DNA of 64,000 nucleotides from Actinobacteria bacterium casp-actino5 (GTDB lineage Bacteria; Actinomycetota; Acidimicrobiia; Acidimicrobiales; Ilumatobacteraceae): assembly GCA_001510385.1 (NCBI GenBank), contig LFFE01000015.1, forward strand, positions 62,001-126,000, read 5' to 3'. Shown piece by piece: positions 1 through 64,000 of the stretch. The stretch's first letter is position 1; each line of letters opens with the position of its first letter. The translations under genes were made by a program, and so were the position numbers. The notes beneath the pieces were generated by a model, which made no database searches, was not told the DNA's origin, and worked only from the letters and a program-made list of their open reading frames with translations.

Positions 1-637
1 TCAAAAATGCGATAACAGTCGCAGGTGTAACGACAAAACCGAACAGCGAGTACAGCCCAACGCTGATCACTACGTCATGAATCATTGCCACAATTGCTGC
101 TACTGCCATCCGCCACTCAAAACGAATTGAGATAAAAATTGCAACAACGATGAGAAAGATCACCAGAGCGCGAACCGCTTTATTCGTGATATCGCTGCCC
201 CAACTGGCGCTCACGACGTTCACATTGATCTCGTCGACTGAGACACCAGCAACTTCTGCGAATTGACCGCTCAGCTCTCGCGCTTGAGCATCGCTAATTG
301 CTCGAACTTGAACCTTCACAAAGGCGCCGCCATCAGAATCACGGAGTTGAATACGGGATCCCTCAGTGTCAATGCTGGAGGCCGTGAGAACCTCGTCGGC
401 ATCGGCGACTGTGAATACGTTGGCCGGGACATCCCAAGATGTTCCGCCCTCAAAATCGATACCCAGGTTGAGACCTTGAGCAAATAGCGAAACAACCGTC
501 ACCAGAAGCAATATTGAGGAGACAATTGCTCCAATGATTCTGCGTCCAAAGAAATCAATTGATGTTTGACCCAAGAACAGACGACGAGCGCCAGATGCTG
601 CGATCTCGGCGGTGTGAGTTCCAGGTTGTTCACTCAT
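1..637 (-). CDS. secF: Protein translocase subunit SecF, cut by left edge
   Basis: SecF pairs with SecD in the cytoplasmic membrane and uses the proton gradient to help pull exported proteins through SecYEG. Only the first 212 codons are in the window; the C-terminal membrane segments lie beyond base 1. The translation shows a short cytoplasmic N-terminus, one membrane helix at about residues 34-54, the family motif GIDFEGGTSW just after it, an extracytoplasmic domain, and two further hydrophobic helices from about residue 147. The ATG at 637 overlaps the secD stop as ATGA, so translation is coupled. This start gives a normal SecF N-terminus. Order yajC-secD-secF is the standard operon. Confidence 0.95.
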   Translation of the reverse strand, partial: MSEQPGTHTAEIAASGARRLFLGQTSIDFFGRRIIGAIVSSILLLVTVVSLFAQGLNLGIDFEGGTSWDVPANVFTVADADEVLTASSIDTEGSRIQLRDSDGGAFVKVQVRAISDAQARELSGQFAEVAGVSVDEINVNVVSASWGSDITNKAVRALVIFLIVVAIFISIRFEWRMAVAAIVAMIHDVVISVGLYSLFGFVVTPATVIAFL

Positions 638-1977
638 TTGGAGCCTCCCAGACCGAGAATGTTGCCCTGCTCAACAGCGACGCGCCGAGTGAACAGAATG
701 GTGGCGGGTCGCGTAAAGAACCAGCAAACGACCAGGTCGCACAGCGTTGTCAGGCCGAGGTAGAGGGCGAAACCCTTTACTGAACCAACACTCAGCCAAA
801 ACAAAATAGCCGACGCAAAAATCGACACTAGGTCAGCCGAGACGATCGTTCTCCACGTCGAGGCGAAGCTACGAGGACCAGAGTTCCTCGGTGATCGGCC
901 TGAGCGAACTTCGTCCTTTAAACGCTCGAAGAGCACGAGATAACTGTCGACAGTGACACCAATTGCAACGATGATTCCGGTGATACCGGCGAGACTCAAT
1001 GCGTAGTTGGTGGACTGCGAGACCAGTGCGGAAAGAGAAAATACCAGCGCGCCCCACACGGCTAGTCCTGAAATAACGATGATGGCAATTGACCTGTAAT
1101 AGGCAATCAAGAACAGCAAAGTGGCAATAAGGCCAAAAGCCCCGGCGATGAACACAGCGCGAAGCGAATCTGCCCCGGCGGTGGCGGACACGGTTTCAAC
1201 ACGCTGCGCCTCAACCCCAACGGGGAACGCTCCACGATTGAGCACCCGCGCAAGAGAACGCACCTCATCTTCGGTGAAGGCTCCAGAGATCTCAACACCG
1301 GTCGAGAACGAAGGTTGGTTGACTGTTGGCGCAGACTGAATGATGTCGTCTAGAACAATTGCCAACTGCCGCGTTGGGCATGTCTCTGCTCCTGAGTAAC
1401 ACTCTGCAGCGAGTGAATTCCATCGCTGCTGGCCCTCCGATCGAAGGTCTACGGCAACAATCCACTGATTGGTGAGTTGATTGATTTGTGCTTCAGCACT
1501 TCCACGTTCAAAAACTTCGCCCGTTCCACCAGGTGGACCAACAACGCAGGTCTGCAACCCATCCGTCGTGATGAGGGCCTGAGCACCCACCAAAGCTTCT
1601 TCATCTATGTCGTTTGGTGTCACGCCAGCCTGACAGGCAAGCACCGGGCGAAGACTGACTATTCCAGCTACGTCAACTGCCTCTAGAGCCTGCGCCTGAT
1701 CTTTCACACCAGGAAGATCAACAACGATGTTGCTTCCTTCCACCCGAACATCTGGCTCTGCAATACCGAGCGTTTCTAGTTCGTCGCGAATGAGATCCTG
1801 AACGACAAGAAGATCATCTGCCGACGCTTCATCGGTGGACTGAAGAATGACCGACACTCCGCCTTGAAGATCGAGGCCGAGAATTGGCTGATTACCGAAT
1901 CCAAGATTTAACCCGAGCAACCCTGCTACAACGAGCACAAATCCGATCAGACCCCAACGGAGTCGTCGAGAACTCAC
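634..1977 (-). CDS. secD: Protein translocase subunit SecD
   Basis: SecD is the larger partner of SecF in the SecDF-YajC membrane complex that assists Sec-dependent export. The 447-residue product has one N-terminal helix (about 10-28), then the family motif LGLDLQGG, a periplasmic P1 region, and a C-terminal block of about five helices from residue 275 that contains the conserved TVDSYLVLFERLKDE region. It is short compared with E. coli SecD (about 615 residues) and mycobacterial SecD (about 570); the missing length is in the extracytoplasmic head domain. Start and stop overlap yajC and secF by four bases each. Confidence 0.95.
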   Translation of the reverse strand: MSSRRLRWGLIGFVLVVAGLLGLNLGFGNQPILGLDLQGGVSVILQSTDEASADDLLVVQDLIRDELETLGIAEPDVRVEGSNIVVDLPGVKDQAQALEAVDVAGIVSLRPVLACQAGVTPNDIDEEALVGAQALITTDGLQTCVVGPPGGTGEVFERGSAEAQINQLTNQWIVAVDLRSEGQQRWNSLAAECYSGAETCPTRQLAIVLDDIIQSAPTVNQPSFSTGVEISGAFTEDEVRSLARVLNRGAFPVGVEAQRVETVSATAGADSLRAVFIAGAFGLIATLLFLIAYYRSIAIIVISGLAVWGALVFSLSALVSQSTNYALSLAGITGIIVAIGVTVDSYLVLFERLKDEVRSGRSPRNSGPRSFASTWRTIVSADLVSIFASAILFWLSVGSVKGFALYLGLTTLCDLVVCWFFTRPATILFTRRVAVEQGNILGLGGSK

Positions 1978-2330
1978 GATTCGTCCGACTCAGCCTGTGC
2001 ATCATCTTGGGAGTCTGCTGTCGCCGGTGCGCTCACGCGACCATGAACCTGGCTTTTCACCACGCGCAACTGGACGTCCTCATCAACCTCAATCCAGAAA
2101 AGATCATCCTCTATGGCGGTAATGAATCCGTAGATTCCTGAGGCTGTGATGACCTCGTCACCAACAGACAGTGCTGCTTGCATTTTCGCCGCCTCACGCA
2201 TCTTGCGACGCTGGGGACGAATCATCAAGAAATACAAGGCGAGTGGAACCGCCGCGAGAAGTACGAACTGAAAGGCAGCTGCACCCGAGGAGGACTGTTC
2301 TTGAGCGAGGAGGTATCCGAGTTGGTTCAT
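1974..2330 (-). CDS. yajC: Preprotein translocase subunit YajC
   Basis: YajC is a small single-pass membrane protein that binds SecDF. The 118-residue product has one hydrophobic helix at about 19-37, the typical RPQRRK motif directly after it, and the conserved GDEVITASGIYG segment. The last 20 residues are acidic and low in complexity. ATG at 2330; the stop overlaps secD as ATGA. It is first in the yajC-secD-secF operon, 46 bases downstream of tgt on the same strand. Confidence 0.93.
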   Translation of the reverse strand: MNQLGYLLAQEQSSSGAAAFQFVLLAAVPLALYFLMIRPQRRKMREAAKMQAALSVGDEVITASGIYGFITAIEDDLFWIEVDEDVQLRVVKSQVHGRVSAPATADSQDDAQAESDES

Positions 2331-2376
2331 AGCGCCTCAAATCCTATCGAGTCATGGCTCCTTCAACCCGGTCTCT

Positions 2377-3474
2377 TTATGCCCAGACGTCAAGTATCTC
2401 TCGCCTCAAGCCGTCGAACGAGCCGTCGATGATCGCCCTCCGCATTGAGGCAACGAGATCGATGGTCCACTTCAAGTTGTGCAGACTAAGCAGCCGAGAT
2501 GCAGTGGGCTCTTTTGATTGGAAGAGGTGCCGGAGATATCCCCGACTGTGTGTTGCGCACACTTGGCACCCACAAGAGGCATCAATTGGCTCATCGCTGA
2601 GCGTATTTGCGCTCGCCTTCACCTGCCAGCGACCGCTACTTGTCAGTGCTGTTCCGTGTCGTCCGAGGCGAGTCTGCATCACACAATCGAATTGGTCCAC
2701 TCCCCTTGCAACCGCTTCAACCAATGATGCTGGGTCTCCTACCCCCATGAGGTACCGAGGTCGCTGCGCTGGTAACTCGCTCACGGCGGCTTCAATTGCG
2801 GGAAGCATCTCATCTCTTGACTCCCCGACCGACAAACCGCCAATGCCGTATCCGTCGAAGTCAAGGGCGACCGTGCGTTGCGCGCTTTCCGTTCGCATCG
2901 AGGTACTCACACCGCCTTGCACGATTCCGAAAAGCGATTGATCTGTTCGTGTATGTGCCGACCTCGCGCGTTCCGCCCACGCAGAAGTTCGCTCGACCGC
3001 TTGTCGAATAACCTCAGGCGGGCTGGGCAACGGTGGACACACGTCAAGAGCCATCTGGATATCGGCACCCAACTGCTCTTGGACATGAACAGCAATCTCA
3101 GGGGTGAAACGATGCTTTGATCCGTCGTACACACTTCGAAAGGTCACGCCCTCGTCATCAACTTTGGGATCGAGCGAAAACACTTGAAAGCCACCTGAGT
3201 CGGTCAGCGTGAGCCCTTCCCAAGCTGCAAATTTACCTAACCCTCCAAAATGGGCGATGACGTCTGCGCCGGGCCGGAGCATGAGATGATACGTATTTCC
3301 GAGAACAATCTGCGCGTCGAGATCTCGATAATCGTGAGCATCAAGGTATTTCACCGCTCCACGTGTACCAACCGGCATAAATGTAGGTGTGTCATACGAT
3401 CCGCGCGCCGTCCTGGCGACACCTGCACGAGCTGATCCCGAGGTTGCAATAACGTCAACGTTGACTGGAAACAC
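2377..3474 (-). CDS. tgt: tRNA-guanine transglycosylase
   Basis: Exchanges guanine 34 of GUN-anticodon tRNAs (Asp, Asn, His, Tyr) for the queuosine precursor preQ1. The 365-residue product has the substrate-binding motif TDSGGFQ with Asp92, the second motif around Asp263 with TRLGRHG following (catalytic nucleophile region), and a zinc site starting CGCQVC at 301-306. Length is normal for bacterial Tgt. It starts with GTG and lies 10 bases after queA, the next enzyme of the same pathway. No preQ1 synthesis genes are in the window, so the base is made elsewhere in the genome or imported. Confidence 0.95.
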   Translation of the reverse strand: MFPVNVDVIATSGSARAGVARTARGSYDTPTFMPVGTRGAVKYLDAHDYRDLDAQIVLGNTYHLMLRPGADVIAHFGGLGKFAAWEGLTLTDSGGFQVFSLDPKVDDEGVTFRSVYDGSKHRFTPEIAVHVQEQLGADIQMALDVCPPLPSPPEVIRQAVERTSAWAERARSAHTRTDQSLFGIVQGGVSTSMRTESAQRTVALDFDGYGIGGLSVGESRDEMLPAIEAAVSELPAQRPRYLMGVGDPASLVEAVARGVDQFDCVMQTRLGRHGTALTSSGRWQVKASANTLSDEPIDASCGCQVCATHSRGYLRHLFQSKEPTASRLLSLHNLKWTIDLVASMRRAIIDGSFDGLRREILDVWA

Positions 3475-3484
3475 GATGATGACG

Positions 3485-4486
3485 CTACAGGTGCCGGTTC
3501 AAGAGCATCGCGTCACCGAAACTCAACATCCGGTACCTCTCCGCTATTGCTTCGTCGTATAGCCGTCGCCAACGGGTGCCAATGAATGATTCAATCATTA
3601 CAAGAAGAGTCGTTCTTGGCTGGTGAAAATTCGTCATGACAAGATCGACAATCTTCCAGTCGTAGCCAGGCCGGATAAAAAGATCTGTGCGTCCTGACAG
3701 CTGATTGCGAGTTGCTGCACTCTCCAACGCCCGAGTTGAAGTTGTGCCGACGGCAATGACACGACGAGCCTCAGCCACCTCGTCGAACACCTTCTGATCG
3801 ACCCGGTAAGACTCGGAATGCATGACATGATCATCAAGTAGTTCCGCCTCAACCGGGCGAAACGTGTCGATCCCAACAATCAACTCAACCTCAACAAATC
3901 GAACCCCACTTCGAGTCAGATTCTCAATCAATTCTTTCGTCAGGTGAAGTCCGGCGGTCGGTGCTGCAGCGCTTGCCGGACGGTCGGCAAACACGGTCTG
4001 ATATCGATTTGGATCGCTCGGACGTTCGGTGATGTACGGCGGCAAGGGCAACTCACCGAGTTCAAACAACAGTGCTTCCGGCACATCAACACTGACAATA
4101 AACGTTGCAGCAGAGGGTGACTCACGACGACCCACGACCGTCGCCACTGGATTTCCATCTGCTGAGAACAGTTGTTCCTCTTGTCGAAGTTTGCCACCCG
4201 GACGAAGTAAACATTCCCATTGACCATCGGACAGCGGTTCGAGTAGCAGCAACTCAACTTTTCCGCCCGTTGCACGCTGGAGAAAGATTCGAGCTGGTAG
4301 CACCTTTGTGTTGTTGACCACCACCAGGTCCCCAGGTTGTAGCTCATCTCCCAATCGATCAACAATCGAGTGACGAGGGCTTGCTTCTCCCTGGTCAACT
4401 AATAGCCGTGCCGCACTCCGAGGCTCGACTGCGGTCTGAGCAATCAGCTCATCGGGAAGTTCGTAATCAAAGTCAGAGATCGACAT
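3485..4486 (-). CDS. queA: S-adenosylmethionine:tRNA ribosyltransferase-isomerase
   Basis: Transfers the ribosyl part of S-adenosylmethionine to preQ1-modified tRNA to form epoxyqueuosine, the step after Tgt. The 333-residue product starts with the family signature DFDYELPDELIAQ and contains VVNNTKVLPARI, RPGGKLR, the conserved PTAGLHLT motif at about 184, and TNFHQPRTTLL near the C-terminus. ATG at 4486 overlaps the ruvB stop by one base. Placed with tgt between yajC and ruvB, the usual neighbourhood in many bacteria. Confidence 0.96.
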   Translation of the reverse strand: MSISDFDYELPDELIAQTAVEPRSAARLLVDQGEASPRHSIVDRLGDELQPGDLVVVNNTKVLPARIFLQRATGGKVELLLLEPLSDGQWECLLRPGGKLRQEEQLFSADGNPVATVVGRRESPSAATFIVSVDVPEALLFELGELPLPPYITERPSDPNRYQTVFADRPASAAAPTAGLHLTKELIENLTRSGVRFVEVELIVGIDTFRPVEAELLDDHVMHSESYRVDQKVFDEVAEARRVIAVGTTSTRALESAATRNQLSGRTDLFIRPGYDWKIVDLVMTNFHQPRTTLLVMIESFIGTRWRRLYDEAIAERYRMLSFGDAMLLNRHL

Positions 4487-5532
4487 CAGGCTTCGAACAA
4501 CGACGTTGGCTGACTCCCGATTCCTGCAGCGCTAGGTGGAATCTTGATGCCAAGGTGTGAATATGCCGCAGGTAACGCAATACGACCTCTGGGCGTACGG
4601 GCAATCAATCCGAGTTGAATGAGAAACGGCTCGTGAACGTCTTCAACCGTCTCGGGCTGTTCACCCACACCGATGGCGAGTGTCGACAAACCAACCGGGC
4701 CACCACCGAACCGAGCGCACAGCGAGTCAAGTAAGGCTCGATCAACCTTGTCCAGTCCAAGATCGTCCACTCCGAACACACGGAGGCCCTCCCGGGCAAC
4801 ATCGGGCGTAATGATCCCATCAGATCGAACCTCCGCGAAGTCACGAACTCGCCGCAATAGTCGGTTCGCGATACGTGGTGTACCCCGTGACCGACGAGCA
4901 ACTTCCCGTGAAGCTTCATCGTTGATCTCAACGTTCCAAATTGAGGCCGCTCGAGAGACAACGGCGGTCAATTCATCGGTCGTGTAGTAGTCGAGACGGG
5001 CGACGTAACCGAAACGGTCTCTCAGCGGACCGGTGATCATTCCGGTTCTTGTCGTAGCGCCAACCAGCGTGAAGGGTGGCATGGTCAAACGGATACTCGA
5101 GGCCGCCGGACCCTTTCCAACCACGATGTCTAACTTGAAATCCTCCATCGCCGGATAGAGGATTTCTTCTACAGCGCGTGAAAGCCGATGTATTTCATCG
5201 ATGAAAAGAACATCTCCCTCACTCAATTTGGTCAAAATTGCCGCAAGGTCGCCCGCTCGCTCAAGTGCAGGACCCGACGTGATGTGCAGATCCACTCCAC
5301 GCTCAGTTGCAATGATGCCAGCAAGTGTTGTCTTTCCAAGACCCGGCGGGCCGGCGAACAGCAGGTGGTCAAGTGCCTGGCCACGACGTTTCGCCGCCTC
5401 CAACACAATCTCAAGATGCTCCTTCAGCTCGGATTGACCGATGAACTCGCTCAACGTCTGTGGGCGCAACCCAACCTCGGCTAAGTCGGTGGAGACATCG
5501 TCAATACCAGGATCGAGAAATTCCTCACGCAC
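4486..5532 (-). CDS. ruvB: Holliday junction branch migration helicase RuvB
   Basis: AAA+ motor of the RuvAB complex that drives branch migration of Holliday junctions in recombination repair. Visible motifs in the 348-residue product: Walker [12 protein letters not shown] at about 60-70, Walker B DEIHRL at about 112, sensor 1 VGATTRTG, arginine finger GPLRDRFG, and the C-terminal winged-helix region ending TPRGR. GTG start overlaps the ruvA stop by eight bases. Gene order ruvC-ruvA-ruvB is canonical. Confidence 0.97.
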
Positions 5533-6112
5533 GTTGAGCCCCTAGAAACGAAAGTGCTGTGCGGAGGCCGTCTGACACGTCGACATCAGCAGGAAGTTCA
5601 GTAGTTGCAGAAACAACCTCAGATGGCCCATAGCCAAGCTGCTCAAGAGCTGCACGAATTTCACGAATCGAGCTCGCTGATGCCGATGTCACTGGAGCAT
5701 CAATCTCTGGAAGCGAAAGTCGAGACCTCAACTCGACGAGCAACCGCTCAGCCGTCTTCTTTCCCACTCCGGGCACCATGGTGAGGGCATTGACATCCGA
5801 TGTTGCAACCGCGTCAACCAGTGCATGAGGAGAATGGGTTTCAAGAATGGCAAGCGCCAAGGAAGGTCCGACGCCGTGCGTTGCGATCAGGATTCGGAAT
5901 GTCGCTCGTTCAAGCATGCTCGTGAATCCAAACAGTTGCTGATTGTCTTCTCGGATGTGGTGATGGACGTACAAGAAGGATTCGCCCTCTGTCGTCAGCG
6001 ACGAGAGGCTACGAGACGTCATCGACACCTCGTACCCAATACCCGAAACCTCGACGATTGCGGTTCCATCGTTAGAGCGATCAAGGAGATAGCCCCTCAA
6101 CGACGCAATCAT
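5525..6112 (-). CDS. ruvA: Holliday junction DNA-binding subunit RuvA
   Basis: RuvA tetramers bind the four-way junction and load RuvB. The 195-residue product starts with the OB-fold signature [10 protein letters not shown], has the helix-hairpin-helix segments [13 protein letters not shown] and [12 protein letters not shown] at about 80-130, and a short C-terminal domain III ending [10 protein letters not shown] that should contact RuvB. ATG at 6112 overlaps the ruvC stop as ATGA. Confidence 0.96.
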
Positions 6113-6645
6113 GTTCGGCCCTCAAGGGCGGCATGTACCGCCGCAGTCAGCGGTGAGGTGGCCAGGTAGCACAGTGCTAGCGCGGCGGCATCCGCCGCGT
6201 CGGCCGGTTGAGGTGGAGCAGTTAAACCAAGTCGTTGTTGCACCATTCGCTGGACCTGTTGCTTATCAGCACCGCCGTACCCAGCGATCGACATTTTCAC
6301 CTCATTTGGCGTGTACTGTGTAACAACGCAACCCGAACGCGCCGCTTCGGCGAGTGCGATTCCGCTCGCCTGACCCACACTCATCGCAGTTTTGACGTTG
6401 ACCTGAAAAAATACCTTCTCGACCGCAACTGCATCTGGAGAAAATTCATCAAGAAGTTCCCTAACGTCACGCTGCAACGAAGCCAGTCGATCTGGAAGAT
6501 CCATCTGGGGCGAAGTCGTAAACGCGCCGAGCGCCCGGGCCTGAACATGAGAGCCCTTTACGGCGTCGATGACAGCGAAGCCACACCGTGTCAACCCAGG
6601 ATCAATCCCAACCACACGACAAGATGGCGTAGACGTACCGAACAT
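6109..6645 (-). CDS. ruvC: Holliday junction endonuclease RuvC
   Basis: Resolves Holliday junctions by paired nicks. The 178-residue product has the RNase H-like active-site acids in context: VVGIDPGLTRCG near the N-terminus, VAVEKVFF at about 73, and DAADAAALALCY near residue 150. Length is typical. First gene of ruvC-ruvA-ruvB, with four-base overlap to ruvA, so one polycistronic message is likely. The 48 bases between this ATG and the peroxiredoxin stop hold nothing recognisable. Confidence 0.96.
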   Translation of the reverse strand: MFGTSTPSCRVVGIDPGLTRCGFAVIDAVKGSHVQARALGAFTTSPQMDLPDRLASLQRDVRELLDEFSPDAVAVEKVFFQVNVKTAMSVGQASGIALAEAARSGCVVTQYTPNEVKMSIAGYGGADKQQVQRMVQQRLGLTAPPQPADAADAAALALCYLATSPLTAAVHAALEGRT

Positions 6646-6693
6646 AAGTTCGATTCTAGTTCCTATCGATCAGCACGCGGATGATCTGTTCAA

Positions 6694-7149
6694 TCACAAG
6701 CTATTCAGCGCATCTACGAGTTCGGAAACTGGCCGATACGAGAGACCAGATAGTGCCCGGTGCGCATAACGAACCACACCATCGCGATCGATGATGAAGA
6801 CGCTTCGACGCGGAAAGCCAAGAGGTCCAAGCACCCCGTACGCCCTTGCAACCTGCTTCTCCGAATCGGCCAGCAAAGGAAATTTCAATCCGTACTTCCG
6901 CGAGAAGGCTTCGTGGCTCACAAGACCCTGTGATGAAATAGCGAGTACTTGCGCATCGAGGCTCTCAAACTCGTTCAGACCGTCGTTATACGAATTCAGT
7001 TGCTTAGTGCAGACCGGCGAATCATCACCGGGGTAGAAGACAATTACCACAGGGCGACCAGCGAAAGTTGAGAGTGAAATTACCTCGTCGCCAGTCGCTG
7101 GCAGCGAGAAATCAGGAGCGACATCGCCAACATTGACCGCTTTACTCAC
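6694..7149 (-). CDS. Single-cysteine peroxiredoxin (BCP/AhpC-TSA family)
   Basis: Thioredoxin-fold peroxidase that should reduce hydrogen or organic peroxides. The 151-residue product has the family segment FYPGDDSPVCTKQ with peroxidatic Cys47, and the usual DRDGVVRYAH strand later. It holds no other cysteine at all, so the usual intramolecular disulfide partner of BCP proteins is missing. It must be recycled by an external thiol. Because mycothiol genes are present in the same window, mycothiol/mycoredoxin is the likely reductant (inference, by analogy with mycobacterial AhpE). GTG start overlaps the yebC stop as GTGA. Confidence 0.88.
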   Translation of the reverse strand: MSKAVNVGDVAPDFSLPATGDEVISLSTFAGRPVVIVFYPGDDSPVCTKQLNSYNDGLNEFESLDAQVLAISSQGLVSHEAFSRKYGLKFPLLADSEKQVARAYGVLGPLGFPRRSVFIIDRDGVVRYAHRALSGLSYRPVSELVDALNSL

Positions 7150-7895
7150 TCTGCTGCCCCTTCAAGTATCTCGTCGGTCATATCGAAGTTTGCGTACACA
7201 TCTTGTACGTCATCATTATCTTCGAGCAGATCGATAATCGTTAGCACTGACTTCGCGTCTTCAACTGTTTCGAGGGGAACAAGGTTGTCTGAAACTAACG
7301 GCGAATCTGCCGACAGCACACTGAGGCCTCCTGACGCAATCGCTTCTGCGACACCTGGTGTAACCGATGGATCACAGGTAATTTTCCACGCTCCCGCCTC
7401 GTTAACGACATCGTCGGCTCCTGCTTCAAGGGCAAGGTCAAACACCATTTCTTCGCTTGCGTTTCCGTCGACAACGATCACGCCGCGCCGCGCGAATTGC
7501 CAGCTCACCGCGCCTGGCTCTGCCATCGATCCACCCGACTTGGTGAAGATATGACGAATGTCTGCACCTGTTCGATTGCGATTATCGGTGAGAACCTCGA
7601 TCATGAGAGCAACCCCGCAAGGTGCGTACCCCTCGTAGGTAATCGCTTCATACGACTGATCACCCGCATCACCTGTTCCACGCTTAATCGCACGATCGAT
7701 GGCCTCGTTGGTCATTTGCGAACCCTTGGCCTTTGAGACAGCTGACCGCAGACCGGGATTCATGTCAGGGTCCCCGCCCCCAGCGCGGGCCGCAACTTCA
7801 ATCTGGCGTGCAAGTTTTGCGAACAGCTTGCCACGAGCCTTATCTGCGGCTCCCTTTTTGTGTTTTATCGTTGCCCATTTGGAATGTCCTGACAT
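7146..7895 (-). CDS. yebC: YebC/TACO1-family protein
   Basis: Conserved protein of the YebC/PmpR/TACO1 family, described both as a DNA-binding regulator and as a factor that helps ribosomes through difficult stretches. The 249-residue product begins MSGHSKWATIKHKKGA, the family hallmark, and keeps GPGG-like and acidic C-terminal regions (DNDDVQDVY). Full length. In the mycobacterial order I recall, yebC also sits beside pdxT-pdxS and upstream of ruvC, as here. Confidence 0.95.
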   Translation of the reverse strand: MSGHSKWATIKHKKGAADKARGKLFAKLARQIEVAARAGGGDPDMNPGLRSAVSKAKGSQMTNEAIDRAIKRGTGDAGDQSYEAITYEGYAPCGVALMIEVLTDNRNRTGADIRHIFTKSGGSMAEPGAVSWQFARRGVIVVDGNASEEMVFDLALEAGADDVVNEAGAWKITCDPSVTPGVAEAIASGGLSVLSADSPLVSDNLVPLETVEDAKSVLTIIDLLEDNDDVQDVYANFDMTDEILEGAAE

Positions 7896-7898
7896 CGC

Positions 7899-8513
7899 CT
7901 AATTCCTTACCATCTTCGAGTGTCTGGGTGACTCGATCTCTTCCACAATTTCTAAAAACAGCTGGTGAACGTAACCGTTCCCACCAAGCTCAGGATGAAA
8001 CGTTGCGGCGAGAACATTTCCCTGCCTAACGAGCACAGGGTCGTTGTTCGCCATTGAAAGTACAACAACGTTGCTACCCACTTCCTCAATGCGCGGCGCC
8101 CTGATGAACACGCCGTTCATCTCGATTTGTTGTGCCCCATCGTCAACAATTATCGGTGTTTCGAAACTGTCGATCTGACGGCCATAACCGTTTCGTCGAA
8201 CCGTTACTGAAAGCGCTCCAAGCGGCCTTTGATCCCTTCGTCCATCTTTGATGTCGGAAGACAGCATGATCAGTCCAGCACAAGTTCCAAAAACAGGGAA
8301 TCCGTCATGGAGACGAATCTCTAAAGGCGTCCTGAGACCACTTGAATCAAGCAACATCGACATTGTCGTGCTCTCTCCACCAGGGAGAACAAGGGCGTCA
8401 ACACCCGCGAGATCCGCGGGTGTCTTTACTCTCGTGACGGACACGCCGAGGTCAGAGAACGCCTGTTCATGCGCTGCGAAAGCGCCTTGCAATGCAAGGA
8501 TGCCAATGTTCAC
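7899..8513 (-). CDS. pdxT: Pyridoxal 5'-phosphate synthase glutaminase subunit PdxT
   Basis: Class I glutamine amidotransferase that supplies ammonia to PdxS for vitamin B6 synthesis. The 204-residue product has LALQGAF at the N-terminus, PGGESTT at about 45, the nucleophile Cys in FGTCAGL at about 76, and the His-Glu pair in ATFHPEL near 170. GTG start. It follows pdxS by 28 bases and precedes yebC by three, forming a PdxS-PdxT operon. Confidence 0.96.
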   Translation of the reverse strand: MNIGILALQGAFAAHEQAFSDLGVSVTRVKTPADLAGVDALVLPGGESTTMSMLLDSSGLRTPLEIRLHDGFPVFGTCAGLIMLSSDIKDGRRDQRPLGALSVTVRRNGYGRQIDSFETPIIVDDGAQQIEMNGVFIRAPRIEEVGSNVVVLSMANNDPVLVRQGNVLAATFHPELGGNGYVHQLFLEIVEEIESPRHSKMVRN

Positions 8514-8541
8514 CTGGGAGCTCCCCTGTCAATGACACCGA

Positions 8542-9426
8542 CTACCAGCCGCGCTCGGCATAACGCTGGTTGATCTCATCCATACCGATGCCCGTCATCG
8601 GTGCGCCAAGACCACGGCTCACCTTTGCGAGCACATCCGCATCCTCGAAGTGAGTGGTTGCTTCGACAATTGCGCGCGCTCGTGGCCCCGGTTCATCACT
8701 CTTAAAGATCCCCGACCCAACAAACACGGCTTCTGCACCAAGCTGCATCGCCAGTGCCGCATCAGCAGGAGTTGCAATACCGCCAGCACAGAACAGTGGG
8801 ACAGGTAAGCGACCCGTCTCTGCTAATTCCTGCACGAGTGGAAGCGGTGCTTGTAATTGCTTCGCCCAATCAAACAGCTCAGCGGAATCTGCTTGCCCGA
8901 CACGGCGAATATCACCGAGAATCGATCGAAGGTGACGAACGGCTTCGACAATGTTGCCCGTGCCGGCCTCGCCCTTTGAGCGAATCATCGCGGCACCTTC
9001 GGAAATACGGCGTAATGCTTCACCAAGGTTGGTAGCGCCGCATACAAATGGGATAACAAACTTGAACTTGTCGATGTGATGCGCTTCATCAGCCGGGGTG
9101 AGGACTTCAGACTCATCGATGAAGTCGACACCAAGACTCTGGATGATCTGCGCCTCAACAAAGTGGCCAATACGAACCTTTGCCATGACGGGAATGGTGA
9201 CCGCAGCCTTGATTCCTTCAATCATGTCGGGGTCGCTCATTCGGGCGATGCCACCATCGCGACGAATATCAGCTGGCACGCGCTCAAGTGCCATTACTGC
9301 GCAAGCCCCAGCGTCTTCGGCAATCTTGGCCTGCTCAGGAGTAACGACATCCATGATGACGCCACCTGAGAGCATTTCTGCAAGACCTCGTTTTACAGGA
9401 AACGAGCCATTTTGAGGGTTCGACAT
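8542..9426 (-). CDS. pdxS: Pyridoxal 5'-phosphate synthase lyase subunit PdxS
   Basis: Condenses ribose 5-phosphate, glyceraldehyde 3-phosphate and ammonia to pyridoxal 5'-phosphate. The 294-residue TIM-barrel shows the conserved N-terminal [13 protein letters not shown], the Schiff-base lysine context VMAKVRIGH at about 81, [13 protein letters not shown], and the phosphate-binding [13 protein letters not shown] and [10 protein letters not shown]. It is almost a textbook PdxS. ATG at 9426; pdxT follows in the same direction, so the organism makes B6 by the DXP-independent route. Confidence 0.97.
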
Positions 9427-9466
9427 ACCGTCAATCTATCCAATCGCCAGGTCGTCATGACCACTG

Positions 9467-10603
9467 CTACGACACATAGCGAACATTTTCAGGGTCACTG
9501 CGAGGAAGTTCAACCCAAGTACGACCATCGCTCAAGCCAAGCGGCTCGCTGAGGGTCTCATCGGTATACAAATTCCACATATCAGTATTTGATGAACGCT
9601 GCCAAACACCCGTGCGGACGACACCATCAGTGAAAATAAGTACCTGCCCACTGCCGACTGTGACAGCTTCAGGACTCTTTGAATCGATTGTGCTCTGACG
9701 GTATTCGACCAGCATGACGACCACGTTGTCGGCCCACACCTGACCAGTGAGTTCACTCATATGGGGCTCTCCGTACTCAGAGCGAAGATAACGCCCACTC
9801 GAAGCGTCATAGTCCCAACGAGCAAGGATCGAATCAAGGTCGATTTCAATGATCGATGCCGTGTTACCCTGCGCAACTTGGCCAGGCAACATGTACGGGA
9901 ACACCTGCGGAGGAACGGCAAACTCGTCTGGTGTGAGATTCCAAAGGGTGTCGGTTGACGAAAACAAGTTATGCGGTGCTCCTCCGCGGCCATCACGACG
10001 GAAATACGAATTTCCATAACCGCCGACATAACTCAAACTGGTGAGGGTCGAGTTATTGATCACACGCGTGACGCCCGGGTTTCCACCGGACCAAGCAAAC
10101 AGCGGGGAGTTCAAGTTCGACAAAATGTCTACGTCCTGCGCACGGCCAGACCTGATTGGGCCAACTGGATCGGAGCCTTGACTATGGAAGACGGCAGCAA
10201 AACGTGTGATTCCATCATTGATGATCTCCTCAAACACAATGTCGGCCTCGTTGAGTCCAGTCTGTGGCAGTGCCTGAGGATTATTCGGCATTTTGACAGC
10301 AAGGGCCGGACGGTTAGGAATTTCGTCCGAGGATTCAAGCGGAGCTCCAGTGAGCGGCATTCGGAAGTCTGGTTCGGCCATTTCTACTTCATCATCGCCA
10401 GATAACTGCCCGGAGCCGTCTGTCGAAGAGTCATCAGAATTGGCCGAATCGGCGGAGGTATTTCCATCTTCCGAAAGTTCATTGAGGGCATCTGCCGCCT
10501 GCTCAACAATTTCCTCCGTTCCACCACCGCAGCCTGCCGCAACCAAACCGATGACCGAGACCGCTAAGAGTCCGACCACTCGCTTGCTCAACATTCTCAT
10601 CAC
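9467..10603 (-). CDS. DUF3048 (YerB-like) lipoprotein
   Basis: Predicted surface lipoprotein of unknown function. The 378-residue product has a signal peptide with lipobox VAAGC (Cys about 25), then a linker rich in Ser, Asp and Gly (about 40-75), then a DUF3048 domain recognisable by NRPALAVKMPNN, QTGLNEADIVFEE, GPIRSGRAQDVD and a C-terminal GVWQR segment. YerB-type proteins are widespread in Gram-positive bacteria without a settled biochemical role. Start overlaps the htpX stop by four bases, which suggests co-expression with the membrane protease and lemA. Confidence 0.85.
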   Translation of the reverse strand: MMRMLSKRVVGLLAVSVIGLVAAGCGGGTEEIVEQAADALNELSEDGNTSADSANSDDSSTDGSGQLSGDDEVEMAEPDFRMPLTGAPLESSDEIPNRPALAVKMPNNPQALPQTGLNEADIVFEEIINDGITRFAAVFHSQGSDPVGPIRSGRAQDVDILSNLNSPLFAWSGGNPGVTRVINNSTLTSLSYVGGYGNSYFRRDGRGGAPHNLFSSTDTLWNLTPDEFAVPPQVFPYMLPGQVAQGNTASIIEIDLDSILARWDYDASSGRYLRSEYGEPHMSELTGQVWADNVVVMLVEYRQSTIDSKSPEAVTVGSGQVLIFTDGVVRTGVWQRSSNTDMWNLYTDETLSEPLGLSDGRTWVELPRSDPENVRYVS

Positions 10604-11505
10604 AGTTCCTTTAGGGCTTGAATCCGCTCTTCGAGAGGCGGGTGGGTATTGAAAAGTTTGTGGACCGAGCCGAGACGACCGTCATCACCAACACCACTCA
10701 TCGGTTGTTCAATCCACATATGAGCGGTTGCGGTGCTCGCACTATGGGTGACCGTTGTATCTTCCTGCAGTTTTTCGAGAGCCGAAATAAGTCCTGGTGG
10801 ATATCTCGTCAACTCGCATGCACCGACATCAGCGAGCGATTCTCGTTGCCGAGAAATAGAGGATTGCAGCAACTTTGCAATGAGCGGCGCAACAATGATG
10901 AGCACGAAACCCACAATGGCTAACGGGTTGTTATGACCATTTCGGTCGTTGCTTCGTGCCCGACGTCCACCATTCCACCACAGCGTACGAAGAGCTAGAT
11001 CGCTCATCAGCGCGATCGCACCGACAAGCGTCACCGCAATTGTCGAGACCGCAATGTCGTAATGGCGAATGTGTGAAAGTTCATGGGCAACGACACCTTC
11101 GAGTTCAACACGATTCATCTTGTTGAGAAGTCCAGTCGTCACTGCGATTGCAGCATGCTGAGGATTTCTGCCCGTCGCAAATGCGTTCGGTGCCTCATCG
11201 TCAATCACGTAGACACCGGGTTTCGGAAGGCCCCCAGCAATGCAGAGTCCCTCGACGAGATTATGTAGGCGCCGGTACTCGTTTTCATCAGCCGGACGGG
11301 CTCGACTCACCTTGAGTGCAATTGTTGCCGATGACCACCAAGAGCTAGCCGAAAGGATGAGCGAAAGCACAAGAGCGATAATGGTGAGCGTCCATCCTCC
11401 CCCAACGGTCCAACCGACCACCCATCCAATGGCCACGAAAACAGCACAGAAGCCGACAATGACGAGCGCGCTTCGACGTTTGTTTGAGCGAATGAGTTCG
11501 TGCAT
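10600..11505 (-). CDS. htpX: HtpX-like M48 membrane zinc metalloprotease
   Basis: Membrane-bound protease of the M48 family that degrades damaged membrane proteins. The 301-residue product has two N-terminal helices (about 12-55), the zinc motif HELSH at about 140 followed by two more hydrophobic segments, and the third-ligand region RESLADVGACELT near 225. C-terminal FNTHPPLEERIQAL is the usual HtpX ending. It lies seven bases after lemA on the same strand; htpX-lemA pairs are common, supporting membrane quality control. Confidence 0.92.
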   Translation of the reverse strand: MHELIRSNKRRSALVIVGFCAVFVAIGWVVGWTVGGGWTLTIIALVLSLILSASSWWSSATIALKVSRARPADENEYRRLHNLVEGLCIAGGLPKPGVYVIDDEAPNAFATGRNPQHAAIAVTTGLLNKMNRVELEGVVAHELSHIRHYDIAVSTIAVTLVGAIALMSDLALRTLWWNGGRRARSNDRNGHNNPLAIVGFVLIIVAPLIAKLLQSSISRQRESLADVGACELTRYPPGLISALEKLQEDTTVTHSASTATAHMWIEQPMSGVGDDGRLGSVHKLFNTHPPLEERIQALKEL

Positions 11506-11511
11506 CTTGTT

Positions 11512-12063
11512 TTAAAAACTGACCGACGGGACCTGATCCGCTTCGGGACCTGCGTCGAAGTATTCACGGTGATCAAAGGAGAACATTTTCGCAACGATGA
11601 CGCCAGGTACCTGATCGATTGCGTTGTGGTACCGCAACACTGCATCGTTGTAGAACTGTCTGGCGTAGGCAATCCGGCCCTCGGTTGAACTGAGTTCTTC
11701 TTGTAAGGCGAGGAAGTTCGTATTTGCCTTTAAATCCGGATAGGCCTCAGAAACGGCGAACAACTGCCGAAGCGCGCCAACAATTGGACCTTCAGCCGCT
11801 GCTTGGGCGCCAGGAGTGTCAGGTGCGGCAACCGCTCCGTTCCGGGCCGCTATGACCGCCTCCAACGCCTCCCTCTCGTGCTCTGCGTAACCTTTTACGG
11901 TTTCTACGAGATTGGGTATCAGATCAAGTCGGCGCTTGAGTTGCACATCAATTTGAGACCAGCCGTTATCGACCGCATTTCGCTTGCGAACAAGACCGTT
12001 GTACAAACTTCCGACCAACAACAGGAGGAGTACAACAATCACGAGGACAATAAGAGTCGTCAT
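11512..12063 (-). CDS. lemA: LemA-family membrane protein
   Basis: Small membrane protein with a helical cytoplasmic or extracytoplasmic domain; function unsettled. The 183-residue product has one N-terminal helix (about 3-22), then the family signature YNGLVRKRNAVDNGWSQID, followed by LKRRLDLIPNLVETVKGY and the C-terminal YNDAVLRYHNAI. Directly upstream of htpX, as in many bacteria. Confidence 0.93.
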   Translation of the reverse strand: MTTLIVLVIVVLLLLLVGSLYNGLVRKRNAVDNGWSQIDVQLKRRLDLIPNLVETVKGYAEHEREALEAVIAARNGAVAAPDTPGAQAAAEGPIVGALRQLFAVSEAYPDLKANTNFLALQEELSSTEGRIAYARQFYNDAVLRYHNAIDQVPGVIVAKMFSFDHREYFDAGPEADQVPSVSF

Positions 12064-12090
12064 GTGGTCATCCTACGTCACTGTTGAAGA

Positions 12091-13218
12091 TCATGACTGG
12101 GAATTCAACACTTGCCGGTAACGATCGACATACAGCGCGGCAAGGCGCTCCATCGACATCGATGAGGCCCTCTGTAACCCGCCATCGACCAATTTACGTC
12201 TGAGTTGTTTGTCATCTAACACTGACTGAATTGCATCGGCCAGAGCAATCGTGTCGCCAGCTTGAACCAAGACTGCATCGACTCTGTTTGTCGCGACATT
12301 TCGATACCCCGCAATGTCGCTGGCAATCACCGGTGTCGAAGCTGCCATGGCCTCGAGCAGGACGACACCGAACGACTCACCGCGCAACGCCGGTGCAACA
12401 AATGCTGTCGCTTCTCGGAGCCGCTGCGACTTCTCCGACTCTGAAACCTGCCCATGCCACCGAAACCGATCTAGATCGGCGAAGTGGTGCCGGAGTCGAT
12501 CAGTGTCGGGACCTTGCCCGATGATGTGACAAACAACGCGCACATTGCGCTCTCTAAACAGCAACTCGACTGCCTCAAGCAACGTGCTAAGGCCTTTTCG
12601 TTCCTCATGACGTCCGACAAATAGAACAGAGGGATCCGAAGTGGGTTCAAGCAGCGGCTGTCTCTCCTCCAGTTGTCCGCCTTGACTTTCGAATAACTCA
12701 ACCCCATTGAACAACACCTCGTAGTTTCCCGGAAAGTGTCGTTCAACAAGCATCTTTGCATCATGTGACACTGCGACACGGTGGTCGATGCGTTTCGTGA
12801 GTGGCTTCAATATCGGCTTCAAAAAGCGGTAGCTGCTTGAGCGACCGGCAGCGTGAAAGGTTGCCACAATCGGTCGAGACCCAAGGGTGAGCGCCGTCAA
12901 TGTTGGGCCTGGAGCGAGCGGTTCATGAAGATGCCACACATCAAACTGCTCGTCACGAAGCGCCCGAATAGTTCGCATCGCCGCGCTCGGATCAGGTGCG
13001 AGTGGCGCAACAGAGCCGTTGGCAGCCGTCGGTAGTGAATCACCAAGCGGGGTGACGAATGACGCAGGGGGCGGGCCGTCACACGGACCGAGAACGCGGA
13101 CCTCATGGCCACTTCGACGGAGCGCGTGCGCCAAACCAAGAACCTGGGTCTGCACTCCTCCCGGGATACTCAAGCTGTAAGGGCAGAACATCGCAATACG
13201 GAGCCCGTCAGTGGCCAT
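12091..13218 (-). CDS. pimA: Phosphatidylinositol alpha-mannosyltransferase-like GT4 enzyme
   Basis: GT-B glycosyltransferase expected to move mannose from GDP-mannose to phosphatidylinositol on the inner face of the membrane, the first step to phosphatidylinositol mannosides. The 375-residue product has the N-terminal PGGVQTQVLGLA loop, FVGRHEERKG at the start of the nucleotide-binding half, and the GT4 E-x7-E motif ESFGVVLLE near 284. Function is assigned mainly by context: pgsA, patA and this gene follow each other, as in the mycobacterial thrS-HIT-pgsA-patA-pimA cluster. Another lipid mannosyltransferase role is possible. Confidence 0.83.
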   Translation of the reverse strand: MATDGLRIAMFCPYSLSIPGGVQTQVLGLAHALRRSGHEVRVLGPCDGPPPASFVTPLGDSLPTAANGSVAPLAPDPSAAMRTIRALRDEQFDVWHLHEPLAPGPTLTALTLGSRPIVATFHAAGRSSSYRFLKPILKPLTKRIDHRVAVSHDAKMLVERHFPGNYEVLFNGVELFESQGGQLEERQPLLEPTSDPSVLFVGRHEERKGLSTLLEAVELLFRERNVRVVCHIIGQGPDTDRLRHHFADLDRFRWHGQVSESEKSQRLREATAFVAPALRGESFGVVLLEAMAASTPVIASDIAGYRNVATNRVDAVLVQAGDTIALADAIQSVLDDKQLRRKLVDGGLQRASSMSMERLAALYVDRYRQVLNSQS

Positions 13219-13224
13219 CAGCAG

Positions 13225-14103
13225 TCACCGCCGATCGCTTGGCCAATTGGGCTGAAGAAGGTGCCACTGACCAGGGGCACGTCGAATCAGTTCGGCAAGC
13301 TCATCCGTGAGGTTTTGGGTGATTCGTTTGACGTCATCGCGCAGTGAGCCATTTGTCCGTTCTACAGCAACTGGAGGTTGGACCAATCCGATGTGCCCAT
13401 CTTTGCCCGGTGAATGAAATACCGCGGTCGGGAGAATCATTGCTCCTGTGCGAAGCGCCATTGTCGCCGGGCCCCCGGGCACCGTCGTTTCCTCACCGAA
13501 GAATTTGACGCTTATTCCATCGCCTTGAAGATCACGATCGGCGATCAAACAGACAACAGCATTGTTCCGCAGTGCTGTCAGAACTTTTGATCCCGCTGAC
13601 GAATCAAGCGCTATGACGTGTACGCCGAGTTTCGCTCTCAGGTCCGTGAGATATTTATGGACTTCGGCATCGGCAAGACGCTCCGCTACGGCATAGACAG
13701 CAACACCTTGATCAGCAAGCCAACGGCCCGCCCACTCCCATCCGCCTAGATGTGGGAGAGCCAGTATGACCCCATTTCCGCGCTCCAAACCTTCCGCAAC
13801 ATGTTCATAGCCATGAACCGAAATCGAGCGATCGACGCGTTCGGACGACAGACGAGGGAGCCGGACACTCTCCAGCCAATATCGGGCGTACCCAGCAAAC
13901 ACCTCATCCACTCGTTGCTCTAACAATTGACCACGAAGACCCGGCGACACGCGACGTTGGTGTGCCGCTGCTTGCCGTCTTGCACCTCGAGCCACGACTC
14001 GAGTGCAGATGCCAACAAGCTTTACGGCGATCTCAAGGACGACGACAGGAACATACTGAAGGACACGTTCTCCGGCTGTAAAAAGTTTGAGTTGTCGGGA
14101 CAT
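13225..14103 (-). CDS. patA: Phosphatidylinositol mannoside acyltransferase-like protein
   Basis: LpxL/HtrB-fold acyltransferase, expected to acylate the mannose of PIM. The product from the chosen start is 292 residues, with the active-site motif LPHLGGWEW (His-x4-Glu), IADRDLQGDGI, and PGGPATMALRTGA typical of the family. A longer frame reaches a TTG at 14220, but that would overlap pgsA by 116 bases. The ATG at 14103 lies one base after the pgsA stop and matches a normal N-terminus, so I take it. Between pgsA and pimA in one operon. Confidence 0.85.
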   Translation of the reverse strand: MSRQLKLFTAGERVLQYVPVVVLEIAVKLVGICTRVVARGARRQAAAHQRRVSPGLRGQLLEQRVDEVFAGYARYWLESVRLPRLSSERVDRSISVHGYEHVAEGLERGNGVILALPHLGGWEWAGRWLADQGVAVYAVAERLADAEVHKYLTDLRAKLGVHVIALDSSAGSKVLTALRNNAVVCLIADRDLQGDGISVKFFGEETTVPGGPATMALRTGAMILPTAVFHSPGKDGHIGLVQPPVAVERTNGSLRDDVKRITQNLTDELAELIRRAPGQWHLLQPNWPSDRR

Positions 14104-14104
14104 C

Positions 14105-14836
14105 TCAAGTCGAGCCGCCGCGTCGACCCTCTCGGCGACGCTGGACAACCAGGCGTCGCTCCTCAATGCGCTCTGTGCGATCGCTTCGGCGCTCACCACG
14201 ACGTTCTCGCCGAAGATCAATGCGCTGCTGTGTGACCGCAGCGACTTCTGCTTGCCTCCACACTTTCACGAATCTGAACACGGCCGTAAAGGTGATGAGG
14301 ACAAGCAGGATCCACAACACCACCGCCAGGGCGGGGTCAAGGCCAACACCTTCAAGTAACAGACCGAGGCACAGCATCACAATTCGCTCTGCCCGTTCCA
14401 TCAACCCACCCTTGGCGTCAAGTCCTAAAGACTCAGCCTTCGCCCGTTGATAGGAAATCAGCGAGGCGACTGCCGCGACCGCGAACGGCAACACAGTGAG
14501 TCGAGCAGAATAGTTATCGGCGAAGTACCACGCCATACCACCAAGAAGCAGGTTGTCGGTTACGCGATCCATAGTGGAGTCAAAAAATGCGCCGCGCTGA
14601 CTTGATGAATTACTCGCTTTGGCTAAGGCACCGTCAAATAGATCAGGCAGGGCTGCAAGGATCACCAAAATCAATCCAATGATGAGGTGCCCGGAACCAA
14701 CCGCCACTGCTGCCAATCCGGCGATCACCAACCCAAAGAAGGTGAGATGATCAGGGGTGAGTTTGGTCTTCAACAGAGCCCGCCCGATTGGGCGAACCAT
14801 TCGATCGACCGGTCCTCGGAATTGTCCGTCAAGCAT
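14105..14836 (-). CDS. pgsA: CDP-alcohol phosphatidyltransferase (phosphatidylinositol phosphate synthase-like)
   Basis: Membrane enzyme joining CDP-diacylglycerol to an alcohol; context with pimA and patA points to inositol phosphate. The 243-residue product has the family motif as DLFDGALAK followed by RGAFFDSTMD, about six helices, and an unusual C-terminal tail of about 45 residues very rich in arginine and glutamate. In the DG-x2-AR motif the arginine is lysine. I use the ATG at 14836, which overlaps the upstream stop by eight bases (ATGCTTGA); the longer frame begins with TTG at 14950 inside the upstream gene. Confidence 0.85.
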   Translation of the reverse strand: MLDGQFRGPVDRMVRPIGRALLKTKLTPDHLTFFGLVIAGLAAVAVGSGHLIIGLILVILAALPDLFDGALAKASNSSSQRGAFFDSTMDRVTDNLLLGGMAWYFADNYSARLTVLPFAVAAVASLISYQRAKAESLGLDAKGGLMERAERIVMLCLGLLLEGVGLDPALAVVLWILLVLITFTAVFRFVKVWRQAEVAAVTQQRIDLRRERRGERRSDRTERIEERRLVVQRRREGRRGGST

Positions 14837-15332
14837 CGTCAGGGTCCTCTTCCAGATTCTCCTCAACGAGATGTTCCACGACATCCCCGCTGACGGCATC
14901 GACAAGGACGAGGGCTCGTTGTCGTGGCGGAACCTCACTTGAGTATGCAAGCACGCGCCACGTCGGACGACTCAACACACCCCTCCACACCTGCTGCGCG
15001 GAGGCGTGACCGATAGGAAAACCAACCGCCTGTTGCGACGCAACGAGAGCGGCCCGTTCATCAACCGCCATTGAGCGGCCGGACACAAGCCCATACAGAG
15101 CAAACACAAGTAACGCGATCCCTGCAGCCAACAACCCACCGTTCGACCAAGAGAGATTCGCCGCTGCGACAAAGATCACGCCAATTCCGAGTGCACCGTA
15201 TATCGCTGCCGGAATTCGGCGGCGAGAGTTGTCAGGAAACTTGTACGCCCCCTCGAACGCCCGAGGATCAAGGTCGTCCGGTAGAACGTCAACTACATCA
15301 TCTGCCGATAATCGTGAATTATCGTCTGCCAT
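14829..15332 (-). CDS. Hypothetical membrane protein in the PIM operon
   Basis: I do not recognise this family. The 167-residue product has an acidic N-terminus, two adjacent hydrophobic helices at about residues 40-58 and 65-83, then a soluble domain of about 80 residues (WRVLAYSSEVPPRQRALVLVDAVSGDVVEH) and an acidic C-terminus. It looks like a two-helix membrane anchor with a cytoplasmic domain. It sits between the HIT gene and pgsA with short gaps and an overlap, so it probably belongs to the same transcript. No counterpart is known to me at this place in mycobacteria. Confidence 0.75.
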   Translation of the reverse strand: MADDNSRLSADDVVDVLPDDLDPRAFEGAYKFPDNSRRRIPAAIYGALGIGVIFVAAANLSWSNGGLLAAGIALLVFALYGLVSGRSMAVDERAALVASQQAVGFPIGHASAQQVWRGVLSRPTWRVLAYSSEVPPRQRALVLVDAVSGDVVEHLVEENLEEDPDDA

Positions 15333-15336
15333 TGAT

Positions 15337-15852
15337 TCACCCTATTCCGTCTCGTGTAACGGGCCATTCATGCTTCACCCGGTCATAGGTCACGTCAAGA
15401 GCCTCAGGGATGGTTCTCGTCTGAGCAACTGCTGTCATGAAGTTCGAGTCACCAGTCCACCTTGGCACGACATGAACATGAAGGTGTTCAGCGACCGAAC
15501 CCCCAGCGGGCTTCCCCATATTAATGCCGATATTAAAACCCTCTGGCGCATGGGACGACCTCAATGCAACGACACCATCATTGACAACCGACCAAAGATC
15601 GACAAGTTCCTCTGACGTCAGCTCGTCAGTCGCCGCTACTTCCCTATACGGCACAACCAAAAGATGCCCCGTCGAATAGGGGTAAATATTGAGCACAGCA
15701 AAACAGGTGTGGCTCCGGTGAACAATGAATACCGAGCGATCCGGTTCACCGGAATTAATGAGGCGGGTGAAGACACTTCCGCCCTGGCTGCCGTTGCTCG
15801 ACTTGACGTAGTCGTTCCGCCAGCCATTCCACAGAATTTCAACCCGATTCAC
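15337..15852 (-). CDS. HIT-domain nucleotide hydrolase/phosphorylase
   Basis: Histidine-triad protein, likely acting on diadenosine tetraphosphate or a related nucleotide. The 171-residue product contains the GINMGKPAGGSVAEHLHVHVVPR block with the HxHxH catalytic triad near residue 130, and LLVVPYREVA earlier. Lies between thrS and the PIM genes exactly where mycobacteria carry the HIT gene described as an Ap4A phosphorylase (Rv2613c). GTG start overlaps the thrS stop as GTGA. Confidence 0.9.
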   Translation of the reverse strand: MNRVEILWNGWRNDYVKSSNGSQGGSVFTRLINSGEPDRSVFIVHRSHTCFAVLNIYPYSTGHLLVVPYREVAATDELTSEELVDLWSVVNDGVVALRSSHAPEGFNIGINMGKPAGGSVAEHLHVHVVPRWTGDSNFMTAVAQTRTIPEALDVTYDRVKHEWPVTRDGIG

Positions 15853-17831
15853 GCCGTCAACGCCTGGGCTGTTCCCTGCTCGATTTCGGTTGCGATTTGA
15901 TCGAGGAATGACTGAAGCGGAACATCACGTTCAACGTCTCCACCACGCGGGTTCACACCGACAGTGTTGTTCTCGACATCGTCATCGCCAACGACAAGAA
16001 CATACGGGAACTTCTCAAGTTTCGCCGCTCGAATTCGTTTGCCAAGTCCATCGTTTGCGTCTACTCGATCGACGCGAACTCCAGCATCCGCGAGAGAGCG
16101 CTCAACCGAACGTGCGTGTTCCTCATGAGCAGCAGCAACCGGAAGCACCCTTACCTGAACTGGTGCAAGCCATGTTGGAAACGCCCCCGCGTAGTGCTCG
16201 AGTAAGACGCCGAAGAATCGTTCGATGGATCCAAACAATGCTCGATGCAACATGATCGGTCGATGCCGCGCGTTGTCGGCACCGATGTACTCAAGATCGA
16301 ACCGCTCTGGGTTATTGAAGTCGGCCTGGATTGTTGACAACTGCCAAGAACGACCGATGGCATCACGCACGTCGATATCTATCTTCGGCCCGTAAAAGGC
16401 GGCGTCACCCTCCTTGACCCCGTACTCAAGCCCGTGCTGCTCGAGTGCCTCTCGCAAGGCATGAGTTGCCTTTTCCCAGATCTCGTCCGATCCAACAAAT
16501 TTGTTTGGGTCCTTCGTTGAGAGGTTGAAGGTGAATTCCTCAAAGCCAAACGCGCGCAACACCGACAACACGAAGTCGAGTAGGGAGGCCACCTCCTCAG
16601 CGAGTTGATCCTCCCGACAAAAAATGTGACTGTCGTCCTGCGTAAAACCACGAATACGAAGCAAACCATGGAGAGTCCCCGCCCGCTCGTAGCGGTAGAC
16701 ATTTCCAAGCTCGAACAACCTGATTGGTAACTCGCGATAGCTACGTTGCCGGCTACCAAATACCAAGCAGTGCATCGGACAGTTCATCGGCTTCATGTAG
16801 TACGTGCCGTTATCCATTTCCATTGGTGGATACATGCCATCTGCGTAGTAGTCGAGATGCCCTGAGGTAGAGAACAGTTTGCCGTTCGCAAGGTGCGGGG
16901 TGAATACGAACTGGTACCCCCCTCGCTCATGACGCTGGCGGCTGTAGTCCTCCATAATTCGGCGGACCGTTGCACCCTTTGGATGCCAGATCGCGAGGCC
17001 CCCACCAATTTCTGAAGGAAAGCTCAGCAGATCGAGCTCTGTGGCAAGACGACGGTGGTCCCGCTTAGCCGCCTCTTCGAGTTGAGTGAGGTGCTCTTGA
17101 AGAGCAGATTTCGACTCCCAGGCGGTGCCATAGATTCGTTGAAGCATGCGGGCTTCCTCGGAGCCTCTCCAATACGCCCCTGAGGTGCGCTGAAGAGCGA
17201 AGTGTTGCAACTTGCCGGTACTCGCAACATGTGGTCCGACGCACATATCTACGAAGGAATCAGAATTTCGGTAGGCGCTGATGACGTCTCCGGTGCCAAC
17301 CTCGCCGGCGTCAAGATCATCTCCGCCAGAACCGGTCACCCTTTGAATGATCTCGCACTTGTAGGGCTGATCAGAGAACAGTTGAAGAGCCTCCGCCGGA
17401 GACATTTCTGAGCGAATGAAAGGCTGGTCCTCTTTGACAATTCGTTCCATCTCTCGCTGAATATCAGTGAGATCGTCATCTGAGAACGTTCTACCGTCGG
17501 GCAGGTCAAAGTCGTAATAAAACCCGTTCTCAATGGCTGGCCCAACGGAGAATTTCGCCCCAGGAAACAGGCGAGTCACTGCCTGAGCAAGGACATGTGC
17601 GGTTGAATGCCGCAAGACGTGCCGACCTTCATCAGTGTTGCTCGTAATGATCGAGACCTGTTGTCCGTCTCGAAGCGCTACTCCAAGATCAACCTCTGCG
17701 CCATCGACGACCGCTGCCACCGCAGCTTTTGCAAGGCCCGAGCCAATCGATGTTGCAAGATCAAATGCCGTTGCTCCATGTTCTAGTTCCCGAGTAGAGC
17801 CGTCAGGAAGAGAGATGGTGAGGGTAGACAT
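15849..17831 (-). CDS. thrS: Threonyl-tRNA synthetase
   Basis: Charges tRNA-Thr. The 660-residue product has an N-terminal TGS domain (about 1-60), the editing domain beginning RHSTAHVLAQAV, the class II catalytic core with zinc-binding MNCPMHCLVF at about 340 and motif 2 FELGNVYRYERAGTLHGL, motif 3 near MLHRALFGSIERF, and a C-terminal anticodon-binding domain. Full length. The 42-base gap upstream to mshC shows no T-box or obvious leader. Confidence 0.97.
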   Translation of the reverse strand: MSTLTISLPDGSTRELEHGATAFDLATSIGSGLAKAAVAAVVDGAEVDLGVALRDGQQVSIITSNTDEGRHVLRHSTAHVLAQAVTRLFPGAKFSVGPAIENGFYYDFDLPDGRTFSDDDLTDIQREMERIVKEDQPFIRSEMSPAEALQLFSDQPYKCEIIQRVTGSGGDDLDAGEVGTGDVISAYRNSDSFVDMCVGPHVASTGKLQHFALQRTSGAYWRGSEEARMLQRIYGTAWESKSALQEHLTQLEEAAKRDHRRLATELDLLSFPSEIGGGLAIWHPKGATVRRIMEDYSRQRHERGGYQFVFTPHLANGKLFSTSGHLDYYADGMYPPMEMDNGTYYMKPMNCPMHCLVFGSRQRSYRELPIRLFELGNVYRYERAGTLHGLLRIRGFTQDDSHIFCREDQLAEEVASLLDFVLSVLRAFGFEEFTFNLSTKDPNKFVGSDEIWEKATHALREALEQHGLEYGVKEGDAAFYGPKIDIDVRDAIGRSWQLSTIQADFNNPERFDLEYIGADNARHRPIMLHRALFGSIERFFGVLLEHYAGAFPTWLAPVQVRVLPVAAAHEEHARSVERSLADAGVRVDRVDANDGLGKRIRAAKLEKFPYVLVVGDDDVENNTVGVNPRGGDVERDVPLQSFLDQIATEIEQGTAQALTA

Positions 17832-17873
17832 AGACCCTTGAGTCTACGAGACCGATCTCAACGGAACACGAGA

Positions 17874-19010
17874 TCAGTTCGTGATGAGTTCGATGCCCAA
17901 AAGCGATGCCGCCGGACCCGCATTTCGGCCTTCTTGAACAGCAGCATCAATTTTTGCACAAGCAGAGGGCGTATCGAGATCGTCATCAAGCGCCAAACGA
18001 ACTTCATCGATCAGTGTTCCATCATCTTCGTAGTCGACGCTCGAAAGCCAATTCTGAAGACGCTCTTGCGAGGTCGGCATCAGTTGTTCGCTCCATTCCC
18101 ATTCGGTCCGGTAATGGTTTGAGATGATGCCCAAACGAATCGTTCTGGGATCCCATTCGTTGCGAAGGGCGTCGATGAACACAAGGTTTCCCAAACTCTT
18201 CGACATCTTTTCACCATCTTTCGAAATGAGTGCAGCATGCATCCAGTGATCAACGAATGTGGTTCCAGTTGCTGATTCTGACTGTGCTCGTTCACATTCG
18301 TGATGCGGGAAGATAAGGTCCGATCCTCCCCCGTGAAGGTGTACATGTTCTCCGAGTTCTCGAAGCGCGAGGGCGCTGCATTCAACGTGCCAGCCCGGTC
18401 GCCCGGGACCCCAAGGTGTCTCCCACGCCGGCTCGTCAGCCGCTGAAGGTTGCCACAGCACGAAGTCAAGCGGATGCCGTTTTTGTGGGTCCTCAACGTT
18501 TCCGCCACGGAGTGCAGCTAACCGATGCATTTCGTCCTCCGCAAATCCACTCACAGCGCCGAACGACGCGAAAGAAGTCACGTCGAAATAAACAGAATCT
18601 CCACTTACATATGCGTGATTCGCATCGAGAACTGCCTGAATAAATTTTCGAATATCAGGTATCGCCGACGACGCTCGTGGGGCGGAATGAACTGGAAGCA
18701 CGTTGAGAGCCTCCATATCGGAATTGAAACGAGCTTCTTCTCCGGCAGCGAGGTCGAGGTAATGCACACCAAGTTCTCGTGCCTTTGCAAAGAGAGGATC
18801 GTCAACATCGGTCACATTTCGGACACATTTGACTCGGTGACCAAGGTCAATCAGCCGCCTAATGAGGACGTCATAGGCCAGAAAAGTTGCGGCATGACCG
18901 AGATGGGTTGCGTCATACGGAGTGATGCCGCAGACATACATCAATACTTCTTCAGGGGGAGAAAACGGAACAATATCTTGACGAGCAGTGTCAAACAGCA
19001 TCATTGGCAT
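17874..19010 (-). CDS. mshC: Cysteine:glucosaminyl-inositol ligase MshC (mycothiol synthesis)
   Basis: ATP-dependent ligase that joins cysteine to GlcN-inositol, the third mycothiol step. It resembles a cysteinyl-tRNA synthetase without the anticodon-binding domain. The 378-residue product shows YVCGITPYD (25-33; MshC has IT where CysRS has PTVYD), HLGHA, zinc ligands Cys27, Cys211 and His236 in FPHHECE, and KMSKS at 268-272. It is a little shorter than mycobacterial MshC (about 410). CysRS is the alternative, but the MshC-type signature and the presence of mshD at 25.7 kb favour MshC. Confidence 0.9.
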   Translation of the reverse strand: MPMMLFDTARQDIVPFSPPEEVLMYVCGITPYDATHLGHAATFLAYDVLIRRLIDLGHRVKCVRNVTDVDDPLFAKARELGVHYLDLAAGEEARFNSDMEALNVLPVHSAPRASSAIPDIRKFIQAVLDANHAYVSGDSVYFDVTSFASFGAVSGFAEDEMHRLAALRGGNVEDPQKRHPLDFVLWQPSAADEPAWETPWGPGRPGWHVECSALALRELGEHVHLHGGGSDLIFPHHECERAQSESATGTTFVDHWMHAALISKDGEKMSKSLGNLVFIDALRNEWDPRTIRLGIISNHYRTEWEWSEQLMPTSQERLQNWLSSVDYEDDGTLIDEVRLALDDDLDTPSACAKIDAAVQEGRNAGPAASLLGIELITN

Positions 19011-19019
19011 GGTGACACC

Positions 19020-19691
19020 TCAGTTTGAAGTGTCAACGTCACGGATGCCAGTCAGCTTTGGCGCCACCCTTGTTCGGTACCTCACATTGAGCTGCAGCAG
19101 TACTGCGGTAAATGCTTCGATGGCAGTTGCATTAGAGAGCTCCCCAGCATCAAGGGGTCGACAACCAGGAATCTTCCCAACGATCTCGCTTACCGCCTCA
19201 ACAGCAGATGGATCATCACCACAGATCAGCACATCCGAATCAATCGGCGCACCAAGATGACCAAGTTCTTTGGCCGGAAGGTGATGAAACGCGGCAACGA
19301 CGCGACTCTCAGGCATCGCCGCCTGGACGTGCGCAGCAACGCTTCCTCGCGGAGGAACGAGAGGCTGAAACTCTGGTCCAACCTTGACGAGGGCATTCGC
19401 CATGCTGATGAGAATCTTTCCTTTCAACTGTTGCTCGAATTCCTTAGCCGTAGTTGCCGCAGAATCCCACGGGGTAGCAATGACGACCAGGTCGCAATCG
19501 GCCGCGGTTGCGTTATCTCCATAGCCGAGGAGAGACGCAAGTTCTGGATGGCCTTCGATCGCTCGATCGCGAGCCTCCATCGCTCGATACTTCGAGCGAG
19601 AGCCGATGACACATTTATAGCCAACGCTTGCCAAACGGGCAGCAAGCGCCGACCCAGCTGGGCCGCTACCACCGATTAATCCAATCTTCAC
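19020..19691 (-). CDS. npdG: NADPH-dependent F420 reductase
   Basis: Transfers hydride between NADP and coenzyme F420, supplying F420H2 for F420-dependent oxidoreductases. The 223-residue product begins KIGLIGGSGPAGSALA, the dinucleotide-binding loop, and has VIATPWDSA and the conserved NATAIEAFTAVLLQLN at the C-terminus. I use the GTG at 19691; the frame extends to a TTG at 19712 but KIGLIGG at residue 2 is the family norm. It lies nine bases before mshC. Two F420-type luciferase-like genes elsewhere in the window are plausible users. Confidence 0.92.
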   Translation of the reverse strand: MKIGLIGGSGPAGSALAARLASVGYKCVIGSRSKYRAMEARDRAIEGHPELASLLGYGDNATAADCDLVVIATPWDSAATTAKEFEQQLKGKILISMANALVKVGPEFQPLVPPRGSVAAHVQAAMPESRVVAAFHHLPAKELGHLGAPIDSDVLICGDDPSAVEAVSEIVGKIPGCRPLDAGELSNATAIEAFTAVLLQLNVRYRTRVAPKLTGIRDVDTSN

Positions 19692-19795
19692 CGCGTCAGT
19701 CTCGCATATCAACGGGCTAGTTCACACAGACAGGCTTGATCAATGCACTCGGTTACGCCCTACGCCGAAGACCATTCACGTTTCGTACTGTCGGC

Positions 19796-19801
19796 TACGT
19801 T
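19796..19801 (+). promoter_or_regulatory. Possible -10 element for leaderless inhA
   Basis: TACGTT fits an actinobacterial TAnnnT -10 box and ends six bases before the inhA ATG at 19808, the spacing expected for a leaderless transcript. No good ribosome binding site is seen (only GCAGG two bases before ATG). No clear -35 was assigned. Confidence 0.3.
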
Positions 19802-19807
19802 GCAGGC

Positions 19808-20575
19808 ATGGGAATTCTCGCCGGAAAAAACCTCGTCATCACTGGTGTCCTTACCGATGCTTCACTTGCGTACGGTGTGGCCGAGATCGCAAAGGCCGAA
19901 GGCGCCAACATTATTCTCACTGGAGCTGGCCGAGCACTCTCCCTGACGAAACGCACAGCCCGAAAAATTGACCCCTCTATCGAAGTGCTCGAGTTGGATG
20001 TGACCGTTCCCGAGCATGTCGCCGAAGTTCGACAGGCGGTCGGCGAAAGATGGGGACGGGTCGATGGCGTTTTACATGCGATTGGATTTGCACCCGCATC
20101 GTGCCTAGGCAATGACTTTTTCGCAGCACCGTGGGAAGACGTTGCCACTGCGATGCATATTTCCACCTACTCACTGAAGACCTTGGCTGACGCCTTTGTG
20201 CCGCTGATGACCGAAGGTGGGTCAATCGTGGGCCTCGACTTTGACAACTCTCAGGCTTGGCCGGCATACAACTGGATGGGTGTTGCAAAGTCCGCGCTGC
20301 AGAGCCTGTCTCGTTACCTCGCGAAGGAATTGGGATCCCAACAAATTCGATGCAACTTGGTAGCGGCAGGCCCGGTGCGAACAATGGCCGCCAAATCGAT
20401 TCCTGGATTTGCACTCTTCGAAGACACTTGGGATGGCCGCTCGCCACTTGGATGGGACGTGAACGATCCCACCCCGGTCGCTAAAGCATGTGTGGCACTG
20501 CTCTCAGATTGGTTCCCCGCAACGACAGGCGAAATTATCCACGTTGACGGTGGTTATCACGCTGTCGGCGCGTAG
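19808..20575 (+). CDS. inhA: Enoyl-ACP reductase, InhA type
   Basis: NADH-dependent reductase of the last step of each fatty-acid elongation round. The 255-residue product closely follows InhA: MGILAGKNLVITG at the start, LDFDNSQAWPAYNWMGVAKSAL with catalytic Tyr154 and Lys161 (Tyr-x6-Lys), NLVAAGPVRT, and the C-terminal PVAKACVALLSDW. The frame is open from 19736, but the ATG at 19808 aligns with the family N-terminus. Stands alone on the plus strand, divergent from npdG, and ends facing the aldo/keto reductase. Confidence 0.95.
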   Translation: MGILAGKNLVITGVLTDASLAYGVAEIAKAEGANIILTGAGRALSLTKRTARKIDPSIEVLELDVTVPEHVAEVRQAVGERWGRVDGVLHAIGFAPASCLGNDFFAAPWEDVATAMHISTYSLKTLADAFVPLMTEGGSIVGLDFDNSQAWPAYNWMGVAKSALQSLSRYLAKELGSQQIRCNLVAAGPVRTMAAKSIPGFALFEDTWDGRSPLGWDVNDPTPVAKACVALLSDWFPATTGEIIHVDGGYHAVGA

Positions 20576-20605
20576 GAGCGAACCCACGACCACTTGTGCC
20601 GGTCT

Positions 20606-20629
20606 GATCGGCTGAATACTCAGCCGATC
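20606..20629. terminator. Perfect 10-bp hairpin between convergent inhA and aldo/keto reductase
   Basis: GATCGGCTGA and TCAGCCGATC form a perfect 10-bp stem with an ATAC loop. It lies 30 bases after the inhA stop and includes the stop codon of the opposing gene. There is no T-run on either side, so if it terminates it is of the U-tract-less kind reported in actinobacteria; it can work in both directions. Confidence 0.6.
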
Positions 20630-21603
20630 GCCGCCGTAATTTCCTCTGCAACATCCGGTGTAAGTGAAGGAATTACTTCCAACGCTGCGAAGTTCTCCGT
20701 GACCTGCGAGGCCCGACTGGCCCCTGTGATCACCGTCGACACCATCGGATGCAACGTGCACCAAGCAATTGCTAGCTGTGCAATCGAGCAACCCAACCGG
20801 TCAGCAATCGGGCGTAAGCGCTCAATTCGGGCCAGAGCAGCCTCATCACTCATCCGCGAACGCAGCCACTCGTATCCAGAAAGAGCAGCTCGTGAATCCT
20901 CAGGAATACCTTCGCTGTACTTGCCGGTCAAGAGTCCCGATGCCAGTGGACTCCATATGGTGTTGCCATAACCAGTGTCGGCATAAAGACGCTGGTACTC
21001 TCGTTCAACCTTGCGGCGCTCCAACAAGTTGTACTGAGACTGCTCGGTGACCGGCGCATGAAGGTGATGCCTATCGGCAATCGCAATGGCGTGGCGAATT
21101 TCATCGGCAGACCATTCACTCGTACCCCAATACAGGGCTTTCCCGCTTGACACCATGTCGCTCATGGCCCATACGGTCTCCTCCATCGGCGTATTTGGAT
21201 CGGAACGATGACAGTAGACGACATCAACAAAGTCCATCTGTAAGCGTTCAAGTGAAGCGTCAATCGCTTGCATCAAGTACTTGCGATTTAGCGTGTTGCG
21301 CATATTGGGGTCACTGCCATGAATTCCCCAAAACAATTTGGTGGTTGCGACGTACGACCAGCGAGGCCAACCGAGGTCTCTGAACACACGACCCATAATC
21401 GATTCGCTTCGCCCACCTGCATACGATTCTGCATTATCGAAGAAATTGCACCCGGCATCATGAGCCGCTTGCATGCATTCGAGCGCAGGATCATCGGCCA
21501 TCTGAGTATCGAATGTGACCCAGGAGCCGTACGACAACACGCTGACCTTGATACCTGTCGCACCCAACCGTCGATATTCCATCTGTTCTTCAGGGATCGC
21601 CAT
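20620..21603 (-). CDS. Aldo/keto reductase (Kv-beta-like)
   Basis: NADPH-dependent oxidoreductase of the AKR superfamily; substrate unknown. The 327-residue product starts [19 protein letters not shown] after a few residues, has the catalytic aspartate/tyrosine region [23 protein letters not shown] with the catalytic lysine, and [17 protein letters not shown] with the histidine. The C-terminal [16 protein letters not shown] is the cofactor-binding signature. Closest in style to AKR6/voltage-channel beta-subunit-like reductases. Monocistronic, converging with inhA. Confidence 0.9.
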
Positions 21604-21636
21604 ACAGGCACCGTACCGCTCCCTATTTAAGTCGAA

Positions 21637-22416
21637 CTAGTCAGAACTCTGCGCCGGTCGGACTCGAATCCCTTTTGATGCCATCGCATCTTTGGCGTCT
21701 GAGATCGTGTGTTCACCGAAATGAAAAATTGAGGCGGCGAGAACTGCATCAACATTTCCCTCAAGAACACCATCAACGAGATGTTGAAGAGTTCCTACAC
21801 CGCCACTCGCAATCACCGGTACTCCGACCCGCGACGAAATCGCTAAATTTAGATCGTGATCAAACCCTTCCCGGGTGCCGTCACGATCCATCGATGTCAC
21901 CAATAATTCCCCGGCACCCATCTTGACGGCCTCAATGGCCCACTCGATTGCATCGATACCAGTCGGCGTTCTGCCACCGTGCAAAAACACTTCAAATGTT
22001 CCTGAATCTGTTTGGCGGGCATCAACGGCACAGACAACACATTGCGTGCCAAATATGTCAGCAATCTCCGAGATCAATGCCGGTCGCTCGACTGCGGCTG
22101 TGTTCACACTGACTTTGTCTGCTCCAGCTCGAAGCATGCGCCTCGCGTCGTCAAGTGACCGGATTCCACCACCGACTGTAAACGGCAGAAACACCTGCTC
22201 GGCGACTCGCTCAACCATCTCAACCGTTGTTGAGCGGTTGTCGCTGGAGGCGGTGATGTCGAGAAATACGAGTTCATCCGCCCCCTGATCGTCGTAGCGC
22301 TTCGCAAGTTCCACAGGGTCACCGGCGTCTCGTAATCCGACGAAGTTGACACCCTTGACCACGCGGCCCTCAGTCACATCAAGACAGGGAATTACCCGAG
22401 CTACCCGGTCGCTCAC
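21637..22416 (-). CDS. hisF: Imidazole glycerol phosphate synthase cyclase subunit HisF
   Basis: Cyclase half of the HisH-HisF complex making imidazole glycerol phosphate and AICAR. The 259-residue barrel has catalytic Asp in [17 protein letters not shown], the phosphate site TVGGGIRS, second Asp in [16 protein letters not shown], and [11 protein letters not shown] start overlaps hisA as GTGA. Last gene of hisC-B-H-A-F. Confidence 0.97.
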
Positions 22417-23123
22417 CGAAGCACCTCCACAGCCTCAGCAACGCTAAACCGTCCCTCATAGATCGCTTTTCCTGCAATAACACCAGCTAAACCTGAAATC
22501 TTTGAAAGCACTCGCAGATCATCGAGCGAGGACACACCCCCACTTGCAATAACGGGGATCGAGGTTGCTGATGCCGCAGATGAAAGTCCATCGATGTCAG
22601 GGCCACTCAGCATTCCATCACGCGAGATATCGGTGATGACAAACGCTGATGCCGTTGGGTAGCGTTCCAGCGCCTCGCTGAGGTGAACCGATGAAGCTTC
22701 CGTCCAACCTTCAACAGCGACAAATCCATCACGATGGTCAAGGCCAACTGCGATTGGCAACACATCAGTACAAAGCATGACAAGTTCGGGTTGACGAATC
22801 GCTGCCGAACCCATCACTGCGCGCGCAACACCGGCCTCATGAAATTGACGAACATCTTCCACCGAGCGAACACCACCGCCGGCCTGAATACTCGCTGCTC
22901 CGCGGAACTCCGCAGCAAGCGACGAAATGACCTGCCGATTGACGGGGCCTTCACCTCGCGCCGCATTGAGGTCAACAATATGAATCCACTCTGCACCGGC
23001 CTCGACAAATGAACGAGCAACCGCAGCAGGATTGTCACCGTATTCGGTTGAGGCCTGGTAGTCGCCCTGCGAAAGTCGAACCACCTTTCCACTAAATAGG
23101 TCAATCGCTGGAAACAACTTCAT
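22413..23123 (-). CDS. hisA: Phosphoribosylformimino-AICAR ribotide isomerase HisA
   Basis: Opens the ribose ring of ProFAR in histidine synthesis. The 236-residue barrel has [15 protein letters not shown] with the catalytic Asp, [22 protein letters not shown] with the second Asp, and IASGGVSS. In many actinobacteria this enzyme is PriA and also covers tryptophan synthesis (TrpF activity); the sequence alone does not let me decide. ATG overlaps the hisH stop as TGATG. Confidence 0.95.
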
Positions 23124-23737
23124 CAGACAACACCCTCAATGCTCAGCCAACGGCCGAGCATCTCCAATCCCGTCCGACCCGACTTTTCAGGATGAAACTG
23201 AACTGCCAATACGTTGTCTCGGCGACATGCTGCAGTGACGTCACCACCGTAGGACACGGTCGCCGCAATATGTTCCTCGTGGGTCGGCTGCGCAACAAGT
23301 GAATGCACGAAGTACATCCATTGCGATTCACCATTGCGAGATAAAACCGCGTCATCTTGTGTGACGACAACTTCATTCCACTGCATCTGCGGTCGACGAA
23401 CGTCTGAAGACAGATACGCCACTGAACCTTTCATCAAACCCAAACCATCTATTCCCGGCGCCTCTTCTGATGACTCGAAGAGCATTTGCATCCCGACACA
23501 GATTCCGAGGAAAGGACGCCCTGACGCGACAACGTGATGAACGACATCGTCCAGGCCGCGATCTCGAAGAGCGGTCATACAGGCACCGAAATTTCCGACC
23601 CCCGGCAGCACCACTGCCGATGCGTTCTTGATGACCTCGTGTGTGTCGGTCAAGACAGCATTAGCGCCCATCAGGCGGAGGGCCTTATGAGCTGAATGAA
23701 GATTTCCGATGCCGTAATCAATTACCGCGACAGTCAC
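23123..23737 (-). CDS. hisH: Imidazole glycerol phosphate synthase glutaminase subunit HisH
   Basis: Class I amidotransferase feeding ammonia to HisF. From the GTG at 23737 the product is 204 residues, beginning TVAVIDYGIGNLHSA; nucleophile Cys in FLGICVGMQML, and the His-Glu pair in VQFHPEKSG. The frame is open 96 bases further upstream, but that part has no family similarity and would run into hisB. Confidence 0.95.
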   Translation of the reverse strand: MTVAVIDYGIGNLHSAHKALRLMGANAVLTDTHEVIKNASAVVLPGVGNFGACMTALRDRGLDDVVHHVVASGRPFLGICVGMQMLFESSEEAPGIDGLGLMKGSVAYLSSDVRRPQMQWNEVVVTQDDAVLSRNGESQWMYFVHSLVAQPTHEEHIAATVSYGGDVTAACRRDNVLAVQFHPEKSGRTGLEMLGRWLSIEGVV

Positions 23738-23762
23738 AAATTGCCCCGGCCTACCGTCATCG

Positions 23763-24356
23763 TCATAAGACACCCTTCGTCGACGGCACAGATCCACCCT
23801 CAATGCGCACGGCATCGCGCAACGAGCGGGCAAGACCCTTGAACGTCGCTTCGATGATGTGGTGTGCGTTCCGGCCGCGTACGAGTTCGACGTGCAAGGT
23901 CATGGAGGCGGCCGTCGCAAATGAACCAATGCTGTGCTCCGCCAGTTGCGGATCAAATGGAGGATTGCCGAGAGGAAGAACCTCAGGAATTTCGACCTGC
24001 CAATGTACGAATGGTCGCCCCGACAGGTCGAGAGCGATATCTACGAGCGATTCGTCAAGTGGGTATCTACCGCTTGCGAATCGACGGACTCCCGACTTGT
24101 CGCCGAGGGCTTCTGCAAAACACTCCCCGAGCACGATCGAGACGTCCTCAACGGTGTGATGACTGTCAATATGGAGATCTCCTACCGCCTCAACGTGGAT
24201 GTCAAAACCGCCATGGCGCCCAAGTTGATCGAGCATGTGATCAAAGAACGGCAAACCCGTCGAGATATTCGTCGTCCCTGATCCATCGAGGTCGATCTCC
24301 ACAACGATCGAGGTCTCTGCAGTTTTTCGCTCACGTCGTGCAACTCTTCCAGCCAT
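23763..24356 (-). CDS. hisB: Imidazoleglycerol-phosphate dehydratase HisB
   Basis: Manganese-dependent dehydratase of histidine synthesis. The monofunctional 197-residue product (no fused phosphatase) has the two metal-binding HHxxE-type motifs, DSHHTVEDV and AHHIIEATFKGLARSLRDAV. The ATG at 24356 begins MAGRVARRERKTAET, the normal N-terminus. The longer open frame to 24557 overlaps hisC and shows no similarity. Confidence 0.96.
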   Translation of the reverse strand: MAGRVARRERKTAETSIVVEIDLDGSGTTNISTGLPFFDHMLDQLGRHGGFDIHVEAVGDLHIDSHHTVEDVSIVLGECFAEALGDKSGVRRFASGRYPLDESLVDIALDLSGRPFVHWQVEIPEVLPLGNPPFDPQLAEHSIGSFATAASMTLHVELVRGRNAHHIIEATFKGLARSLRDAVRIEGGSVPSTKGVL

Positions 24357-24363
24357 GACTACA

Positions 24364-25422
24364 TCATTCCGTTTCCAACGCACTTTGCAAACCCTGCAAA
24401 AACGCTTCGTTTTCTTCTTTTGAACCAATGGTGAGTCGAAGCCATCCGTTGAGCAGTGGCCAGGAGGAGCAATTTCGAACGAGAACTCCCACATCAAGCA
24501 GGCGCTGCCAGACAAGATTCGCATCACGTTGGGGAGAAAAGAGAATGAAATTGGCACTACTTGGGCTGACCTTGACCCCCATTGACCTCAGCGCCTCTTG
24601 CACCCGATCACGTTCATTCACAATGCGAGCGACCCGGGTATTCATCTCGTCAGTGAATTTGAGCGCGATTTCTCCTGCCACCTGTTTTGACGCGTCGAGG
24701 TGATACGGCAGCACGGCTGTCCAGAGGTGGTTAATAACCGATGGCGAGCCAATCAGATAGCCAAGTCGAAGCGCAGCAAGGCTCCATGTTTTTGAAAAGG
24801 TTCGCGACACCACAATGCGATCTGAGTGAACGGCTCGATCAATCGCTGACCACGTTGAAAACTCGGCGTATGCCTCATCAACCACAACAAGCGCGCCCGT
24901 CGAATCCAATATGACATCGATAAGAGACTCGTCGTCACACTGTCCAGTCGGGTTGTTGGGGGAAGACACGAAGACCACATGCGGGTCAATCGTGGCGAGC
25001 GCCTCTCCAACACGTTGAACATCGAGACCAAAATCGGCGTTGCGCTCCAGTGCGATGACCTCTGACCCGACGATCCGCCCAATCTGCACATGCATCTGGT
25101 AGCCCGGCTCAAATACGGCTACTCGCCGCCCAGGACCAGCAAACGCAAGAAGTACCGTCTGTAGAACCTCGTTTGAACCATTTGCAACAAAAATATTGTC
25201 CAAAGAAACGTTGTGATAACGGCCAAGCCCCTCTCGAAGGGCAATTGCTGAACGATCCGGGTATCGGTTCCAAACAATTGTTCGAACGGCCTCGGCGAAC
25301 TCGCTGATGAAGGCCTCGGGAGGCGAAAACGGGGATTCGTTCGTGTTCAGCCTGATCGGGACATCGACCTGAGGCGAGTGATAGCCCGGCATGGCAGCAA
25401 TTTCTGGACGGACCTCAGGCAC
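24364..25422 (-). CDS. hisC: Histidinol-phosphate aminotransferase
   Basis: PLP-dependent aminotransferase of fold type I. The 352-residue product has RLNTNESPFSPP, FVANGSNEVL, SSPNNPTGQ, VVVDEAYAEFS and the PLP-lysine context SRTFSKTWSLAALRLGY with Lys at about 211, then a C-terminal VRNCSSWPLLNGWLRLTIG. First gene of a five-gene his operon; hisD, hisG, hisE and hisI are not in the window. The 83 bases upstream to the small plus-strand frame show no attenuator-like histidine run. Confidence 0.95.
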   Translation of the reverse strand: MPEVRPEIAAMPGYHSPQVDVPIRLNTNESPFSPPEAFISEFAEAVRTIVWNRYPDRSAIALREGLGRYHNVSLDNIFVANGSNEVLQTVLLAFAGPGRRVAVFEPGYQMHVQIGRIVGSEVIALERNADFGLDVQRVGEALATIDPHVVFVSSPNNPTGQCDDESLIDVILDSTGALVVVDEAYAEFSTWSAIDRAVHSDRIVVSRTFSKTWSLAALRLGYLIGSPSVINHLWTAVLPYHLDASKQVAGEIALKFTDEMNTRVARIVNERDRVQEALRSMGVKVSPSSANFILFSPQRDANLVWQRLLDVGVLVRNCSSWPLLNGWLRLTIGSKEENEAFLQGLQSALETE

Positions 25423-25505
25423 ACCGATAGGCTACTGATGTCTTCGGCCCCACGAATGCACCTCTCGAAGCAACAAAAGAGTGGATTTCCGAATACGGTG
25501 CAGCC

Positions 25506-25709
25506 GTGGACATTGATGTGGTGGCACTTAGTGCGGAATTGACTGCCCTTGAGGAATATCTCGCTAGAGCCAGAGATCGAGTCGAGAGTCTCATCAACCC
25601 GCTTCGCTCAACTGAACGCGAGGACATTATTTCTCCGCTGTATGAATCCGAGCGCTTGCTCCGTAGTGCAGAGCGAGCCATTTCACGTGCTGAACGGGCA
25701 ACCCGGTAA
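25506..25709 (+). CDS. Small hypothetical coiled-coil protein
   Basis: Not a family I recognise. The 67-residue product from a GTG start is rich in Glu, Arg, Ala and Leu with heptad-like spacing (ELTALEEYLARARDRVESL and ERLLRSAERAISRAERATR), so it should be almost entirely helical. It lies on the same strand 31 bases before mshD and may share its message. Support is only the amphipathic composition, the fit into the gap between hisC and mshD and the lack of a better frame. It could be spurious. Confidence 0.4.
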   Translation: MDIDVVALSAELTALEEYLARARDRVESLINPLRSTEREDIISPLYESERLLRSAERAISRAERATR

Positions 25710-25740
25710 CGTCCCGCGTGCAACGGCTAGCCTCAGATAG

Positions 25741-26679
25741 GTGACAACTCCGACCCCAAATGTTGACTTGGACGTTGGTCATGTCACGCCACATAATCGA
25801 ACAAATATTCATGAGTTTTGCCAGTCTGTCGAAATCGCTCACGGACATCGAATTCTTTCCGATCAACTTCGCCTAGACCTGCTCGACCAACATTCAACAC
25901 AACCACCTCTCGTTGCCATTGCAAAAGACGAAGACTCGATGCTCGCCGTTGCGATCGCAAGCCACGCAAATGACGGGTGGATTCTTGAAGTCGTCTCTCC
26001 TCACGATCACTCCCTTTCTCCATCGCATGAAGTGATCACCCTTGTTGTCAACGGCATATTGGGCGAATTTCACGACAGACCACACACACGACTCACGTGG
26101 TGGGCTCGAGCGCATGACCCCTGGGTTGAACAGATTGCTCCCAGCCTCCACTTCGTCGAGCACCGAAAACTTCATCAAATGCGTATTCGGCTCACATCAG
26201 AAATTCAAGAGCAATTTCGTGTCGGTTCGGTTTCAACGCGCCCATTTGTGCTCAACCACGACGAAGAAGAGTGGCTGAAGGTCAACAACTCGGCTTTCAC
26301 TTCGCATGAAGAACAAGGTGGTTGGACCAGAGAGCAACTGGCGAGACGTTTAGTGGCACCGTGGTTCCGTACAGACGATGTTCGGCTACACCCAGTTTCA
26401 GGATCAATCAGCGCATTCTGCTGGACAAAGCGCCATGAGGCGGACTTGCACGAACCAGAGCTTGGCGAGATCTACGCAATCGCCGTGGACCCATCAGTTA
26501 GTGGAAAGGGACTCGGCAAACACATGGTGATGGCTGGATTTAGTCATCTGGCAGATGCAGGAGTAGACCTCGGCATGCTCTACGTCGATGCCGACAACAC
26601 CCCTGCGATGAAGATGTACACATCAATCGGAATGGAAATACATCACTCCGACCAGGCGTACCGATGGCTAGGGCGGTAG
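25741..26679 (+). CDS. mshD: Mycothiol synthase MshD
   Basis: Acetylates the cysteine of Cys-GlcN-inositol with acetyl-CoA, the last mycothiol step. The 312-residue product has the two-GNAT layout of MshD: a degenerate N-terminal half and an active C-terminal half with GEIYAIAVDPSVSGKGLGKHMV and LYVDADNTPAMKMYTSIGM. GTG start directly after the small frame. With mshC at 17.9 kb it supports mycothiol as the main low-molecular-weight thiol. It is followed five bases later by rlmN. Confidence 0.88.
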   Translation: MTTPTPNVDLDVGHVTPHNRTNIHEFCQSVEIAHGHRILSDQLRLDLLDQHSTQPPLVAIAKDEDSMLAVAIASHANDGWILEVVSPHDHSLSPSHEVITLVVNGILGEFHDRPHTRLTWWARAHDPWVEQIAPSLHFVEHRKLHQMRIRLTSEIQEQFRVGSVSTRPFVLNHDEEEWLKVNNSAFTSHEEQGGWTREQLARRLVAPWFRTDDVRLHPVSGSISAFCWTKRHEADLHEPELGEIYAIAVDPSVSGKGLGKHMVMAGFSHLADAGVDLGMLYVDADNTPAMKMYTSIGMEIHHSDQAYRWLGR

Positions 26680-26683
26680 AGAC

Positions 26684-27742
26684 TTGACGGCACTTCTTCA
26701 CCGCTACGCAGCAAGTAAAGAAACCCTTGCAACCGTTCTGCAAGGGTTGCCGCGCTATCGAATCGATCAGGTCTGGAAGTCGCTGTATTCAGACTGTGGC
26801 CCAACCGAAACATGGACAACATTGCCGAGTGAACTTCGCACCGAGTTGGATACGTCGCTCCCCTGTTCTCTCCAGGAAATACATGCGAGTACCACTGACG
26901 ACGGACTCACCACAAAATTTCTGTATGAGGTGGACGGAGGTGCCCGTATCGAGTCGGTTCTCATGCTGTACCCCGATCGAGCAACAGTGTGCATCTCGTC
27001 TCAGGCAGGGTGCGCGATGGGCTGCACCTTTTGCGCGACTGGCCAGCAAGGATTTTCACGTCATCTCAGCTCGGCAGAACTCGTCGAGCAGGTCGCTCGC
27101 GCGAAATACGCAGCCGCTCTCCAGGAACGGCGATTGTCGAACGTGGTTGTCATGGGGATGGGGGAACCACTCGCCAATGAGGAAGCGCTCTGGCCGGCCA
27201 TGCAAACGGTCCACGACGAATTCGGGTTGTCCGCTCGTCACATTACGGTGTCAACCGTCGGACTGATTCCGGGTATCCGACGACTCGCAGATCGACCACT
27301 TCCTGTCACCCTCGCTGTCAGCCTTCACGCGGCGACTGATGAACTCCGCAACACGTTGATTCCGATGAATAGGCGATACCCGATCGACGAACTCATCACC
27401 TCATGCGCTGAGTATGTCGCTCAACGGAAACGCCGAATGAGCTTCGAGTGGGCGATGATCGATGGGGTGAATGATGATCTCGATCAGGCAGAGCGCCTTG
27501 CCGAACTTTGTCGCAAAATTCGACCGATCGCTCACGTCAACCTCATTCCGCTCAATCGCACTGCTGGTTACGCTTTTAAAGGATCGACACGCCAACAGAT
27601 TGAGAAATTTCAGAGCGTCCTCCTTCGTCGCGGCGTAGAGGCCACCGTGCGTCGCAATCGCGGAAATGATATCGATGCAGCTTGCGGTCAGTTGGCGGCA
27701 ATCACTCCAGTGGAAATCTCACCACAGAGCGCCAAGAAATGA
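26684..27742 (+). CDS. rlmN: 23S rRNA (A2503-C2) methyltransferase RlmN
   Basis: Radical SAM enzyme that methylates A2503 of 23S rRNA and A37 of some tRNAs. The 352-residue product has the cluster motif CAMGCTFCATGQQGF at about 111-125, VVMGMGEPLAN, HITVSTVGLIPGI, SLHAATDELRN, and the catalytic C-terminal Cys in GNDIDAACGQL. It starts with TTG. ABC ATPase follows with an ATGA overlap. Confidence 0.95.
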   Translation: MTALLHRYAASKETLATVLQGLPRYRIDQVWKSLYSDCGPTETWTTLPSELRTELDTSLPCSLQEIHASTTDDGLTTKFLYEVDGGARIESVLMLYPDRATVCISSQAGCAMGCTFCATGQQGFSRHLSSAELVEQVARAKYAAALQERRLSNVVVMGMGEPLANEEALWPAMQTVHDEFGLSARHITVSTVGLIPGIRRLADRPLPVTLAVSLHAATDELRNTLIPMNRRYPIDELITSCAEYVAQRKRRMSFEWAMIDGVNDDLDQAERLAELCRKIRPIAHVNLIPLNRTAGYAFKGSTRQQIEKFQSVLLRRGVEATVRRNRGNDIDAACGQLAAITPVEISPQSAKK

Positions 27743-28536
27743 GCGAGGTTCTCATTGAACTGAAGGCTGCTGGGTTTGCTCGGGACGAGCACGACATCTT
27801 GTCGGACATCAACCTTCAGATCTCTAATGGCGAACGCTGGCTCGTACTCGGCTCCAACGGATGTGGCAAGTCAACTCTGCTTCGAATGATGGCCCTTCGA
27901 GAACATCCGTCATCGGGAACAGTTGACGTCTTTGGCGAACGCCTAGGAAAGATGGATGTTCGACAAGCGCGACGGAATATAGGTTTCGCGGCACAAGGCC
28001 TCTCCGACGAACTTCGGCCAGAACTTCGGGCAATCGACATTGTCGTTACAGCAAAGAATGCCGCCCTCGAACCGTGGTGGCATGTCTACTCCCCCGACGA
28101 CATGGCTCAAGCACAATCCCAACTCGATCGTCTTGACGTTGGCGCTCTCAGCGAACGCCCTTTCGCAACGCTTTCCTCTGGAGAACGTCAACGAGTACTT
28201 CTTGCACGAACGTTGATGACTCACCCCAAATTGATTGTGCTCGATGAACCCTTTGCTGGCCTTGACTTACCGGCACGAGAAGATTTAATCATGGCGTTGA
28301 CCTCCCTTGGACAGGATCAAGACGTTGGAGGGTTGGTGCTCGTCACACATCACCTTGAGGAAGTTCCCCTTGGCATGACCCACCTGTTATGCCTTCGTGA
28401 AGGTCGAACCGTGTATCTCGGGCCATTCTCCCAGGGCATGACGAGTTCAACTGTCTCAGAGACATTTGGACTACGCATAGATGTCACGACATCACCTGGC
28501 GGGCGCCTCCAGGCTCAGGCACACAACTCTGACTGA
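27739..28536 (+). CDS. ABC transporter ATP-binding protein, ModF-like, stand-alone
   Basis: Single ABC ATPase domain of 265 residues from the ATG at 27739, which overlaps the rlmN stop as ATGA. The frame is open from 27682, but that is inside rlmN. Motifs: Walker A GSNGCGKSTLLRM, signature LSSGERQRVLLAR, Walker B LIVLDEPFAGLDL, and switch histidine in LVTHHLEE. No permease is adjacent. The style resembles actinobacterial iron- or molybdate-type ATPases that occur without a clear partner; substrate unknown. Confidence 0.88.
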   Translation: MSEVLIELKAAGFARDEHDILSDINLQISNGERWLVLGSNGCGKSTLLRMMALREHPSSGTVDVFGERLGKMDVRQARRNIGFAAQGLSDELRPELRAIDIVVTAKNAALEPWWHVYSPDDMAQAQSQLDRLDVGALSERPFATLSSGERQRVLLARTLMTHPKLIVLDEPFAGLDLPAREDLIMALTSLGQDQDVGGLVLVTHHLEEVPLGMTHLLCLREGRTVYLGPFSQGMTSSTVSETFGLRIDVTTSPGGRLQAQAHNSD

Positions 28537-28542
28537 TGTGAC

Positions 28543-28977
28543 TTAACGCTGACTGGCCACAAATTTGTGTAGTCGGTCAATCGCGGCGTCCAGCCCGCTA
28601 TGCAACGCTTCTTCGACTGGTCCAGGAGTCCACATTTTTCCGTCGTATTCGAGTGCAGCATCAACCGACGTGTCATCGGCGACCGACTCCAAGGTGAGGC
28701 TCAACTCCCATCGAGCATGTCTTCGCCCGTCAGACTCCTCTCGCGTGAAGCAGACCTTGTTGCTGTCGTCAACAGATCGCTTCATTCGTAGTCGTTTCGA
28801 GCGTGCGAATGGACCCATCGAAACGCGCAATTCGACGAACCAATGCTCATCCCCATCAGGTTCAACACTCGACACAATCGGAACCCATTCCGAATAGCTC
28901 GAGAGGTCACGGAGGACGCTTCGAACCAGCGGCAACGGAGCCTCGATGGTCGCCGTACGTGAAACAGAAAATGACAT
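28543..28977 (-). CDS. SRPBCC (polyketide cyclase/START-like) family protein
   Basis: The 144-residue product begins with the usual SRPBCC pattern (FSVSRTATIEAPLPLVRSVLRD) and ends with a long C-terminal helix (ALHSGLDAAIDRLHKFV). Such folds form a hydrophobic ligand cavity; mycobacterial relatives are annotated as cyclase/dehydrase family proteins without known ligand. It converges with the ABC ATPase with only six bases between stops. Confidence 0.8.
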   Translation of the reverse strand: MSFSVSRTATIEAPLPLVRSVLRDLSSYSEWVPIVSSVEPDGDEHWFVELRVSMGPFARSKRLRMKRSVDDSNKVCFTREESDGRRHARWELSLTLESVADDTSVDAALEYDGKMWTPGPVEEALHSGLDAAIDRLHKFVASQR

Positions 28978-28986
28978 GTGTTCGTT

Positions 28987-29475
28987 CTAGTCACTTTCGA
29001 GGCGGGTTCCTCGAAACGCTCGCGACAACAGCGGCGTCAAAGGCGGCCCGTGTTGCTCAGTGTCGCTCGAAAGAGAGGACACATCGGGGGAATCTTTCGA
29101 TGCGTGCAGGGAATTTTCTGTTGGCACTTCAGAGGACCTCGAGGTCTCGAAGAGTTCTGTCTGCGTCATGTGGCTCTTGCGGGAAAACGGTTTCTTTCGA
29201 GATGAAGAGGCTGAAGCGTTCGACGGTCCCGGTCGAAACAGCCGCAACGTTGGATCGCGCCGGTCATCGATGGTCCAACCCCTCGGGGCAACAAGTCGTT
29301 CGGCGTGTGTCTCGCATAGCCCAGATGCATCTAACTCGCGTGGAAGCTCGAGCCATACAACAGCGGCTACCGGGTCAAAGCCGTAATGCAAAAAGACTGG
29401 CTCCGAACATCCGGGACGATCGCACAGCGCCATCAACCTAGGGTACGGCACCGAGATGGTTGTCGCGAACACCAT
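28987..29475 (-). CDS. DUF3499-like protein
   Basis: The 162-residue product has an N-terminal MALCDRPGCSEPV...YGFDP segment and then LCETHAERLVAPRGW, the two-cysteine-pair layout of the actinobacterial DUF3499 family, probably a small zinc ribbon (CxxxxC and CxxH). The remaining C-terminal half is low-complexity and rich in Ser, Thr and Glu. Start could be the ATG at 29475 or the ATG at 29433, which places MALCDRPGC at the very start; the second fits the family better, and neither has a good ribosome binding site. Function unknown. Confidence 0.72.
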   Translation of the reverse strand: MVFATTISVPYPRLMALCDRPGCSEPVFLHYGFDPVAAVVWLELPRELDASGLCETHAERLVAPRGWTIDDRRDPTLRLFRPGPSNASASSSRKKPFSRKSHMTQTELFETSRSSEVPTENSLHASKDSPDVSSLSSDTEQHGPPLTPLLSRAFRGTRLESD

Positions 29476-29484
29476 GCCGCGAAG

Positions 29485-29557
29485 TGGGCGATACGGGCCT
29501 CGATCCCATGACCTCCACGGTGTGAACGTGGCGCTCTTCCAACTGAGCTAATCGCCC
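29485..29557 (-). tRNA. tRNA-Val (anticodon CAC)
   Basis: Read on the minus strand the 73 bases fold as a full cloverleaf: acceptor stem GGGCGAT/ATCGCCC, D arm GCTC...GAGC, anticodon stem CCACG/CGTGG with loop TTCACAC (anticodon CAC), T stem ATGGG/CCCGT, and discriminator A at 29485. The T loop starts ATCGA rather than TTCGA. The CCA end is not encoded. Confidence 0.95.
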
Positions 29558-29601
29558 TCAGTTACGGCGAGGCTACCAGCGCCCGCGCAGCGCAAGCGAC
29601 G

Positions 29602-30021
29602 TCACCCAAGCGACACCGATAGGCACACGTACGGACCCTCAGATGTGGCCCACGCCCTTTCATCAGGAAGTAACGGCAAGACCGATGGCGATCGAGACAG
29701 ATATCGGTTACACCGAACATCGACCATCTGCAACAACTCATCATCAGGTGGATACCCATCGCGTCCATTGCCGAGGGTGCCAACCTCTAGAACAAGTGCC
29801 GCCAACCCTGCACCGACAGCCGCCTGTCGCAAAGCCTGCTCACAATCGATGAGATCAAATACCGTGACTCCCGTTTGCACAGCATCATCCGAAAGCACGA
29901 AGCAGTCACCTTCGTTCAGGTCACCCAACGTAATTTCACGGTTTCCAGCTCCGATCGCTGCGAACGTAACGACGATGACAACAATCGCCATCAACCCGGC
30001 GATCCCCGCTATTCGAGACAC
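29602..30021 (-). CDS. Membrane protein with septum-formation-like extracytoplasmic domain
   Basis: From the GTG at 30021 the product is 139 residues: one helix at about 9-27, then an extracytoplasmic domain with the pattern GDCF...LIDCEQ, later VRCN and [17 protein letters not shown]. This Cys pattern and the WA...GPYVC ending resemble the actinobacterial septum formation/DUF4190-associated domain; exact family is inference. A TTG 51 bases further upstream is the alternative start. It overlaps the end of the DnaJ gene by 13 bases, so the two are translated together. Confidence 0.65.
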
Positions 30022-30563
30022 ACCCTGCCCATTCCCCGTCGGTCGAGAAATCCGGTCGAGCCATCTGCACAACGGGCGTCAAGCGGAACAAGTTGTGTGA
30101 CCACCTGATGCTGCTCTGTCAAACACGAGACCTCTACGGCAAGAAGACTGTCGTTGATCTGCACACATGATCCGGATTGAATCACGCCATCTGGTGGGCT
30201 CTCGGAATCGGGACCTGCAAACAGCGATAGTCCAAAGATCGCAACCGCACCAACTACTGATGTTGCGATGATTCCTCGCCACGGAAATGCGACTGCGCGC
30301 GCAGGTGACGTGACTGACGAAAATTCCGAATTCTGACTCTTTGCCTCTTCTGAAGCTTTGCTGGTCGTCGACGTTTGCCTTGATGCTGAACTCGTCAGCG
30401 CCTGGTATGCATCGTTAAGGACTGCCATCTCATCTGAGTAGGAACCGCGTTTGACATCTGGATGAAGTTCTCGAGCGAGTCGGCGATACGCGGTACGAAT
30501 CTCGTCTTTTGAGGCACCGCGCTGAACACCTAGTACGTCGTGAGGATCCTGGCGAGGTGACAT
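30009..30563 (-). CDS. DnaJ-domain membrane protein
   Basis: The 184-residue product has an N-terminal J domain (about 6-57) with the essential HPD motif in ARELHPDVK, a Ser/Thr-rich linker, one membrane helix at about 95-112 and a short extracytoplasmic part with [28 protein letters not shown] and a final VCLE. The J domain would face the cytoplasm and could recruit DnaK to the membrane. The outer part has the same GxC...C..H cysteine style as its downstream neighbour. Confidence 0.82.
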
Positions 30564-30590
30564 TTTGGCGTGAGATTCAGATCGACGTAT

Positions 30591-32030
30591 CTATTCGCCG
30601 ATATTGATCATCACGTGCTTGATGCGCGTGTAATCCTCGAGGGCGTACGCGGAGAGATCCTTGCCGTATCCAGACTTCTTATAACCGCCGTGTGGCATTT
30701 CCGCCACGATTGGAATGTGTGTATTCACCCATACACAACCGAAATCGAGATCACGCGAGCAACGCATTGCTCGCGCAACATCGGTGGTCCACACACTTGA
30801 CGCCAACCCGTACTCGACACCGTTAGCAAATACGAGGGCCTCCTGCTCATCAGAGAACTCTTGGACGGTGATGACTGGTCCGAAGATCTCCCGTTGACTC
30901 ATCTCATCATCTTGCCGGAGACCGGAAATCACGGTTGGCGCAACAAAAAAGCCATCGGAGCCAACCCGACCACCACCCGCGACCACGGACGCATGTGCGG
31001 GCACTCGCCCGAGGAAACCGAGCACGTGAGCCAACTGGTTGCTGTTATTCACCGGACCGACGAGGACATCATTTTCGTACGGGCTACCAACTTTTGCATC
31101 GCGAGCCTGCTGAGTAAGAGCGTCAACGAAGTCTTGTCGAATCGCCGAATGCACCAACACGCGCGTCGCAGCCGTGCAGTCTTGTCCAGAGTTGAAATAG
31201 CCGGCGAGAGCAATCGCCTCGGCAGCAGCGGCGATGTCTGCGTCGTCGAACACAATGACTGGTGCTTTCCCGCCCAGCTCGAGGTGAACCCGCTTTAAGT
31301 CGGCCGAAGCTGCCTGAGCAACCTCGGTACCCGCCCGCACCGACCCAGTGACCGAGACCATTGCGGGGGTCGAATGTTCCACCATCATTCGCCCAGTGTC
31401 ACGATCACCGCAAACGACGTTGAACACCCCGGGTGGCAGATGCTCGGCCGCTAGTTCGGCCAGCATTGTCGTCGTCACCGGTGTGGTGTCGCTTGGCTTA
31501 AGCACGATGGTATTTCCAGCGGCTAGTGCCGGTGCGAGTTTCCACATCGCCATCATCATCGGGTAGTTCCATGGGGCAACCTGGGCGCACACCCCGACCG
31601 GTTCTCGCCGAATGATGGAAGTCATGTCCTCCATGTATTCAGCAGAGGCCTTTCCTTCGAGATGTCGTGCTGCTCCAGCGAAGAATCTCAGTTGGTCAAC
31701 CATTGGGCCTACCTCTTCACCGCGGTGAAGGTCAAAGGGCTTTCCGCAGTTTTTTGATTCGGCGGCCATAAGGTCATCGCCAGCGGCCTCTACCGCATCA
31801 GCAAATTTTAATAACGCGAGTGATCGCTGCGACGGGGTCGTTCGCTTCCAACCGCGAAAAGCCTCTCTTGCGGCCGCCATCGCGCGATCGACGTCTGCAG
31901 CGCTCGATACAACGGCTTCGCAATACGCCTCGCCGGTGCTCGGATCGACGAGATTGCTTCGTCCACCAGTGACCGAATCACACCATTCGCCGTTGATGAA
32001 GTTTTTTACCAAACTTTGGTCAATTGCCAT
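30591..32030 (-). CDS. NAD-dependent aldehyde dehydrogenase (aminobutyraldehyde dehydrogenase-like)
   Basis: Oxidises an aldehyde to the acid, perhaps 4-aminobutyraldehyde from putrescine breakdown. The 479-residue product has APWNYPMMMAMWKLAPALAAGN, the catalytic Glu in LELGGKAPV at about 254 and Cys in FNSGQDCTA at about 288, and C-terminal PHGGYKKSGYGKDLS, all common in the ABALDH subgroup. The stop of the AsnC regulator is nine bases upstream, so the two are likely co-transcribed. Substrate is not certain. Confidence 0.87.
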   Translation of the reverse strand: MAIDQSLVKNFINGEWCDSVTGGRSNLVDPSTGEAYCEAVVSSAADVDRAMAAAREAFRGWKRTTPSQRSLALLKFADAVEAAGDDLMAAESKNCGKPFDLHRGEEVGPMVDQLRFFAGAARHLEGKASAEYMEDMTSIIRREPVGVCAQVAPWNYPMMMAMWKLAPALAAGNTIVLKPSDTTPVTTTMLAELAAEHLPPGVFNVVCGDRDTGRMMVEHSTPAMVSVTGSVRAGTEVAQAASADLKRVHLELGGKAPVIVFDDADIAAAAEAIALAGYFNSGQDCTAATRVLVHSAIRQDFVDALTQQARDAKVGSPYENDVLVGPVNNSNQLAHVLGFLGRVPAHASVVAGGGRVGSDGFFVAPTVISGLRQDDEMSQREIFGPVITVQEFSDEQEALVFANGVEYGLASSVWTTDVARAMRCSRDLDFGCVWVNTHIPIVAEMPHGGYKKSGYGKDLSAYALEDYTRIKHVMINIGE

Positions 32031-32039
32031 AGAGGATAT

Positions 32040-32489
32040 TTAGCACCTGCTGGCACCCTCACGTACCACTCGGAGAATGAATCGAGTTTCTGTCCTCGCG
32101 ACGGCCGGATCGGCCCGAAGCCACCTTACTAACCCGTCAAGACCCTCAGAGCCTTCGCACTCGCACTGCAGGGAATAATCGGACGAGCCCGTGACATAGG
32201 CGGCGAATGCAATTTCTGGCCGGGTGCGCAGACGATCTTCGAATTCCTCTGCGTGAGCGCCCGCAATAAGACCGACTTCAACAACCGCTCTGGTGTTACG
32301 TCCATATGCCGCCGGGTCAACATCTGTCCGATATCCACGGATCAATCCATCCCGTTCCATCCTGCGGACCCGGTCTGCGACTGCCGTTGGGGAAAGGTGA
32401 ACCTGATGTGAGAGTTCGGCCCACGATACTCGTCCATTCATTTCCATCTGACGAAGTATTCGGGCGTCAAAATCATCAATTACACTCAT
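32040..32489 (-). CDS. Lrp/AsnC-family regulator, probable AldR
   Basis: From the ATG at 32489 the product is 149 residues: a winged helix-turn-helix (ILRQMEMNGRVSWAELSHQVHLSPTAV, HTH at about 20-40) and a RAM ligand-binding domain (AAYVTGSSDYSLQCECEG). The frame is open upstream to 32645 but that part lies in ald and has no similarity. It diverges from alanine dehydrogenase, matching the AldR/ald arrangement of mycobacteria. TAAACT (minus strand, 32503-32498) ends eight bases before ATG and could be a -10 box of a leaderless message. Confidence 0.88.
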   Translation of the reverse strand: MSVIDDFDARILRQMEMNGRVSWAELSHQVHLSPTAVADRVRRMERDGLIRGYRTDVDPAAYGRNTRAVVEVGLIAGAHAEEFEDRLRTRPEIAFAAYVTGSSDYSLQCECEGSEGLDGLVRWLRADPAVARTETRFILRVVREGASRC

Positions 32490-32512
32490 AATCGGTGAGT
32501 TTATGTGTGTTT

Positions 32513-32532
32513 TTCCGGGATAACGCCCGGAA
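32513..32532. promoter_or_regulatory. Inverted repeat between asnC-type regulator and ald
   Basis: TTCCGGG and CCCGGAA are perfect 7-base arms around ATAACG. The repeat lies 24 bases before the regulator ATG and 30 bases before the ald ATG, in a 73-base divergent intergenic region. It is a good candidate operator for the AsnC-type protein, though GC-rich for that family. Confidence 0.5.
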
Positions 32533-32562
32533 GTGATCCCAAAAATAAGGCAGAATTCGGCT

Positions 32563-33666
32563 ATGGCCTCCGCAACCGCACCTGCACTTGACACCATTGG
32601 CGTACCGAAAGAAATCAAAGGCGATGAGCGGCGAGTGGCCCTCACCCCCGACGGTGCTGCTGAACTCGTTCAGATGGGGTGCCAAGTCCTCATTGAACAC
32701 GACGCAGGTCGTGGTTCTGGATTTTTGGATGAGATGTACATCTCAGCCGGGGCGCACATCGTCGCAACAGCAAAAGAGGCGTGGTCCGCAGAACTTGTCC
32801 TAAAGGTGAAAGAACCCCAGGCAGCAGAATTCGATCTCCTTCGACCTGATCTCACGCTATTCACTTACCTACACCTCGCCGCGTATCCGAATGTGGCGGC
32901 AGCTCTCACAAGCGCTGGGTGCACTGCCTTTGCATACGAAACCGTAACCGACCGCAACGGCGGGCTGCCCCTGCTTGCACCGATGTCCGAAATTGCCGGA
33001 AAGCTCGCAACTCAAATGGGCGCCCACCATCTCTCGGCTCACCTGGGAGGGTCAGGCGTGCTACTTGGTGGCGCACCCGGTGTGGCTCCGGCCTCAGTCG
33101 TCATTATTGGTGGAGGAAATGTTGGTTGGGCATCAGCAACGATGGCTCTCGGACTTGGAGCCCAGGTGACGGTGATTGATGCTTCGCTCGACCGGCTGAG
33201 GTGGATTGATGAACATTCCTTTGGTCGCCTCGTTCACCTCGCAGCAAACCGTTCGACGATCGCTCGAAGCGTAGAACATGCTGACCTCGTCATTGGCGCC
33301 GTTCTTGTGGCCGGCGATAAAGCTCCGGTTGTCGTGAGCGAAGACATGATCAGAACCATGCGCCCCGGATCGGTTGTCGTCGATGTAGCCATTGATCAAG
33401 GCGGCTGTATCGAGACGTCTGAAGAAACAACCCACGCAAATCCAACAGTGGAGATTCATGGTGTTCTTCATTACGCCGTCGGCAACATGCCCGGTGCAGT
33501 TCCGCAGACCTCCACCCTGGCTCTCACGAACGCAACTCTCCCCCGAGTCACCAAGTTGGCACAGTATGGGCATTCGGTCGTCGATATAGATCCGCACATG
33601 GCTGAGGGCCTCAACGTGCAGGCGGGAGAAATAGTCAACGAGACTGTTGCACACTCTCTGGTGTAA
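32563..33666 (+). CDS. ald: Alanine dehydrogenase
   Basis: NAD-dependent interconversion of alanine and pyruvate plus ammonia. From the ATG at 32563 the product is 367 residues, beginning near IGVPKEIKGDERRVALTP, with LKVKEP, FTYLHLAAYP carrying the catalytic His, the nucleotide loop VIIGGGNVG, and VDVAIDQGGCIETSEETTH. Normal length. The frame is open ten codons upstream but overlaps the inverted repeat. Regulated probably by the divergent AsnC-type protein. Confidence 0.96.
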   Translation: MASATAPALDTIGVPKEIKGDERRVALTPDGAAELVQMGCQVLIEHDAGRGSGFLDEMYISAGAHIVATAKEAWSAELVLKVKEPQAAEFDLLRPDLTLFTYLHLAAYPNVAAALTSAGCTAFAYETVTDRNGGLPLLAPMSEIAGKLATQMGAHHLSAHLGGSGVLLGGAPGVAPASVVIIGGGNVGWASATMALGLGAQVTVIDASLDRLRWIDEHSFGRLVHLAANRSTIARSVEHADLVIGAVLVAGDKAPVVVSEDMIRTMRPGSVVVDVAIDQGGCIETSEETTHANPTVEIHGVLHYAVGNMPGAVPQTSTLALTNATLPRVTKLAQYGHSVVDIDPHMAEGLNVQAGEIVNETVAHSLV

Positions 33667-33686
33667 TCACGAAGAATCGACTTCCT

Positions 33687-34289
33687 CTACTGACGTTCAA
33701 GAACAACCCATGTAAAGGCCTGAGCAACTCCCCAAGGGGTCTCGTGTACCTCAGCAAGACTTCGGACAGGCTGAAACTGCGGCTGAAAGATTTCCGCAAG
33801 ACCATCAACTGAATAGCGGGTCACATCTAACCCAGAACACTGAGCGGGGCCCTCAGGAGCGAAGGCCCCAATGACCAAGTGGCCACCTGTTTGCACTGTC
33901 GCCGAGGCCACCTCAACGTAACGAATTCGGTCAGATCGACTCAAGAAGTGAAAAACTGCCCGATCGTGCCATACATCGAATGGGTGACTTGCTCGCCATC
34001 TGCAAATATCGCCTGTCACCAAATCGATACCAGTACAACGTTCGCTCAGGCGACGACAGGCCTCCTCAAGCGCTGTCGGAGACAGATCAACGAGGGTGAT
34101 GCTGTTCCACCCATCATCGATGAGATGGTCAACCAATCGTGAGTTCCCTGCACCGACATCAATGATGGAGGTCCGACCTTCCCGAGCACCGACCAGTTCA
34201 AGCGAAACAGAAGGTACTCGCTGAGACCACGAAAGCTCGCCTGAATCTTTGGATCGATAAATCGTGTCCCAATATTGTGTTGGCTCCAC
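33687..34289 (-). CDS. Class I SAM-dependent methyltransferase
   Basis: The 200-residue product begins with YWDTIYRSKDSGELSWSQ, typical of a small methyltransferase subgroup often near thiopurine-type enzymes, followed by motif I IIDVGAGNSRLVD at about 42, VDLSPTALEEA, and FDVWHDRAVFHFL. Substrate unknown. GTG start, 20 bases after ald in convergent orientation. Confidence 0.85.
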   Translation of the reverse strand: MEPTQYWDTIYRSKDSGELSWSQRVPSVSLELVGAREGRTSIIDVGAGNSRLVDHLIDDGWNSITLVDLSPTALEEACRRLSERCTGIDLVTGDICRWRASHPFDVWHDRAVFHFLSRSDRIRYVEVASATVQTGGHLVIGAFAPEGPAQCSGLDVTRYSVDGLAEIFQPQFQPVRSLAEVHETPWGVAQAFTWVVLERQ

Positions 34290-34343
34290 TCTGACACGCT
34301 ACGCGACACACGATTGCTTGTCCTGAGTCATAGCCGCGGACAA

Positions 34344-34361
34344 CGTGAATTGATGTTCACG
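34344..34361. promoter_or_regulatory. Short inverted repeat in divergent promoter region
   Basis: CGTGAA and TTCACG, 6-base arms around TTGATG, lie between the methyltransferase and the luciferase-like gene, 63 bases before the latter. It could be an operator for either gene, or chance. Confidence 0.25.
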
Positions 34362-34424
34362 GTTCGAGGATCTCTAGCGAAGTGCCGAACCGCCTCAGCG
34401 ATAGTTCAGCACTAGGCTGTTGAC

Positions 34425-35462
34425 ATGGGTTTACGTTTGGCGTACGGAGTTGGTTACTGGTCTGCTGGTCCCCCAAACGGGGCGCTCGACAGCATCTTGG
34501 AGGCTGAGCGACTTGGCTTCGAGTCAGTCTGGTCAGCTGAGGCGTACGGCTCTGACGCTCTCACCCCGTTGGCGTGGTGGGGCGCCTCAACCTCAAAGAT
34601 CAGGCTTGGCACTGGCATCATTCAAATGTCGGCGAGAACACCATCGGCTACTGCCATGGCAGCGATGACTCTTGATCACCTCTCCAACGGAAGATTCATA
34701 TTGGGTCTCGGCGTGTCCGGCCCACAAGTTGTCGAGGGATGGTACGGGGAACCTTATGCCCGGCCACTTGAGCGCACACGGGAGTACGTGTCGATTATTC
34801 GATCAATTCTCAAGCGCGATCATCCTGTAAGCCATGAAGGTAATCAATATCGACTGCCCTATGACGGTGACTCTGCGAGCGGGCTCGGCAAGCCTCTGAA
34901 GTCAACTGTTCACCCGCTCAGAAATGACATCCCTATCTACCTCGGAGCTGAAGGTCCAAAAAACGTGTCGCTCGCCGCAGAAATCTGCGACGGATGGCTT
35001 CCACTGTTTTTCTCACCATCTGAAAACGATTTCTATCTCTCCTGTCTAAACGATGGCTTTTCGAAGTCAGGCGACAGCGCGAAATCCGAGGACTTCGAAG
35101 TTGTTGCACCAGTAACAGTCATTCCAGGTGACGATGTCGAGGCCTGCGCCGACATGGTCCGGCCGATGCTTGCACTATACGCCGGTGGTATGGGCGCGAA
35201 GGGTGCGAACTTTCACTTCGACGTATTCGCACGAATGGGTTATGAAGACGTCGCTCTCAAGGTTCAAGACCTCTATTTGCAGGGCAAAAAGGAGGAGGCT
35301 GCAGCATCAATTCCTTTGAAAATGGTAGAAGACGTTGCGCTCGTGGGACCGGCAGAGAAGATCAAAGAAGAACTCGATCGCTGGAACGACACCGTCCTCA
35401 CCACCCTGCTGCTGTCAGGACCGACATCGATGCTGAGACGTTACGTCGACATCTTGTCGTAG
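34425..35462 (+). CDS. F420-dependent LLM-class oxidoreductase (first copy)
   Basis: Luciferase-like TIM barrel expected to bind F420. The 345-residue product has LGFESVWSAEAYGSDAL, IRLGTGIIQMSARTPSATAM, the subgroup signature FILGLGVSGPQVVEGWYG, and HPLRNDIPIYLGAEGPKN. These features match the mycobacterial Rv3520c-like subgroup. A second copy of the same subgroup is at 62.1 kb. Substrate unknown; the nearby npdG could supply reduced F420. Confidence 0.88.
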   Translation: MGLRLAYGVGYWSAGPPNGALDSILEAERLGFESVWSAEAYGSDALTPLAWWGASTSKIRLGTGIIQMSARTPSATAMAAMTLDHLSNGRFILGLGVSGPQVVEGWYGEPYARPLERTREYVSIIRSILKRDHPVSHEGNQYRLPYDGDSASGLGKPLKSTVHPLRNDIPIYLGAEGPKNVSLAAEICDGWLPLFFSPSENDFYLSCLNDGFSKSGDSAKSEDFEVVAPVTVIPGDDVEACADMVRPMLALYAGGMGAKGANFHFDVFARMGYEDVALKVQDLYLQGKKEEAAASIPLKMVEDVALVGPAEKIKEELDRWNDTVLTTLLLSGPTSMLRRYVDILS

Positions 35463-35583
35463 CGCATCTCGACTTCAGTTGGTGCCATCTCTCGAAATGG
35501 CGGAGCAACGCCACCAAACCGCGCGCTTCGCTTGACATTCCAGTAGGTTTGCGCTGCCCCTCATCAGTACGTCATCTTCCACC

Positions 35584-36852
35584 ATGCCGCGACCAGGTAC
35601 TGCGCGCTCGGCGTTACAGCATCGTCACTTCAGGGTTCTTTTCATTGGTGCGTCGTTATCGAATGTTGGGACATGGATGCAGAATTTCATGCTTCCTGCT
35701 TACTTAGACCTTCGTACTGGATCAGCCACATTTGTGGGACTGTTGATCTTTGCGCAACTCGGTCCGATGCTGTTCGGCTCGGTTCCAGCGGGTGTCCTTG
35801 CCGATCGCGTGAATCGAACACACCTCATCCTCGGAATGCAAGCATCGATGATGGCGATGTCAGTCGTGATGGGCGGGCTTGCGAGGTGGCATGCACCGGT
35901 GTGGACAATCTTTGCCGCACAATTAGCGATCGGGATAGCGAATACCGTTCAAGCGCCAGCGTTTAATGCCAGCCTTCCGACATTGGTTCCGCGGGAAGAC
36001 ATTGGCGGTGCAGTGAGCTTGAACTCGGCGATGATCAATGGAAGCCGGATCGCGGGCCCATCTCTTGCCGCGTTCCTCGGATGGGTGGGTGTTGATCTTT
36101 GGCAATTGTTCATCATCAATGCCGCCACATACGCATTTGTCATGATTCCACTTGCAAAAAATCACCTTCCATCGGTGAAAGGATTCAACACTGCGAAGAG
36201 TTGGCGTGCACTTACCACGGGCGTCGGCCTTGCAAGGCAACGTCGAGTGCTGCTGGTGCTCCTGCGCTCAATGTTCATTTTCTCAGTTGTCAGCCTTCCC
36301 TACATTGGCCTGTTTCCGTCAGTCGCCCGCCTCAATCTTGGACTCGCTGCCGACAGCGGCTCGTACAAGATTCTGTACATCGTGTGGGGCCTCGGAGCGT
36401 TCCTTGGTGCGCTCTCGGTGGGCACAGTGTTTTCTGGTGCTTCTCGACCAGTACTCATCAGATGGAGCTTCCAACTCTTCGCAGTGTTCCTCCTGCTCTT
36501 TGCCATCACCGGCAATTTCAATATCGCGCTGCCGGTGGCGTTCATGCTTGGCGCGGTGTATTTCCTGCTGGCCACAGCGATGATGACCGAGCTCCAACAC
36601 AACCTCACGGACGGTGAGAGAGCATCGATCATGCCCCTTTGGTTCATGTCGTTTGGAGGGTCAATCCCGATCGGGAATCTTGTTGGAGGCCCGATCATGG
36701 ATGCTGTAGGGGCACGGTGGGTTCTCGCTGTGGGCGCTATCGCCGCTTCACTCAACGGCGCCCTATCGGATCTCGGTCGCCTTAATGATGATGACTTCCT
36801 TGACGGCGAACCGACCTCAATTCCAGAAACAGGCCCAAGTCGTCTTCACTGA
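35584..36852 (+). CDS. MFS transporter (DHA3/EntS-like)
   Basis: Twelve-helix exporter-like permease of 422 residues. Helix 1 starts at about residue 17 after FRVLFIGASLSNVGTWMQNF, a signature of the MFS_3/EntS group, and the loop 2-3 motif VLADRVNRTHLIL matches the MFS G-x3-D-R pattern. Substrate unknown. ATG start. The 121 bases before it show no clear operator. Its end overlaps the murF end by seven bases in convergent orientation. Confidence 0.88.
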   Translation: MPRPGTARSALQHRHFRVLFIGASLSNVGTWMQNFMLPAYLDLRTGSATFVGLLIFAQLGPMLFGSVPAGVLADRVNRTHLILGMQASMMAMSVVMGGLARWHAPVWTIFAAQLAIGIANTVQAPAFNASLPTLVPREDIGGAVSLNSAMINGSRIAGPSLAAFLGWVGVDLWQLFIINAATYAFVMIPLAKNHLPSVKGFNTAKSWRALTTGVGLARQRRVLLVLLRSMFIFSVVSLPYIGLFPSVARLNLGLAADSGSYKILYIVWGLGAFLGALSVGTVFSGASRPVLIRWSFQLFAVFLLLFAITGNFNIALPVAFMLGAVYFLLATAMMTELQHNLTDGERASIMPLWFMSFGGSIPIGNLVGGPIMDAVGARWVLAVGAIAASLNGALSDLGRLNDDDFLDGEPTSIPETGPSRLH

Positions 36853-38153
36853 ATCTTCAGTAAATCTTCAACAATTCGCTCTAGTCCTACAACCCGGCTG
36901 CCCTTCACAAGCACTCCAGCAGACCCAGAGACCAGCGCGTCTATGACACCTCTCGGCACCTGCTGCGTGCCGGGAACTCCATAGAGATCAGTGTCGATGG
37001 CAACGATTTCGATATCGAGATCACGAGCAGCATCCGCGATTGCACGATGCGCCTGTTCTGTTTGATCCACCTCTGCCATTTCGCCAAGTACCGCAATTCG
37101 TTTCGACACCTGCAAGTCGGAGATGGTTCTCAATGCAGCCATGACCGAAGTTGGGTTTGCGTTATAACAGTCATCGATAATCACTGACCCAACCTCAAGT
37201 TGGTGAATCACCATTCGGTGGTCTTCAGCCGCAACGGCCTCAACACCGGCCACAACACTCTCTAATGCGACGTTGAGGGAACCACCAACTGCGATGGCTG
37301 CAAGCGCATTTTGCACCATGTGTAATCCGGGGATCTGAAGTGCCACCTCCCCATCTCCCCACGGCGATGAGAAGGCAAACCAATATCTACCAACTTCATC
37401 CATCTCTAAATGGGTGGAGGCAACATCCCCTGTCATGCCGTAGGTGAGTACCGAGCCAGCACAAATACTCGCCATTGCAAAGACGCGCTCGTCGTCCGCA
37501 TTGAGAACTGCTAATCCGTCAGCATCAATCGCACGCACGAGCTCAGATTTAGCTCGAGCGACCCCATCAATGCCTCCCAGTCGAACGGTGTGCGCCTCTC
37601 CAACTGCGGTCACCACACCAACTGTTGGCCTGGCAATTTCGCACAGACTCGAAATCTCGCCAAATCCGCGCATTCCCATCTCAACAACCACTACTTCTGA
37701 TTCCGACATCGCATTCAACAACGTGAATGGAACACCCTGCTCATTATTGAAACTTTTCGGACTCGACGACACCACCTTCGACGACAGTGCTCCAGCTATG
37801 AGATTCTTTGTTGATGTCTTGCCCACACTTCCAGTAACACCAACGATGGCTGCGCTTGCGAGAAACGTCGACCGAACCTTCTTCGCAAGAAGGGAGAATG
37901 CGCGCATCGTGTCATTGACCCTGACGAGAGTTCCCGTAGTTCCGGCAATCTCATGCGAAACAAGTGCGCATGAAGCACCCCTAGAGAACGCATGATCCAC
38001 GAAGTCGTGGCCATCTCGTTCAGCTTCAATAGCGACGAACAGCCGTCCGTACACATCACTTCTCGAATCAAATTGAACGCCGTCAACGGTGACGTCCTCA
38101 CCGAGTACTTGGCCGCCAACTATCTCTGCGATTTCTGATGCCCGTAACTGCAC
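36846..38153 (-). CDS. murF: UDP-N-acetylmuramoyl-tripeptide:D-Ala-D-Ala ligase MurF
   Basis: Adds D-Ala-D-Ala to the peptidoglycan precursor. From the GTG at 38153 the product is 435 residues: N-terminal domain VQLRASEIAEIVGG... with FDSRSDVYGRLFVAI, P-loop GVTGSVGKTSTKNL at about 105, VEMGMRGFGEI, and DDCYNANPTSV. The frame is open for 118 more codons, but that part is the complement of ddl. TACTGT (minus strand, 38167-38162) ends eight bases before GTG and could be a -10 of a leaderless message. Confidence 0.94.
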   Translation of the reverse strand: MQLRASEIAEIVGGQVLGEDVTVDGVQFDSRSDVYGRLFVAIEAERDGHDFVDHAFSRGASCALVSHEIAGTTGTLVRVNDTMRAFSLLAKKVRSTFLASAAIVGVTGSVGKTSTKNLIAGALSSKVVSSSPKSFNNEQGVPFTLLNAMSESEVVVVEMGMRGFGEISSLCEIARPTVGVVTAVGEAHTVRLGGIDGVARAKSELVRAIDADGLAVLNADDERVFAMASICAGSVLTYGMTGDVASTHLEMDEVGRYWFAFSSPWGDGEVALQIPGLHMVQNALAAIAVGGSLNVALESVVAGVEAVAAEDHRMVIHQLEVGSVIIDDCYNANPTSVMAALRTISDLQVSKRIAVLGEMAEVDQTEQAHRAIADAARDLDIEIVAIDTDLYGVPGTQQVPRGVIDALVSGSAGVLVKGSRVVGLERIVEDLLKIQ

Positions 38154-38169
38154 AACGTAGGACAGTACC

Positions 38170-39270
38170 GTGATGTCCGTGGTCAAACTTCGCACCAACG
38201 TCGTTGTCATCTTCGGAGGACAATCTCCTGAGCATGATGTGAGTTGCACCACCGCATGGCACGTCACGGCCGCGATCGATCGAACTGCATATGACGTCGG
38301 CCTGATTGGGATCACTCGTGACGGCCAATGGAATGTTGTATCCAATCCATTTGAAGACGAGTTAACCGATGCGGTTGGCGCTGGACACTTATCGCCGGAG
38401 GGATTCCCAACGAATCCATTTGAGTTCTTGGCCCAACTGAAGTCTGCCTCATCCGAACCAATTGTCGTTCTTCCGATGTTGCACGGCCCGCTCGGAGAAG
38501 ACGGCACAATTCAAGGCCTTCTTGAGGTCATTGACGTGCCATATGTTGGATCCGGAGTTCTTGGATCCGCAGTAGCAATGGACAAGTCCGTTGCAAAGAT
38601 AATGATCGCAGCTGCAGGTATTCCTGTGCCTCAGCACATCACGCTGAAGAGTCCGTCGTTGACGTCACTGGCCCAAATTGGTGACCGTGTTGCGAACGAC
38701 ATCGGGTTTCCCTGTTTTGTGAAACCTGCAAATATGGGTTCCTCGATCGGTGTCTCACGAGTCGACCGACCCGAGTCCCTCTCGGAGGCGATCACTGTGG
38801 CTTCAACATTTGATTCCACGATCCTCATTGAAGAAGCAATTAACGGCCGAGAAATCGAGGTTGCGGTTCTTGGAAATGACTATGCCATCGCCTTCCCACC
38901 AGGCGAAGTTCTTCCTGCCGATGCGTTTTACTCGTATTCAGATAAATACCTCGACGGAAACTCCACCGTCGAGATCCCGGCAAACATCCCACAACATGTT
39001 GCAGACGAGATTTGTCAACTAGCGATCAAGTCCTTTAATGCACTTGGATGCTCAGGACTTGCGCGATGCGACTTCTTTTACGAGGAAAACGGACGGGGCA
39101 TCCTCTTCAACGAGATCAATACAATGCCCGGATTTACGCCTATTTCGATGTATCCAAAAATGGTCACGGCGAGTGGGCTGTCATACTCCTCACTCGTTGA
39201 TCGGCTGATCGAATTAGCACTTGAGCGGCACTCTGCTCGGGTGCGAAATACACGACGCTCGCCAACCTAA
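38170..39270 (+). CDS. ddl: D-alanine--D-alanine ligase
   Basis: Makes the D-Ala-D-Ala used by MurF. The 366-residue ATP-grasp protein has FGGQSPEHDVSC, LHGPLGEDGTIQG, FVKPANMGSSIGVS, and FNEINTMPGFTPISMYP at the metal-binding end. GTG at 38170 (AGGA at 38159-38162, seven bases away) or ATG at 38173. It starts only 16 bases from the murF start in the opposite direction, so these functionally linked genes share one tiny control region. Confidence 0.95.
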   Translation: MMSVVKLRTNVVVIFGGQSPEHDVSCTTAWHVTAAIDRTAYDVGLIGITRDGQWNVVSNPFEDELTDAVGAGHLSPEGFPTNPFEFLAQLKSASSEPIVVLPMLHGPLGEDGTIQGLLEVIDVPYVGSGVLGSAVAMDKSVAKIMIAAAGIPVPQHITLKSPSLTSLAQIGDRVANDIGFPCFVKPANMGSSIGVSRVDRPESLSEAITVASTFDSTILIEEAINGREIEVAVLGNDYAIAFPPGEVLPADAFYSYSDKYLDGNSTVEIPANIPQHVADEICQLAIKSFNALGCSGLARCDFFYEENGRGILFNEINTMPGFTPISMYPKMVTASGLSYSSLVDRLIELALERHSARVRNTRRSPT

Positions 39271-39869
39271 GCGTTATTCGTTGGCGTCAGCGCAGCACGA
39301 ACAAACTCTCTCAGTTCGCGTCGAACTTGACGTAAACCTGCCGCGTTTGCTTTCCAGCCAAATGTCTCTAACACAATGGGCTCTGTTCCGGTTCCCGAAA
39401 CGGTCGAGTACAAAATTCCCGCGAGCAACATCGGATCACAGGTGCGCAGCCGGCCGCTCGCCATCTCGGAGGTCAAATAATTAACGCAACGATCGACAAC
39501 TACAGCGAGTCTCGATCGAAGATGGTTGATGTGGTGCTCCTCTAGTCGGATGACCTCTCGAATCAAGCCGAGAAGAGCCGGCCGTCGCACTACCGGGCGA
39601 AAGACAGCACACACCACAGCATCAACTCGTTCCAAAGGATCGTCGCCTCTGGAGCGGATTGCAGCTTCAACGACGATGAGTAACTCATCGGCGGCATGGT
39701 CAAGCACAGCATCAATGAGTCCACTGCGCGACTTGAACCAATACAGAACCGTTTGTTTTCGCACTCCCACTTCGTCAGCGATGTCATCGAGCGAAACCGC
39801 TCCGAAGCCTCTGGTGCCAAAGAGGTCAAGAGCGGTCTCGAGAATTCGCACGCGGGTCGATCTACTCAC
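39267..39869 (-). CDS. TetR-family regulator of the FAR operon
   Basis: From the GTG at 39869 the product is about 200 residues, with the N-terminal HTH domain TRVRILETALDLFGTRGFGAVSLDDIADEVGVRKQTVLYWF abbreviated here to its core LDDIADEVGVRKQTVLYWF, then an all-helical ligand domain. An ATG at 39923 would add 18 residues, but that segment spans the palindrome and is unlike TetR N-termini. GTG at 39872 is equally possible. It diverges from the acyl-CoA reductase operon and probably represses both directions from the palindrome at 39894. The inducer is probably an acyl or alcohol compound (inference). Confidence 0.88.
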   Translation of the reverse strand: MSRSTRVRILETALDLFGTRGFGAVSLDDIADEVGVRKQTVLYWFKSRSGLIDAVLDHAADELLIVVEAAIRSRGDDPLERVDAVVCAVFRPVVRRPALLGLIREVIRLEEHHINHLRSRLAVVVDRCVNYLTSEMASGRLRTCDPMLLAGILYSTVSGTGTEPIVLETFGWKANAAGLRQVRRELREFVRAALTPTNNA

Positions 39870-39893
39870 CACAGGGCAGTTGTAGCACGTTTG

Positions 39894-39909
39894 TCTACCA
39901 AATGGTAGA
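39894..39909. promoter_or_regulatory. Perfect palindrome, probable TetR operator
   Basis: TCTACCA-AA-TGGTAGA: two 7-base perfect arms with a 2-base centre, 16 bases in all. It lies 24 bases upstream of the TetR GTG and 20 bases upstream of the divergent operon GTG at 39930, overlapping both expected promoters. Confidence 0.72.
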
Positions 39910-39929
39910 GACGTGATAAACATATAGAT

Positions 39930-42278
39930 GTGATTGCACAGTCACTGTCTAAGCGGCGTATCGCGATAACTGGGTCAACCGGTTTCGTCGGTACTGCATT
40001 GGTGGAGCGACTTCTACGCGGGGTTCCTGATTGCGAGTTGATTCTTCTCGTTCGCAATGGCCGAAGGACCCCCGCTGCACGTCGAACCGCCCGAGAAATT
40101 CTCTCCAACGATGCATTTGACCGGCTACGAGAAACCCACGCGAGCGCCGATGAATCGTTTGAAGATATGTGCGCGCGCCGAATCACCACCATCGCAGGAG
40201 ACGTCAGTGCCGACGGTCTTGGCCTCACAGCCGAAGACAGGAACATCTTTTCGACCGCCGACACGGTGATTCACTCAGCGGCTACCGTTTCATTCGACTC
40301 GCCGCTCGACCAGGCAGTTGAAATCAACCTTCTTGGGCCAGTGCGTATTGCAGAGCTTTGTAACGAGTTAGGCATCACCCCTCACATCGTCGCCTTGTCA
40401 ACCTGTTATGTCGCAGGTAACCGTCGCGGTACGGCCCCAGAAGAGTTGGTCTCAGAAGGTCCATTTGCAATCGGTCTTGACTGGAGATCTGAGGTTGCCT
40501 CGGCCCGCCGATTGAAGGGGGACACCGAGGCGGCCTCCCGCCAGCCAGACCGCCTGATTGAATTTCGTAAACGAGCTCGCAGCGAGCTCGGAGCGGCCGG
40601 GGCTCCAGCACTCGCTGCAAAAACAGAACAATTACGTGAACGCTGGGTACGTGATCAGCTAGTGGCTGCCGGACGTGCTCGAGCCGCATCGATTGGTTGG
40701 CCCGATGCATACGCCTTTACAAAAGCAATGGGCGAGCAGGCCCTCACAGAGTCAAAGGGCAATGTTCCAATCTCGATCGTTCGGCCATCAATTATCGAGT
40801 CCGCGTGGGCAGAGCCTCGGCCTGGTTGGATCCGCGGATTTCGAATGGCAGAGCCAGTCATCATCAGTTATGCCCGCGGCTTACTTAAAGAGTTCCCGGG
40901 AGTTCCTGAAGGAACAATCGACGTCATCCCTGTCGACATTGTGGTTGCTTCAATCATTGCTGTCGCTGCCGCCGGACCTCAGAAGGCACCATTCATCACG
41001 CAAGTTGCATCCGGTGGCATCAATCCACTTCGTTACCGCACGTTGGTGGATCATGTCAGCAGCTGGTTTACCGAGAACCCTCTGTATGACAACGACGGAC
41101 AGCCAATTCTTGTGCCCGAGTGGCGGTTCCCGGGCAGAGGAAAAGTTCAGAGCCAGTTGTCACGTGCTAAAATCGCAATCGAACGAGTGGAAAGCACGAT
41201 GCAGATGCTTCCGTTCCGAGGACGTCAGGCCGAATTCGCGGCAACTCTAGAGTCCCGCCGTCTCGAGGTCGAACGAGCTCTTGAATATGTCGAGCTGTAC
41301 GGTCTCTACACCGAATGTGAGGCGATCTACCAGGTCGACAATCTGATGTCACTGTGGAATGACTTGCCAGCCGCTGACCAAGAGGCATTCTGCTTCGATC
41401 CGCGAGTTGTCGACTGGGCGCATTACGTCCACAACATTCATTTACCATCGATCATCGAACATGCTCGCGTGAAGAGCACGCCCGGCAAGGTGAAAACAGT
41501 CGATCGCATGACGCGACTCCGCTCCCAAGTTCTTGATCCGAAACGTCAGGTTGCAGCCTTCGACCTCGAAAACACGTTGATTGCCTCAAACGTCGTCGAA
41601 AGCTACTCATGGCTAGCAACGCGCCGTTTGGATGGTCGTGAGCGATTGAAATATGTGACTCGAACCCTCGCCGAGGCGCCAGGACTCTTGCGGATGGATC
41701 GTCGCGACCGAACCGACTTCCTTCGGCACTTCTACCGGCGATATGCAGATGCGCAACTCGAACAAATCGAGACCGACGTCGAAGCCATGCTCACCGGGCT
41801 TATTCTCTCTAAGTGTTTTCCAGAGGGCATCCGTCGTGTTCGGGAACATCGGGCAGCTGGCCATCGCACCGTGCTCATTACTGGCGCCCTTTCGTTTAAC
41901 GTGGCCGGCTTACGTCCACTTTTTGATGAGATTGTTGCTGCCGAGATGACGGTTCGTCCAGACGGCACTCTCTCGGGTGAAATGAAGAGCGTCCCTCCAA
42001 CAGGTGAAGCGCGTGCCCAAATTCTTGCCGAATACTGCGAGGCCGAGAATCTACGACTTGAAGAATGCGTCGCATATGCCGACTCTTCCTCTGATCTCCC
42101 GCTCTTTGAGGCGGTCGGTTTTCCGGTCGCCGTGAATCCCGAGACTCGCTTGGCGTCGATTGCGCGCAAGCGAGGTTGGCTTGTCGAGCACTGGTCAAAA
42201 GCCAAGGGCGGACCTCGCACACTTCTGCCAGTTGGACCGATACTGTCCGAACGCGAGCAACGAAGGCAGTTCCGGTGA
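39930..42278 (+). CDS. Fatty acyl-CoA reductase fused to HAD-IB domain
   Basis: A 782-residue two-domain protein. Residues 8-380 match the fatty acyl-CoA reductase (NAD_binding_4) family: NADPH loop TGSTGFVG at 14-21, LILLVRNG, IAGDVSADGLGLT, HSAATVSFDSPLDQAVEINLLG, and catalytic YAFTK (Tyr261, Lys265). An insert of about 75 residues (180-255) rich in Arg and Ala precedes the catalytic Tyr. Residues 540-750 form a HAD-IB domain: motif I FDLENT (Asp545; the usual second Asp is Glu547), motif II Thr651, motif III Arg695 instead of Lys, motif IV DSSSD (Asp718, Asp722). The reductase half should form fatty aldehyde or alcohol from acyl-CoA; the HAD activity is doubtful. GTG start; first gene of a four-gene operon. 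Confidence 0.85.
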   Translation: MIAQSLSKRRIAITGSTGFVGTALVERLLRGVPDCELILLVRNGRRTPAARRTAREILSNDAFDRLRETHASADESFEDMCARRITTIAGDVSADGLGLTAEDRNIFSTADTVIHSAATVSFDSPLDQAVEINLLGPVRIAELCNELGITPHIVALSTCYVAGNRRGTAPEELVSEGPFAIGLDWRSEVASARRLKGDTEAASRQPDRLIEFRKRARSELGAAGAPALAAKTEQLRERWVRDQLVAAGRARAASIGWPDAYAFTKAMGEQALTESKGNVPISIVRPSIIESAWAEPRPGWIRGFRMAEPVIISYARGLLKEFPGVPEGTIDVIPVDIVVASIIAVAAAGPQKAPFITQVASGGINPLRYRTLVDHVSSWFTENPLYDNDGQPILVPEWRFPGRGKVQSQLSRAKIAIERVESTMQMLPFRGRQAEFAATLESRRLEVERALEYVELYGLYTECEAIYQVDNLMSLWNDLPAADQEAFCFDPRVVDWAHYVHNIHLPSIIEHARVKSTPGKVKTVDRMTRLRSQVLDPKRQVAAFDLENTLIASNVVESYSWLATRRLDGRERLKYVTRTLAEAPGLLRMDRRDRTDFLRHFYRRYADAQLEQIETDVEAMLTGLILSKCFPEGIRRVREHRAAGHRTVLITGALSFNVAGLRPLFDEIVAAEMTVRPDGTLSGEMKSVPPTGEARAQILAEYCEAENLRLEECVAYADSSSDLPLFEAVGFPVAVNPETRLASIARKRGWLVEHWSKAKGGPRTLLPVGPILSEREQRRQFR

Positions 42279-43471
42279 AGGCGCTACAAGTACGACACAA
42301 TGTGCGCCGCTTTGGCGCAGCCCGTTTACTCTCGGTGACGAGCCCAAGGACGTCAGCACGGATCGCTCCGGTTGACCTCAGAAACGTAGAAGACCCGGCT
42401 GAGCCAAGTGGCTCAGGGTGGGTCAAGGTTCGGAACCGACTGGCGGGGATTTGCGGTTCCGATATCGCTCTCATCGATGGACACGCCTCCACCTATTTTG
42501 AGGACTTCGTTTCCTTTCCATTCATTCCCGGTCATGAAATTGTCGGCGAACTTGAGAATGGCGAAAGGGTCGTCATTGAGCCGGTTCTTGGACACGCCGC
42601 AAGGGGTTCCGTGCCGCCATGGGATGGTGCGGCCCCGGCAGATGGCGACGACTACGCACACCTCGTTCGAGGTCACCTGAAGCCGGGAATTCAAACGGGT
42701 TTCTGTTGTTCCACCGGGGGTGGCTGGGCGCGATGGTTCTGGGCGCACGAGTCACAACTTCACACCGTCCCCGACGAGATGAGCGATGAGCGAGCAGTCC
42801 TCGTCGAACCGCTTGCCGGTTCTGTGCACGCGGCGCTGATAGCGGCGCAGCACACCAATCATCACCTCACCGACAGGGACTCCCCAATTTTCGCTGTCTT
42901 AGGTGCCGGGACAATGGGTCTTGGAGCAATTGCTGCAATTCGTGGTGCGGTTCCCAATGCTCGAATTATTGCAGGAGCCCGTTACCCGCATCAGATGCGG
43001 TTTGCAAAGGGCTTCGGCGCTGACGTCGTCGCCCCAGGGGATGAAGTATCACGGGCCGTTCGACGAATGTCTGGAGCGCATCGAATTGGGGCAAGTCTCT
43101 CCTCTGGAGCTCACGCCACAATTAATGCAGTTGGAGACAGCGCATCGCTTGCGCTGTCCATCAACATCACTCGACCTCGAGGAGCGACCGTTCTACTCGG
43201 AATGCCCGGGGAGAGCAAGCTCGACCTCACTCCGCTATGGCACCGTGAAGTCGCTCTGCTCGGCGCATACACCTACGGCACCGAACAGATTGAGGGCAAC
43301 GATGTCAGGACGTTCGATCTTGCGATGGCCCTCGCAAACACAATCGAAGCGGAGCGTTTACTTTCCGCCACTTATCGCCTCGACCAGCATGTCGAGGCCC
43401 TCGCACATGCGGCGTCAGCGGGGCGTCGTGGTGCAGTGAAAATCGCGTTTGATGTGAGAGAGGACCAGTAA
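42275..43471 (+). CDS. Zinc-type alcohol/polyol dehydrogenase lacking structural zinc site
   Basis: The 398-residue product from the GTG at 42275 (GTGA overlap with the reductase stop) is a medium-chain dehydrogenase. Catalytic-zinc residues are present in AGICGSDIALIDG and IPGHEIVGE. The segment that normally carries four structural-zinc cysteines reads GSVPPWDGAAPADGDDYAHL and has none. LKPGIQTGFCCSTGGGWA and VEPLAGSVHAAL are typical of a glucose/threonine dehydrogenase-like subgroup, and VLGAGTMGLGAIAA is the nucleotide loop. Substrate unknown. The frame is open upstream to 42176 but that is inside the previous gene. Confidence 0.85.
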   Translation: MKALQVRHNVRRFGAARLLSVTSPRTSARIAPVDLRNVEDPAEPSGSGWVKVRNRLAGICGSDIALIDGHASTYFEDFVSFPFIPGHEIVGELENGERVVIEPVLGHAARGSVPPWDGAAPADGDDYAHLVRGHLKPGIQTGFCCSTGGGWARWFWAHESQLHTVPDEMSDERAVLVEPLAGSVHAALIAAQHTNHHLTDRDSPIFAVLGAGTMGLGAIAAIRGAVPNARIIAGARYPHQMRFAKGFGADVVAPGDEVSRAVRRMSGAHRIGASLSSGAHATINAVGDSASLALSINITRPRGATVLLGMPGESKLDLTPLWHREVALLGAYTYGTEQIEGNDVRTFDLAMALANTIEAERLLSATYRLDQHVEALAHAASAGRRGAVKIAFDVREDQ

Positions 43472-45057
43472 TGCCACGTCCAGGATTTGTCTTAGATGTT
43501 GATCGCTCAACACCGCCAATGCTGTTTTGGCATGGTGAGAAGTTCAGTTTGGAACGCCTTCCTGCCGATCGAAGCCGAGTGATTTACCCTGCTGAATCAT
43601 TCCCAGGTTTGACAGACCCACAGGCCGCCATTCGAGATGCACTTGAACACCCACTCGACATGGAACCGTTACGTGCCCTCCTTCATGCGGATATGAAACT
43701 CACGATTTGTTTCGATGATGCGAGTCTTTCGCTCCCGAAGATGCGCCGTCCTGACTCACGGCAACGAATTATCGAAGCAGTTCTCGACCTTGCGGCCGAG
43801 GCCGGAGTCGATGATGTTCACATCATCGCTGCTCTTGGACTTCACCGACGAATGCATGACTATGAGCTGCGCCATGTGCTTGGTGGCCGCATTTTTGATG
43901 CGTTTGCCCCAAACGGGACTCTCTATCAACATGATGCTGAGGATCCGGAGAACCTGACAGTTCTCGGTGAGACTGATCAGGGTGAGGTACTTGAAATCAA
44001 CAAGCGCGTCGCAGATTCTGACCTTGTTGTTTACGCGAACGTCAATCAGGTCGCAATGGACGGCGGTTGGAAGTCACTCGTCACCGGCGTGGCTTCGTAT
44101 CGGTGCTTGAGCTATCACCACAACCCTGAATCGCTGCAAAACACCCGCAGCCTGATGGATCGCCACCATTCAGCCCTTCATCACTCCATTTGGCGACTCG
44201 GAAAAGTCCTCCGTGACAATGGACCAAAGGTATTCCAGATCGAATCGACCGTTAACACCGATGCATTTCCGTCGCCATTCGAATTCCTCTCCAAACGTGA
44301 GTGGGAATGGACTGCCCGTGATCGTATGACTTATCTCGCGACTGCAAAAACGCTCGACCGACTTCCTCGTCGTGCGGCCCGTAAAATATTCCATGGGATC
44401 GAAGCACCGTATGCAATGACAGGTGTCCACGCAGGTTTCACTGAAAGTGTGCATGAGCGCACGCTCGAAGACGTCTATCGCCAGCACATCGTAGAAGTTG
44501 AAGGCCAGACCGACATTCTCACTCTTGGTGTTCCCTTCATCAGTCCCTACAACCCTGAGTCGATCATGAATCCGATTCTCGTGATGTGCATGGGGTTGGG
44601 GTACATGTTCAACATGTACCGGAACAAACCGCTTGTTCGTGAAGGTGGTGTCATCATCATGACCCATCCGACGTATCGCGACTTCCATCCGGTGCATCAC
44701 CCGAGTTACATCGACTTTTTCGATGAGGTGCTCTCAGATACCACCGACCCTGCAGTGATGTCTGAGAAATGGGAAAAGCGCTACGCCGAGGACGAGTGGT
44801 ACCGCCACCTGTACCGAACCGGCAACGCATATCACGGAGTTCATCCGTTCTATGCCTGGTACTGGGGCGCGCACGGTCAGCAATGGGCGGGCAAGGTCAT
44901 CATTGTTGGGGGCGATCCGACTGCGGTTCGTCGAATGGGATTCACTCCTGCTTCAACGATGGATGACGCCTTCGAACTCGCTTCCGATGTCGTTGGTCGC
45001 TCGCCATCCATCACCCATCTACATGTTCCATCAGTTCTTGTTGCCGATGTGAAGTGA
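43471..45057 (+). CDS. LarA-like (DUF2088) protein
   Basis: The 528-residue product has the N-terminal layout of nickel-pincer lactate racemase LarA: LTICFDDASLSLPKMRRPDSRQ, VDDVHIIAALGLHRRM (the GxHR motif) and a later GGWKSLVTGV segment matching the LarA glycine/lysine region. Key LarA positions look altered: the Arg after the DD motif is Leu, and no His is seen before the glycine stretch. The C-terminal 200 residues are long compared with LarA (about 425 in all) and contain HPTYRDFHPVHHPSY. It could be a racemase/epimerase of another 2-hydroxy acid or a non-pincer relative. ATG overlaps the previous stop as TAATG. Confidence 0.72.
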   Translation: MPRPGFVLDVDRSTPPMLFWHGEKFSLERLPADRSRVIYPAESFPGLTDPQAAIRDALEHPLDMEPLRALLHADMKLTICFDDASLSLPKMRRPDSRQRIIEAVLDLAAEAGVDDVHIIAALGLHRRMHDYELRHVLGGRIFDAFAPNGTLYQHDAEDPENLTVLGETDQGEVLEINKRVADSDLVVYANVNQVAMDGGWKSLVTGVASYRCLSYHHNPESLQNTRSLMDRHHSALHHSIWRLGKVLRDNGPKVFQIESTVNTDAFPSPFEFLSKREWEWTARDRMTYLATAKTLDRLPRRAARKIFHGIEAPYAMTGVHAGFTESVHERTLEDVYRQHIVEVEGQTDILTLGVPFISPYNPESIMNPILVMCMGLGYMFNMYRNKPLVREGGVIIMTHPTYRDFHPVHHPSYIDFFDEVLSDTTDPAVMSEKWEKRYAEDEWYRHLYRTGNAYHGVHPFYAWYWGAHGQQWAGKVIIVGGDPTAVRRMGFTPASTMDDAFELASDVVGRSPSITHLHVPSVLVADVK

Positions 45058-46079
45058 CCGAAATGGCAACAAAACGTCACCTCACTCGACGGGCCCAGCA
45101 ACTTGCATCACGAACCGAGCACGCCATTCGGCTTGTTGCTAAGCCTCTCGCGAAATATGGCTTTCCTTGGCGTTCTCCGACGGTACCAAGGGGTATAACT
45201 GTTCCCGAGAAGCCAGACACTCTAGGAAGCAACTTCGAGACTGATTGGGCTCGACGTCCGCTTGCGTCGGTCACTCGTTCTGCGTTTACCGCTGGCCCGA
45301 TGAAGCTGATGACAACTGTGCTTGCTCGACCAGAGATACTCGGGCTTGATCGCCTGGCAGATCTTGCTCGGCTTGATGATCCACCGCCGCTCATTTTCGC
45401 CCCTGACCATCACAGCCATCTCGACACATCCGTCATGATTCAAGCCATTCCACCAGCGTGGCGACGCGACCTTGTCGTTGCTGCGGCGGCCGATTATTTC
45501 TTCGACAAGCGCTGGAAGGCAACCTTCTCGGCGCTTGCGCTCAATGCGATTCCGATCGACCGTGAGGCGACAGGACGGCAATCTGCTGATCTATTTCGCG
45601 ACCTGATTGACGAGGGCAGAAGTTTGCTCATCTATCCGGAAGGTGGTCGCTCACCCGACGGATGGGCTCAACCATTCAAGGGAGGAGCTGCGTACCTCTC
45701 TGCCAAGACTGGCGTCGCGGTGGTGCCTGTCCATATTGAGGGAACGGGAGCAATCTTCGGAAAAGGGATGAAGAAGCCTCGTCCTGGCCGAACCAGGGTC
45801 ATCTTTGGCGAGCCGCTGTTGTCATTACCTGATGAAAATACCCGTCGCTACAACGCACGCATTGAAGCTGCAGTTGGCCGCCTTACTGAGGAATCAGTAA
45901 GCGATTATTGGACTGCTGCACGGAAGGCCTCTGCAGGAACAGCGAACCGACTCGAAGGCCCGTCAACATCAAGTTGGCGACGCAAATGGCTCCTCACAGA
46001 GCGGCGCCACCGAGAAATCTCCGGTCGAAATAGTCGACCGGAACGCTCGTGGCCAAACCTCGGACCCCGGCAGAATTAG
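45054..46079 (+). CDS. PlsC-type 1-acylglycerol-3-phosphate acyltransferase family protein
   Basis: The 341-residue acyltransferase has DHHSHLDTS with His119-x4-Asp124, and LLIYPEGGRSPDG (motif III, 193-203) plus VVPVHIEGTG. It lacks clear membrane helices apart from weak hydrophobic stretches. The N-terminal 110 residues are an extra domain rich in Arg and Leu. GTG start overlaps the LarA-like stop as GTGA, so it is the fourth coupled gene of the operon. Acyl acceptor unknown: lysophosphatidate, or an alcohol made by the upstream enzymes (inference). Confidence 0.85.
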   Translation: MTEMATKRHLTRRAQQLASRTEHAIRLVAKPLAKYGFPWRSPTVPRGITVPEKPDTLGSNFETDWARRPLASVTRSAFTAGPMKLMTTVLARPEILGLDRLADLARLDDPPPLIFAPDHHSHLDTSVMIQAIPPAWRRDLVVAAAADYFFDKRWKATFSALALNAIPIDREATGRQSADLFRDLIDEGRSLLIYPEGGRSPDGWAQPFKGGAAYLSAKTGVAVVPVHIEGTGAIFGKGMKKPRPGRTRVIFGEPLLSLPDENTRRYNARIEAAVGRLTEESVSDYWTAARKASAGTANRLEGPSTSSWRRKWLLTERRHREISGRNSRPERSWPNLGPRQN

Positions 46080-46091
46080 CGATTGTTGCGG

Positions 46092-46673
46092 TCAGCAGTC
46101 GCCGACTGGAATTGCGATTGTTCCGCCAAGCAAGAAACTGAGGTATGTCGCGTTCGTCGCATTTGCGCGTGCCAGAGCCTCGATAGAAATCGAATATTGT
46201 TCCGCGACCACAGTTGGATTATCCCCAGACACAATGACGTGCTCAAGGACAGAACATCCCGTCGATGAACCATCAGTGGAATTCTGGCTATTCAGTAAAA
46301 GTCCGGCGCCAGGCATGATCGCGCCAGCAGGAATGACGACAGTTCCGCCAATTGGGAATGCCGAGTAGTCAGGATTTGAACGGTTGGCATCATTCAACTG
46401 GGCGAGCGAAATGCTGTAGAGATCTGCGAGGTAGGACGGATTGTCGTTTGCGACGATCGTGTGCTGGTAGGGCTCACCGATCTGGCCGGGAAGGGTTGTC
46501 GTCGTCGTTGGGGCGATTGTTGTCGTCGTCGTGACAAGCTCTTTCACTACATATGACGTGGGTTCAATGGGCGAAACTGTCGGTGCGCTCGAAGCCGCTC
46601 CCCCAGCACAACCTGCCGAAAGAATTGCAACAATCAGTGCACCTGTGAAACCGACAACTACTCGGGGAGACAT
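46092..46673 (-). CDS. Lipoprotein with two LysM-like repeats
   Basis: From the ATG at 46673 the product is 193 residues: signal peptide with lipobox LSAGC (Cys about 22), a threonine-rich linker with two TTTTT runs, and two LysM-like segments (HTIVANDNPSYLADLYSIS and HVIVSGDNPTVVAEQYSIS) each followed by an IGGTVVIP or LGGTIAIP ending. Probably a cell-wall-binding lipoprotein. A GTG at 46751 overlapping the gltD stop as GTGA would add 26 residues that do not fit a signal peptide; GGGAGG directly abuts the ATG, so the start is not certain. Confidence 0.78.
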   Translation of the reverse strand: MSPRVVVGFTGALIVAILSAGCAGGAASSAPTVSPIEPTSYVVKELVTTTTTIAPTTTTTLPGQIGEPYQHTIVANDNPSYLADLYSISLAQLNDANRSNPDYSAFPIGGTVVIPAGAIMPGAGLLLNSQNSTDGSSTGCSVLEHVIVSGDNPTVVAEQYSISIEALARANATNATYLSFLLGGTIAIPVGDC

Positions 46674-46747
46674 CCTCCCATCGTACGTCCTTGACCAGTT
46701 CGAGAAGCGGCACTTGATACGGCGACTGCTGACCGAGTCAGCGTCAT

Positions 46748-48199
46748 TCACATCAGCGGGCGGTCCCCTGGCTTAACAGGTGTCGGCAACCGCGACTGGT
46801 TCATGAGGTACGCGTCAACACCAGCAGCAGCCGAGCGACCCTCCGCGATGGCCCACACGATGAGACTCTGGCCTCTACCCATATCACCAGCAACGAAGAC
46901 ACCAGGAATCGACGTCATGAAGTTGTCGTCGCGGGCAACATTGCCTCTCTGATCTAACTCCACGCCAAGCGTGTCAAGCCATGATCCTTTCTCCGGGCCA
47001 ACAAAACCCATCGCAAGGAACACGAAATCTGCAGGCAACTCGCTCTCGGTACCTTCGATCTTTTTGAATGCACCATCAACCAACTCAACTTCATGGATCG
47101 CTAGGGCCTTAACGTTCCCGTTTCCGTCATCGATGAAACGTTCAGTGTTGACGCTGTAGATGCGCTCTCCGCCCTCTTCGTGCGCAGATGACACTCTGTA
47201 GATCATTGCGTACTGCGGCCACGGGTTTCCACCGGCTCGCTCCTCTGGGGGCTGGGGCATAATTTCGAGTTGCGTCACCGATGCAGCGCCTTGACGTAGC
47301 GCGGTTCCCAGGCAATCTGCACCTGTATCGCCGCCTCCAATAATGACCACATGACCACCGTTGACATCAATGGGTGATGAGTCGGTGTCTCCGAGCTGCA
47401 CTCGATTCGCAAGCGGCAGATACTCCATCGCTTGGTAAATGTTTCCAAGCTCACGACCAGGGACAGGGAGGTCGCGCCAAGCAGTTGCCCCACATGCAAG
47501 GACCACAGCGTCGTGAGAGGCTCGCAGAACGTCGATATCGACGTTGTCGCCGACAATCGCTCCAGTCCGGAATTCGGTTCCTTCCGCCGACATCTGTTCG
47601 ATACGCCGGTCAATGTGATGCTTCTCCATCTTGAACTCAGGAATTCCGTACCGGAGAAGTCCGCCAATTCTGTCAGCTCGCTCAAGCACTGTGACGCTGT
47701 GCCCTGCACGAGTTAACTGTTGAGCTGCAGCGAGACCCGCTGGACCCGAACCGATCACAGCAACGCGATGCCCCGTTAAAGAACTGGGAACCTGCGGGAC
47801 GATCCATCCCTCTTCGAACGCACGATCCACAATTTCGACCTCAACCTGCTTGATTGCAACTGCTGGCTGGTTGATGCCTACAACGCAGGCAGATTCGCAC
47901 GGAGCCGGACACAAGCGGCCCGTGAATTCAGGGAAGTTGTTTGTGGCATGAAGACGCTCGATCGCCTGACGCCATTGGTTTCGGTACACAAGGTCATTCC
48001 AATCGGGAATGAGGTTTCCGAGCGGACAACCGTTGTTGCAGAACGGAATACCACAGTCCATGCACCGACCCGCCTGCGTTCGAACCTCATCGGATGGGAA
48101 ATCCTCGTAGACCTCTTTCCAGTCACGGAGTCGGACCGGCACGGGTCGCCGTTGAGGGAGTTTGCGCTCCCACTGAAGGAATCCTGTTGTTTCACCCAC
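46748..48199 (-). CDS. gltD: Glutamate synthase small subunit GltD
   Basis: NADPH-binding flavoprotein that passes electrons to GltB. The 483-residue product has N-terminal iron-sulfur cysteines in [17 protein letters not shown] and [13 protein letters not shown] loop [17 protein letters not shown] at about 147, NADPH loop [15 protein letters not shown], and a C-terminal [23 protein letters not shown]. Full length. It overlaps the gltB end by eight bases. Confidence 0.97.
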
Positions 48200-51100
48200 G
48201 GGCAGCCTCCATCACTCGGTTGATTGCCTCCGACTCAGACAGGCCTTCACGCTCCGCCGATTCGAGGACCTCGAGAACACGCCGGTAGTCGGTCGGCATG
48301 ATCTTTCTAAATTTGCTCACTTCGACGCTCCAGGATGACAACATACGCTCCGCAGTTTGACTGCCGGTCATCTCTTGGTGGCGCTTAATAAGCGTTTTCA
48401 GTTGATCGCGATCAGTATCAGTCAATATTTCAATTGCGACCATCTCAGGGTTCACCCGGCGATCTACGTCACCATCTCGGTCATACAAGTAGGCAACTCC
48501 GCCCGACATCCCTGCTCCAAAATTTCGACCCGTCGAACCAAGCACGACAACCGTTCCTCCGGTCATGTACTCACATCCATGATCACCGACTCCCTCAACC
48601 ACTGCGGTCGCCCCGGAGTTTCGGACACAGAATCGTTCACCGACCAGACCTCGAATGAATATCTCACCACCGGTCGCTCCATAACAAATCACGTTGCCGG
48701 CAATGACCTGATCTTCAGCAACGAACGATGCTTGTTCATCTGGCCGGATAACGATGCGGCCTCCCGAAAGGCCCTTTCCGACGTAGTCGTTCGCATCACC
48801 CCAGAGATGAATGTCGACGCCTTTAGGGATAAATGCGCCAAGGCTCTGTCCGGCTGAACCCGTGAAATTGATCCTTATTGTTCCGTCGGGAAGGCCTTCG
48901 TTACGCCACTTCTTTGTGATCTCATGCCCGAGCAGCGTGCCGACCGTTCGATTCACGTTCCGAATCTCGGAGTCGATGACAACAGGAATCGCATCATCAA
49001 TCGCAGTGCGAGACTTTGCAATCAACTCCTGATCTAGCGCCTCATCAAGACCGTGGTCTTGACTCGTTGTGCAGTGGAATGACTGCTCATAACGATTATC
49101 TGCCGGCATCAAGATTGGCGAAATGTCCAACCCAGACGCCTTCCAATGGTCGACGGCTGGTCGGAAATCGAGCGCCTCAACCCTCCCGATCATTTCGTCA
49201 ATCGTTCGGAAGCCGAGCTCGGCCATCAACTCGCGAACCTCTTGAGCTACGAATTCGAAGAAATTGACAACAAACTCCGGCTTGCCAGCGAAACGCTGTC
49301 GCAATTCAGGGTTCTGCGTGGCGATACCAACAGGGCATGTATCAAGGTGACAAACGCGCATCATCACGCATCCAGAGACCACCAGAGGGGCGGTTGCGAA
49401 GCCATATTCTTCGGCTCCAAGAAGCGCTGCAACGACAACGTCGCGCCCTGTCTTCAGTTGGCCGTCTGTTTGAACAACAATGCGGTCGCGAAGACCGTTC
49501 ATCACCAACGTCTGCTGCGTTTCAGCAAGCCCCAACTCCCAGGGTCCGCCCGCATGCTTGAGCGAGGTCAGCGGAGACGCTCCAGTTCCACCGTCATGAC
49601 CGCTGATCAACACAACGTCAGCTTTTGCCTTCGACACTCCGGCTGCAACAGTTCCGACACCCATTTCGGCAACCAACTTGACGTGAATACGTGCGAGCGG
49701 GTTCGCATTTTTCAGGTCATGAATGAGTTGCTTGAGATCTTCAATCGAATAGATGTCATGGTGTGGAGGTGGGCTAATGAGACCAACACCAGGGGTGGAG
49801 TAGCGCGTCTTCGCAACCCACGGGTACACCTTGTGACCGGGCAACTGACCGCCTTCACCAGGCTTCGCACCTTGAGCCATTTTGATCTGAATGTCGTCAG
49901 AGTTGGTGAGGTACTCGGCTGTCACACCAAAACGCCCCGAGGCGACTTGCTTAATCGAGGAACGACGCTGCGGATCGTGCAAACGCTCCGAATCTTCGCC
50001 TCCCTCGCCGGTATTCGATTTTGCGCCAATCGAATTCATCGCAACCGCAAGTGTTTCGTGCGCTTCAGCAGAGATCGAGCCATACGACATCGCTCCGGTA
50101 GAGAATCGCTTCATGATTGACTCGGCAGATTCCACCTCATCGATAGAAATCGGCGTGCGATTGTCCGCAAATTTGAACAGTCCGCGTAGGGTTGCGAGAC
50201 GTTCAGATTGATCGTCCACACGCGAGCTGTATTCCTTGAAAATGTCCCAGCGCTTTTCGCGGGTCGCGTGCTGCAACTTAAACACGGTTTCCGGATTGAA
50301 GAGGTGATACTCCCCTTCCCTCCGCCATTGGTACTCCCCACCAGCCTCAAGCTGCCGGTGAGCCCGCTGCTCTGGACGTTCCGGATGTGCAGAGCGATGA
50401 CGTAATGCCACCGCGTTCGCGATCTCATCGAGGCCAATGCCACCGAGTCGACTCACCGTTCCGGTGAAGTATCGGTCAATTGTTTCGGTTCCGATACCGA
50501 TCGCCTCAAAGATTTGCGCACCCGTGTATGAAGCAACGGTTGAAACACCCATCTTCGACATGACCTTGACGACGCCTTTTCCACACGACTTGATGTAACG
50601 CCGAATCGCGACAGTCGGGTCTTCACCACCGAGCCCATGCATCCCTTCTACGATGAGATCCTCGATAGTTTCGAACGCAAGATATGGATTGATTGCGCCA
50701 GCTCCGTAACCAATGAGAAGCGCCATGTGATGAATCTCTCGTGCGTCACCGGATTCAACGACCAAACCAACCTTTGTACGCTGCTTTGTACGGACTAAAT
50801 GATGGTGAACACCGGCGGTGACGAGCAGAGAAGGAATCGGTGCGAACGTCGCATCGGTATTTCGATCAGACAGCACGATGATTCGTGCCCCCTCGTCAAT
50901 CGCAACAGACACTTCTTCGAAAATCTCTTCAAGCCTGCGCTCAAGTCCAACTCCTCCTGACGACACCGGGTACAACGCCCGTACTGTGTGTGACACGAAT
51001 TCTTCTCGGCCACCTTCGCCGGCAGCGTGGACAATTTTAGCGAGCTCATCGTTGTCGATAATGGGGAACGGAAGGACCAACCGACGACAGTTTTCAGGGC

Positions 51101-52724
51101 CTGGCATGAGCAGGTTTCCTTCAGGGCCGATCGTTGATCCAATCGCAGTGACAACTTCTTCTCGAATTGCATCAAGTGGCGGATTCGTCACCTGAGCGAA
51201 CAACTGCTGGAAGTAATCGAAAATGAGGCGAGGCCGATCCGACAGAACCGCAAGAGGCGTATCTGTACCCATCGAACCGATCGGCTCAATGCCAGATTTT
51301 GCCATCGGCGCCAAAATAATCTTCAGTTCCTCATGGGTATATCCAAAAATCTGCTGACGGCGGCGCACGCTGTCATGGCTGAATACTGCATGTTCGCGTT
51401 CAGGCAAGTCCTCAAGGTTCACCATTCCCGCTGCAAGCCATTCTGCGTATGGCTGTTCAGATGCAAGGCGCTTCTTGATCTCCTCGTCGTCGACAATTCG
51501 ACCTTCTCGGGTGTCGATCAGGAACATACGCCCGGGCTGTAGACGCCCCTTCGTCACGATCTTCGTCGGGTCAATTTCGATCACACCAACTTCAGAGGCC
51601 ATCACGACAAGGTCATCATCGGTGACCCAGTAGCGACTTGGGCGCAAACCATTCCGATCAAGCACCGCACCAATAACTTCACCATCGGTGAACGTGACAC
51701 TCGCCGGACCGTCCCATGGTTCCATCAAGGCGGCGTGGTAGCGGTAAAAATCCCGACGATCCTGATCCATATCGGCGTTGTTTTCCCATGCTTCGGGAAT
51801 CATCATCAGCACCGCATGCTCAATCGACCGACCCCCAAGGTGCAACAACTCGAGAGCTTCGTCAAAACGTGCGGTATCAGACCCTCCCGGAGTGCAAATA
51901 GGAAGGGCCCGATCAAGACCTGGCAGAAGCTCAGTTGACGCGAGAGCTTCACGAGCATGCATCCAGTTTTGGTTCCCTTGAACAGTGTTGATCTCACCGT
52001 TGTGCGCGACAAAGCGGTACGGGTGCGCAAGCGGCCAGGACGGGAACGTGTTTGTCGAAAACCGCGAATGAACGAGCAGCAATGCACTCTCAATCAACGG
52101 GTTCGTGAGATCGGGGAAGAACGCGCTCAACTGCGGGGTCGTCAGCATTCCCTTATACACGATGGTTCGAGACGAAAGTGACGAGAAGTAGACATCGTCA
52201 AGTTCGTGTTCAATGCGTTTACGAGCGACGAAGGTAAGCCGATCCAAATTGATGCCGGATCGGCGGTCAGGAGCCGCACAGAACAACTGCCAGAACGATG
52301 GTATAGCCGCCCGCGCTGTCACCCCAAGCGTGCTTGGATCAACTGGGAGTTCGCGCCACGCGAGGAACTCAAGGCCCTCTTCAAGCAAGATCCGCTCGAT
52401 ATCGGAACGCGCCCTCTTGGCGGCTTCTTCGCTTTGCGGGAGAAAGCCAATTCCGACCGCATAGGATCCGGCTTCTGGAAGTTCAACTGACACCACGTCA
52501 CGAAACAACCGGTCTGGAATCTGCAACAGGATGCCCGCACCATCGCCAGTGTCGGGCTCAGCACCTGTAGCACCACGGTGTTCCATATTGGTGAGGGCAA
52601 GAAGACCCGTTTGAACGAGTTCATTCGACTTTTCACCACGAAGATTCGCGACGAAAGAAACACCGCAGGAGTCATGTTCGAATCGCGGGTCGTATAGACC
52701 TCGCGCGGGCATCAAACTTGGCAT
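48192..52724 (-). CDS. gltB: Glutamate synthase large subunit GltB
   Basis: Makes glutamate from glutamine and 2-oxoglutarate. The 1510-residue product has the N-terminal amidotransferase with nucleophile Cys in [12 protein letters not shown], the central and FMN-binding domains ([13 protein letters not shown]), the [3Fe-4S] motif [13 protein letters not shown] and the C-terminal beta-helix ([21 protein letters not shown]). I use the ATG at 52724, which has GGAGAA six bases upstream (52736-52731); the frame reaches a TTG at 52745. The 100 bases to the next gene hold its promoter region, not resolved. Confidence 0.97.
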
Positions 52725-52824
52725 CGTCGATTCTCCACTACTCAAAATTGGGGGGATGAAGCTCCGGGACGACGCTGGCCCAGAAAGGTTATGTTACTTG
52801 AATTCTCGGTGAATACCGAATGAT

Positions 52825-53688
52825 TCAGTCGTTGAGTACCGGCTCTCGCTTCTCAAGATTCGCCTGAATGACCTCAATTTGGTTCGGAGTTCCAATAAGA
52901 GCTGCCACCTCGGCGCGCTCGGCAGCGAATTGATCGCCTGCCCCGTTCACAAACGACGACGACAGCAGGCGCTTGGCAGCCCGAACAGCATGAGGGTTTC
53001 TTGATGCAATCTGGCGAGCCATCGCAAGAGCAGTTTCGAGTGGCGAATCCGACAGTGTCGTGACGAGGCCGAGTTGAGCCCCCTCTCGAGCATCCAAGAC
53101 TCGAGCGGTGTAGGTCAACTCCCTTGCGACATCGGGTCGCACAAGTTTGTCGAGAATATGTGTTCCAGTCATGTCAGGGATAATTCCCCAGTGCACCTCC
53201 CGGACGGAAAGCTCAGTATCGGGATGCGCCACTCGAATATCGGCCCCGAGTGCGATTTGCAGTCCACCGCCGAGGGCATGACCGTGCAACGCAGCAATCA
53301 CAGGAACTTCAAGTTCTTGCCATACCCAACACACTTGCTGCCCCAGGTGAGTGAGCCCGGACTCTGTCAGTCGGCCCGGACTATTCGGATCACCGGCCAT
53401 CGATGGCCCGTCGCCCATCATCGAAGCGAAACCAGAGAAATCGAGTCCGGCGCAAAACGACGCTCCATCACCGTGTACCACCACGACCCGAACCTCGGAC
53501 ATTTCCTTGAGTTTTGCTCCAGCCGCCGCAATGGCAGCGAATTGCTCCCCGTCGAGTGCGTTTCGTTTGTCAGCGCGATCGAACGTGACAAGCGCAACGT
53601 GGTTATGAACCGCGATTGTCACACGATCGGAGGAATCAGCACTATGTGCAACGAAACCGTCAGGCAATTGGGTTGAGGTGGTGCTCAT
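52825..53688 (-). CDS. Enoyl-CoA hydratase/isomerase family protein
   Basis: Crotonase-fold protein of 287 residues, with VTFDRADKRNALDGEQF, the oxyanion-hole segments SFCAGLDFSGF and ALHGHALGGGLQIALGADIR, and LSVREVHWGIIPDMTG. The sequence supports an acyl-CoA hydratase or isomerase; the second catalytic Glu of true hydratases is not obvious. Divergent from the nitroreductase gene with 91 bases between starts. Confidence 0.87.
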   Translation of the reverse strand: MSTTSTQLPDGFVAHSADSSDRVTIAVHNHVALVTFDRADKRNALDGEQFAAIAAAGAKLKEMSEVRVVVVHGDGASFCAGLDFSGFASMMGDGPSMAGDPNSPGRLTESGLTHLGQQVCWVWQELEVPVIAALHGHALGGGLQIALGADIRVAHPDTELSVREVHWGIIPDMTGTHILDKLVRPDVARELTYTARVLDAREGAQLGLVTTLSDSPLETALAMARQIASRNPHAVRAAKRLLSSSFVNGAGDQFAAERAEVAALIGTPNQIEVIQANLEKREPVLND

Positions 53689-53779
53689 TTCCCAATGCTT
53701 TCACATCAACTCTTACATGTACGAATTCTGATTTCGCTTCACTGCGTTACTACACACCCGTGTCTGCAAAGATTCGGCC

Positions 53780-54436
53780 ATGACAAAACTCAACCTCAGT
53801 GCCGACGAAGTTTTGACCACCACCCGAAGTGTTCGCAAGCGGCTCGATTTCGAGCGAGAGGTGTCGACCGAAACCATCATGGAGTGCCTCGACATAGCTC
53901 TTCAGGCACCGTCTGGATCCAATCGTCAAGGCTGGCAGTGGATGTTCATCACTGATCAATCAGACCGAACGGCATTGAAAGAGATCTATGCCGAGAACTT
54001 TGCTGCGTACCGGCAGATGCCTCGACCCGAATATGCAGCTGATGATCCGAGAGCTGCGGCAACTCCGCGCGTTGTCGACTCCGCTCAGTACCTTGCTGAC
54101 ACCTTTGAGAAGGCACCGGTCCTTCTGATTCCTTGCCTAGAGGGTCGACCCGATGCAGAAAACTCTGCGGCATTTTGGGGATCGCTTCTACCAGCGGTTT
54201 GGAGCTTCATGCTCGCATTGCGAGAACGCGGACTCGGTTCAGCTTGGACAACCCTTCACCTCCCGAACGGCGGCGAGAAGAAGGCAGCGGATCTACTCGG
54301 AATACCGTTCGATCGGTACTCTCAGGCGGGTCTCTTCCCTATCGCACACACCATTGGGACGGACTTCAAAGTTGCATCACGTCTCCCTGCCGCAGAAGTG
54401 AGTCATTGGGGTAAGTGGGGCGAGCGCCTGAGCTGA
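53780..54436 (+). CDS. Nitroreductase-family protein
   Basis: FMN-dependent oxidoreductase of 218 residues. It has the N-terminal [16 protein letters not shown] (family pattern with the conserved Arg pair), [18 protein letters not shown] with the FMN-binding Ser/Asn, and the C-terminal LPAAEVSHW. Mycobacterial relatives are annotated only as putative nitroreductases. Substrate unknown. It lies 43 bases before the aconitase start on the same strand. Confidence 0.87.
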
Positions 54437-54479
54437 GTTCAATCTTCGCTTGGGGCGCTTGCTTCCGTATAGTGGTCGC

Positions 54480-56744
54480 ATGTCCGTGAGCGCCTCAACA
54501 CCGATCGAACTCGTCAACGCTGTCTACGCATCTCTCCCCGAGAGAGTTTCCCTTGGGCGCACCCGTTTGGGTCGCCCTCTCACACTTGCCGAGAAGATTC
54601 TTATCAATCATCTTGACGACCCTCAGGGTCAGGAGATGGAGCGCGGAGTCTCATATGCGGACTTCAACCCTGATCGCGTTGCGATGCAGGACGCGACGGC
54701 CCAGATGGCTCTGCTTCAGTTCATGACAGCCGGGCTTCCCGAGGCAGCAGTCCCATCGACAGTTCACTGTGACCACCTCATCCAGGCGAAGGTTGGCGCC
54801 TCGATTGACCTCGGAGTGGCAGTCGACACGAACCGCGAGGTTTACGACTTCCTCAGGAGCGTTTCGGCCAAGTACGGAATCGGCTTCTGGGGTCCCGGAT
54901 CTGGAATTATCCACCAGGTGGTGCTTGAGAACTACGCATTCCCTGGTGGGATGATGATCGGGACCGATTCGCATACGCCAAATGCTGGCGGCCTTGGGAT
55001 GATCGCGATCGGCGTTGGTGGTGCCGATGCAGTCGATGTGATGACCGGCTTCCCTTGGAATGTCCGCTGGCCGAAGGTCATTGGTATTCATCTCACGGGG
55101 TCACTGAGCGGTTGGGCCTCACCAAAGGACGTCATTCTGGAAGTTGCACGTCTGCTCACAGTTGAAGGTGGCACGGGAGCCATCGTGGAGTACCACGGGC
55201 CCGGTGCAGACTCAATTTCAGCGACTGGCAAAGCAACCATCTGCAATATGGGAGCTGAAATCGGTGCAACAACTTCCGTGTTCGCATACGACTCGAATAT
55301 GTCGGATTATCTCCGTTCGACTGGCAGGGTGGCCATCGCTTCGGCAGCCGACGCTGTCGCCGATGATCTGCGGCCAGATGAAGGAGCAACGTACGACCAG
55401 GTGATTGAGATCAACCTGAGTGATCTCCGTCCGATGATCAACGGCCCTCATTCACCAGACCGCGCACACCGCACTGGTTCCGAGGTTGGCACAGCCGCGA
55501 CCGAAAACGGATGGCCGCTTGAGGTTTCAGCGGCACTCATCGGTTCATGCACGAACTCTTCATACGAAGATCTGACGAGAGCCGCCTCTATCGCCCGACA
55601 GGCAGCCGCACGCGGTTTGACCTCAAAAGTTGACCTGCTCATCACCCCAGGCTCGGAGCAAACCCGCGCGACGATTGAGCGGGACGGCATCCTTGCCGAT
55701 CTTGAAGCGGTCGGAGCAACGGTGCTCGCCAATGCCTGCGGGCCATGCATTGGCCAATGGAGCCGTCCCGAAGAAGCAACTGCGGTTCCGAATTCGATTG
55801 TGAACTCGTTTAACCGAAACTTCCCAAAACGCAACGACGGATCCTCAAACACCCTCTCGTTTGTCACATCACCGGACACCGTGATGGCGATCGCCCTATC
55901 GGGTCGGCTCGACTTCGACCCAGTGACTGACACCATCACAGCTCCTGATGGCACAGAGGTGTCGCTTGACGCCCCCGTTGGTGAAGTATTGCCGGCAGAC
56001 GGCTACGACCCAGGCGAGGACACCTTTACCGCCCCGCCATCGGATCGAAGTGGCGTTGACGTCGTCGTTGCACCCACGAGCGATCGTTTGCAACTTCTCG
56101 ATCCATTCAACGCATGGGATGGCAATGACTACGAAGGCCTTCCCGTACTTATGAAAGCCCAAGGAAAGTGCACAACCGACCACATTTCTGCCGCGGGCCC
56201 CTGGTTGAAATACCGAGGACACCTCGAAAACATCTCAGGCAACCTATTTGCCGGTGCAGTAAATGCGTTCGATGATGCAGTTGGAATCGGACTTGATGTC
56301 ACCGACGGCGACCGTCGCACCTACCCTGAAATTGCTCGTCGCTACCACGAGGCAGGAATCAAGTGGGTTGCGATTGGAGACCGCAACTATGGCGAAGGTT
56401 CCTCGCGTGAACATGCAGCGATGGAACCACGTTTCCGAAATGGTGTCGCAGTTATTGCACGATCATTTGCACGTATTCACGAAACCAACCTCAAGAAACA
56501 GGGACTACTCCCGTTGACGTTTGCTGATCCAGATTCCTATGAACAAATTGGCGAGGAGGATCGCATTGCTCTCCGCGATCTCCCACCGGTACCAGGCCAG
56601 AATGTTCGCTGTGTCGCAACACGTCCGGATGGGTCGACCTACGAATTTGAGACAATCCACACGTTCAGCCCCGAGCAAGTCGAGTGGTTCATCGCTGGTT
56701 CGGCATTGAACATCGTTCGCGCGAAAGTTGCTGCTGAGTCATAA
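54480..56744 (+). CDS. Aconitate hydratase, mitochondrial-like type
   Basis: Iron-sulfur enzyme converting citrate to isocitrate. From the ATG at 54480 the product is 754 residues. The cluster cysteines are in [13 protein letters not shown] and [14 protein letters not shown]; other signatures are [40 protein letters not shown], and [19 protein letters not shown]. The length and motifs resemble the mitochondrial-type enzyme rather than AcnA (about 890) or AcnB. The gene for citrate synthase lies 3 kb downstream. A LysR gene follows after the RNA region. Confidence 0.95.
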
Positions 56745-57063
56745 TTTGCCGCATAGGCGGCCTGGAAACGAACGAAACTTCATCCGGTCGCCGCAAATAG
56801 CGACGCCTTGTCATCACGGATTCCCAGCTCATCACGGTGCCCCTTGTCAGGGGTTTTGTGCACGATGCTGACGCGGCGAAGCTGCTCGTATCTACGGTTG
56901 AGCGATTCAGAGCCAGATCCCGCTTACGGCGCAGTTTCAGCACGAAATGTGGACCGCTCTCTCCACCACGAACGACGTCGACGCCTATCGAAGCCGAAGG
57001 TACTGGTATTGAACGCCGGTTCGCATTCGCTCTGGGTCGCAGCCAGAAGTGCCTAGTGGCCCG

Positions 57064-57100
57064 AAAAAAGGGAAACGTCCCGGTGGGGGGGCCGGGACGT
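57064..57100 (-). terminator. Intrinsic terminator at the 3' end of the 6C-like RNA
   Basis: The nine-pair hairpin 57100-57075 is followed on the minus strand by TTTCCCTTTTTT with six T at 57069-57064. This is the usual end of 6C RNAs. The broken T-run makes it slightly weaker than a classical terminator. Confidence 0.68.
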
Positions 57101-57155
57101 CTCAACCTGGAATCCCTTTCGGGTTCCTCGAGCGGTACGTTGGGGGGTGTTCCGC
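57064..57155 (-). ncRNA. 6C-type actinobacterial small RNA (probable)
   Basis: Read on the minus strand, the stretch forms two C-rich-loop hairpins, the hallmark of the 6C RNA. Hairpin 1 (57155-57132): GCGGAAC and GTACCGC, seven pairs with one A-A mismatch, loop with six C in a row. Hairpin 2 (57100-57075): ACGTCCCGG and CCGGGACGT, nine perfect pairs, loop CCCCCCCA with seven C. Between them a small GAAA-tetraloop stem (57127-57109) with a bulged A is an extra. The RNA lies in the 495-base gap between aconitase and LysR, opposite to both. TAAATA (57166-57161) could be its -10. In mycobacteria the 6C RNA is the B11 sRNA; C-rich loops pair with G-rich ribosome-binding regions. Confidence 0.75.
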
Positions 57156-57239
57156 ATCGATATTTACTTGTGAAAGTATGCACGTGTTTTTGTGCATCTT
57201 GCAACCATATATCGCAGATACCCAGTATCATTTTTAGAG

Positions 57240-58154
57240 ATGGACTTTCGCCAACTCTCCACCTTGATTGCAATAGCAGATCACGGAAGTTTCTCAGCTG
57301 CCGCTAGGGCGCTCTACACAGTGCAGTCAAATGTTTCCGCCCACATCGGACGACTTGAGAAAGAGCTTGGTTCGACACTTATCGATCGCCAAACCGGTCG
57401 CATGACAGATGACGGGCGCCGGGTTCTCGAGCGAGCTCGTCGAATCATGCACGAAATGGATGACATCCGATCAGATATGGAGTCAAACGACCACGACGTG
57501 AGCGGAGATGTGCGAATCGGTGTCATCGGCACGATTGCGAGATGGGCGATACCCCCGATGTTGCGCCAAATGGCTGATAGTCACCCACGGGTGCATGCTG
57601 TTGTGACTGAAGGAAGCTCGTCCGCCCTTGCCCCGAACGTTGTATCAGGGCTACTCAATGCGGCCATTCTCCACCTTCCAATTGACGACCCTGATCTCGT
57701 GATCGAGCCCCTCTTCGACGAAGAGCTCTTACTGCTCGCACCTCACGATCACCCTCTTTCGGAGCGAGAGTCCATCGACATCACCGACCTCGACGGAGTT
57801 CCGCTCTTGCTCCCACCGGCGGGAGCTGGATTACGCCGGATCATCGAACGCAGTTCACTCGAGCGAGGAGTATCACTGAACTCGCTCGCAGAAGTCGACA
57901 GCATGCGCTTACTCGCGGCGCTTGCCGTTGACGGCCACGGTGCCACCATCGTGCCAGCGACCGCTCTCTCAGAAACCGAACTCGTTGGAGCTGCGATGGT
58001 TCATGTAAGTGGGCTTCCTCGACGCCGCGTCGCATGGGTTCGCCGACAGCGCCCAAATCCATCCGCTGCAACTCGGGCAGTTCACGATGTCATTTCCAAT
58101 GTCATCGGACAACGAATCAGCGAAGACCAAGGCCTCCATAGCGGAGAACAGTAA
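57240..58154 (+). CDS. LysR-family transcriptional regulator
   Basis: From the ATG at 57240 the product is 304 residues: N-terminal HTH FSAAARALYTVQSNVSAHIGRLEKELG and a periplasmic-binding-fold effector domain (LLLAPHDHPLSERESID). It starts MDFRQLSTLIAIADHGSFSAAA, a standard LysR N-terminus; the frame open back to 57192 is not. Target unknown; the neighbours are aconitase, carboxyltransferase and citrate synthase. No convincing T-N11-A site was picked out. Confidence 0.9.
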   Translation: MDFRQLSTLIAIADHGSFSAAARALYTVQSNVSAHIGRLEKELGSTLIDRQTGRMTDDGRRVLERARRIMHEMDDIRSDMESNDHDVSGDVRIGVIGTIARWAIPPMLRQMADSHPRVHAVVTEGSSSALAPNVVSGLLNAAILHLPIDDPDLVIEPLFDEELLLLAPHDHPLSERESIDITDLDGVPLLLPPAGAGLRRIIERSSLERGVSLNSLAEVDSMRLLAALAVDGHGATIVPATALSETELVGAAMVHVSGLPRRRVAWVRRQRPNPSAATRAVHDVISNVIGQRISEDQGLHSGEQ

Positions 58155-58216
58155 GGTTCGAAACCTGCCAGTAGGCGACCAGTTCTCAGCAGAGCTCAAC
58201 GTCTAGTCTTACTGAC

Positions 58217-59566
58217 ATGACCCTCGAGGACGTTGGCATTGCTGCAGGAATTCCTGCTCCTGTTTCTGCCCGCGTTACTCGACTCGATGACCGAAAAGTG
58301 ATGTGGATCGAATTCGATCCAAGCGAGACAGCCCATCCTCTGTCGTCGCAAATGACAACGATCATCACGGAAGGTTTACGCACCGCACTCGATGAGCTCA
58401 TCCCTGTTGTCCTGGTCGTGAACAGTTCGGGGGCTGACATTGCCGAAGGAGTCGCCCCATTACACGGCTGGGGACTTGCTGCGAGACTGCTGACCAAGTG
58501 TTCAGGGCGTGTGCCGACCTTCGCAATTGTGGACGGACCAGCTGTCTCTGGACCGGCGTTACTTCTCGGCCTCGTCGACTTCGTCGTCATGACTTCCACG
58601 TCCTACGCGTTCGTGAACGGCCCACTCATCATTCGACAGTTCACCGGTGTTGAAATCTCAAAAGATGAGCTTGGGAGCGCTTCCACCATGGAACGCTCAG
58701 CAGGCCTTGCCACGGCCGTGGCCGGAAGTCGCGAGGAGGGTCGAGACTTGATTGAGGCGATCCTGACGTACCTACCGGACCGAGTCGATGCCGAGCCGGC
58801 ACGGTTAGCAAGTTCGGACGATGCTCGGCGCCTCACCCCCGAAGCCGGCGAGTACATCCCAGAGACAGCAACTGGAAGTTACGACGTTCGATCGATCATC
58901 GAATCATTGGTTGACGACGGGGAGTACCTAGAAATCAGGCCCCTCTGGGCGCAGAACATCGTCACAACGTTTGCCGCAATGGATGGTCGGCCGGTTGGAA
59001 TCGTCGCCAACCAACCAATGGCTCTTGCGGGAACGCTTGACATCCCGGCTTCCCAGAAAGCAGCACGTTTCGTCAACCTGTGTGACGCGTTCAACATCCC
59101 GATCATCACCCTGGTCGACACCCCGGGTTTTTACCCCGGCAAAGATCTCGAATGGCGTGGAATGATCCGGCATGGAGCACAACTCGTCTACGCATACGGC
59201 CAGGCAACAGTACCGCGGATCTGTGTCATCCTCCGCAAGAGTTATGGCGGCGCCTACATCGTTATGGATTCGAAAAAAATGGGCAACGACGTTTGTCTTG
59301 CCTGGCCTTGGGCCGAACTTGCGGTGATGGGGGCTGGCCAAGCCTCCGCGATCTTGCGCCGAGGTGCCACAGACGACGAACGAATTGCATTCGAAAGCGA
59401 CTACTCCGAGCGTTTATTGAATCCATACATTGCAGCCGAACGTGGGTACGTCGATGATGTCATTGACCCTGCGGATACCCGCTCAACCATCTGCGCCTCG
59501 CTTTCGATGTTGTCAAACAAGCGCGATCGGCGTCCAAGCCGCCGCCACGGCAACTCCCCTCTCTGA
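58217..59566 (+). CDS. Acyl-CoA carboxylase carboxyltransferase (AccD-like)
   Basis: Carboxyltransferase-family protein of 449 residues, short for an acyl-CoA carboxylase beta subunit (500-540). Its C-terminal half is clear: VGIVANQPMALAGTLDIPASQKAARFVNLCDAFNIPIITLVDTPGFYPGKD reduced to its core VDTPGFYPG, the second oxyanion hole SYGGAYIVMDSKKMGND, and AWPWAELAVMGAGQA. The N-terminal half is divergent. Mycobacterial AccD3 is of similar size. No biotin carboxylase gene is adjacent. It precedes citrate synthase by 96 bases. Confidence 0.85.
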   Translation: MTLEDVGIAAGIPAPVSARVTRLDDRKVMWIEFDPSETAHPLSSQMTTIITEGLRTALDELIPVVLVVNSSGADIAEGVAPLHGWGLAARLLTKCSGRVPTFAIVDGPAVSGPALLLGLVDFVVMTSTSYAFVNGPLIIRQFTGVEISKDELGSASTMERSAGLATAVAGSREEGRDLIEAILTYLPDRVDAEPARLASSDDARRLTPEAGEYIPETATGSYDVRSIIESLVDDGEYLEIRPLWAQNIVTTFAAMDGRPVGIVANQPMALAGTLDIPASQKAARFVNLCDAFNIPIITLVDTPGFYPGKDLEWRGMIRHGAQLVYAYGQATVPRICVILRKSYGGAYIVMDSKKMGNDVCLAWPWAELAVMGAGQASAILRRGATDDERIAFESDYSERLLNPYIAAERGYVDDVIDPADTRSTICASLSMLSNKRDRRPSRRHGNSPL

Positions 59567-59649
59567 GGCAACCCGTCAAACTTCACCCCCCATTGGCTCC
59601 GGAGCGAACAAAAACGGTACATTGGCAGAGACGCACGACCTACGAAGTT

Positions 59650-59655
59650 GGAGGA
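59650..59655 (+). promoter_or_regulatory. Ribosome binding site deciding the citrate synthase start
   Basis: GGAGGA lies seven bases before GTG at 59663. The frame also opens at a TTG at 59648, which would be upstream of this site and is therefore rejected. Confidence 0.6.
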
Positions 59656-59662
59656 AGCCGCC

Positions 59663-60934
59663 GTGGCCGAAACGATCACGATCACAGACGACAGGACGGG
59701 ACAAACCGTCACTGTTCCTATCGAAGGTGGGGTGTTTCCAGCATCAGCAATCCGCTCATTAGACCCGTCCCTCTTCGTCTACGACCCGGCATACATGCAG
59801 ACAGCATCCTGCAAGTCCGCAATTACGTATCTCGATGGCGATAACGGAATTCTGAGGTACCGCGGCTACCCGATTGAGCAACTTGCAGAGAAGTCAACAT
59901 TCCTAGAAGTTGCGTACCTTCTCCTCCACGGAGAACTCCCAACTGCTGAGCAACTCTCCGTTTGGCATCACGACGTCACCCACCACACCTTCATTCACGA
60001 AAACATGCGCAAGCGTTTTGTTGACGGATTCCACTACGACGCTCACCCCATGGGAATGTTCGTGTCCGCTCTCGCCGCACTCGGCACGTTCTACGACGGC
60101 GCAAAAGACATTGATGATCCTGAGAGCCGTCACCGACAGATACTCCGCCTCATCGCAAAGACTCCAACCATTGCAGCGATGTGCTATCGATTCAGCGTTG
60201 GCCTGCCGTTCAACTACCCGAACAACGACCTCTCCTTCCCAGCCAACTTCCTCTCAATGATGTGGAAGGTCGGCGACGAATATGTCCTTGATCCCGTCCT
60301 CGAAAAGGCCATGGACGTGCTCTTTATCCTGCATGCCGATCACGAGCAAAACTGCGGTACGACGGCCATGAGAGTCGTCGGATCCTCAAATGCCGACCCA
60401 TACTCTTCAGCTGCGGCTGCGGCGAGCGCCCTCTACGGACCTCTGCATGGCGGCGCTAACGAGGCCGTGGTTCGAATGCTGAACGACATCGGTTCAATCG
60501 ATAACGTGCCGGCGTTCATTCAGTCGGTCAAAGACGGCCAAGGTCGACTCATGGGATTCGGCCACCGTGTGTACAAGAATTACGACCCCCGAGCAACGAT
60601 CATTAAGCAAACCGCTTATGACGTGTTCGAAGTGACTGGAAAGAATCCGTTACTTGACATCGCTCTGAAACTCGAAGAAGTAGCACTTCAAGATCCATAC
60701 TTCATCGATCGCAAGTTGTACCCCAATGTTGACTTCTACTCCGGACTGATCTACCAAGCAATGGGGTTCCCCGTAGAGATGTTCACGGTGCTGTTTGCCA
60801 TTCCACGCACTGCGGGCTGGCTCGCTCATTGGCAGGAACTTCTTTCCGACAACGAGCAGAAGATCTCCCGCCCACGTCAGTGGTACGTCGGGCCTGAAAC
60901 CCGTGACTACGTACCCATGTCATCGCGGGTGTAA
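59663..60934 (+). CDS. gltA: Citrate synthase
   Basis: Condenses acetyl-CoA and oxaloacetate, the entry step of the citric acid cycle. The 423-residue product from GTG at 59663 has catalytic His in LHGGANEAVVRML and the GFGHRVYKNYDPR segment, and Asp in FYSGLIYQAMGFP. Type II (hexameric) length. It begins VAETITITDDRTGQTV, the normal actinobacterial N-terminus. The acyl-CoA dehydrogenase follows four bases after the stop. Confidence 0.96.
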   Translation: MAETITITDDRTGQTVTVPIEGGVFPASAIRSLDPSLFVYDPAYMQTASCKSAITYLDGDNGILRYRGYPIEQLAEKSTFLEVAYLLLHGELPTAEQLSVWHHDVTHHTFIHENMRKRFVDGFHYDAHPMGMFVSALAALGTFYDGAKDIDDPESRHRQILRLIAKTPTIAAMCYRFSVGLPFNYPNNDLSFPANFLSMMWKVGDEYVLDPVLEKAMDVLFILHADHEQNCGTTAMRVVGSSNADPYSSAAAAASALYGPLHGGANEAVVRMLNDIGSIDNVPAFIQSVKDGQGRLMGFGHRVYKNYDPRATIIKQTAYDVFEVTGKNPLLDIALKLEEVALQDPYFIDRKLYPNVDFYSGLIYQAMGFPVEMFTVLFAIPRTAGWLAHWQELLSDNEQKISRPRQWYVGPETRDYVPMSSRV

Positions 60935-60938
60935 TGCC

Positions 60939-62045
60939 ATGGAGTTTGCGTGGACTGAAGACCAGCAACTTCTTCGCAAAGAAGCGAGAGAATTTGCCCA
61001 AAGTGCGGTTGAAAAGTACGGATGGCACGCTGATTCATGGATCAACGGCTATTCAAAAGAGTTCGCGAAAGATCTTGGTGCAAAAGGTTGGATCGGGCTC
61101 ACGTGGCCGACCGAGTACGGTGGCGGTGGCCGACCGGCGATTGATCGTCTCATCATTGGCGAGGAACTCATCGCTGCTGGTGCCCCAGTTGCGGCCATGT
61201 GGTTCGCCGATCGTCAGATGGGACCAGCGCTCATCACATTCGGCCGGGAGGATCAACAGGCAGAATTCCTTCCAAATATCCTCAGCGGTGAAACCACCTG
61301 GTGTATCGGTATGTCCGAACCCAACTCCGGTAGTGACTTAGCTTCACTCACTACCTCAGCGCGGCGTGAAGGTGATGACTTTGTCATCAACGGACAAAAG
61401 ATCTGGACCTCATTTGGAGCACTCGCCGATTACTGCTACCTCATATGTCGAACCTCTTCAGAAGGTCCGCCGCACGCAGGAATCAGCGAAATCATTGTGC
61501 CAATGGATTCTGATGGCATTGAGGTCAGAACCATTAAAGACATGACAACGAACCGGCACTTCACCGAAGTGTTCTTCACTGATGTTCGGGTACCGGTCCA
61601 CAACCTCGTGGGCATCGAGGGCAACGCGTTTAAACAAACGATGCGTCAACTTGAGCATGAACGAGGTGGAATTGATCGACTCGTGTCGAATCAGGCGATC
61701 TACCAAATGGCGGTCGATCGCGCTGATACGTCTGACCCCCGTATTCGCCAAGACATTGCAGCACTTGAGTCGGGGTACCGTATCGGCCGCATCTTGGTGG
61801 TTCGTGAAGTACTTCACCAAGCGCCATCTGGATTCTCCGCAGCAACAAAATGCTTCTGCACCGAGCACGAATGGCGTGTAGCGCAATTTGTCGCCAAGGT
61901 TCTTGGGCCTGAAGCAACACTCTGGAATGAGACCACGAAGGCCATCGCGTATGCCCCTGGCTACACGATCATGGGTGGCACATCGAACGTGATGCGAAAC
62001 ATTCTCGGCGAGCGAGTGCTCGGCCTCCCCCGCGAACCCCGTTAA
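60939..62045 (+). CDS. Acyl-CoA dehydrogenase
   Basis: FAD-dependent dehydrogenase of 368 residues from the ATG at 60939. It begins EFAWTEDQQLLRKEAREFAQSA and has WTWPTEYGG-type region GLTWPTEYGGGG, the FAD-binding WCIGMSEPNSGSDLASL, INGQKIWTSFGALAD, and the C-terminal YTIMGGTSNVMRNILGERVLGLP. The frame open upstream from 60795 overlaps citrate synthase and is spurious. It lies four bases after gltA and probably shares its transcript. Acyl chain specificity is unknown. Confidence 0.93.
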   Translation: MEFAWTEDQQLLRKEAREFAQSAVEKYGWHADSWINGYSKEFAKDLGAKGWIGLTWPTEYGGGGRPAIDRLIIGEELIAAGAPVAAMWFADRQMGPALITFGREDQQAEFLPNILSGETTWCIGMSEPNSGSDLASLTTSARREGDDFVINGQKIWTSFGALADYCYLICRTSSEGPPHAGISEIIVPMDSDGIEVRTIKDMTTNRHFTEVFFTDVRVPVHNLVGIEGNAFKQTMRQLEHERGGIDRLVSNQAIYQMAVDRADTSDPRIRQDIAALESGYRIGRILVVREVLHQAPSGFSAATKCFCTEHEWRVAQFVAKVLGPEATLWNETTKAIAYAPGYTIMGGTSNVMRNILGERVLGLPREPR

Positions 62046-62142
62046 CTCGAGTTCGCTCCTGGTTGCACTTCAGATCGCCGAACCCGGCCATCAAAGGAAA
62101 ACTGTCGTGGTAAGCGTCAGTTCGCCAGCAAGGTGCGAGCCA

Positions 62143-63189
62143 TCAGTCGAGAATCTCTCGGAGTTTCTCGACTGTTTGCACAGCATCTCCGCCAACCGGG
62201 GACACCGAGAGGTGCGTGACTCCAGCCTCCTTGTAGGCAGCAAGACGCTCCTTAATCTCCCCTGCTGGTCCCACAAGGTTCGTGTTCTCAAGCATTTCGG
62301 TTGGTACAGCTGCAGCTGCTCCAGACTTGTCGCCTGACAGGTAGCGGTCCTGAATTTCAATTGCCTCATCGACATACCCATATTTTTGACAAATCGTGTT
62401 GTAAAAGTTCTTGTCACGCGCTCCCATACCGCCCACGTACAACGCAATATTCGGCCGTGCCATATCGAGAATCTGCTGCTTCTTCTCACCGACGAACTCG
62501 TCACCAATCGCAACCATTCCACCGGCAGAAATCTGCAGCTGGCCTCGATCAGCGTCACGCTTAGCCGTGCCAGCTTTCAACTCGTCGCCCCACACCTGGT
62601 GGAACTTCTCAGGATCGAAGAAAATCGGAAGCCAACCATCGGCATACTGCGCCGTTGCAGTCACCGAAAGGCCCATGAGTGACGCCCAAAAAATTGGGAT
62701 GTCATTGCGGACTGGGTGATTAATGATCTTGAGAGGCTTCGCCAAACCGGTTCCTTGGCCCTCGGGCAAGGGAACCTGGACCGTCGCGCCGTCATAGACG
62801 ACGGGTTCACGCTTCCAAGTCATTCGGCACACGTTGATGTAGTCACGAATTCGAGCCATTGGCTTTTCGTACGGAACGCCGTGGAATCCTTCAATCACCT
62901 GCGGACCCGAAGCTCCAAGACCGAGTACAAAGCGGCCGCCGCTGACAAAGTCGAGACCAGCGGCCGTTTGGGCCACACAGGTTGCAGTCCTTGAGTACAC
63001 GTTGATGATCCCAGTACCGATTTCGATCTTTGAAGTTTTCGCCGCGAGATACCCCAATTGACTAATCGCATCGAAGCTGTACGCCTCTGGTACCCACACC
63101 AGGTCAAGACCGGCATGCTCAAGGTCACAGACCTTCTGCACATCGGCATGAAAGTCACCTGAGTAGTTGATCATCATCGAAAGTTTCAT
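62143..63189 (-). CDS. F420-dependent LLM-class oxidoreductase (second copy)
   Basis: Luciferase-like barrel of 348 residues: CDLEHAGLDLVWVPEAYSFDAIS reduced to LDLVWVPEAYSFDA, IEIGTGIINVYSRTATCVAQTA, the subgroup signature FVLGLGASGPQVIEGFHG, HPVRNDIPIFWASLMG, and VGGMGARDKNFYN. It is a paralogue of the gene at 34.4 kb, with the same layout but different binding-loop residues (FWASLMG against YLGAEGP). Substrate unknown. The 97 bases before its end, facing the dehydrogenase, show no clear hairpin. Confidence 0.88.
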   Translation of the reverse strand: MKLSMMINYSGDFHADVQKVCDLEHAGLDLVWVPEAYSFDAISQLGYLAAKTSKIEIGTGIINVYSRTATCVAQTAAGLDFVSGGRFVLGLGASGPQVIEGFHGVPYEKPMARIRDYINVCRMTWKREPVVYDGATVQVPLPEGQGTGLAKPLKIINHPVRNDIPIFWASLMGLSVTATAQYADGWLPIFFDPEKFHQVWGDELKAGTAKRDADRGQLQISAGGMVAIGDEFVGEKKQQILDMARPNIALYVGGMGARDKNFYNTICQKYGYVDEAIEIQDRYLSGDKSGAAAAVPTEMLENTNLVGPAGEIKERLAAYKEAGVTHLSVSPVGGDAVQTVEKLREILD

Positions 63190-63260
63190 CCCGATGACGC
63201 TACGCCCTTCGGTGATCCCCCGCCCAATTGGAGTGCGCCCTACTCAAGGCGCGATGTCGG

Positions 63261-64000
63261 CTATGAAGACTTCGGTGGACGTGGGATAAACGCGCTCGTA
63301 CGGTCGATATACGCCTGATATTCCGGCTTCCGACGAACGAGCGATCTCTCGAGCAGAGCCACTCCTGAAACTTTCAAGAGAAGAATATTCATCACCGCTG
63401 CACCGATCAGCCCCCACCGGCCCACAGAAACAGAACACGCGACAAGAGCTATTCCCCACCACACACAAGCGTCACCGAAATAATTTGGGTGCCGGGTGAG
63501 ACGCCAAAGTCCAGTGTCAAGAACTTTTCCTTCATTCGATGGATCACCTTTAAAACGTGACAACTGCAGGTCTCCAACGGCCTCGAAATACACACCGACC
63601 GCCCAGAGAATGACACCAACGATGGCAAGAAATCCAATGGAGCCTTCCGCTCGATGAGAAAGCTGGAGAGGGAGCGAAACGACCCACATCAATGTTCCCT
63701 GCAGCAAATAGACGGTGGCGAAACTGATAATTGGGAACGCAGGTCCCCAGCGCTTCCGCATTGCCTTGTAGCGATAATCCTCGCCGTGGCCAAGATTGCG
63801 ACGAGCGAGGTAGAAACAGAGTCGAAGTCCCCAAATCGACGCCATCAACCACAGCAGTGTGTCGAGACCAGATTTAGCGTCGTCGGCAATCCACAGCACT
63901 GTGGCCACCGTCGCAAACCCGAGCCCCCAGGTGATGTCGACGATCGATGCATCCTTGATGGCAACGCTGATCAACCACGTAGCCACCATGAGGACAGCAA
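63261..64000 (-). CDS. DUF1295 membrane protein, cut by right edge
   Basis: Predicted polytopic membrane protein of the DUF1295/steroid-reductase-like family. The visible part starts in the first helix and carries DASIVDITWGLGF at the N-terminus, KAMRKRWGPAFP, and RLTRHPNYFGDACVWWGIAL, the conserved NYFG motif near the C-terminus. The frame stays open through the window edge above the ATG at 63989, so the true start may lie outside. Function is unsettled; some relatives reduce sterol-like or isoprenoid double bonds. Confidence 0.85.
   Translation of the reverse strand, partial: AVLMVATWLISVAIKDASIVDITWGLGFATVATVLWIADDAKSGLDTLLWLMASIWGLRLCFYLARRNLGHGEDYRYKAMRKRWGPAFPIISFATVYLLQGTLMWVVSLPLQLSHRAEGSIGFLAIVGVILWAVGVYFEAVGDLQLSRFKGDPSNEGKVLDTGLWRLTRHPNYFGDACVWWGIALVACSVSVGRWGLIGAAVMNILLLKVSGVALLERSLVRRKPEYQAYIDRTSAFIPRPPKSS

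Follow-up and report, generated by a model that had tools for sequence, protein, structure and literature searches.

The closest described relatives of the element reported here are the actinobacterial 6C RNAs and the mycobacterial B11 RNAs. According to the portions of the published accounts on which we rely, B11 of Mycobacterium marinum folds into three stem-loops, of which the second and third are C-rich, and acts mainly through the loop of its terminator (PMC12395582), and B11 of Mycobacterium abscessus represses eccB4 through either of two C-loops, as compensating mutations indicated (PMC10470900). In both species the C-loops act on G-tracts. The 6C RNA of Corynebacterium glutamicum is about 100 nt long and carries two C8 stretches (PMC4046766, same restriction). 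Rfam classes 6C (RF01066) as a cis-regulatory element, whereas the mycobacterial work describes action in trans.

Structure and position of the element

The window, that is the whole stretch of 64,000 nt analysed here, contains an aconitase gene and a LysR-type regulator gene separated by a 495-nt gap (aconitase end at 56744, LysR ATG at 57240), and the element lies inside this gap. Its features and those of its neighbours are the following.

57062..57165, minus strand: 6C-like small RNA (model boundaries; 94.7 bits with model R2)
about 57168 to 57069-57064, minus strand: RNA ends, the predicted start being placed from the position of the -10 box and the 3' end within the T-run
57129..57159, minus strand: hairpin 1, weak, with a C6 loop at 57142-57147 (from the fold)
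57109..57127, minus strand: hairpin 2, with a GAAA loop at 57117-57120 (7-bp stem, one bulge)
57101..57108, minus strand: conserved linker AGGTTGAG into hairpin 3 (GGT.GAGA columns invariant in alignment A1, 17 sequences)
57072..57103, minus strand: hairpin 3, with a C7 loop at 57085-57091, Rho-independent terminator stem (12 bp; helix 4 of the covariation analysis)
57064..57069, minus strand: terminator T6 tract, with CC between it and the stem (sequence and terminator scan)
57175..57204, minus strand: predicted RNA promoter TTGCAA-N18-CATACT (pattern conserved in relatives)
57217..57229, no strand assigned: GATA-N5-TATC inverted repeat, putative LysR operator (conserved in LysR-RNA gaps)
57240..58154, plus strand: LysR-type regulator gene, divergent from the RNA (PF00126, PF03466)
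58217..59566, plus strand: acyl-CoA carboxylase-type carboxyltransferase gene, conserved next gene after LysR (PF01039; cluster c0)
54480..56744, plus strand: aconitate hydratase gene, convergent with the RNA (TIGR01340, 1071 bits)

The original prediction of two hairpins with C6 and C7 loops and a T-rich end was confirmed on the minus strand, from 57165 to 57062. The C7 hairpin does double as a terminator: with its 12 pairs followed by T6, it is the single site found in a terminator scan of 56900-57400, where shuffled sequences gave 0.4 sites on average. Folding of the minus strand (111 nt) yielded a z-score of -4.2, with none of 200 shuffles equal or better, and the plus strand a z-score of -1.4, with 24 of 200 shuffles as good. 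The RNA had also been called antisense, a term which does not apply, as no gene lies opposite it in antisense: relative to LysR it runs divergently, and with the aconitase gene it is placed tail-to-tail, about 318 nt from the end of the latter. The only Rfam match at gathering scores in the window is a tRNA gene (29485-29557, minus strand).

Conservation and C-loops in the family

Covariance model R1 was built from the 17 sequences of alignment A1, the window included. For this reason a further model, R3, was built from the 20 sequences of alignment A4, none of which belongs to the window's genus. On the window, R3 returned 57062-57165 with 86 bits and an E value of 1.9e-18, and nothing else in the 64 kb up to E 10; as A4 had previously been aligned with R1, this model is not wholly independent. 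A 151-base DNA query aligned along most of its length in 12 of the 16 genomes of the genus (the window's own included); in a thirteenth the match covered 32 bases. With R1, matches were obtained at E<=0.1 in 189 of the 221 genomes of the family and in all 27 genera, some of them weak (E up to 0.04); we counted 12 genomes among the 189 with multiple matches. It is mainly this conservation that excludes a chance origin of the hairpins. One locus per genome was then read for 119 genomes, mostly the better-scoring of the 189, which cover 23 of the 27 genera (99 loci in alignment A3, 20 in A4; genera g10, g14, g15 and g23 are absent).

Outside this family, f1, R1 matched ten genomes when 198 of the class were searched (E 7e-4 to 0.08). 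Those at L081, L083-L088 and L090 were rejected as terminators without C-loops, from folds judged by eye, and L089 was judged by reading the sequence, without a fold. L082:1501-1618 and L092:1501-1608, both of family f26, have C-run loops in terminator-like hairpins and weakly match the unrelated Rfam families ar14 and ftsZ-DE. Model R2, applied to 148 genomes of the order, matched 12 outside f1. Two or three C-loop hairpins were seen, by eye, in the folds of L217, L218, L219 and L222, which belong to other families of the order, and a C-run on the last hairpin only at L223 and L226; folds of L216, L220, L221, L224, L225, L228 and L087 had no C-loop hairpin, and these were discarded. L227, a second R2 match in genome G019 (39.9 bits), was dropped for lack of C-loops; the same genome has a third R2 match (E 0.018). 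Finally, a 20-base pattern from hairpin 1 was found in 15 records among named genomes: 6 from Ilumatobacteraceae or Ilumatobacter, 2 from Acidimicrobiia or Acidimicrobiales, 2 from Acidimicrobiaceae and 3 from Actinomycetota. The remaining two, exact matches in Pseudomonas (L213) and Oceanimonas (L201), have no R3 match and were taken as chance.

Covariation was analysed on the 98 distinct sequences of A3. Standard pairs made up 90.5% of the pair cells, against 72.7% in shuffles (none of 500 shuffles reached 90.5%) and 41-57% when the structure was slid along the alignment. Both sides had changed in 26 of the 32 pairs, and double changes numbered 510 where 135 were expected; fitting the alignment to the structure makes such figures look better than they are, but this last difference is still large. 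G-U cells outnumbered A-C cells by 200 to 79, or 118 to 79 when one pair was omitted, an excess that favours the minus strand as the RNA. One hairpin being a terminator, the conserved stretch might amount to a strong terminator region, or to inverted repeats acting as DNA (for instance through protein binding or a G-quadruplex), with no regulatory RNA. We regard this as very improbable in view of the promoter-like pattern conserved upstream, the three covarying hairpins, the C-runs in their loops and the bias of G-U pairs to one strand. Two open frames, of 194 and 156 codons, do cross the element, which could accordingly be imagined to lie inside a coding sequence. This is hardly credible, as homologues range from 98 to 129 nt with differences that are not multiples of three, and the substitutions are paired.

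The C-runs of the RNA were compared over the 119 loci. A run of at least 4 C is found in the loop of hairpin 1 at all of them, and in the loop of hairpin 2 at 107, the 12 exceptions all belonging to the window's genus. All three loops carry one at 84 loci, hairpins 1 and 2 only at 23, and hairpins 1 and 3 only at 12. The window's genus contributes 13 loci, 12 lacking the hairpin-2 C-run and the thirteenth (G051) keeping it, having lost instead that of hairpin 3. Runs are 4 to 7 C long, with one C11 outlier, L021:1536-1638 (G089), where the third (terminator) stem is also broken; either decay or an assembly error may be involved there. The GAAA-capped stem between the C-loop hairpins, initially noted as an addition not familiar from the 6C consensus, is real, and finds an explanation here. 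Because the hairpin-2 C-run is kept at 107 of 119 loci and missing only in this genus, the stem is, by comparison with its relatives, the homologue of their middle C-loop hairpin, with its C-run lost in the window's genus. The counts do not establish that at least two C-loops are required: with losses at 12 and 23 of 119 loci, independence would predict some 2.3 double losses, and none was seen, among genomes that are related.

Relation to 6C RNA

A covariance search with the Rfam model RF01066 (gathering score, 47 bits) had been proposed as a check of the prediction. The window had no hit at the gathering score, nor did 56740-57300 at E<=10 or the window's own genome at E<=0.001. This negative outcome is one half of what had been named beforehand as refuting the prediction, the other half being the lack of a transcript. 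The 6C-type reading stood in part: it is carried by models derived from relatives, which do find the element, and not by RF01066. In the family, RF01066 matched 13 of 200 genomes at E<=1, at 14 places, and no genome of the 200 exceeded the cutoff. Nine of these places (L001-L003 and L005-L010, from three genera, L005-L008 being identical over the element) are homologues of the element, and five (L004 and L011-L014) are not. L004:1501-1575, in genome G081, appears to be a separate RNA-like element with two hairpins and C6/C6 loops (34.5 bits); the main element lies elsewhere in that genome. When eight loci of the family and four of the order were scanned against Rfam with permissive filters, five matches at E<=1 were obtained, of which four were 6C at the element, below the cutoff (34-39 bits, E 0.08 to 0.63), and the fifth lay elsewhere; the other 8 of the 12 loci had no RF01066 match at E<=1. 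Among 14 control genomes a single match was obtained, in C. glutamicum, and it too was under the cutoff. Over the phylum, with strict filters, 149 genomes yielded 16 with an RF01066 match at E<=0.1, 6 of them above the cutoff, which is at odds with the near-universal distribution in the phylum assumed beforehand. Two further loci may be mentioned: L114:1501-1568, a phylum match (35.5 bits) without a C-loop on its terminator hairpin, and L095:1501-1574, from another family of the class, where a pair of C-loop hairpins resembles 6C (36.4 bits).

How far, then, does the element agree with 6C? Two hairpins have loops of about six C (C6 and C7), as in M. abscessus, where C6 and C7 loops are likewise described in the part of the report at hand (PMC10470900). 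Its terminal hairpin is a Rho-independent terminator (12 pairs, T6), and the layout of three stem-loops ending in a terminator, two of them C-rich, is that given for M. marinum in the available portion of that account (PMC12395582). It differs from 6C in staying below the RF01066 cutoff, and in the position of the C-loops, which in the window occupy hairpins 1 and 3 and not the last two. Hairpin 1 is C-looped at 119 of 119 family loci, and the hairpin-2 C-loop is mostly missing from the window's genus; at 84 of the 119 loci hairpins 2 and 3 are both C-looped, always together with hairpin 1. The name 6C-like was chosen because the element fails on the Rfam score and on the C-loop position.

Gene neighbourhoods show both agreement and difference. 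A HAD-IB hydrolase gene (TIGR01490; one member tested) lies downstream and co-directional at 89 of the 119 loci, and is absent from all 13 loci of the window's genus. Of the 11 phylum loci that RF01066 matched best (L103-L113), 7 have a HAD-IB homologue adjoining the RNA, on the 5' side and divergent, unlike the downstream gene of the family; these 7 loci represent three genera and two families, and the HAD genes, which may be orthologous, show 34-38% identity. The divergent LysR gene described below sets the family apart as well, no match to this LysR being found at E<=1e-4 in 29 loci derived from RF01066 searches.

In the same order as the window, L093:1501-1586 (G375, minus strand; family f12) is an almost canonical 6C, at 46.2 bits against the cutoff of 47. 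Its last two hairpins bear C8 and C7 loops, and the preceding hairpin lacks a C-loop. No LysR or HAD gene was found in the 2.2 kb of this locus. This RNA may be an intermediate.

A C-loop RNA might also have evolved separately from 6C and resemble it in action only. The sub-cutoff RF01066 scores throughout the family sample would agree with such convergence, as would the hairpin-1 C-loop, missing from the M. marinum 6C, and the HAD gene on the opposite side of the RNA. The R models, besides, rate RF01066 loci no higher than plain terminators: scores at those loci were 13-20, 11-23 and 10-23 bits for R1, R2 and R3 respectively (R3 giving none at L103-L105), against 21-30 bits for plain terminators, so that they were not counted as evidence of kinship. 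Against convergence, RF01066 falls on the element itself at nine of its 14 family places, a HAD-IB neighbour is common to both, and L093 lies in the same order. We consider convergence unlikely. Homology of the 6C-like element to 6C, as judged from sequence comparison, is likely, and falls short of proof.

The divergent LysR gene and a proposed role

LysR-type regulators are typically encoded divergently from the unit that they control, with an inverted repeat upstream of the regulated start. The locus has this layout. A homologue of the window's LysR gene is found upstream of the RNA and divergent from it at 116 of the 119 loci, and the gaps between the two contain a promoter-like pattern (TTG...-N16-19-CATACT-like) in 108 of 116 cases; a simple sigma-70 scan reported nothing at the RNA promoter. 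The repeat GATA-N5-TATC is present in exact form in 95 of the 116 gaps, where base-shuffled gaps gave 0.3 of 116 on average, and in relaxed form in 113 (the shuffle baseline concerns the exact form only). Its centre lies 42-43 nt before the -10 box of the RNA in 105 of the 106 gaps measured. The divergent regulator gene and an inverted repeat some 54 nt ahead of the predicted RNA start recall other divergent LysR units; the difference is that the controlled unit would here be a 6C-type RNA. In other families of the order, the same LysR-RNA-HAD order was found at L217 and L219, and its LysR part at L222; these three are the only R2 matches of the order with LysR, which was not found at L218.

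Losses of the gene were also considered. The three loci without LysR all belong to genus g25. Two of them could be read upstream (L125 in G209, L152 in G082), the third having just about 25 nt of upstream DNA; both lack the repeat as well, and both keep an RNA with three C-loops despite the loss of LysR and putative operator. Conversely, LysR was searched for in 20 genomes where the RNA was not clearly matched, namely two g10 genomes with weak matches and 18 of the 32 with none. None was detected at E<=1e-20 in 17 of the 20, including all 12 g10 genomes, although fragmented assemblies occur among the 17 (G142, G150 and G170, from the window's genus, for example), and the region may simply be missing from these. 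In the remaining three, a contig end cuts off LysR on the side expected to hold the RNA. As for the RNA in g10, 10 of the 12 genomes have no R1 match and two have weak ones (E 0.017 and 0.023) at loci that were not read; a region-wide deletion could produce the same joint absence.

From position and joint absence, the LysR gene probably controls the RNA. A somewhat doubtful alternative, to which we give less weight, is that the 6C-type RNA is constitutive and that LysR merely occupies the same gap, the repeat serving autoregulation or another neighbour. Divergent regulators are indeed common, and in 70 of the 106 gaps measured a short distance of 17 nt separates the repeat from the LysR start. 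The 6C RNA of C. glutamicum, moreover, is reported as constitutive, unchanged under the stresses tested there, in the excerpted account (PMC4046766). What speaks for LysR control is that the spacing of the repeat is fixed relative to the -10 box of the RNA and varies from 17 to 88 nt relative to LysR, and that LysR and repeat are jointly missing at the two readable g25 loci.

Candidate targets were looked for in the window's own genome, as runs of six G placed 3 to 9 nt before an ATG. There were 26 occurrences of this pattern and 11 of its reverse, an excess for which the ordinary G-rich ribosome binding site could account. Nine of 25 distinct G6 places were judged to head plausible genes, putatively encoding an aminotransferase, GatB, HpaB, a proton-antiporter-type NADH dehydrogenase subunit, a cytochrome P450, a ketoacyl synthase III and WhiB, and two products with no Pfam match at E<=1e-10. 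The list serves as a hypothesis only. Six G precede the gatB start in just 2 of 13 sequences, and five in 3, and gatB was not retained as a target. The leader of one whiB gene was compared in 15 sequences of the genus (L255-L269): at least six G were found in 9, five in 2 and a shorter run in 4. In the species nearest the window, six or seven G form the ribosome binding site of this candidate target.

Taken together, these data make it likely, in our judgement, that the locus encodes a trans-acting 6C-type RNA of about 105 nt under LysR control, with its own promoter and with its third hairpin as terminator, whose C-loops would block G-rich ribosome binding sites. The RNA would be transcribed from the predicted promoter and end at hairpin 3. 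By analogy with mycobacterial 6C/B11, its C6 and C7 loops would base-pair to G-runs in or close to ribosome binding sites, and many mRNAs would be translated less. The layout suggests that the LysR protein binds GATA-N5-TATC, about 54 nt upstream of the RNA start, and when bound switches the RNA on or off. A broader proposal, which we advance tentatively and hold to be possible, is that of a metabolite-sensing module, in which a LysR whose gene is flanked by those for aconitase and an acyl-CoA carboxylase would drive a 6C-type RNA whose three C-loop hairpins can each be replaced independently. Carbon status would then directly govern a general restraint on mRNAs whose ribosome binding sites contain G-runs, that of whiB included, and lineages would drop one C-loop or another while keeping at least two.

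The divergent LysR gene, the repeat at fixed spacing and the joint absence of LysR and RNA in most g10 genomes are new here. Among the matches listed in our literature searches there was no pairing of 6C RNA with LysR, no 6C RNA from Acidimicrobiia or related taxa, no Ilumatobacter small RNA and no small RNA divergent from LysR; in the one co-mention of 6C RNA and "lysr", the latter stands for lysyl-tRNA synthetase. The link to LysR, which was no part of the original prediction, is the more interesting side of the locus. Control of 6C has only been hinted at, through GlxR in C. glutamicum (PMC4046766) and mitomycin treatment (PMC6789036), as far as the accessible portions of these sources go, and this family provides a candidate regulator whose site is conserved. 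Our results suggest in addition that the standard RF01066 model misses 6C-type RNAs across one family of Acidimicrobiia. Lastly, as to the purpose of multiple C-loops, either loop sufficed in M. abscessus, and in M. marinum the effect came from the terminator loop, again according to partial accounts (PMC10470900, PMC12395582). On this question the family supplies natural variants that lack the middle or the terminal C-loop, as well as one genus, g10, in which regulator and RNA are mostly undetected.
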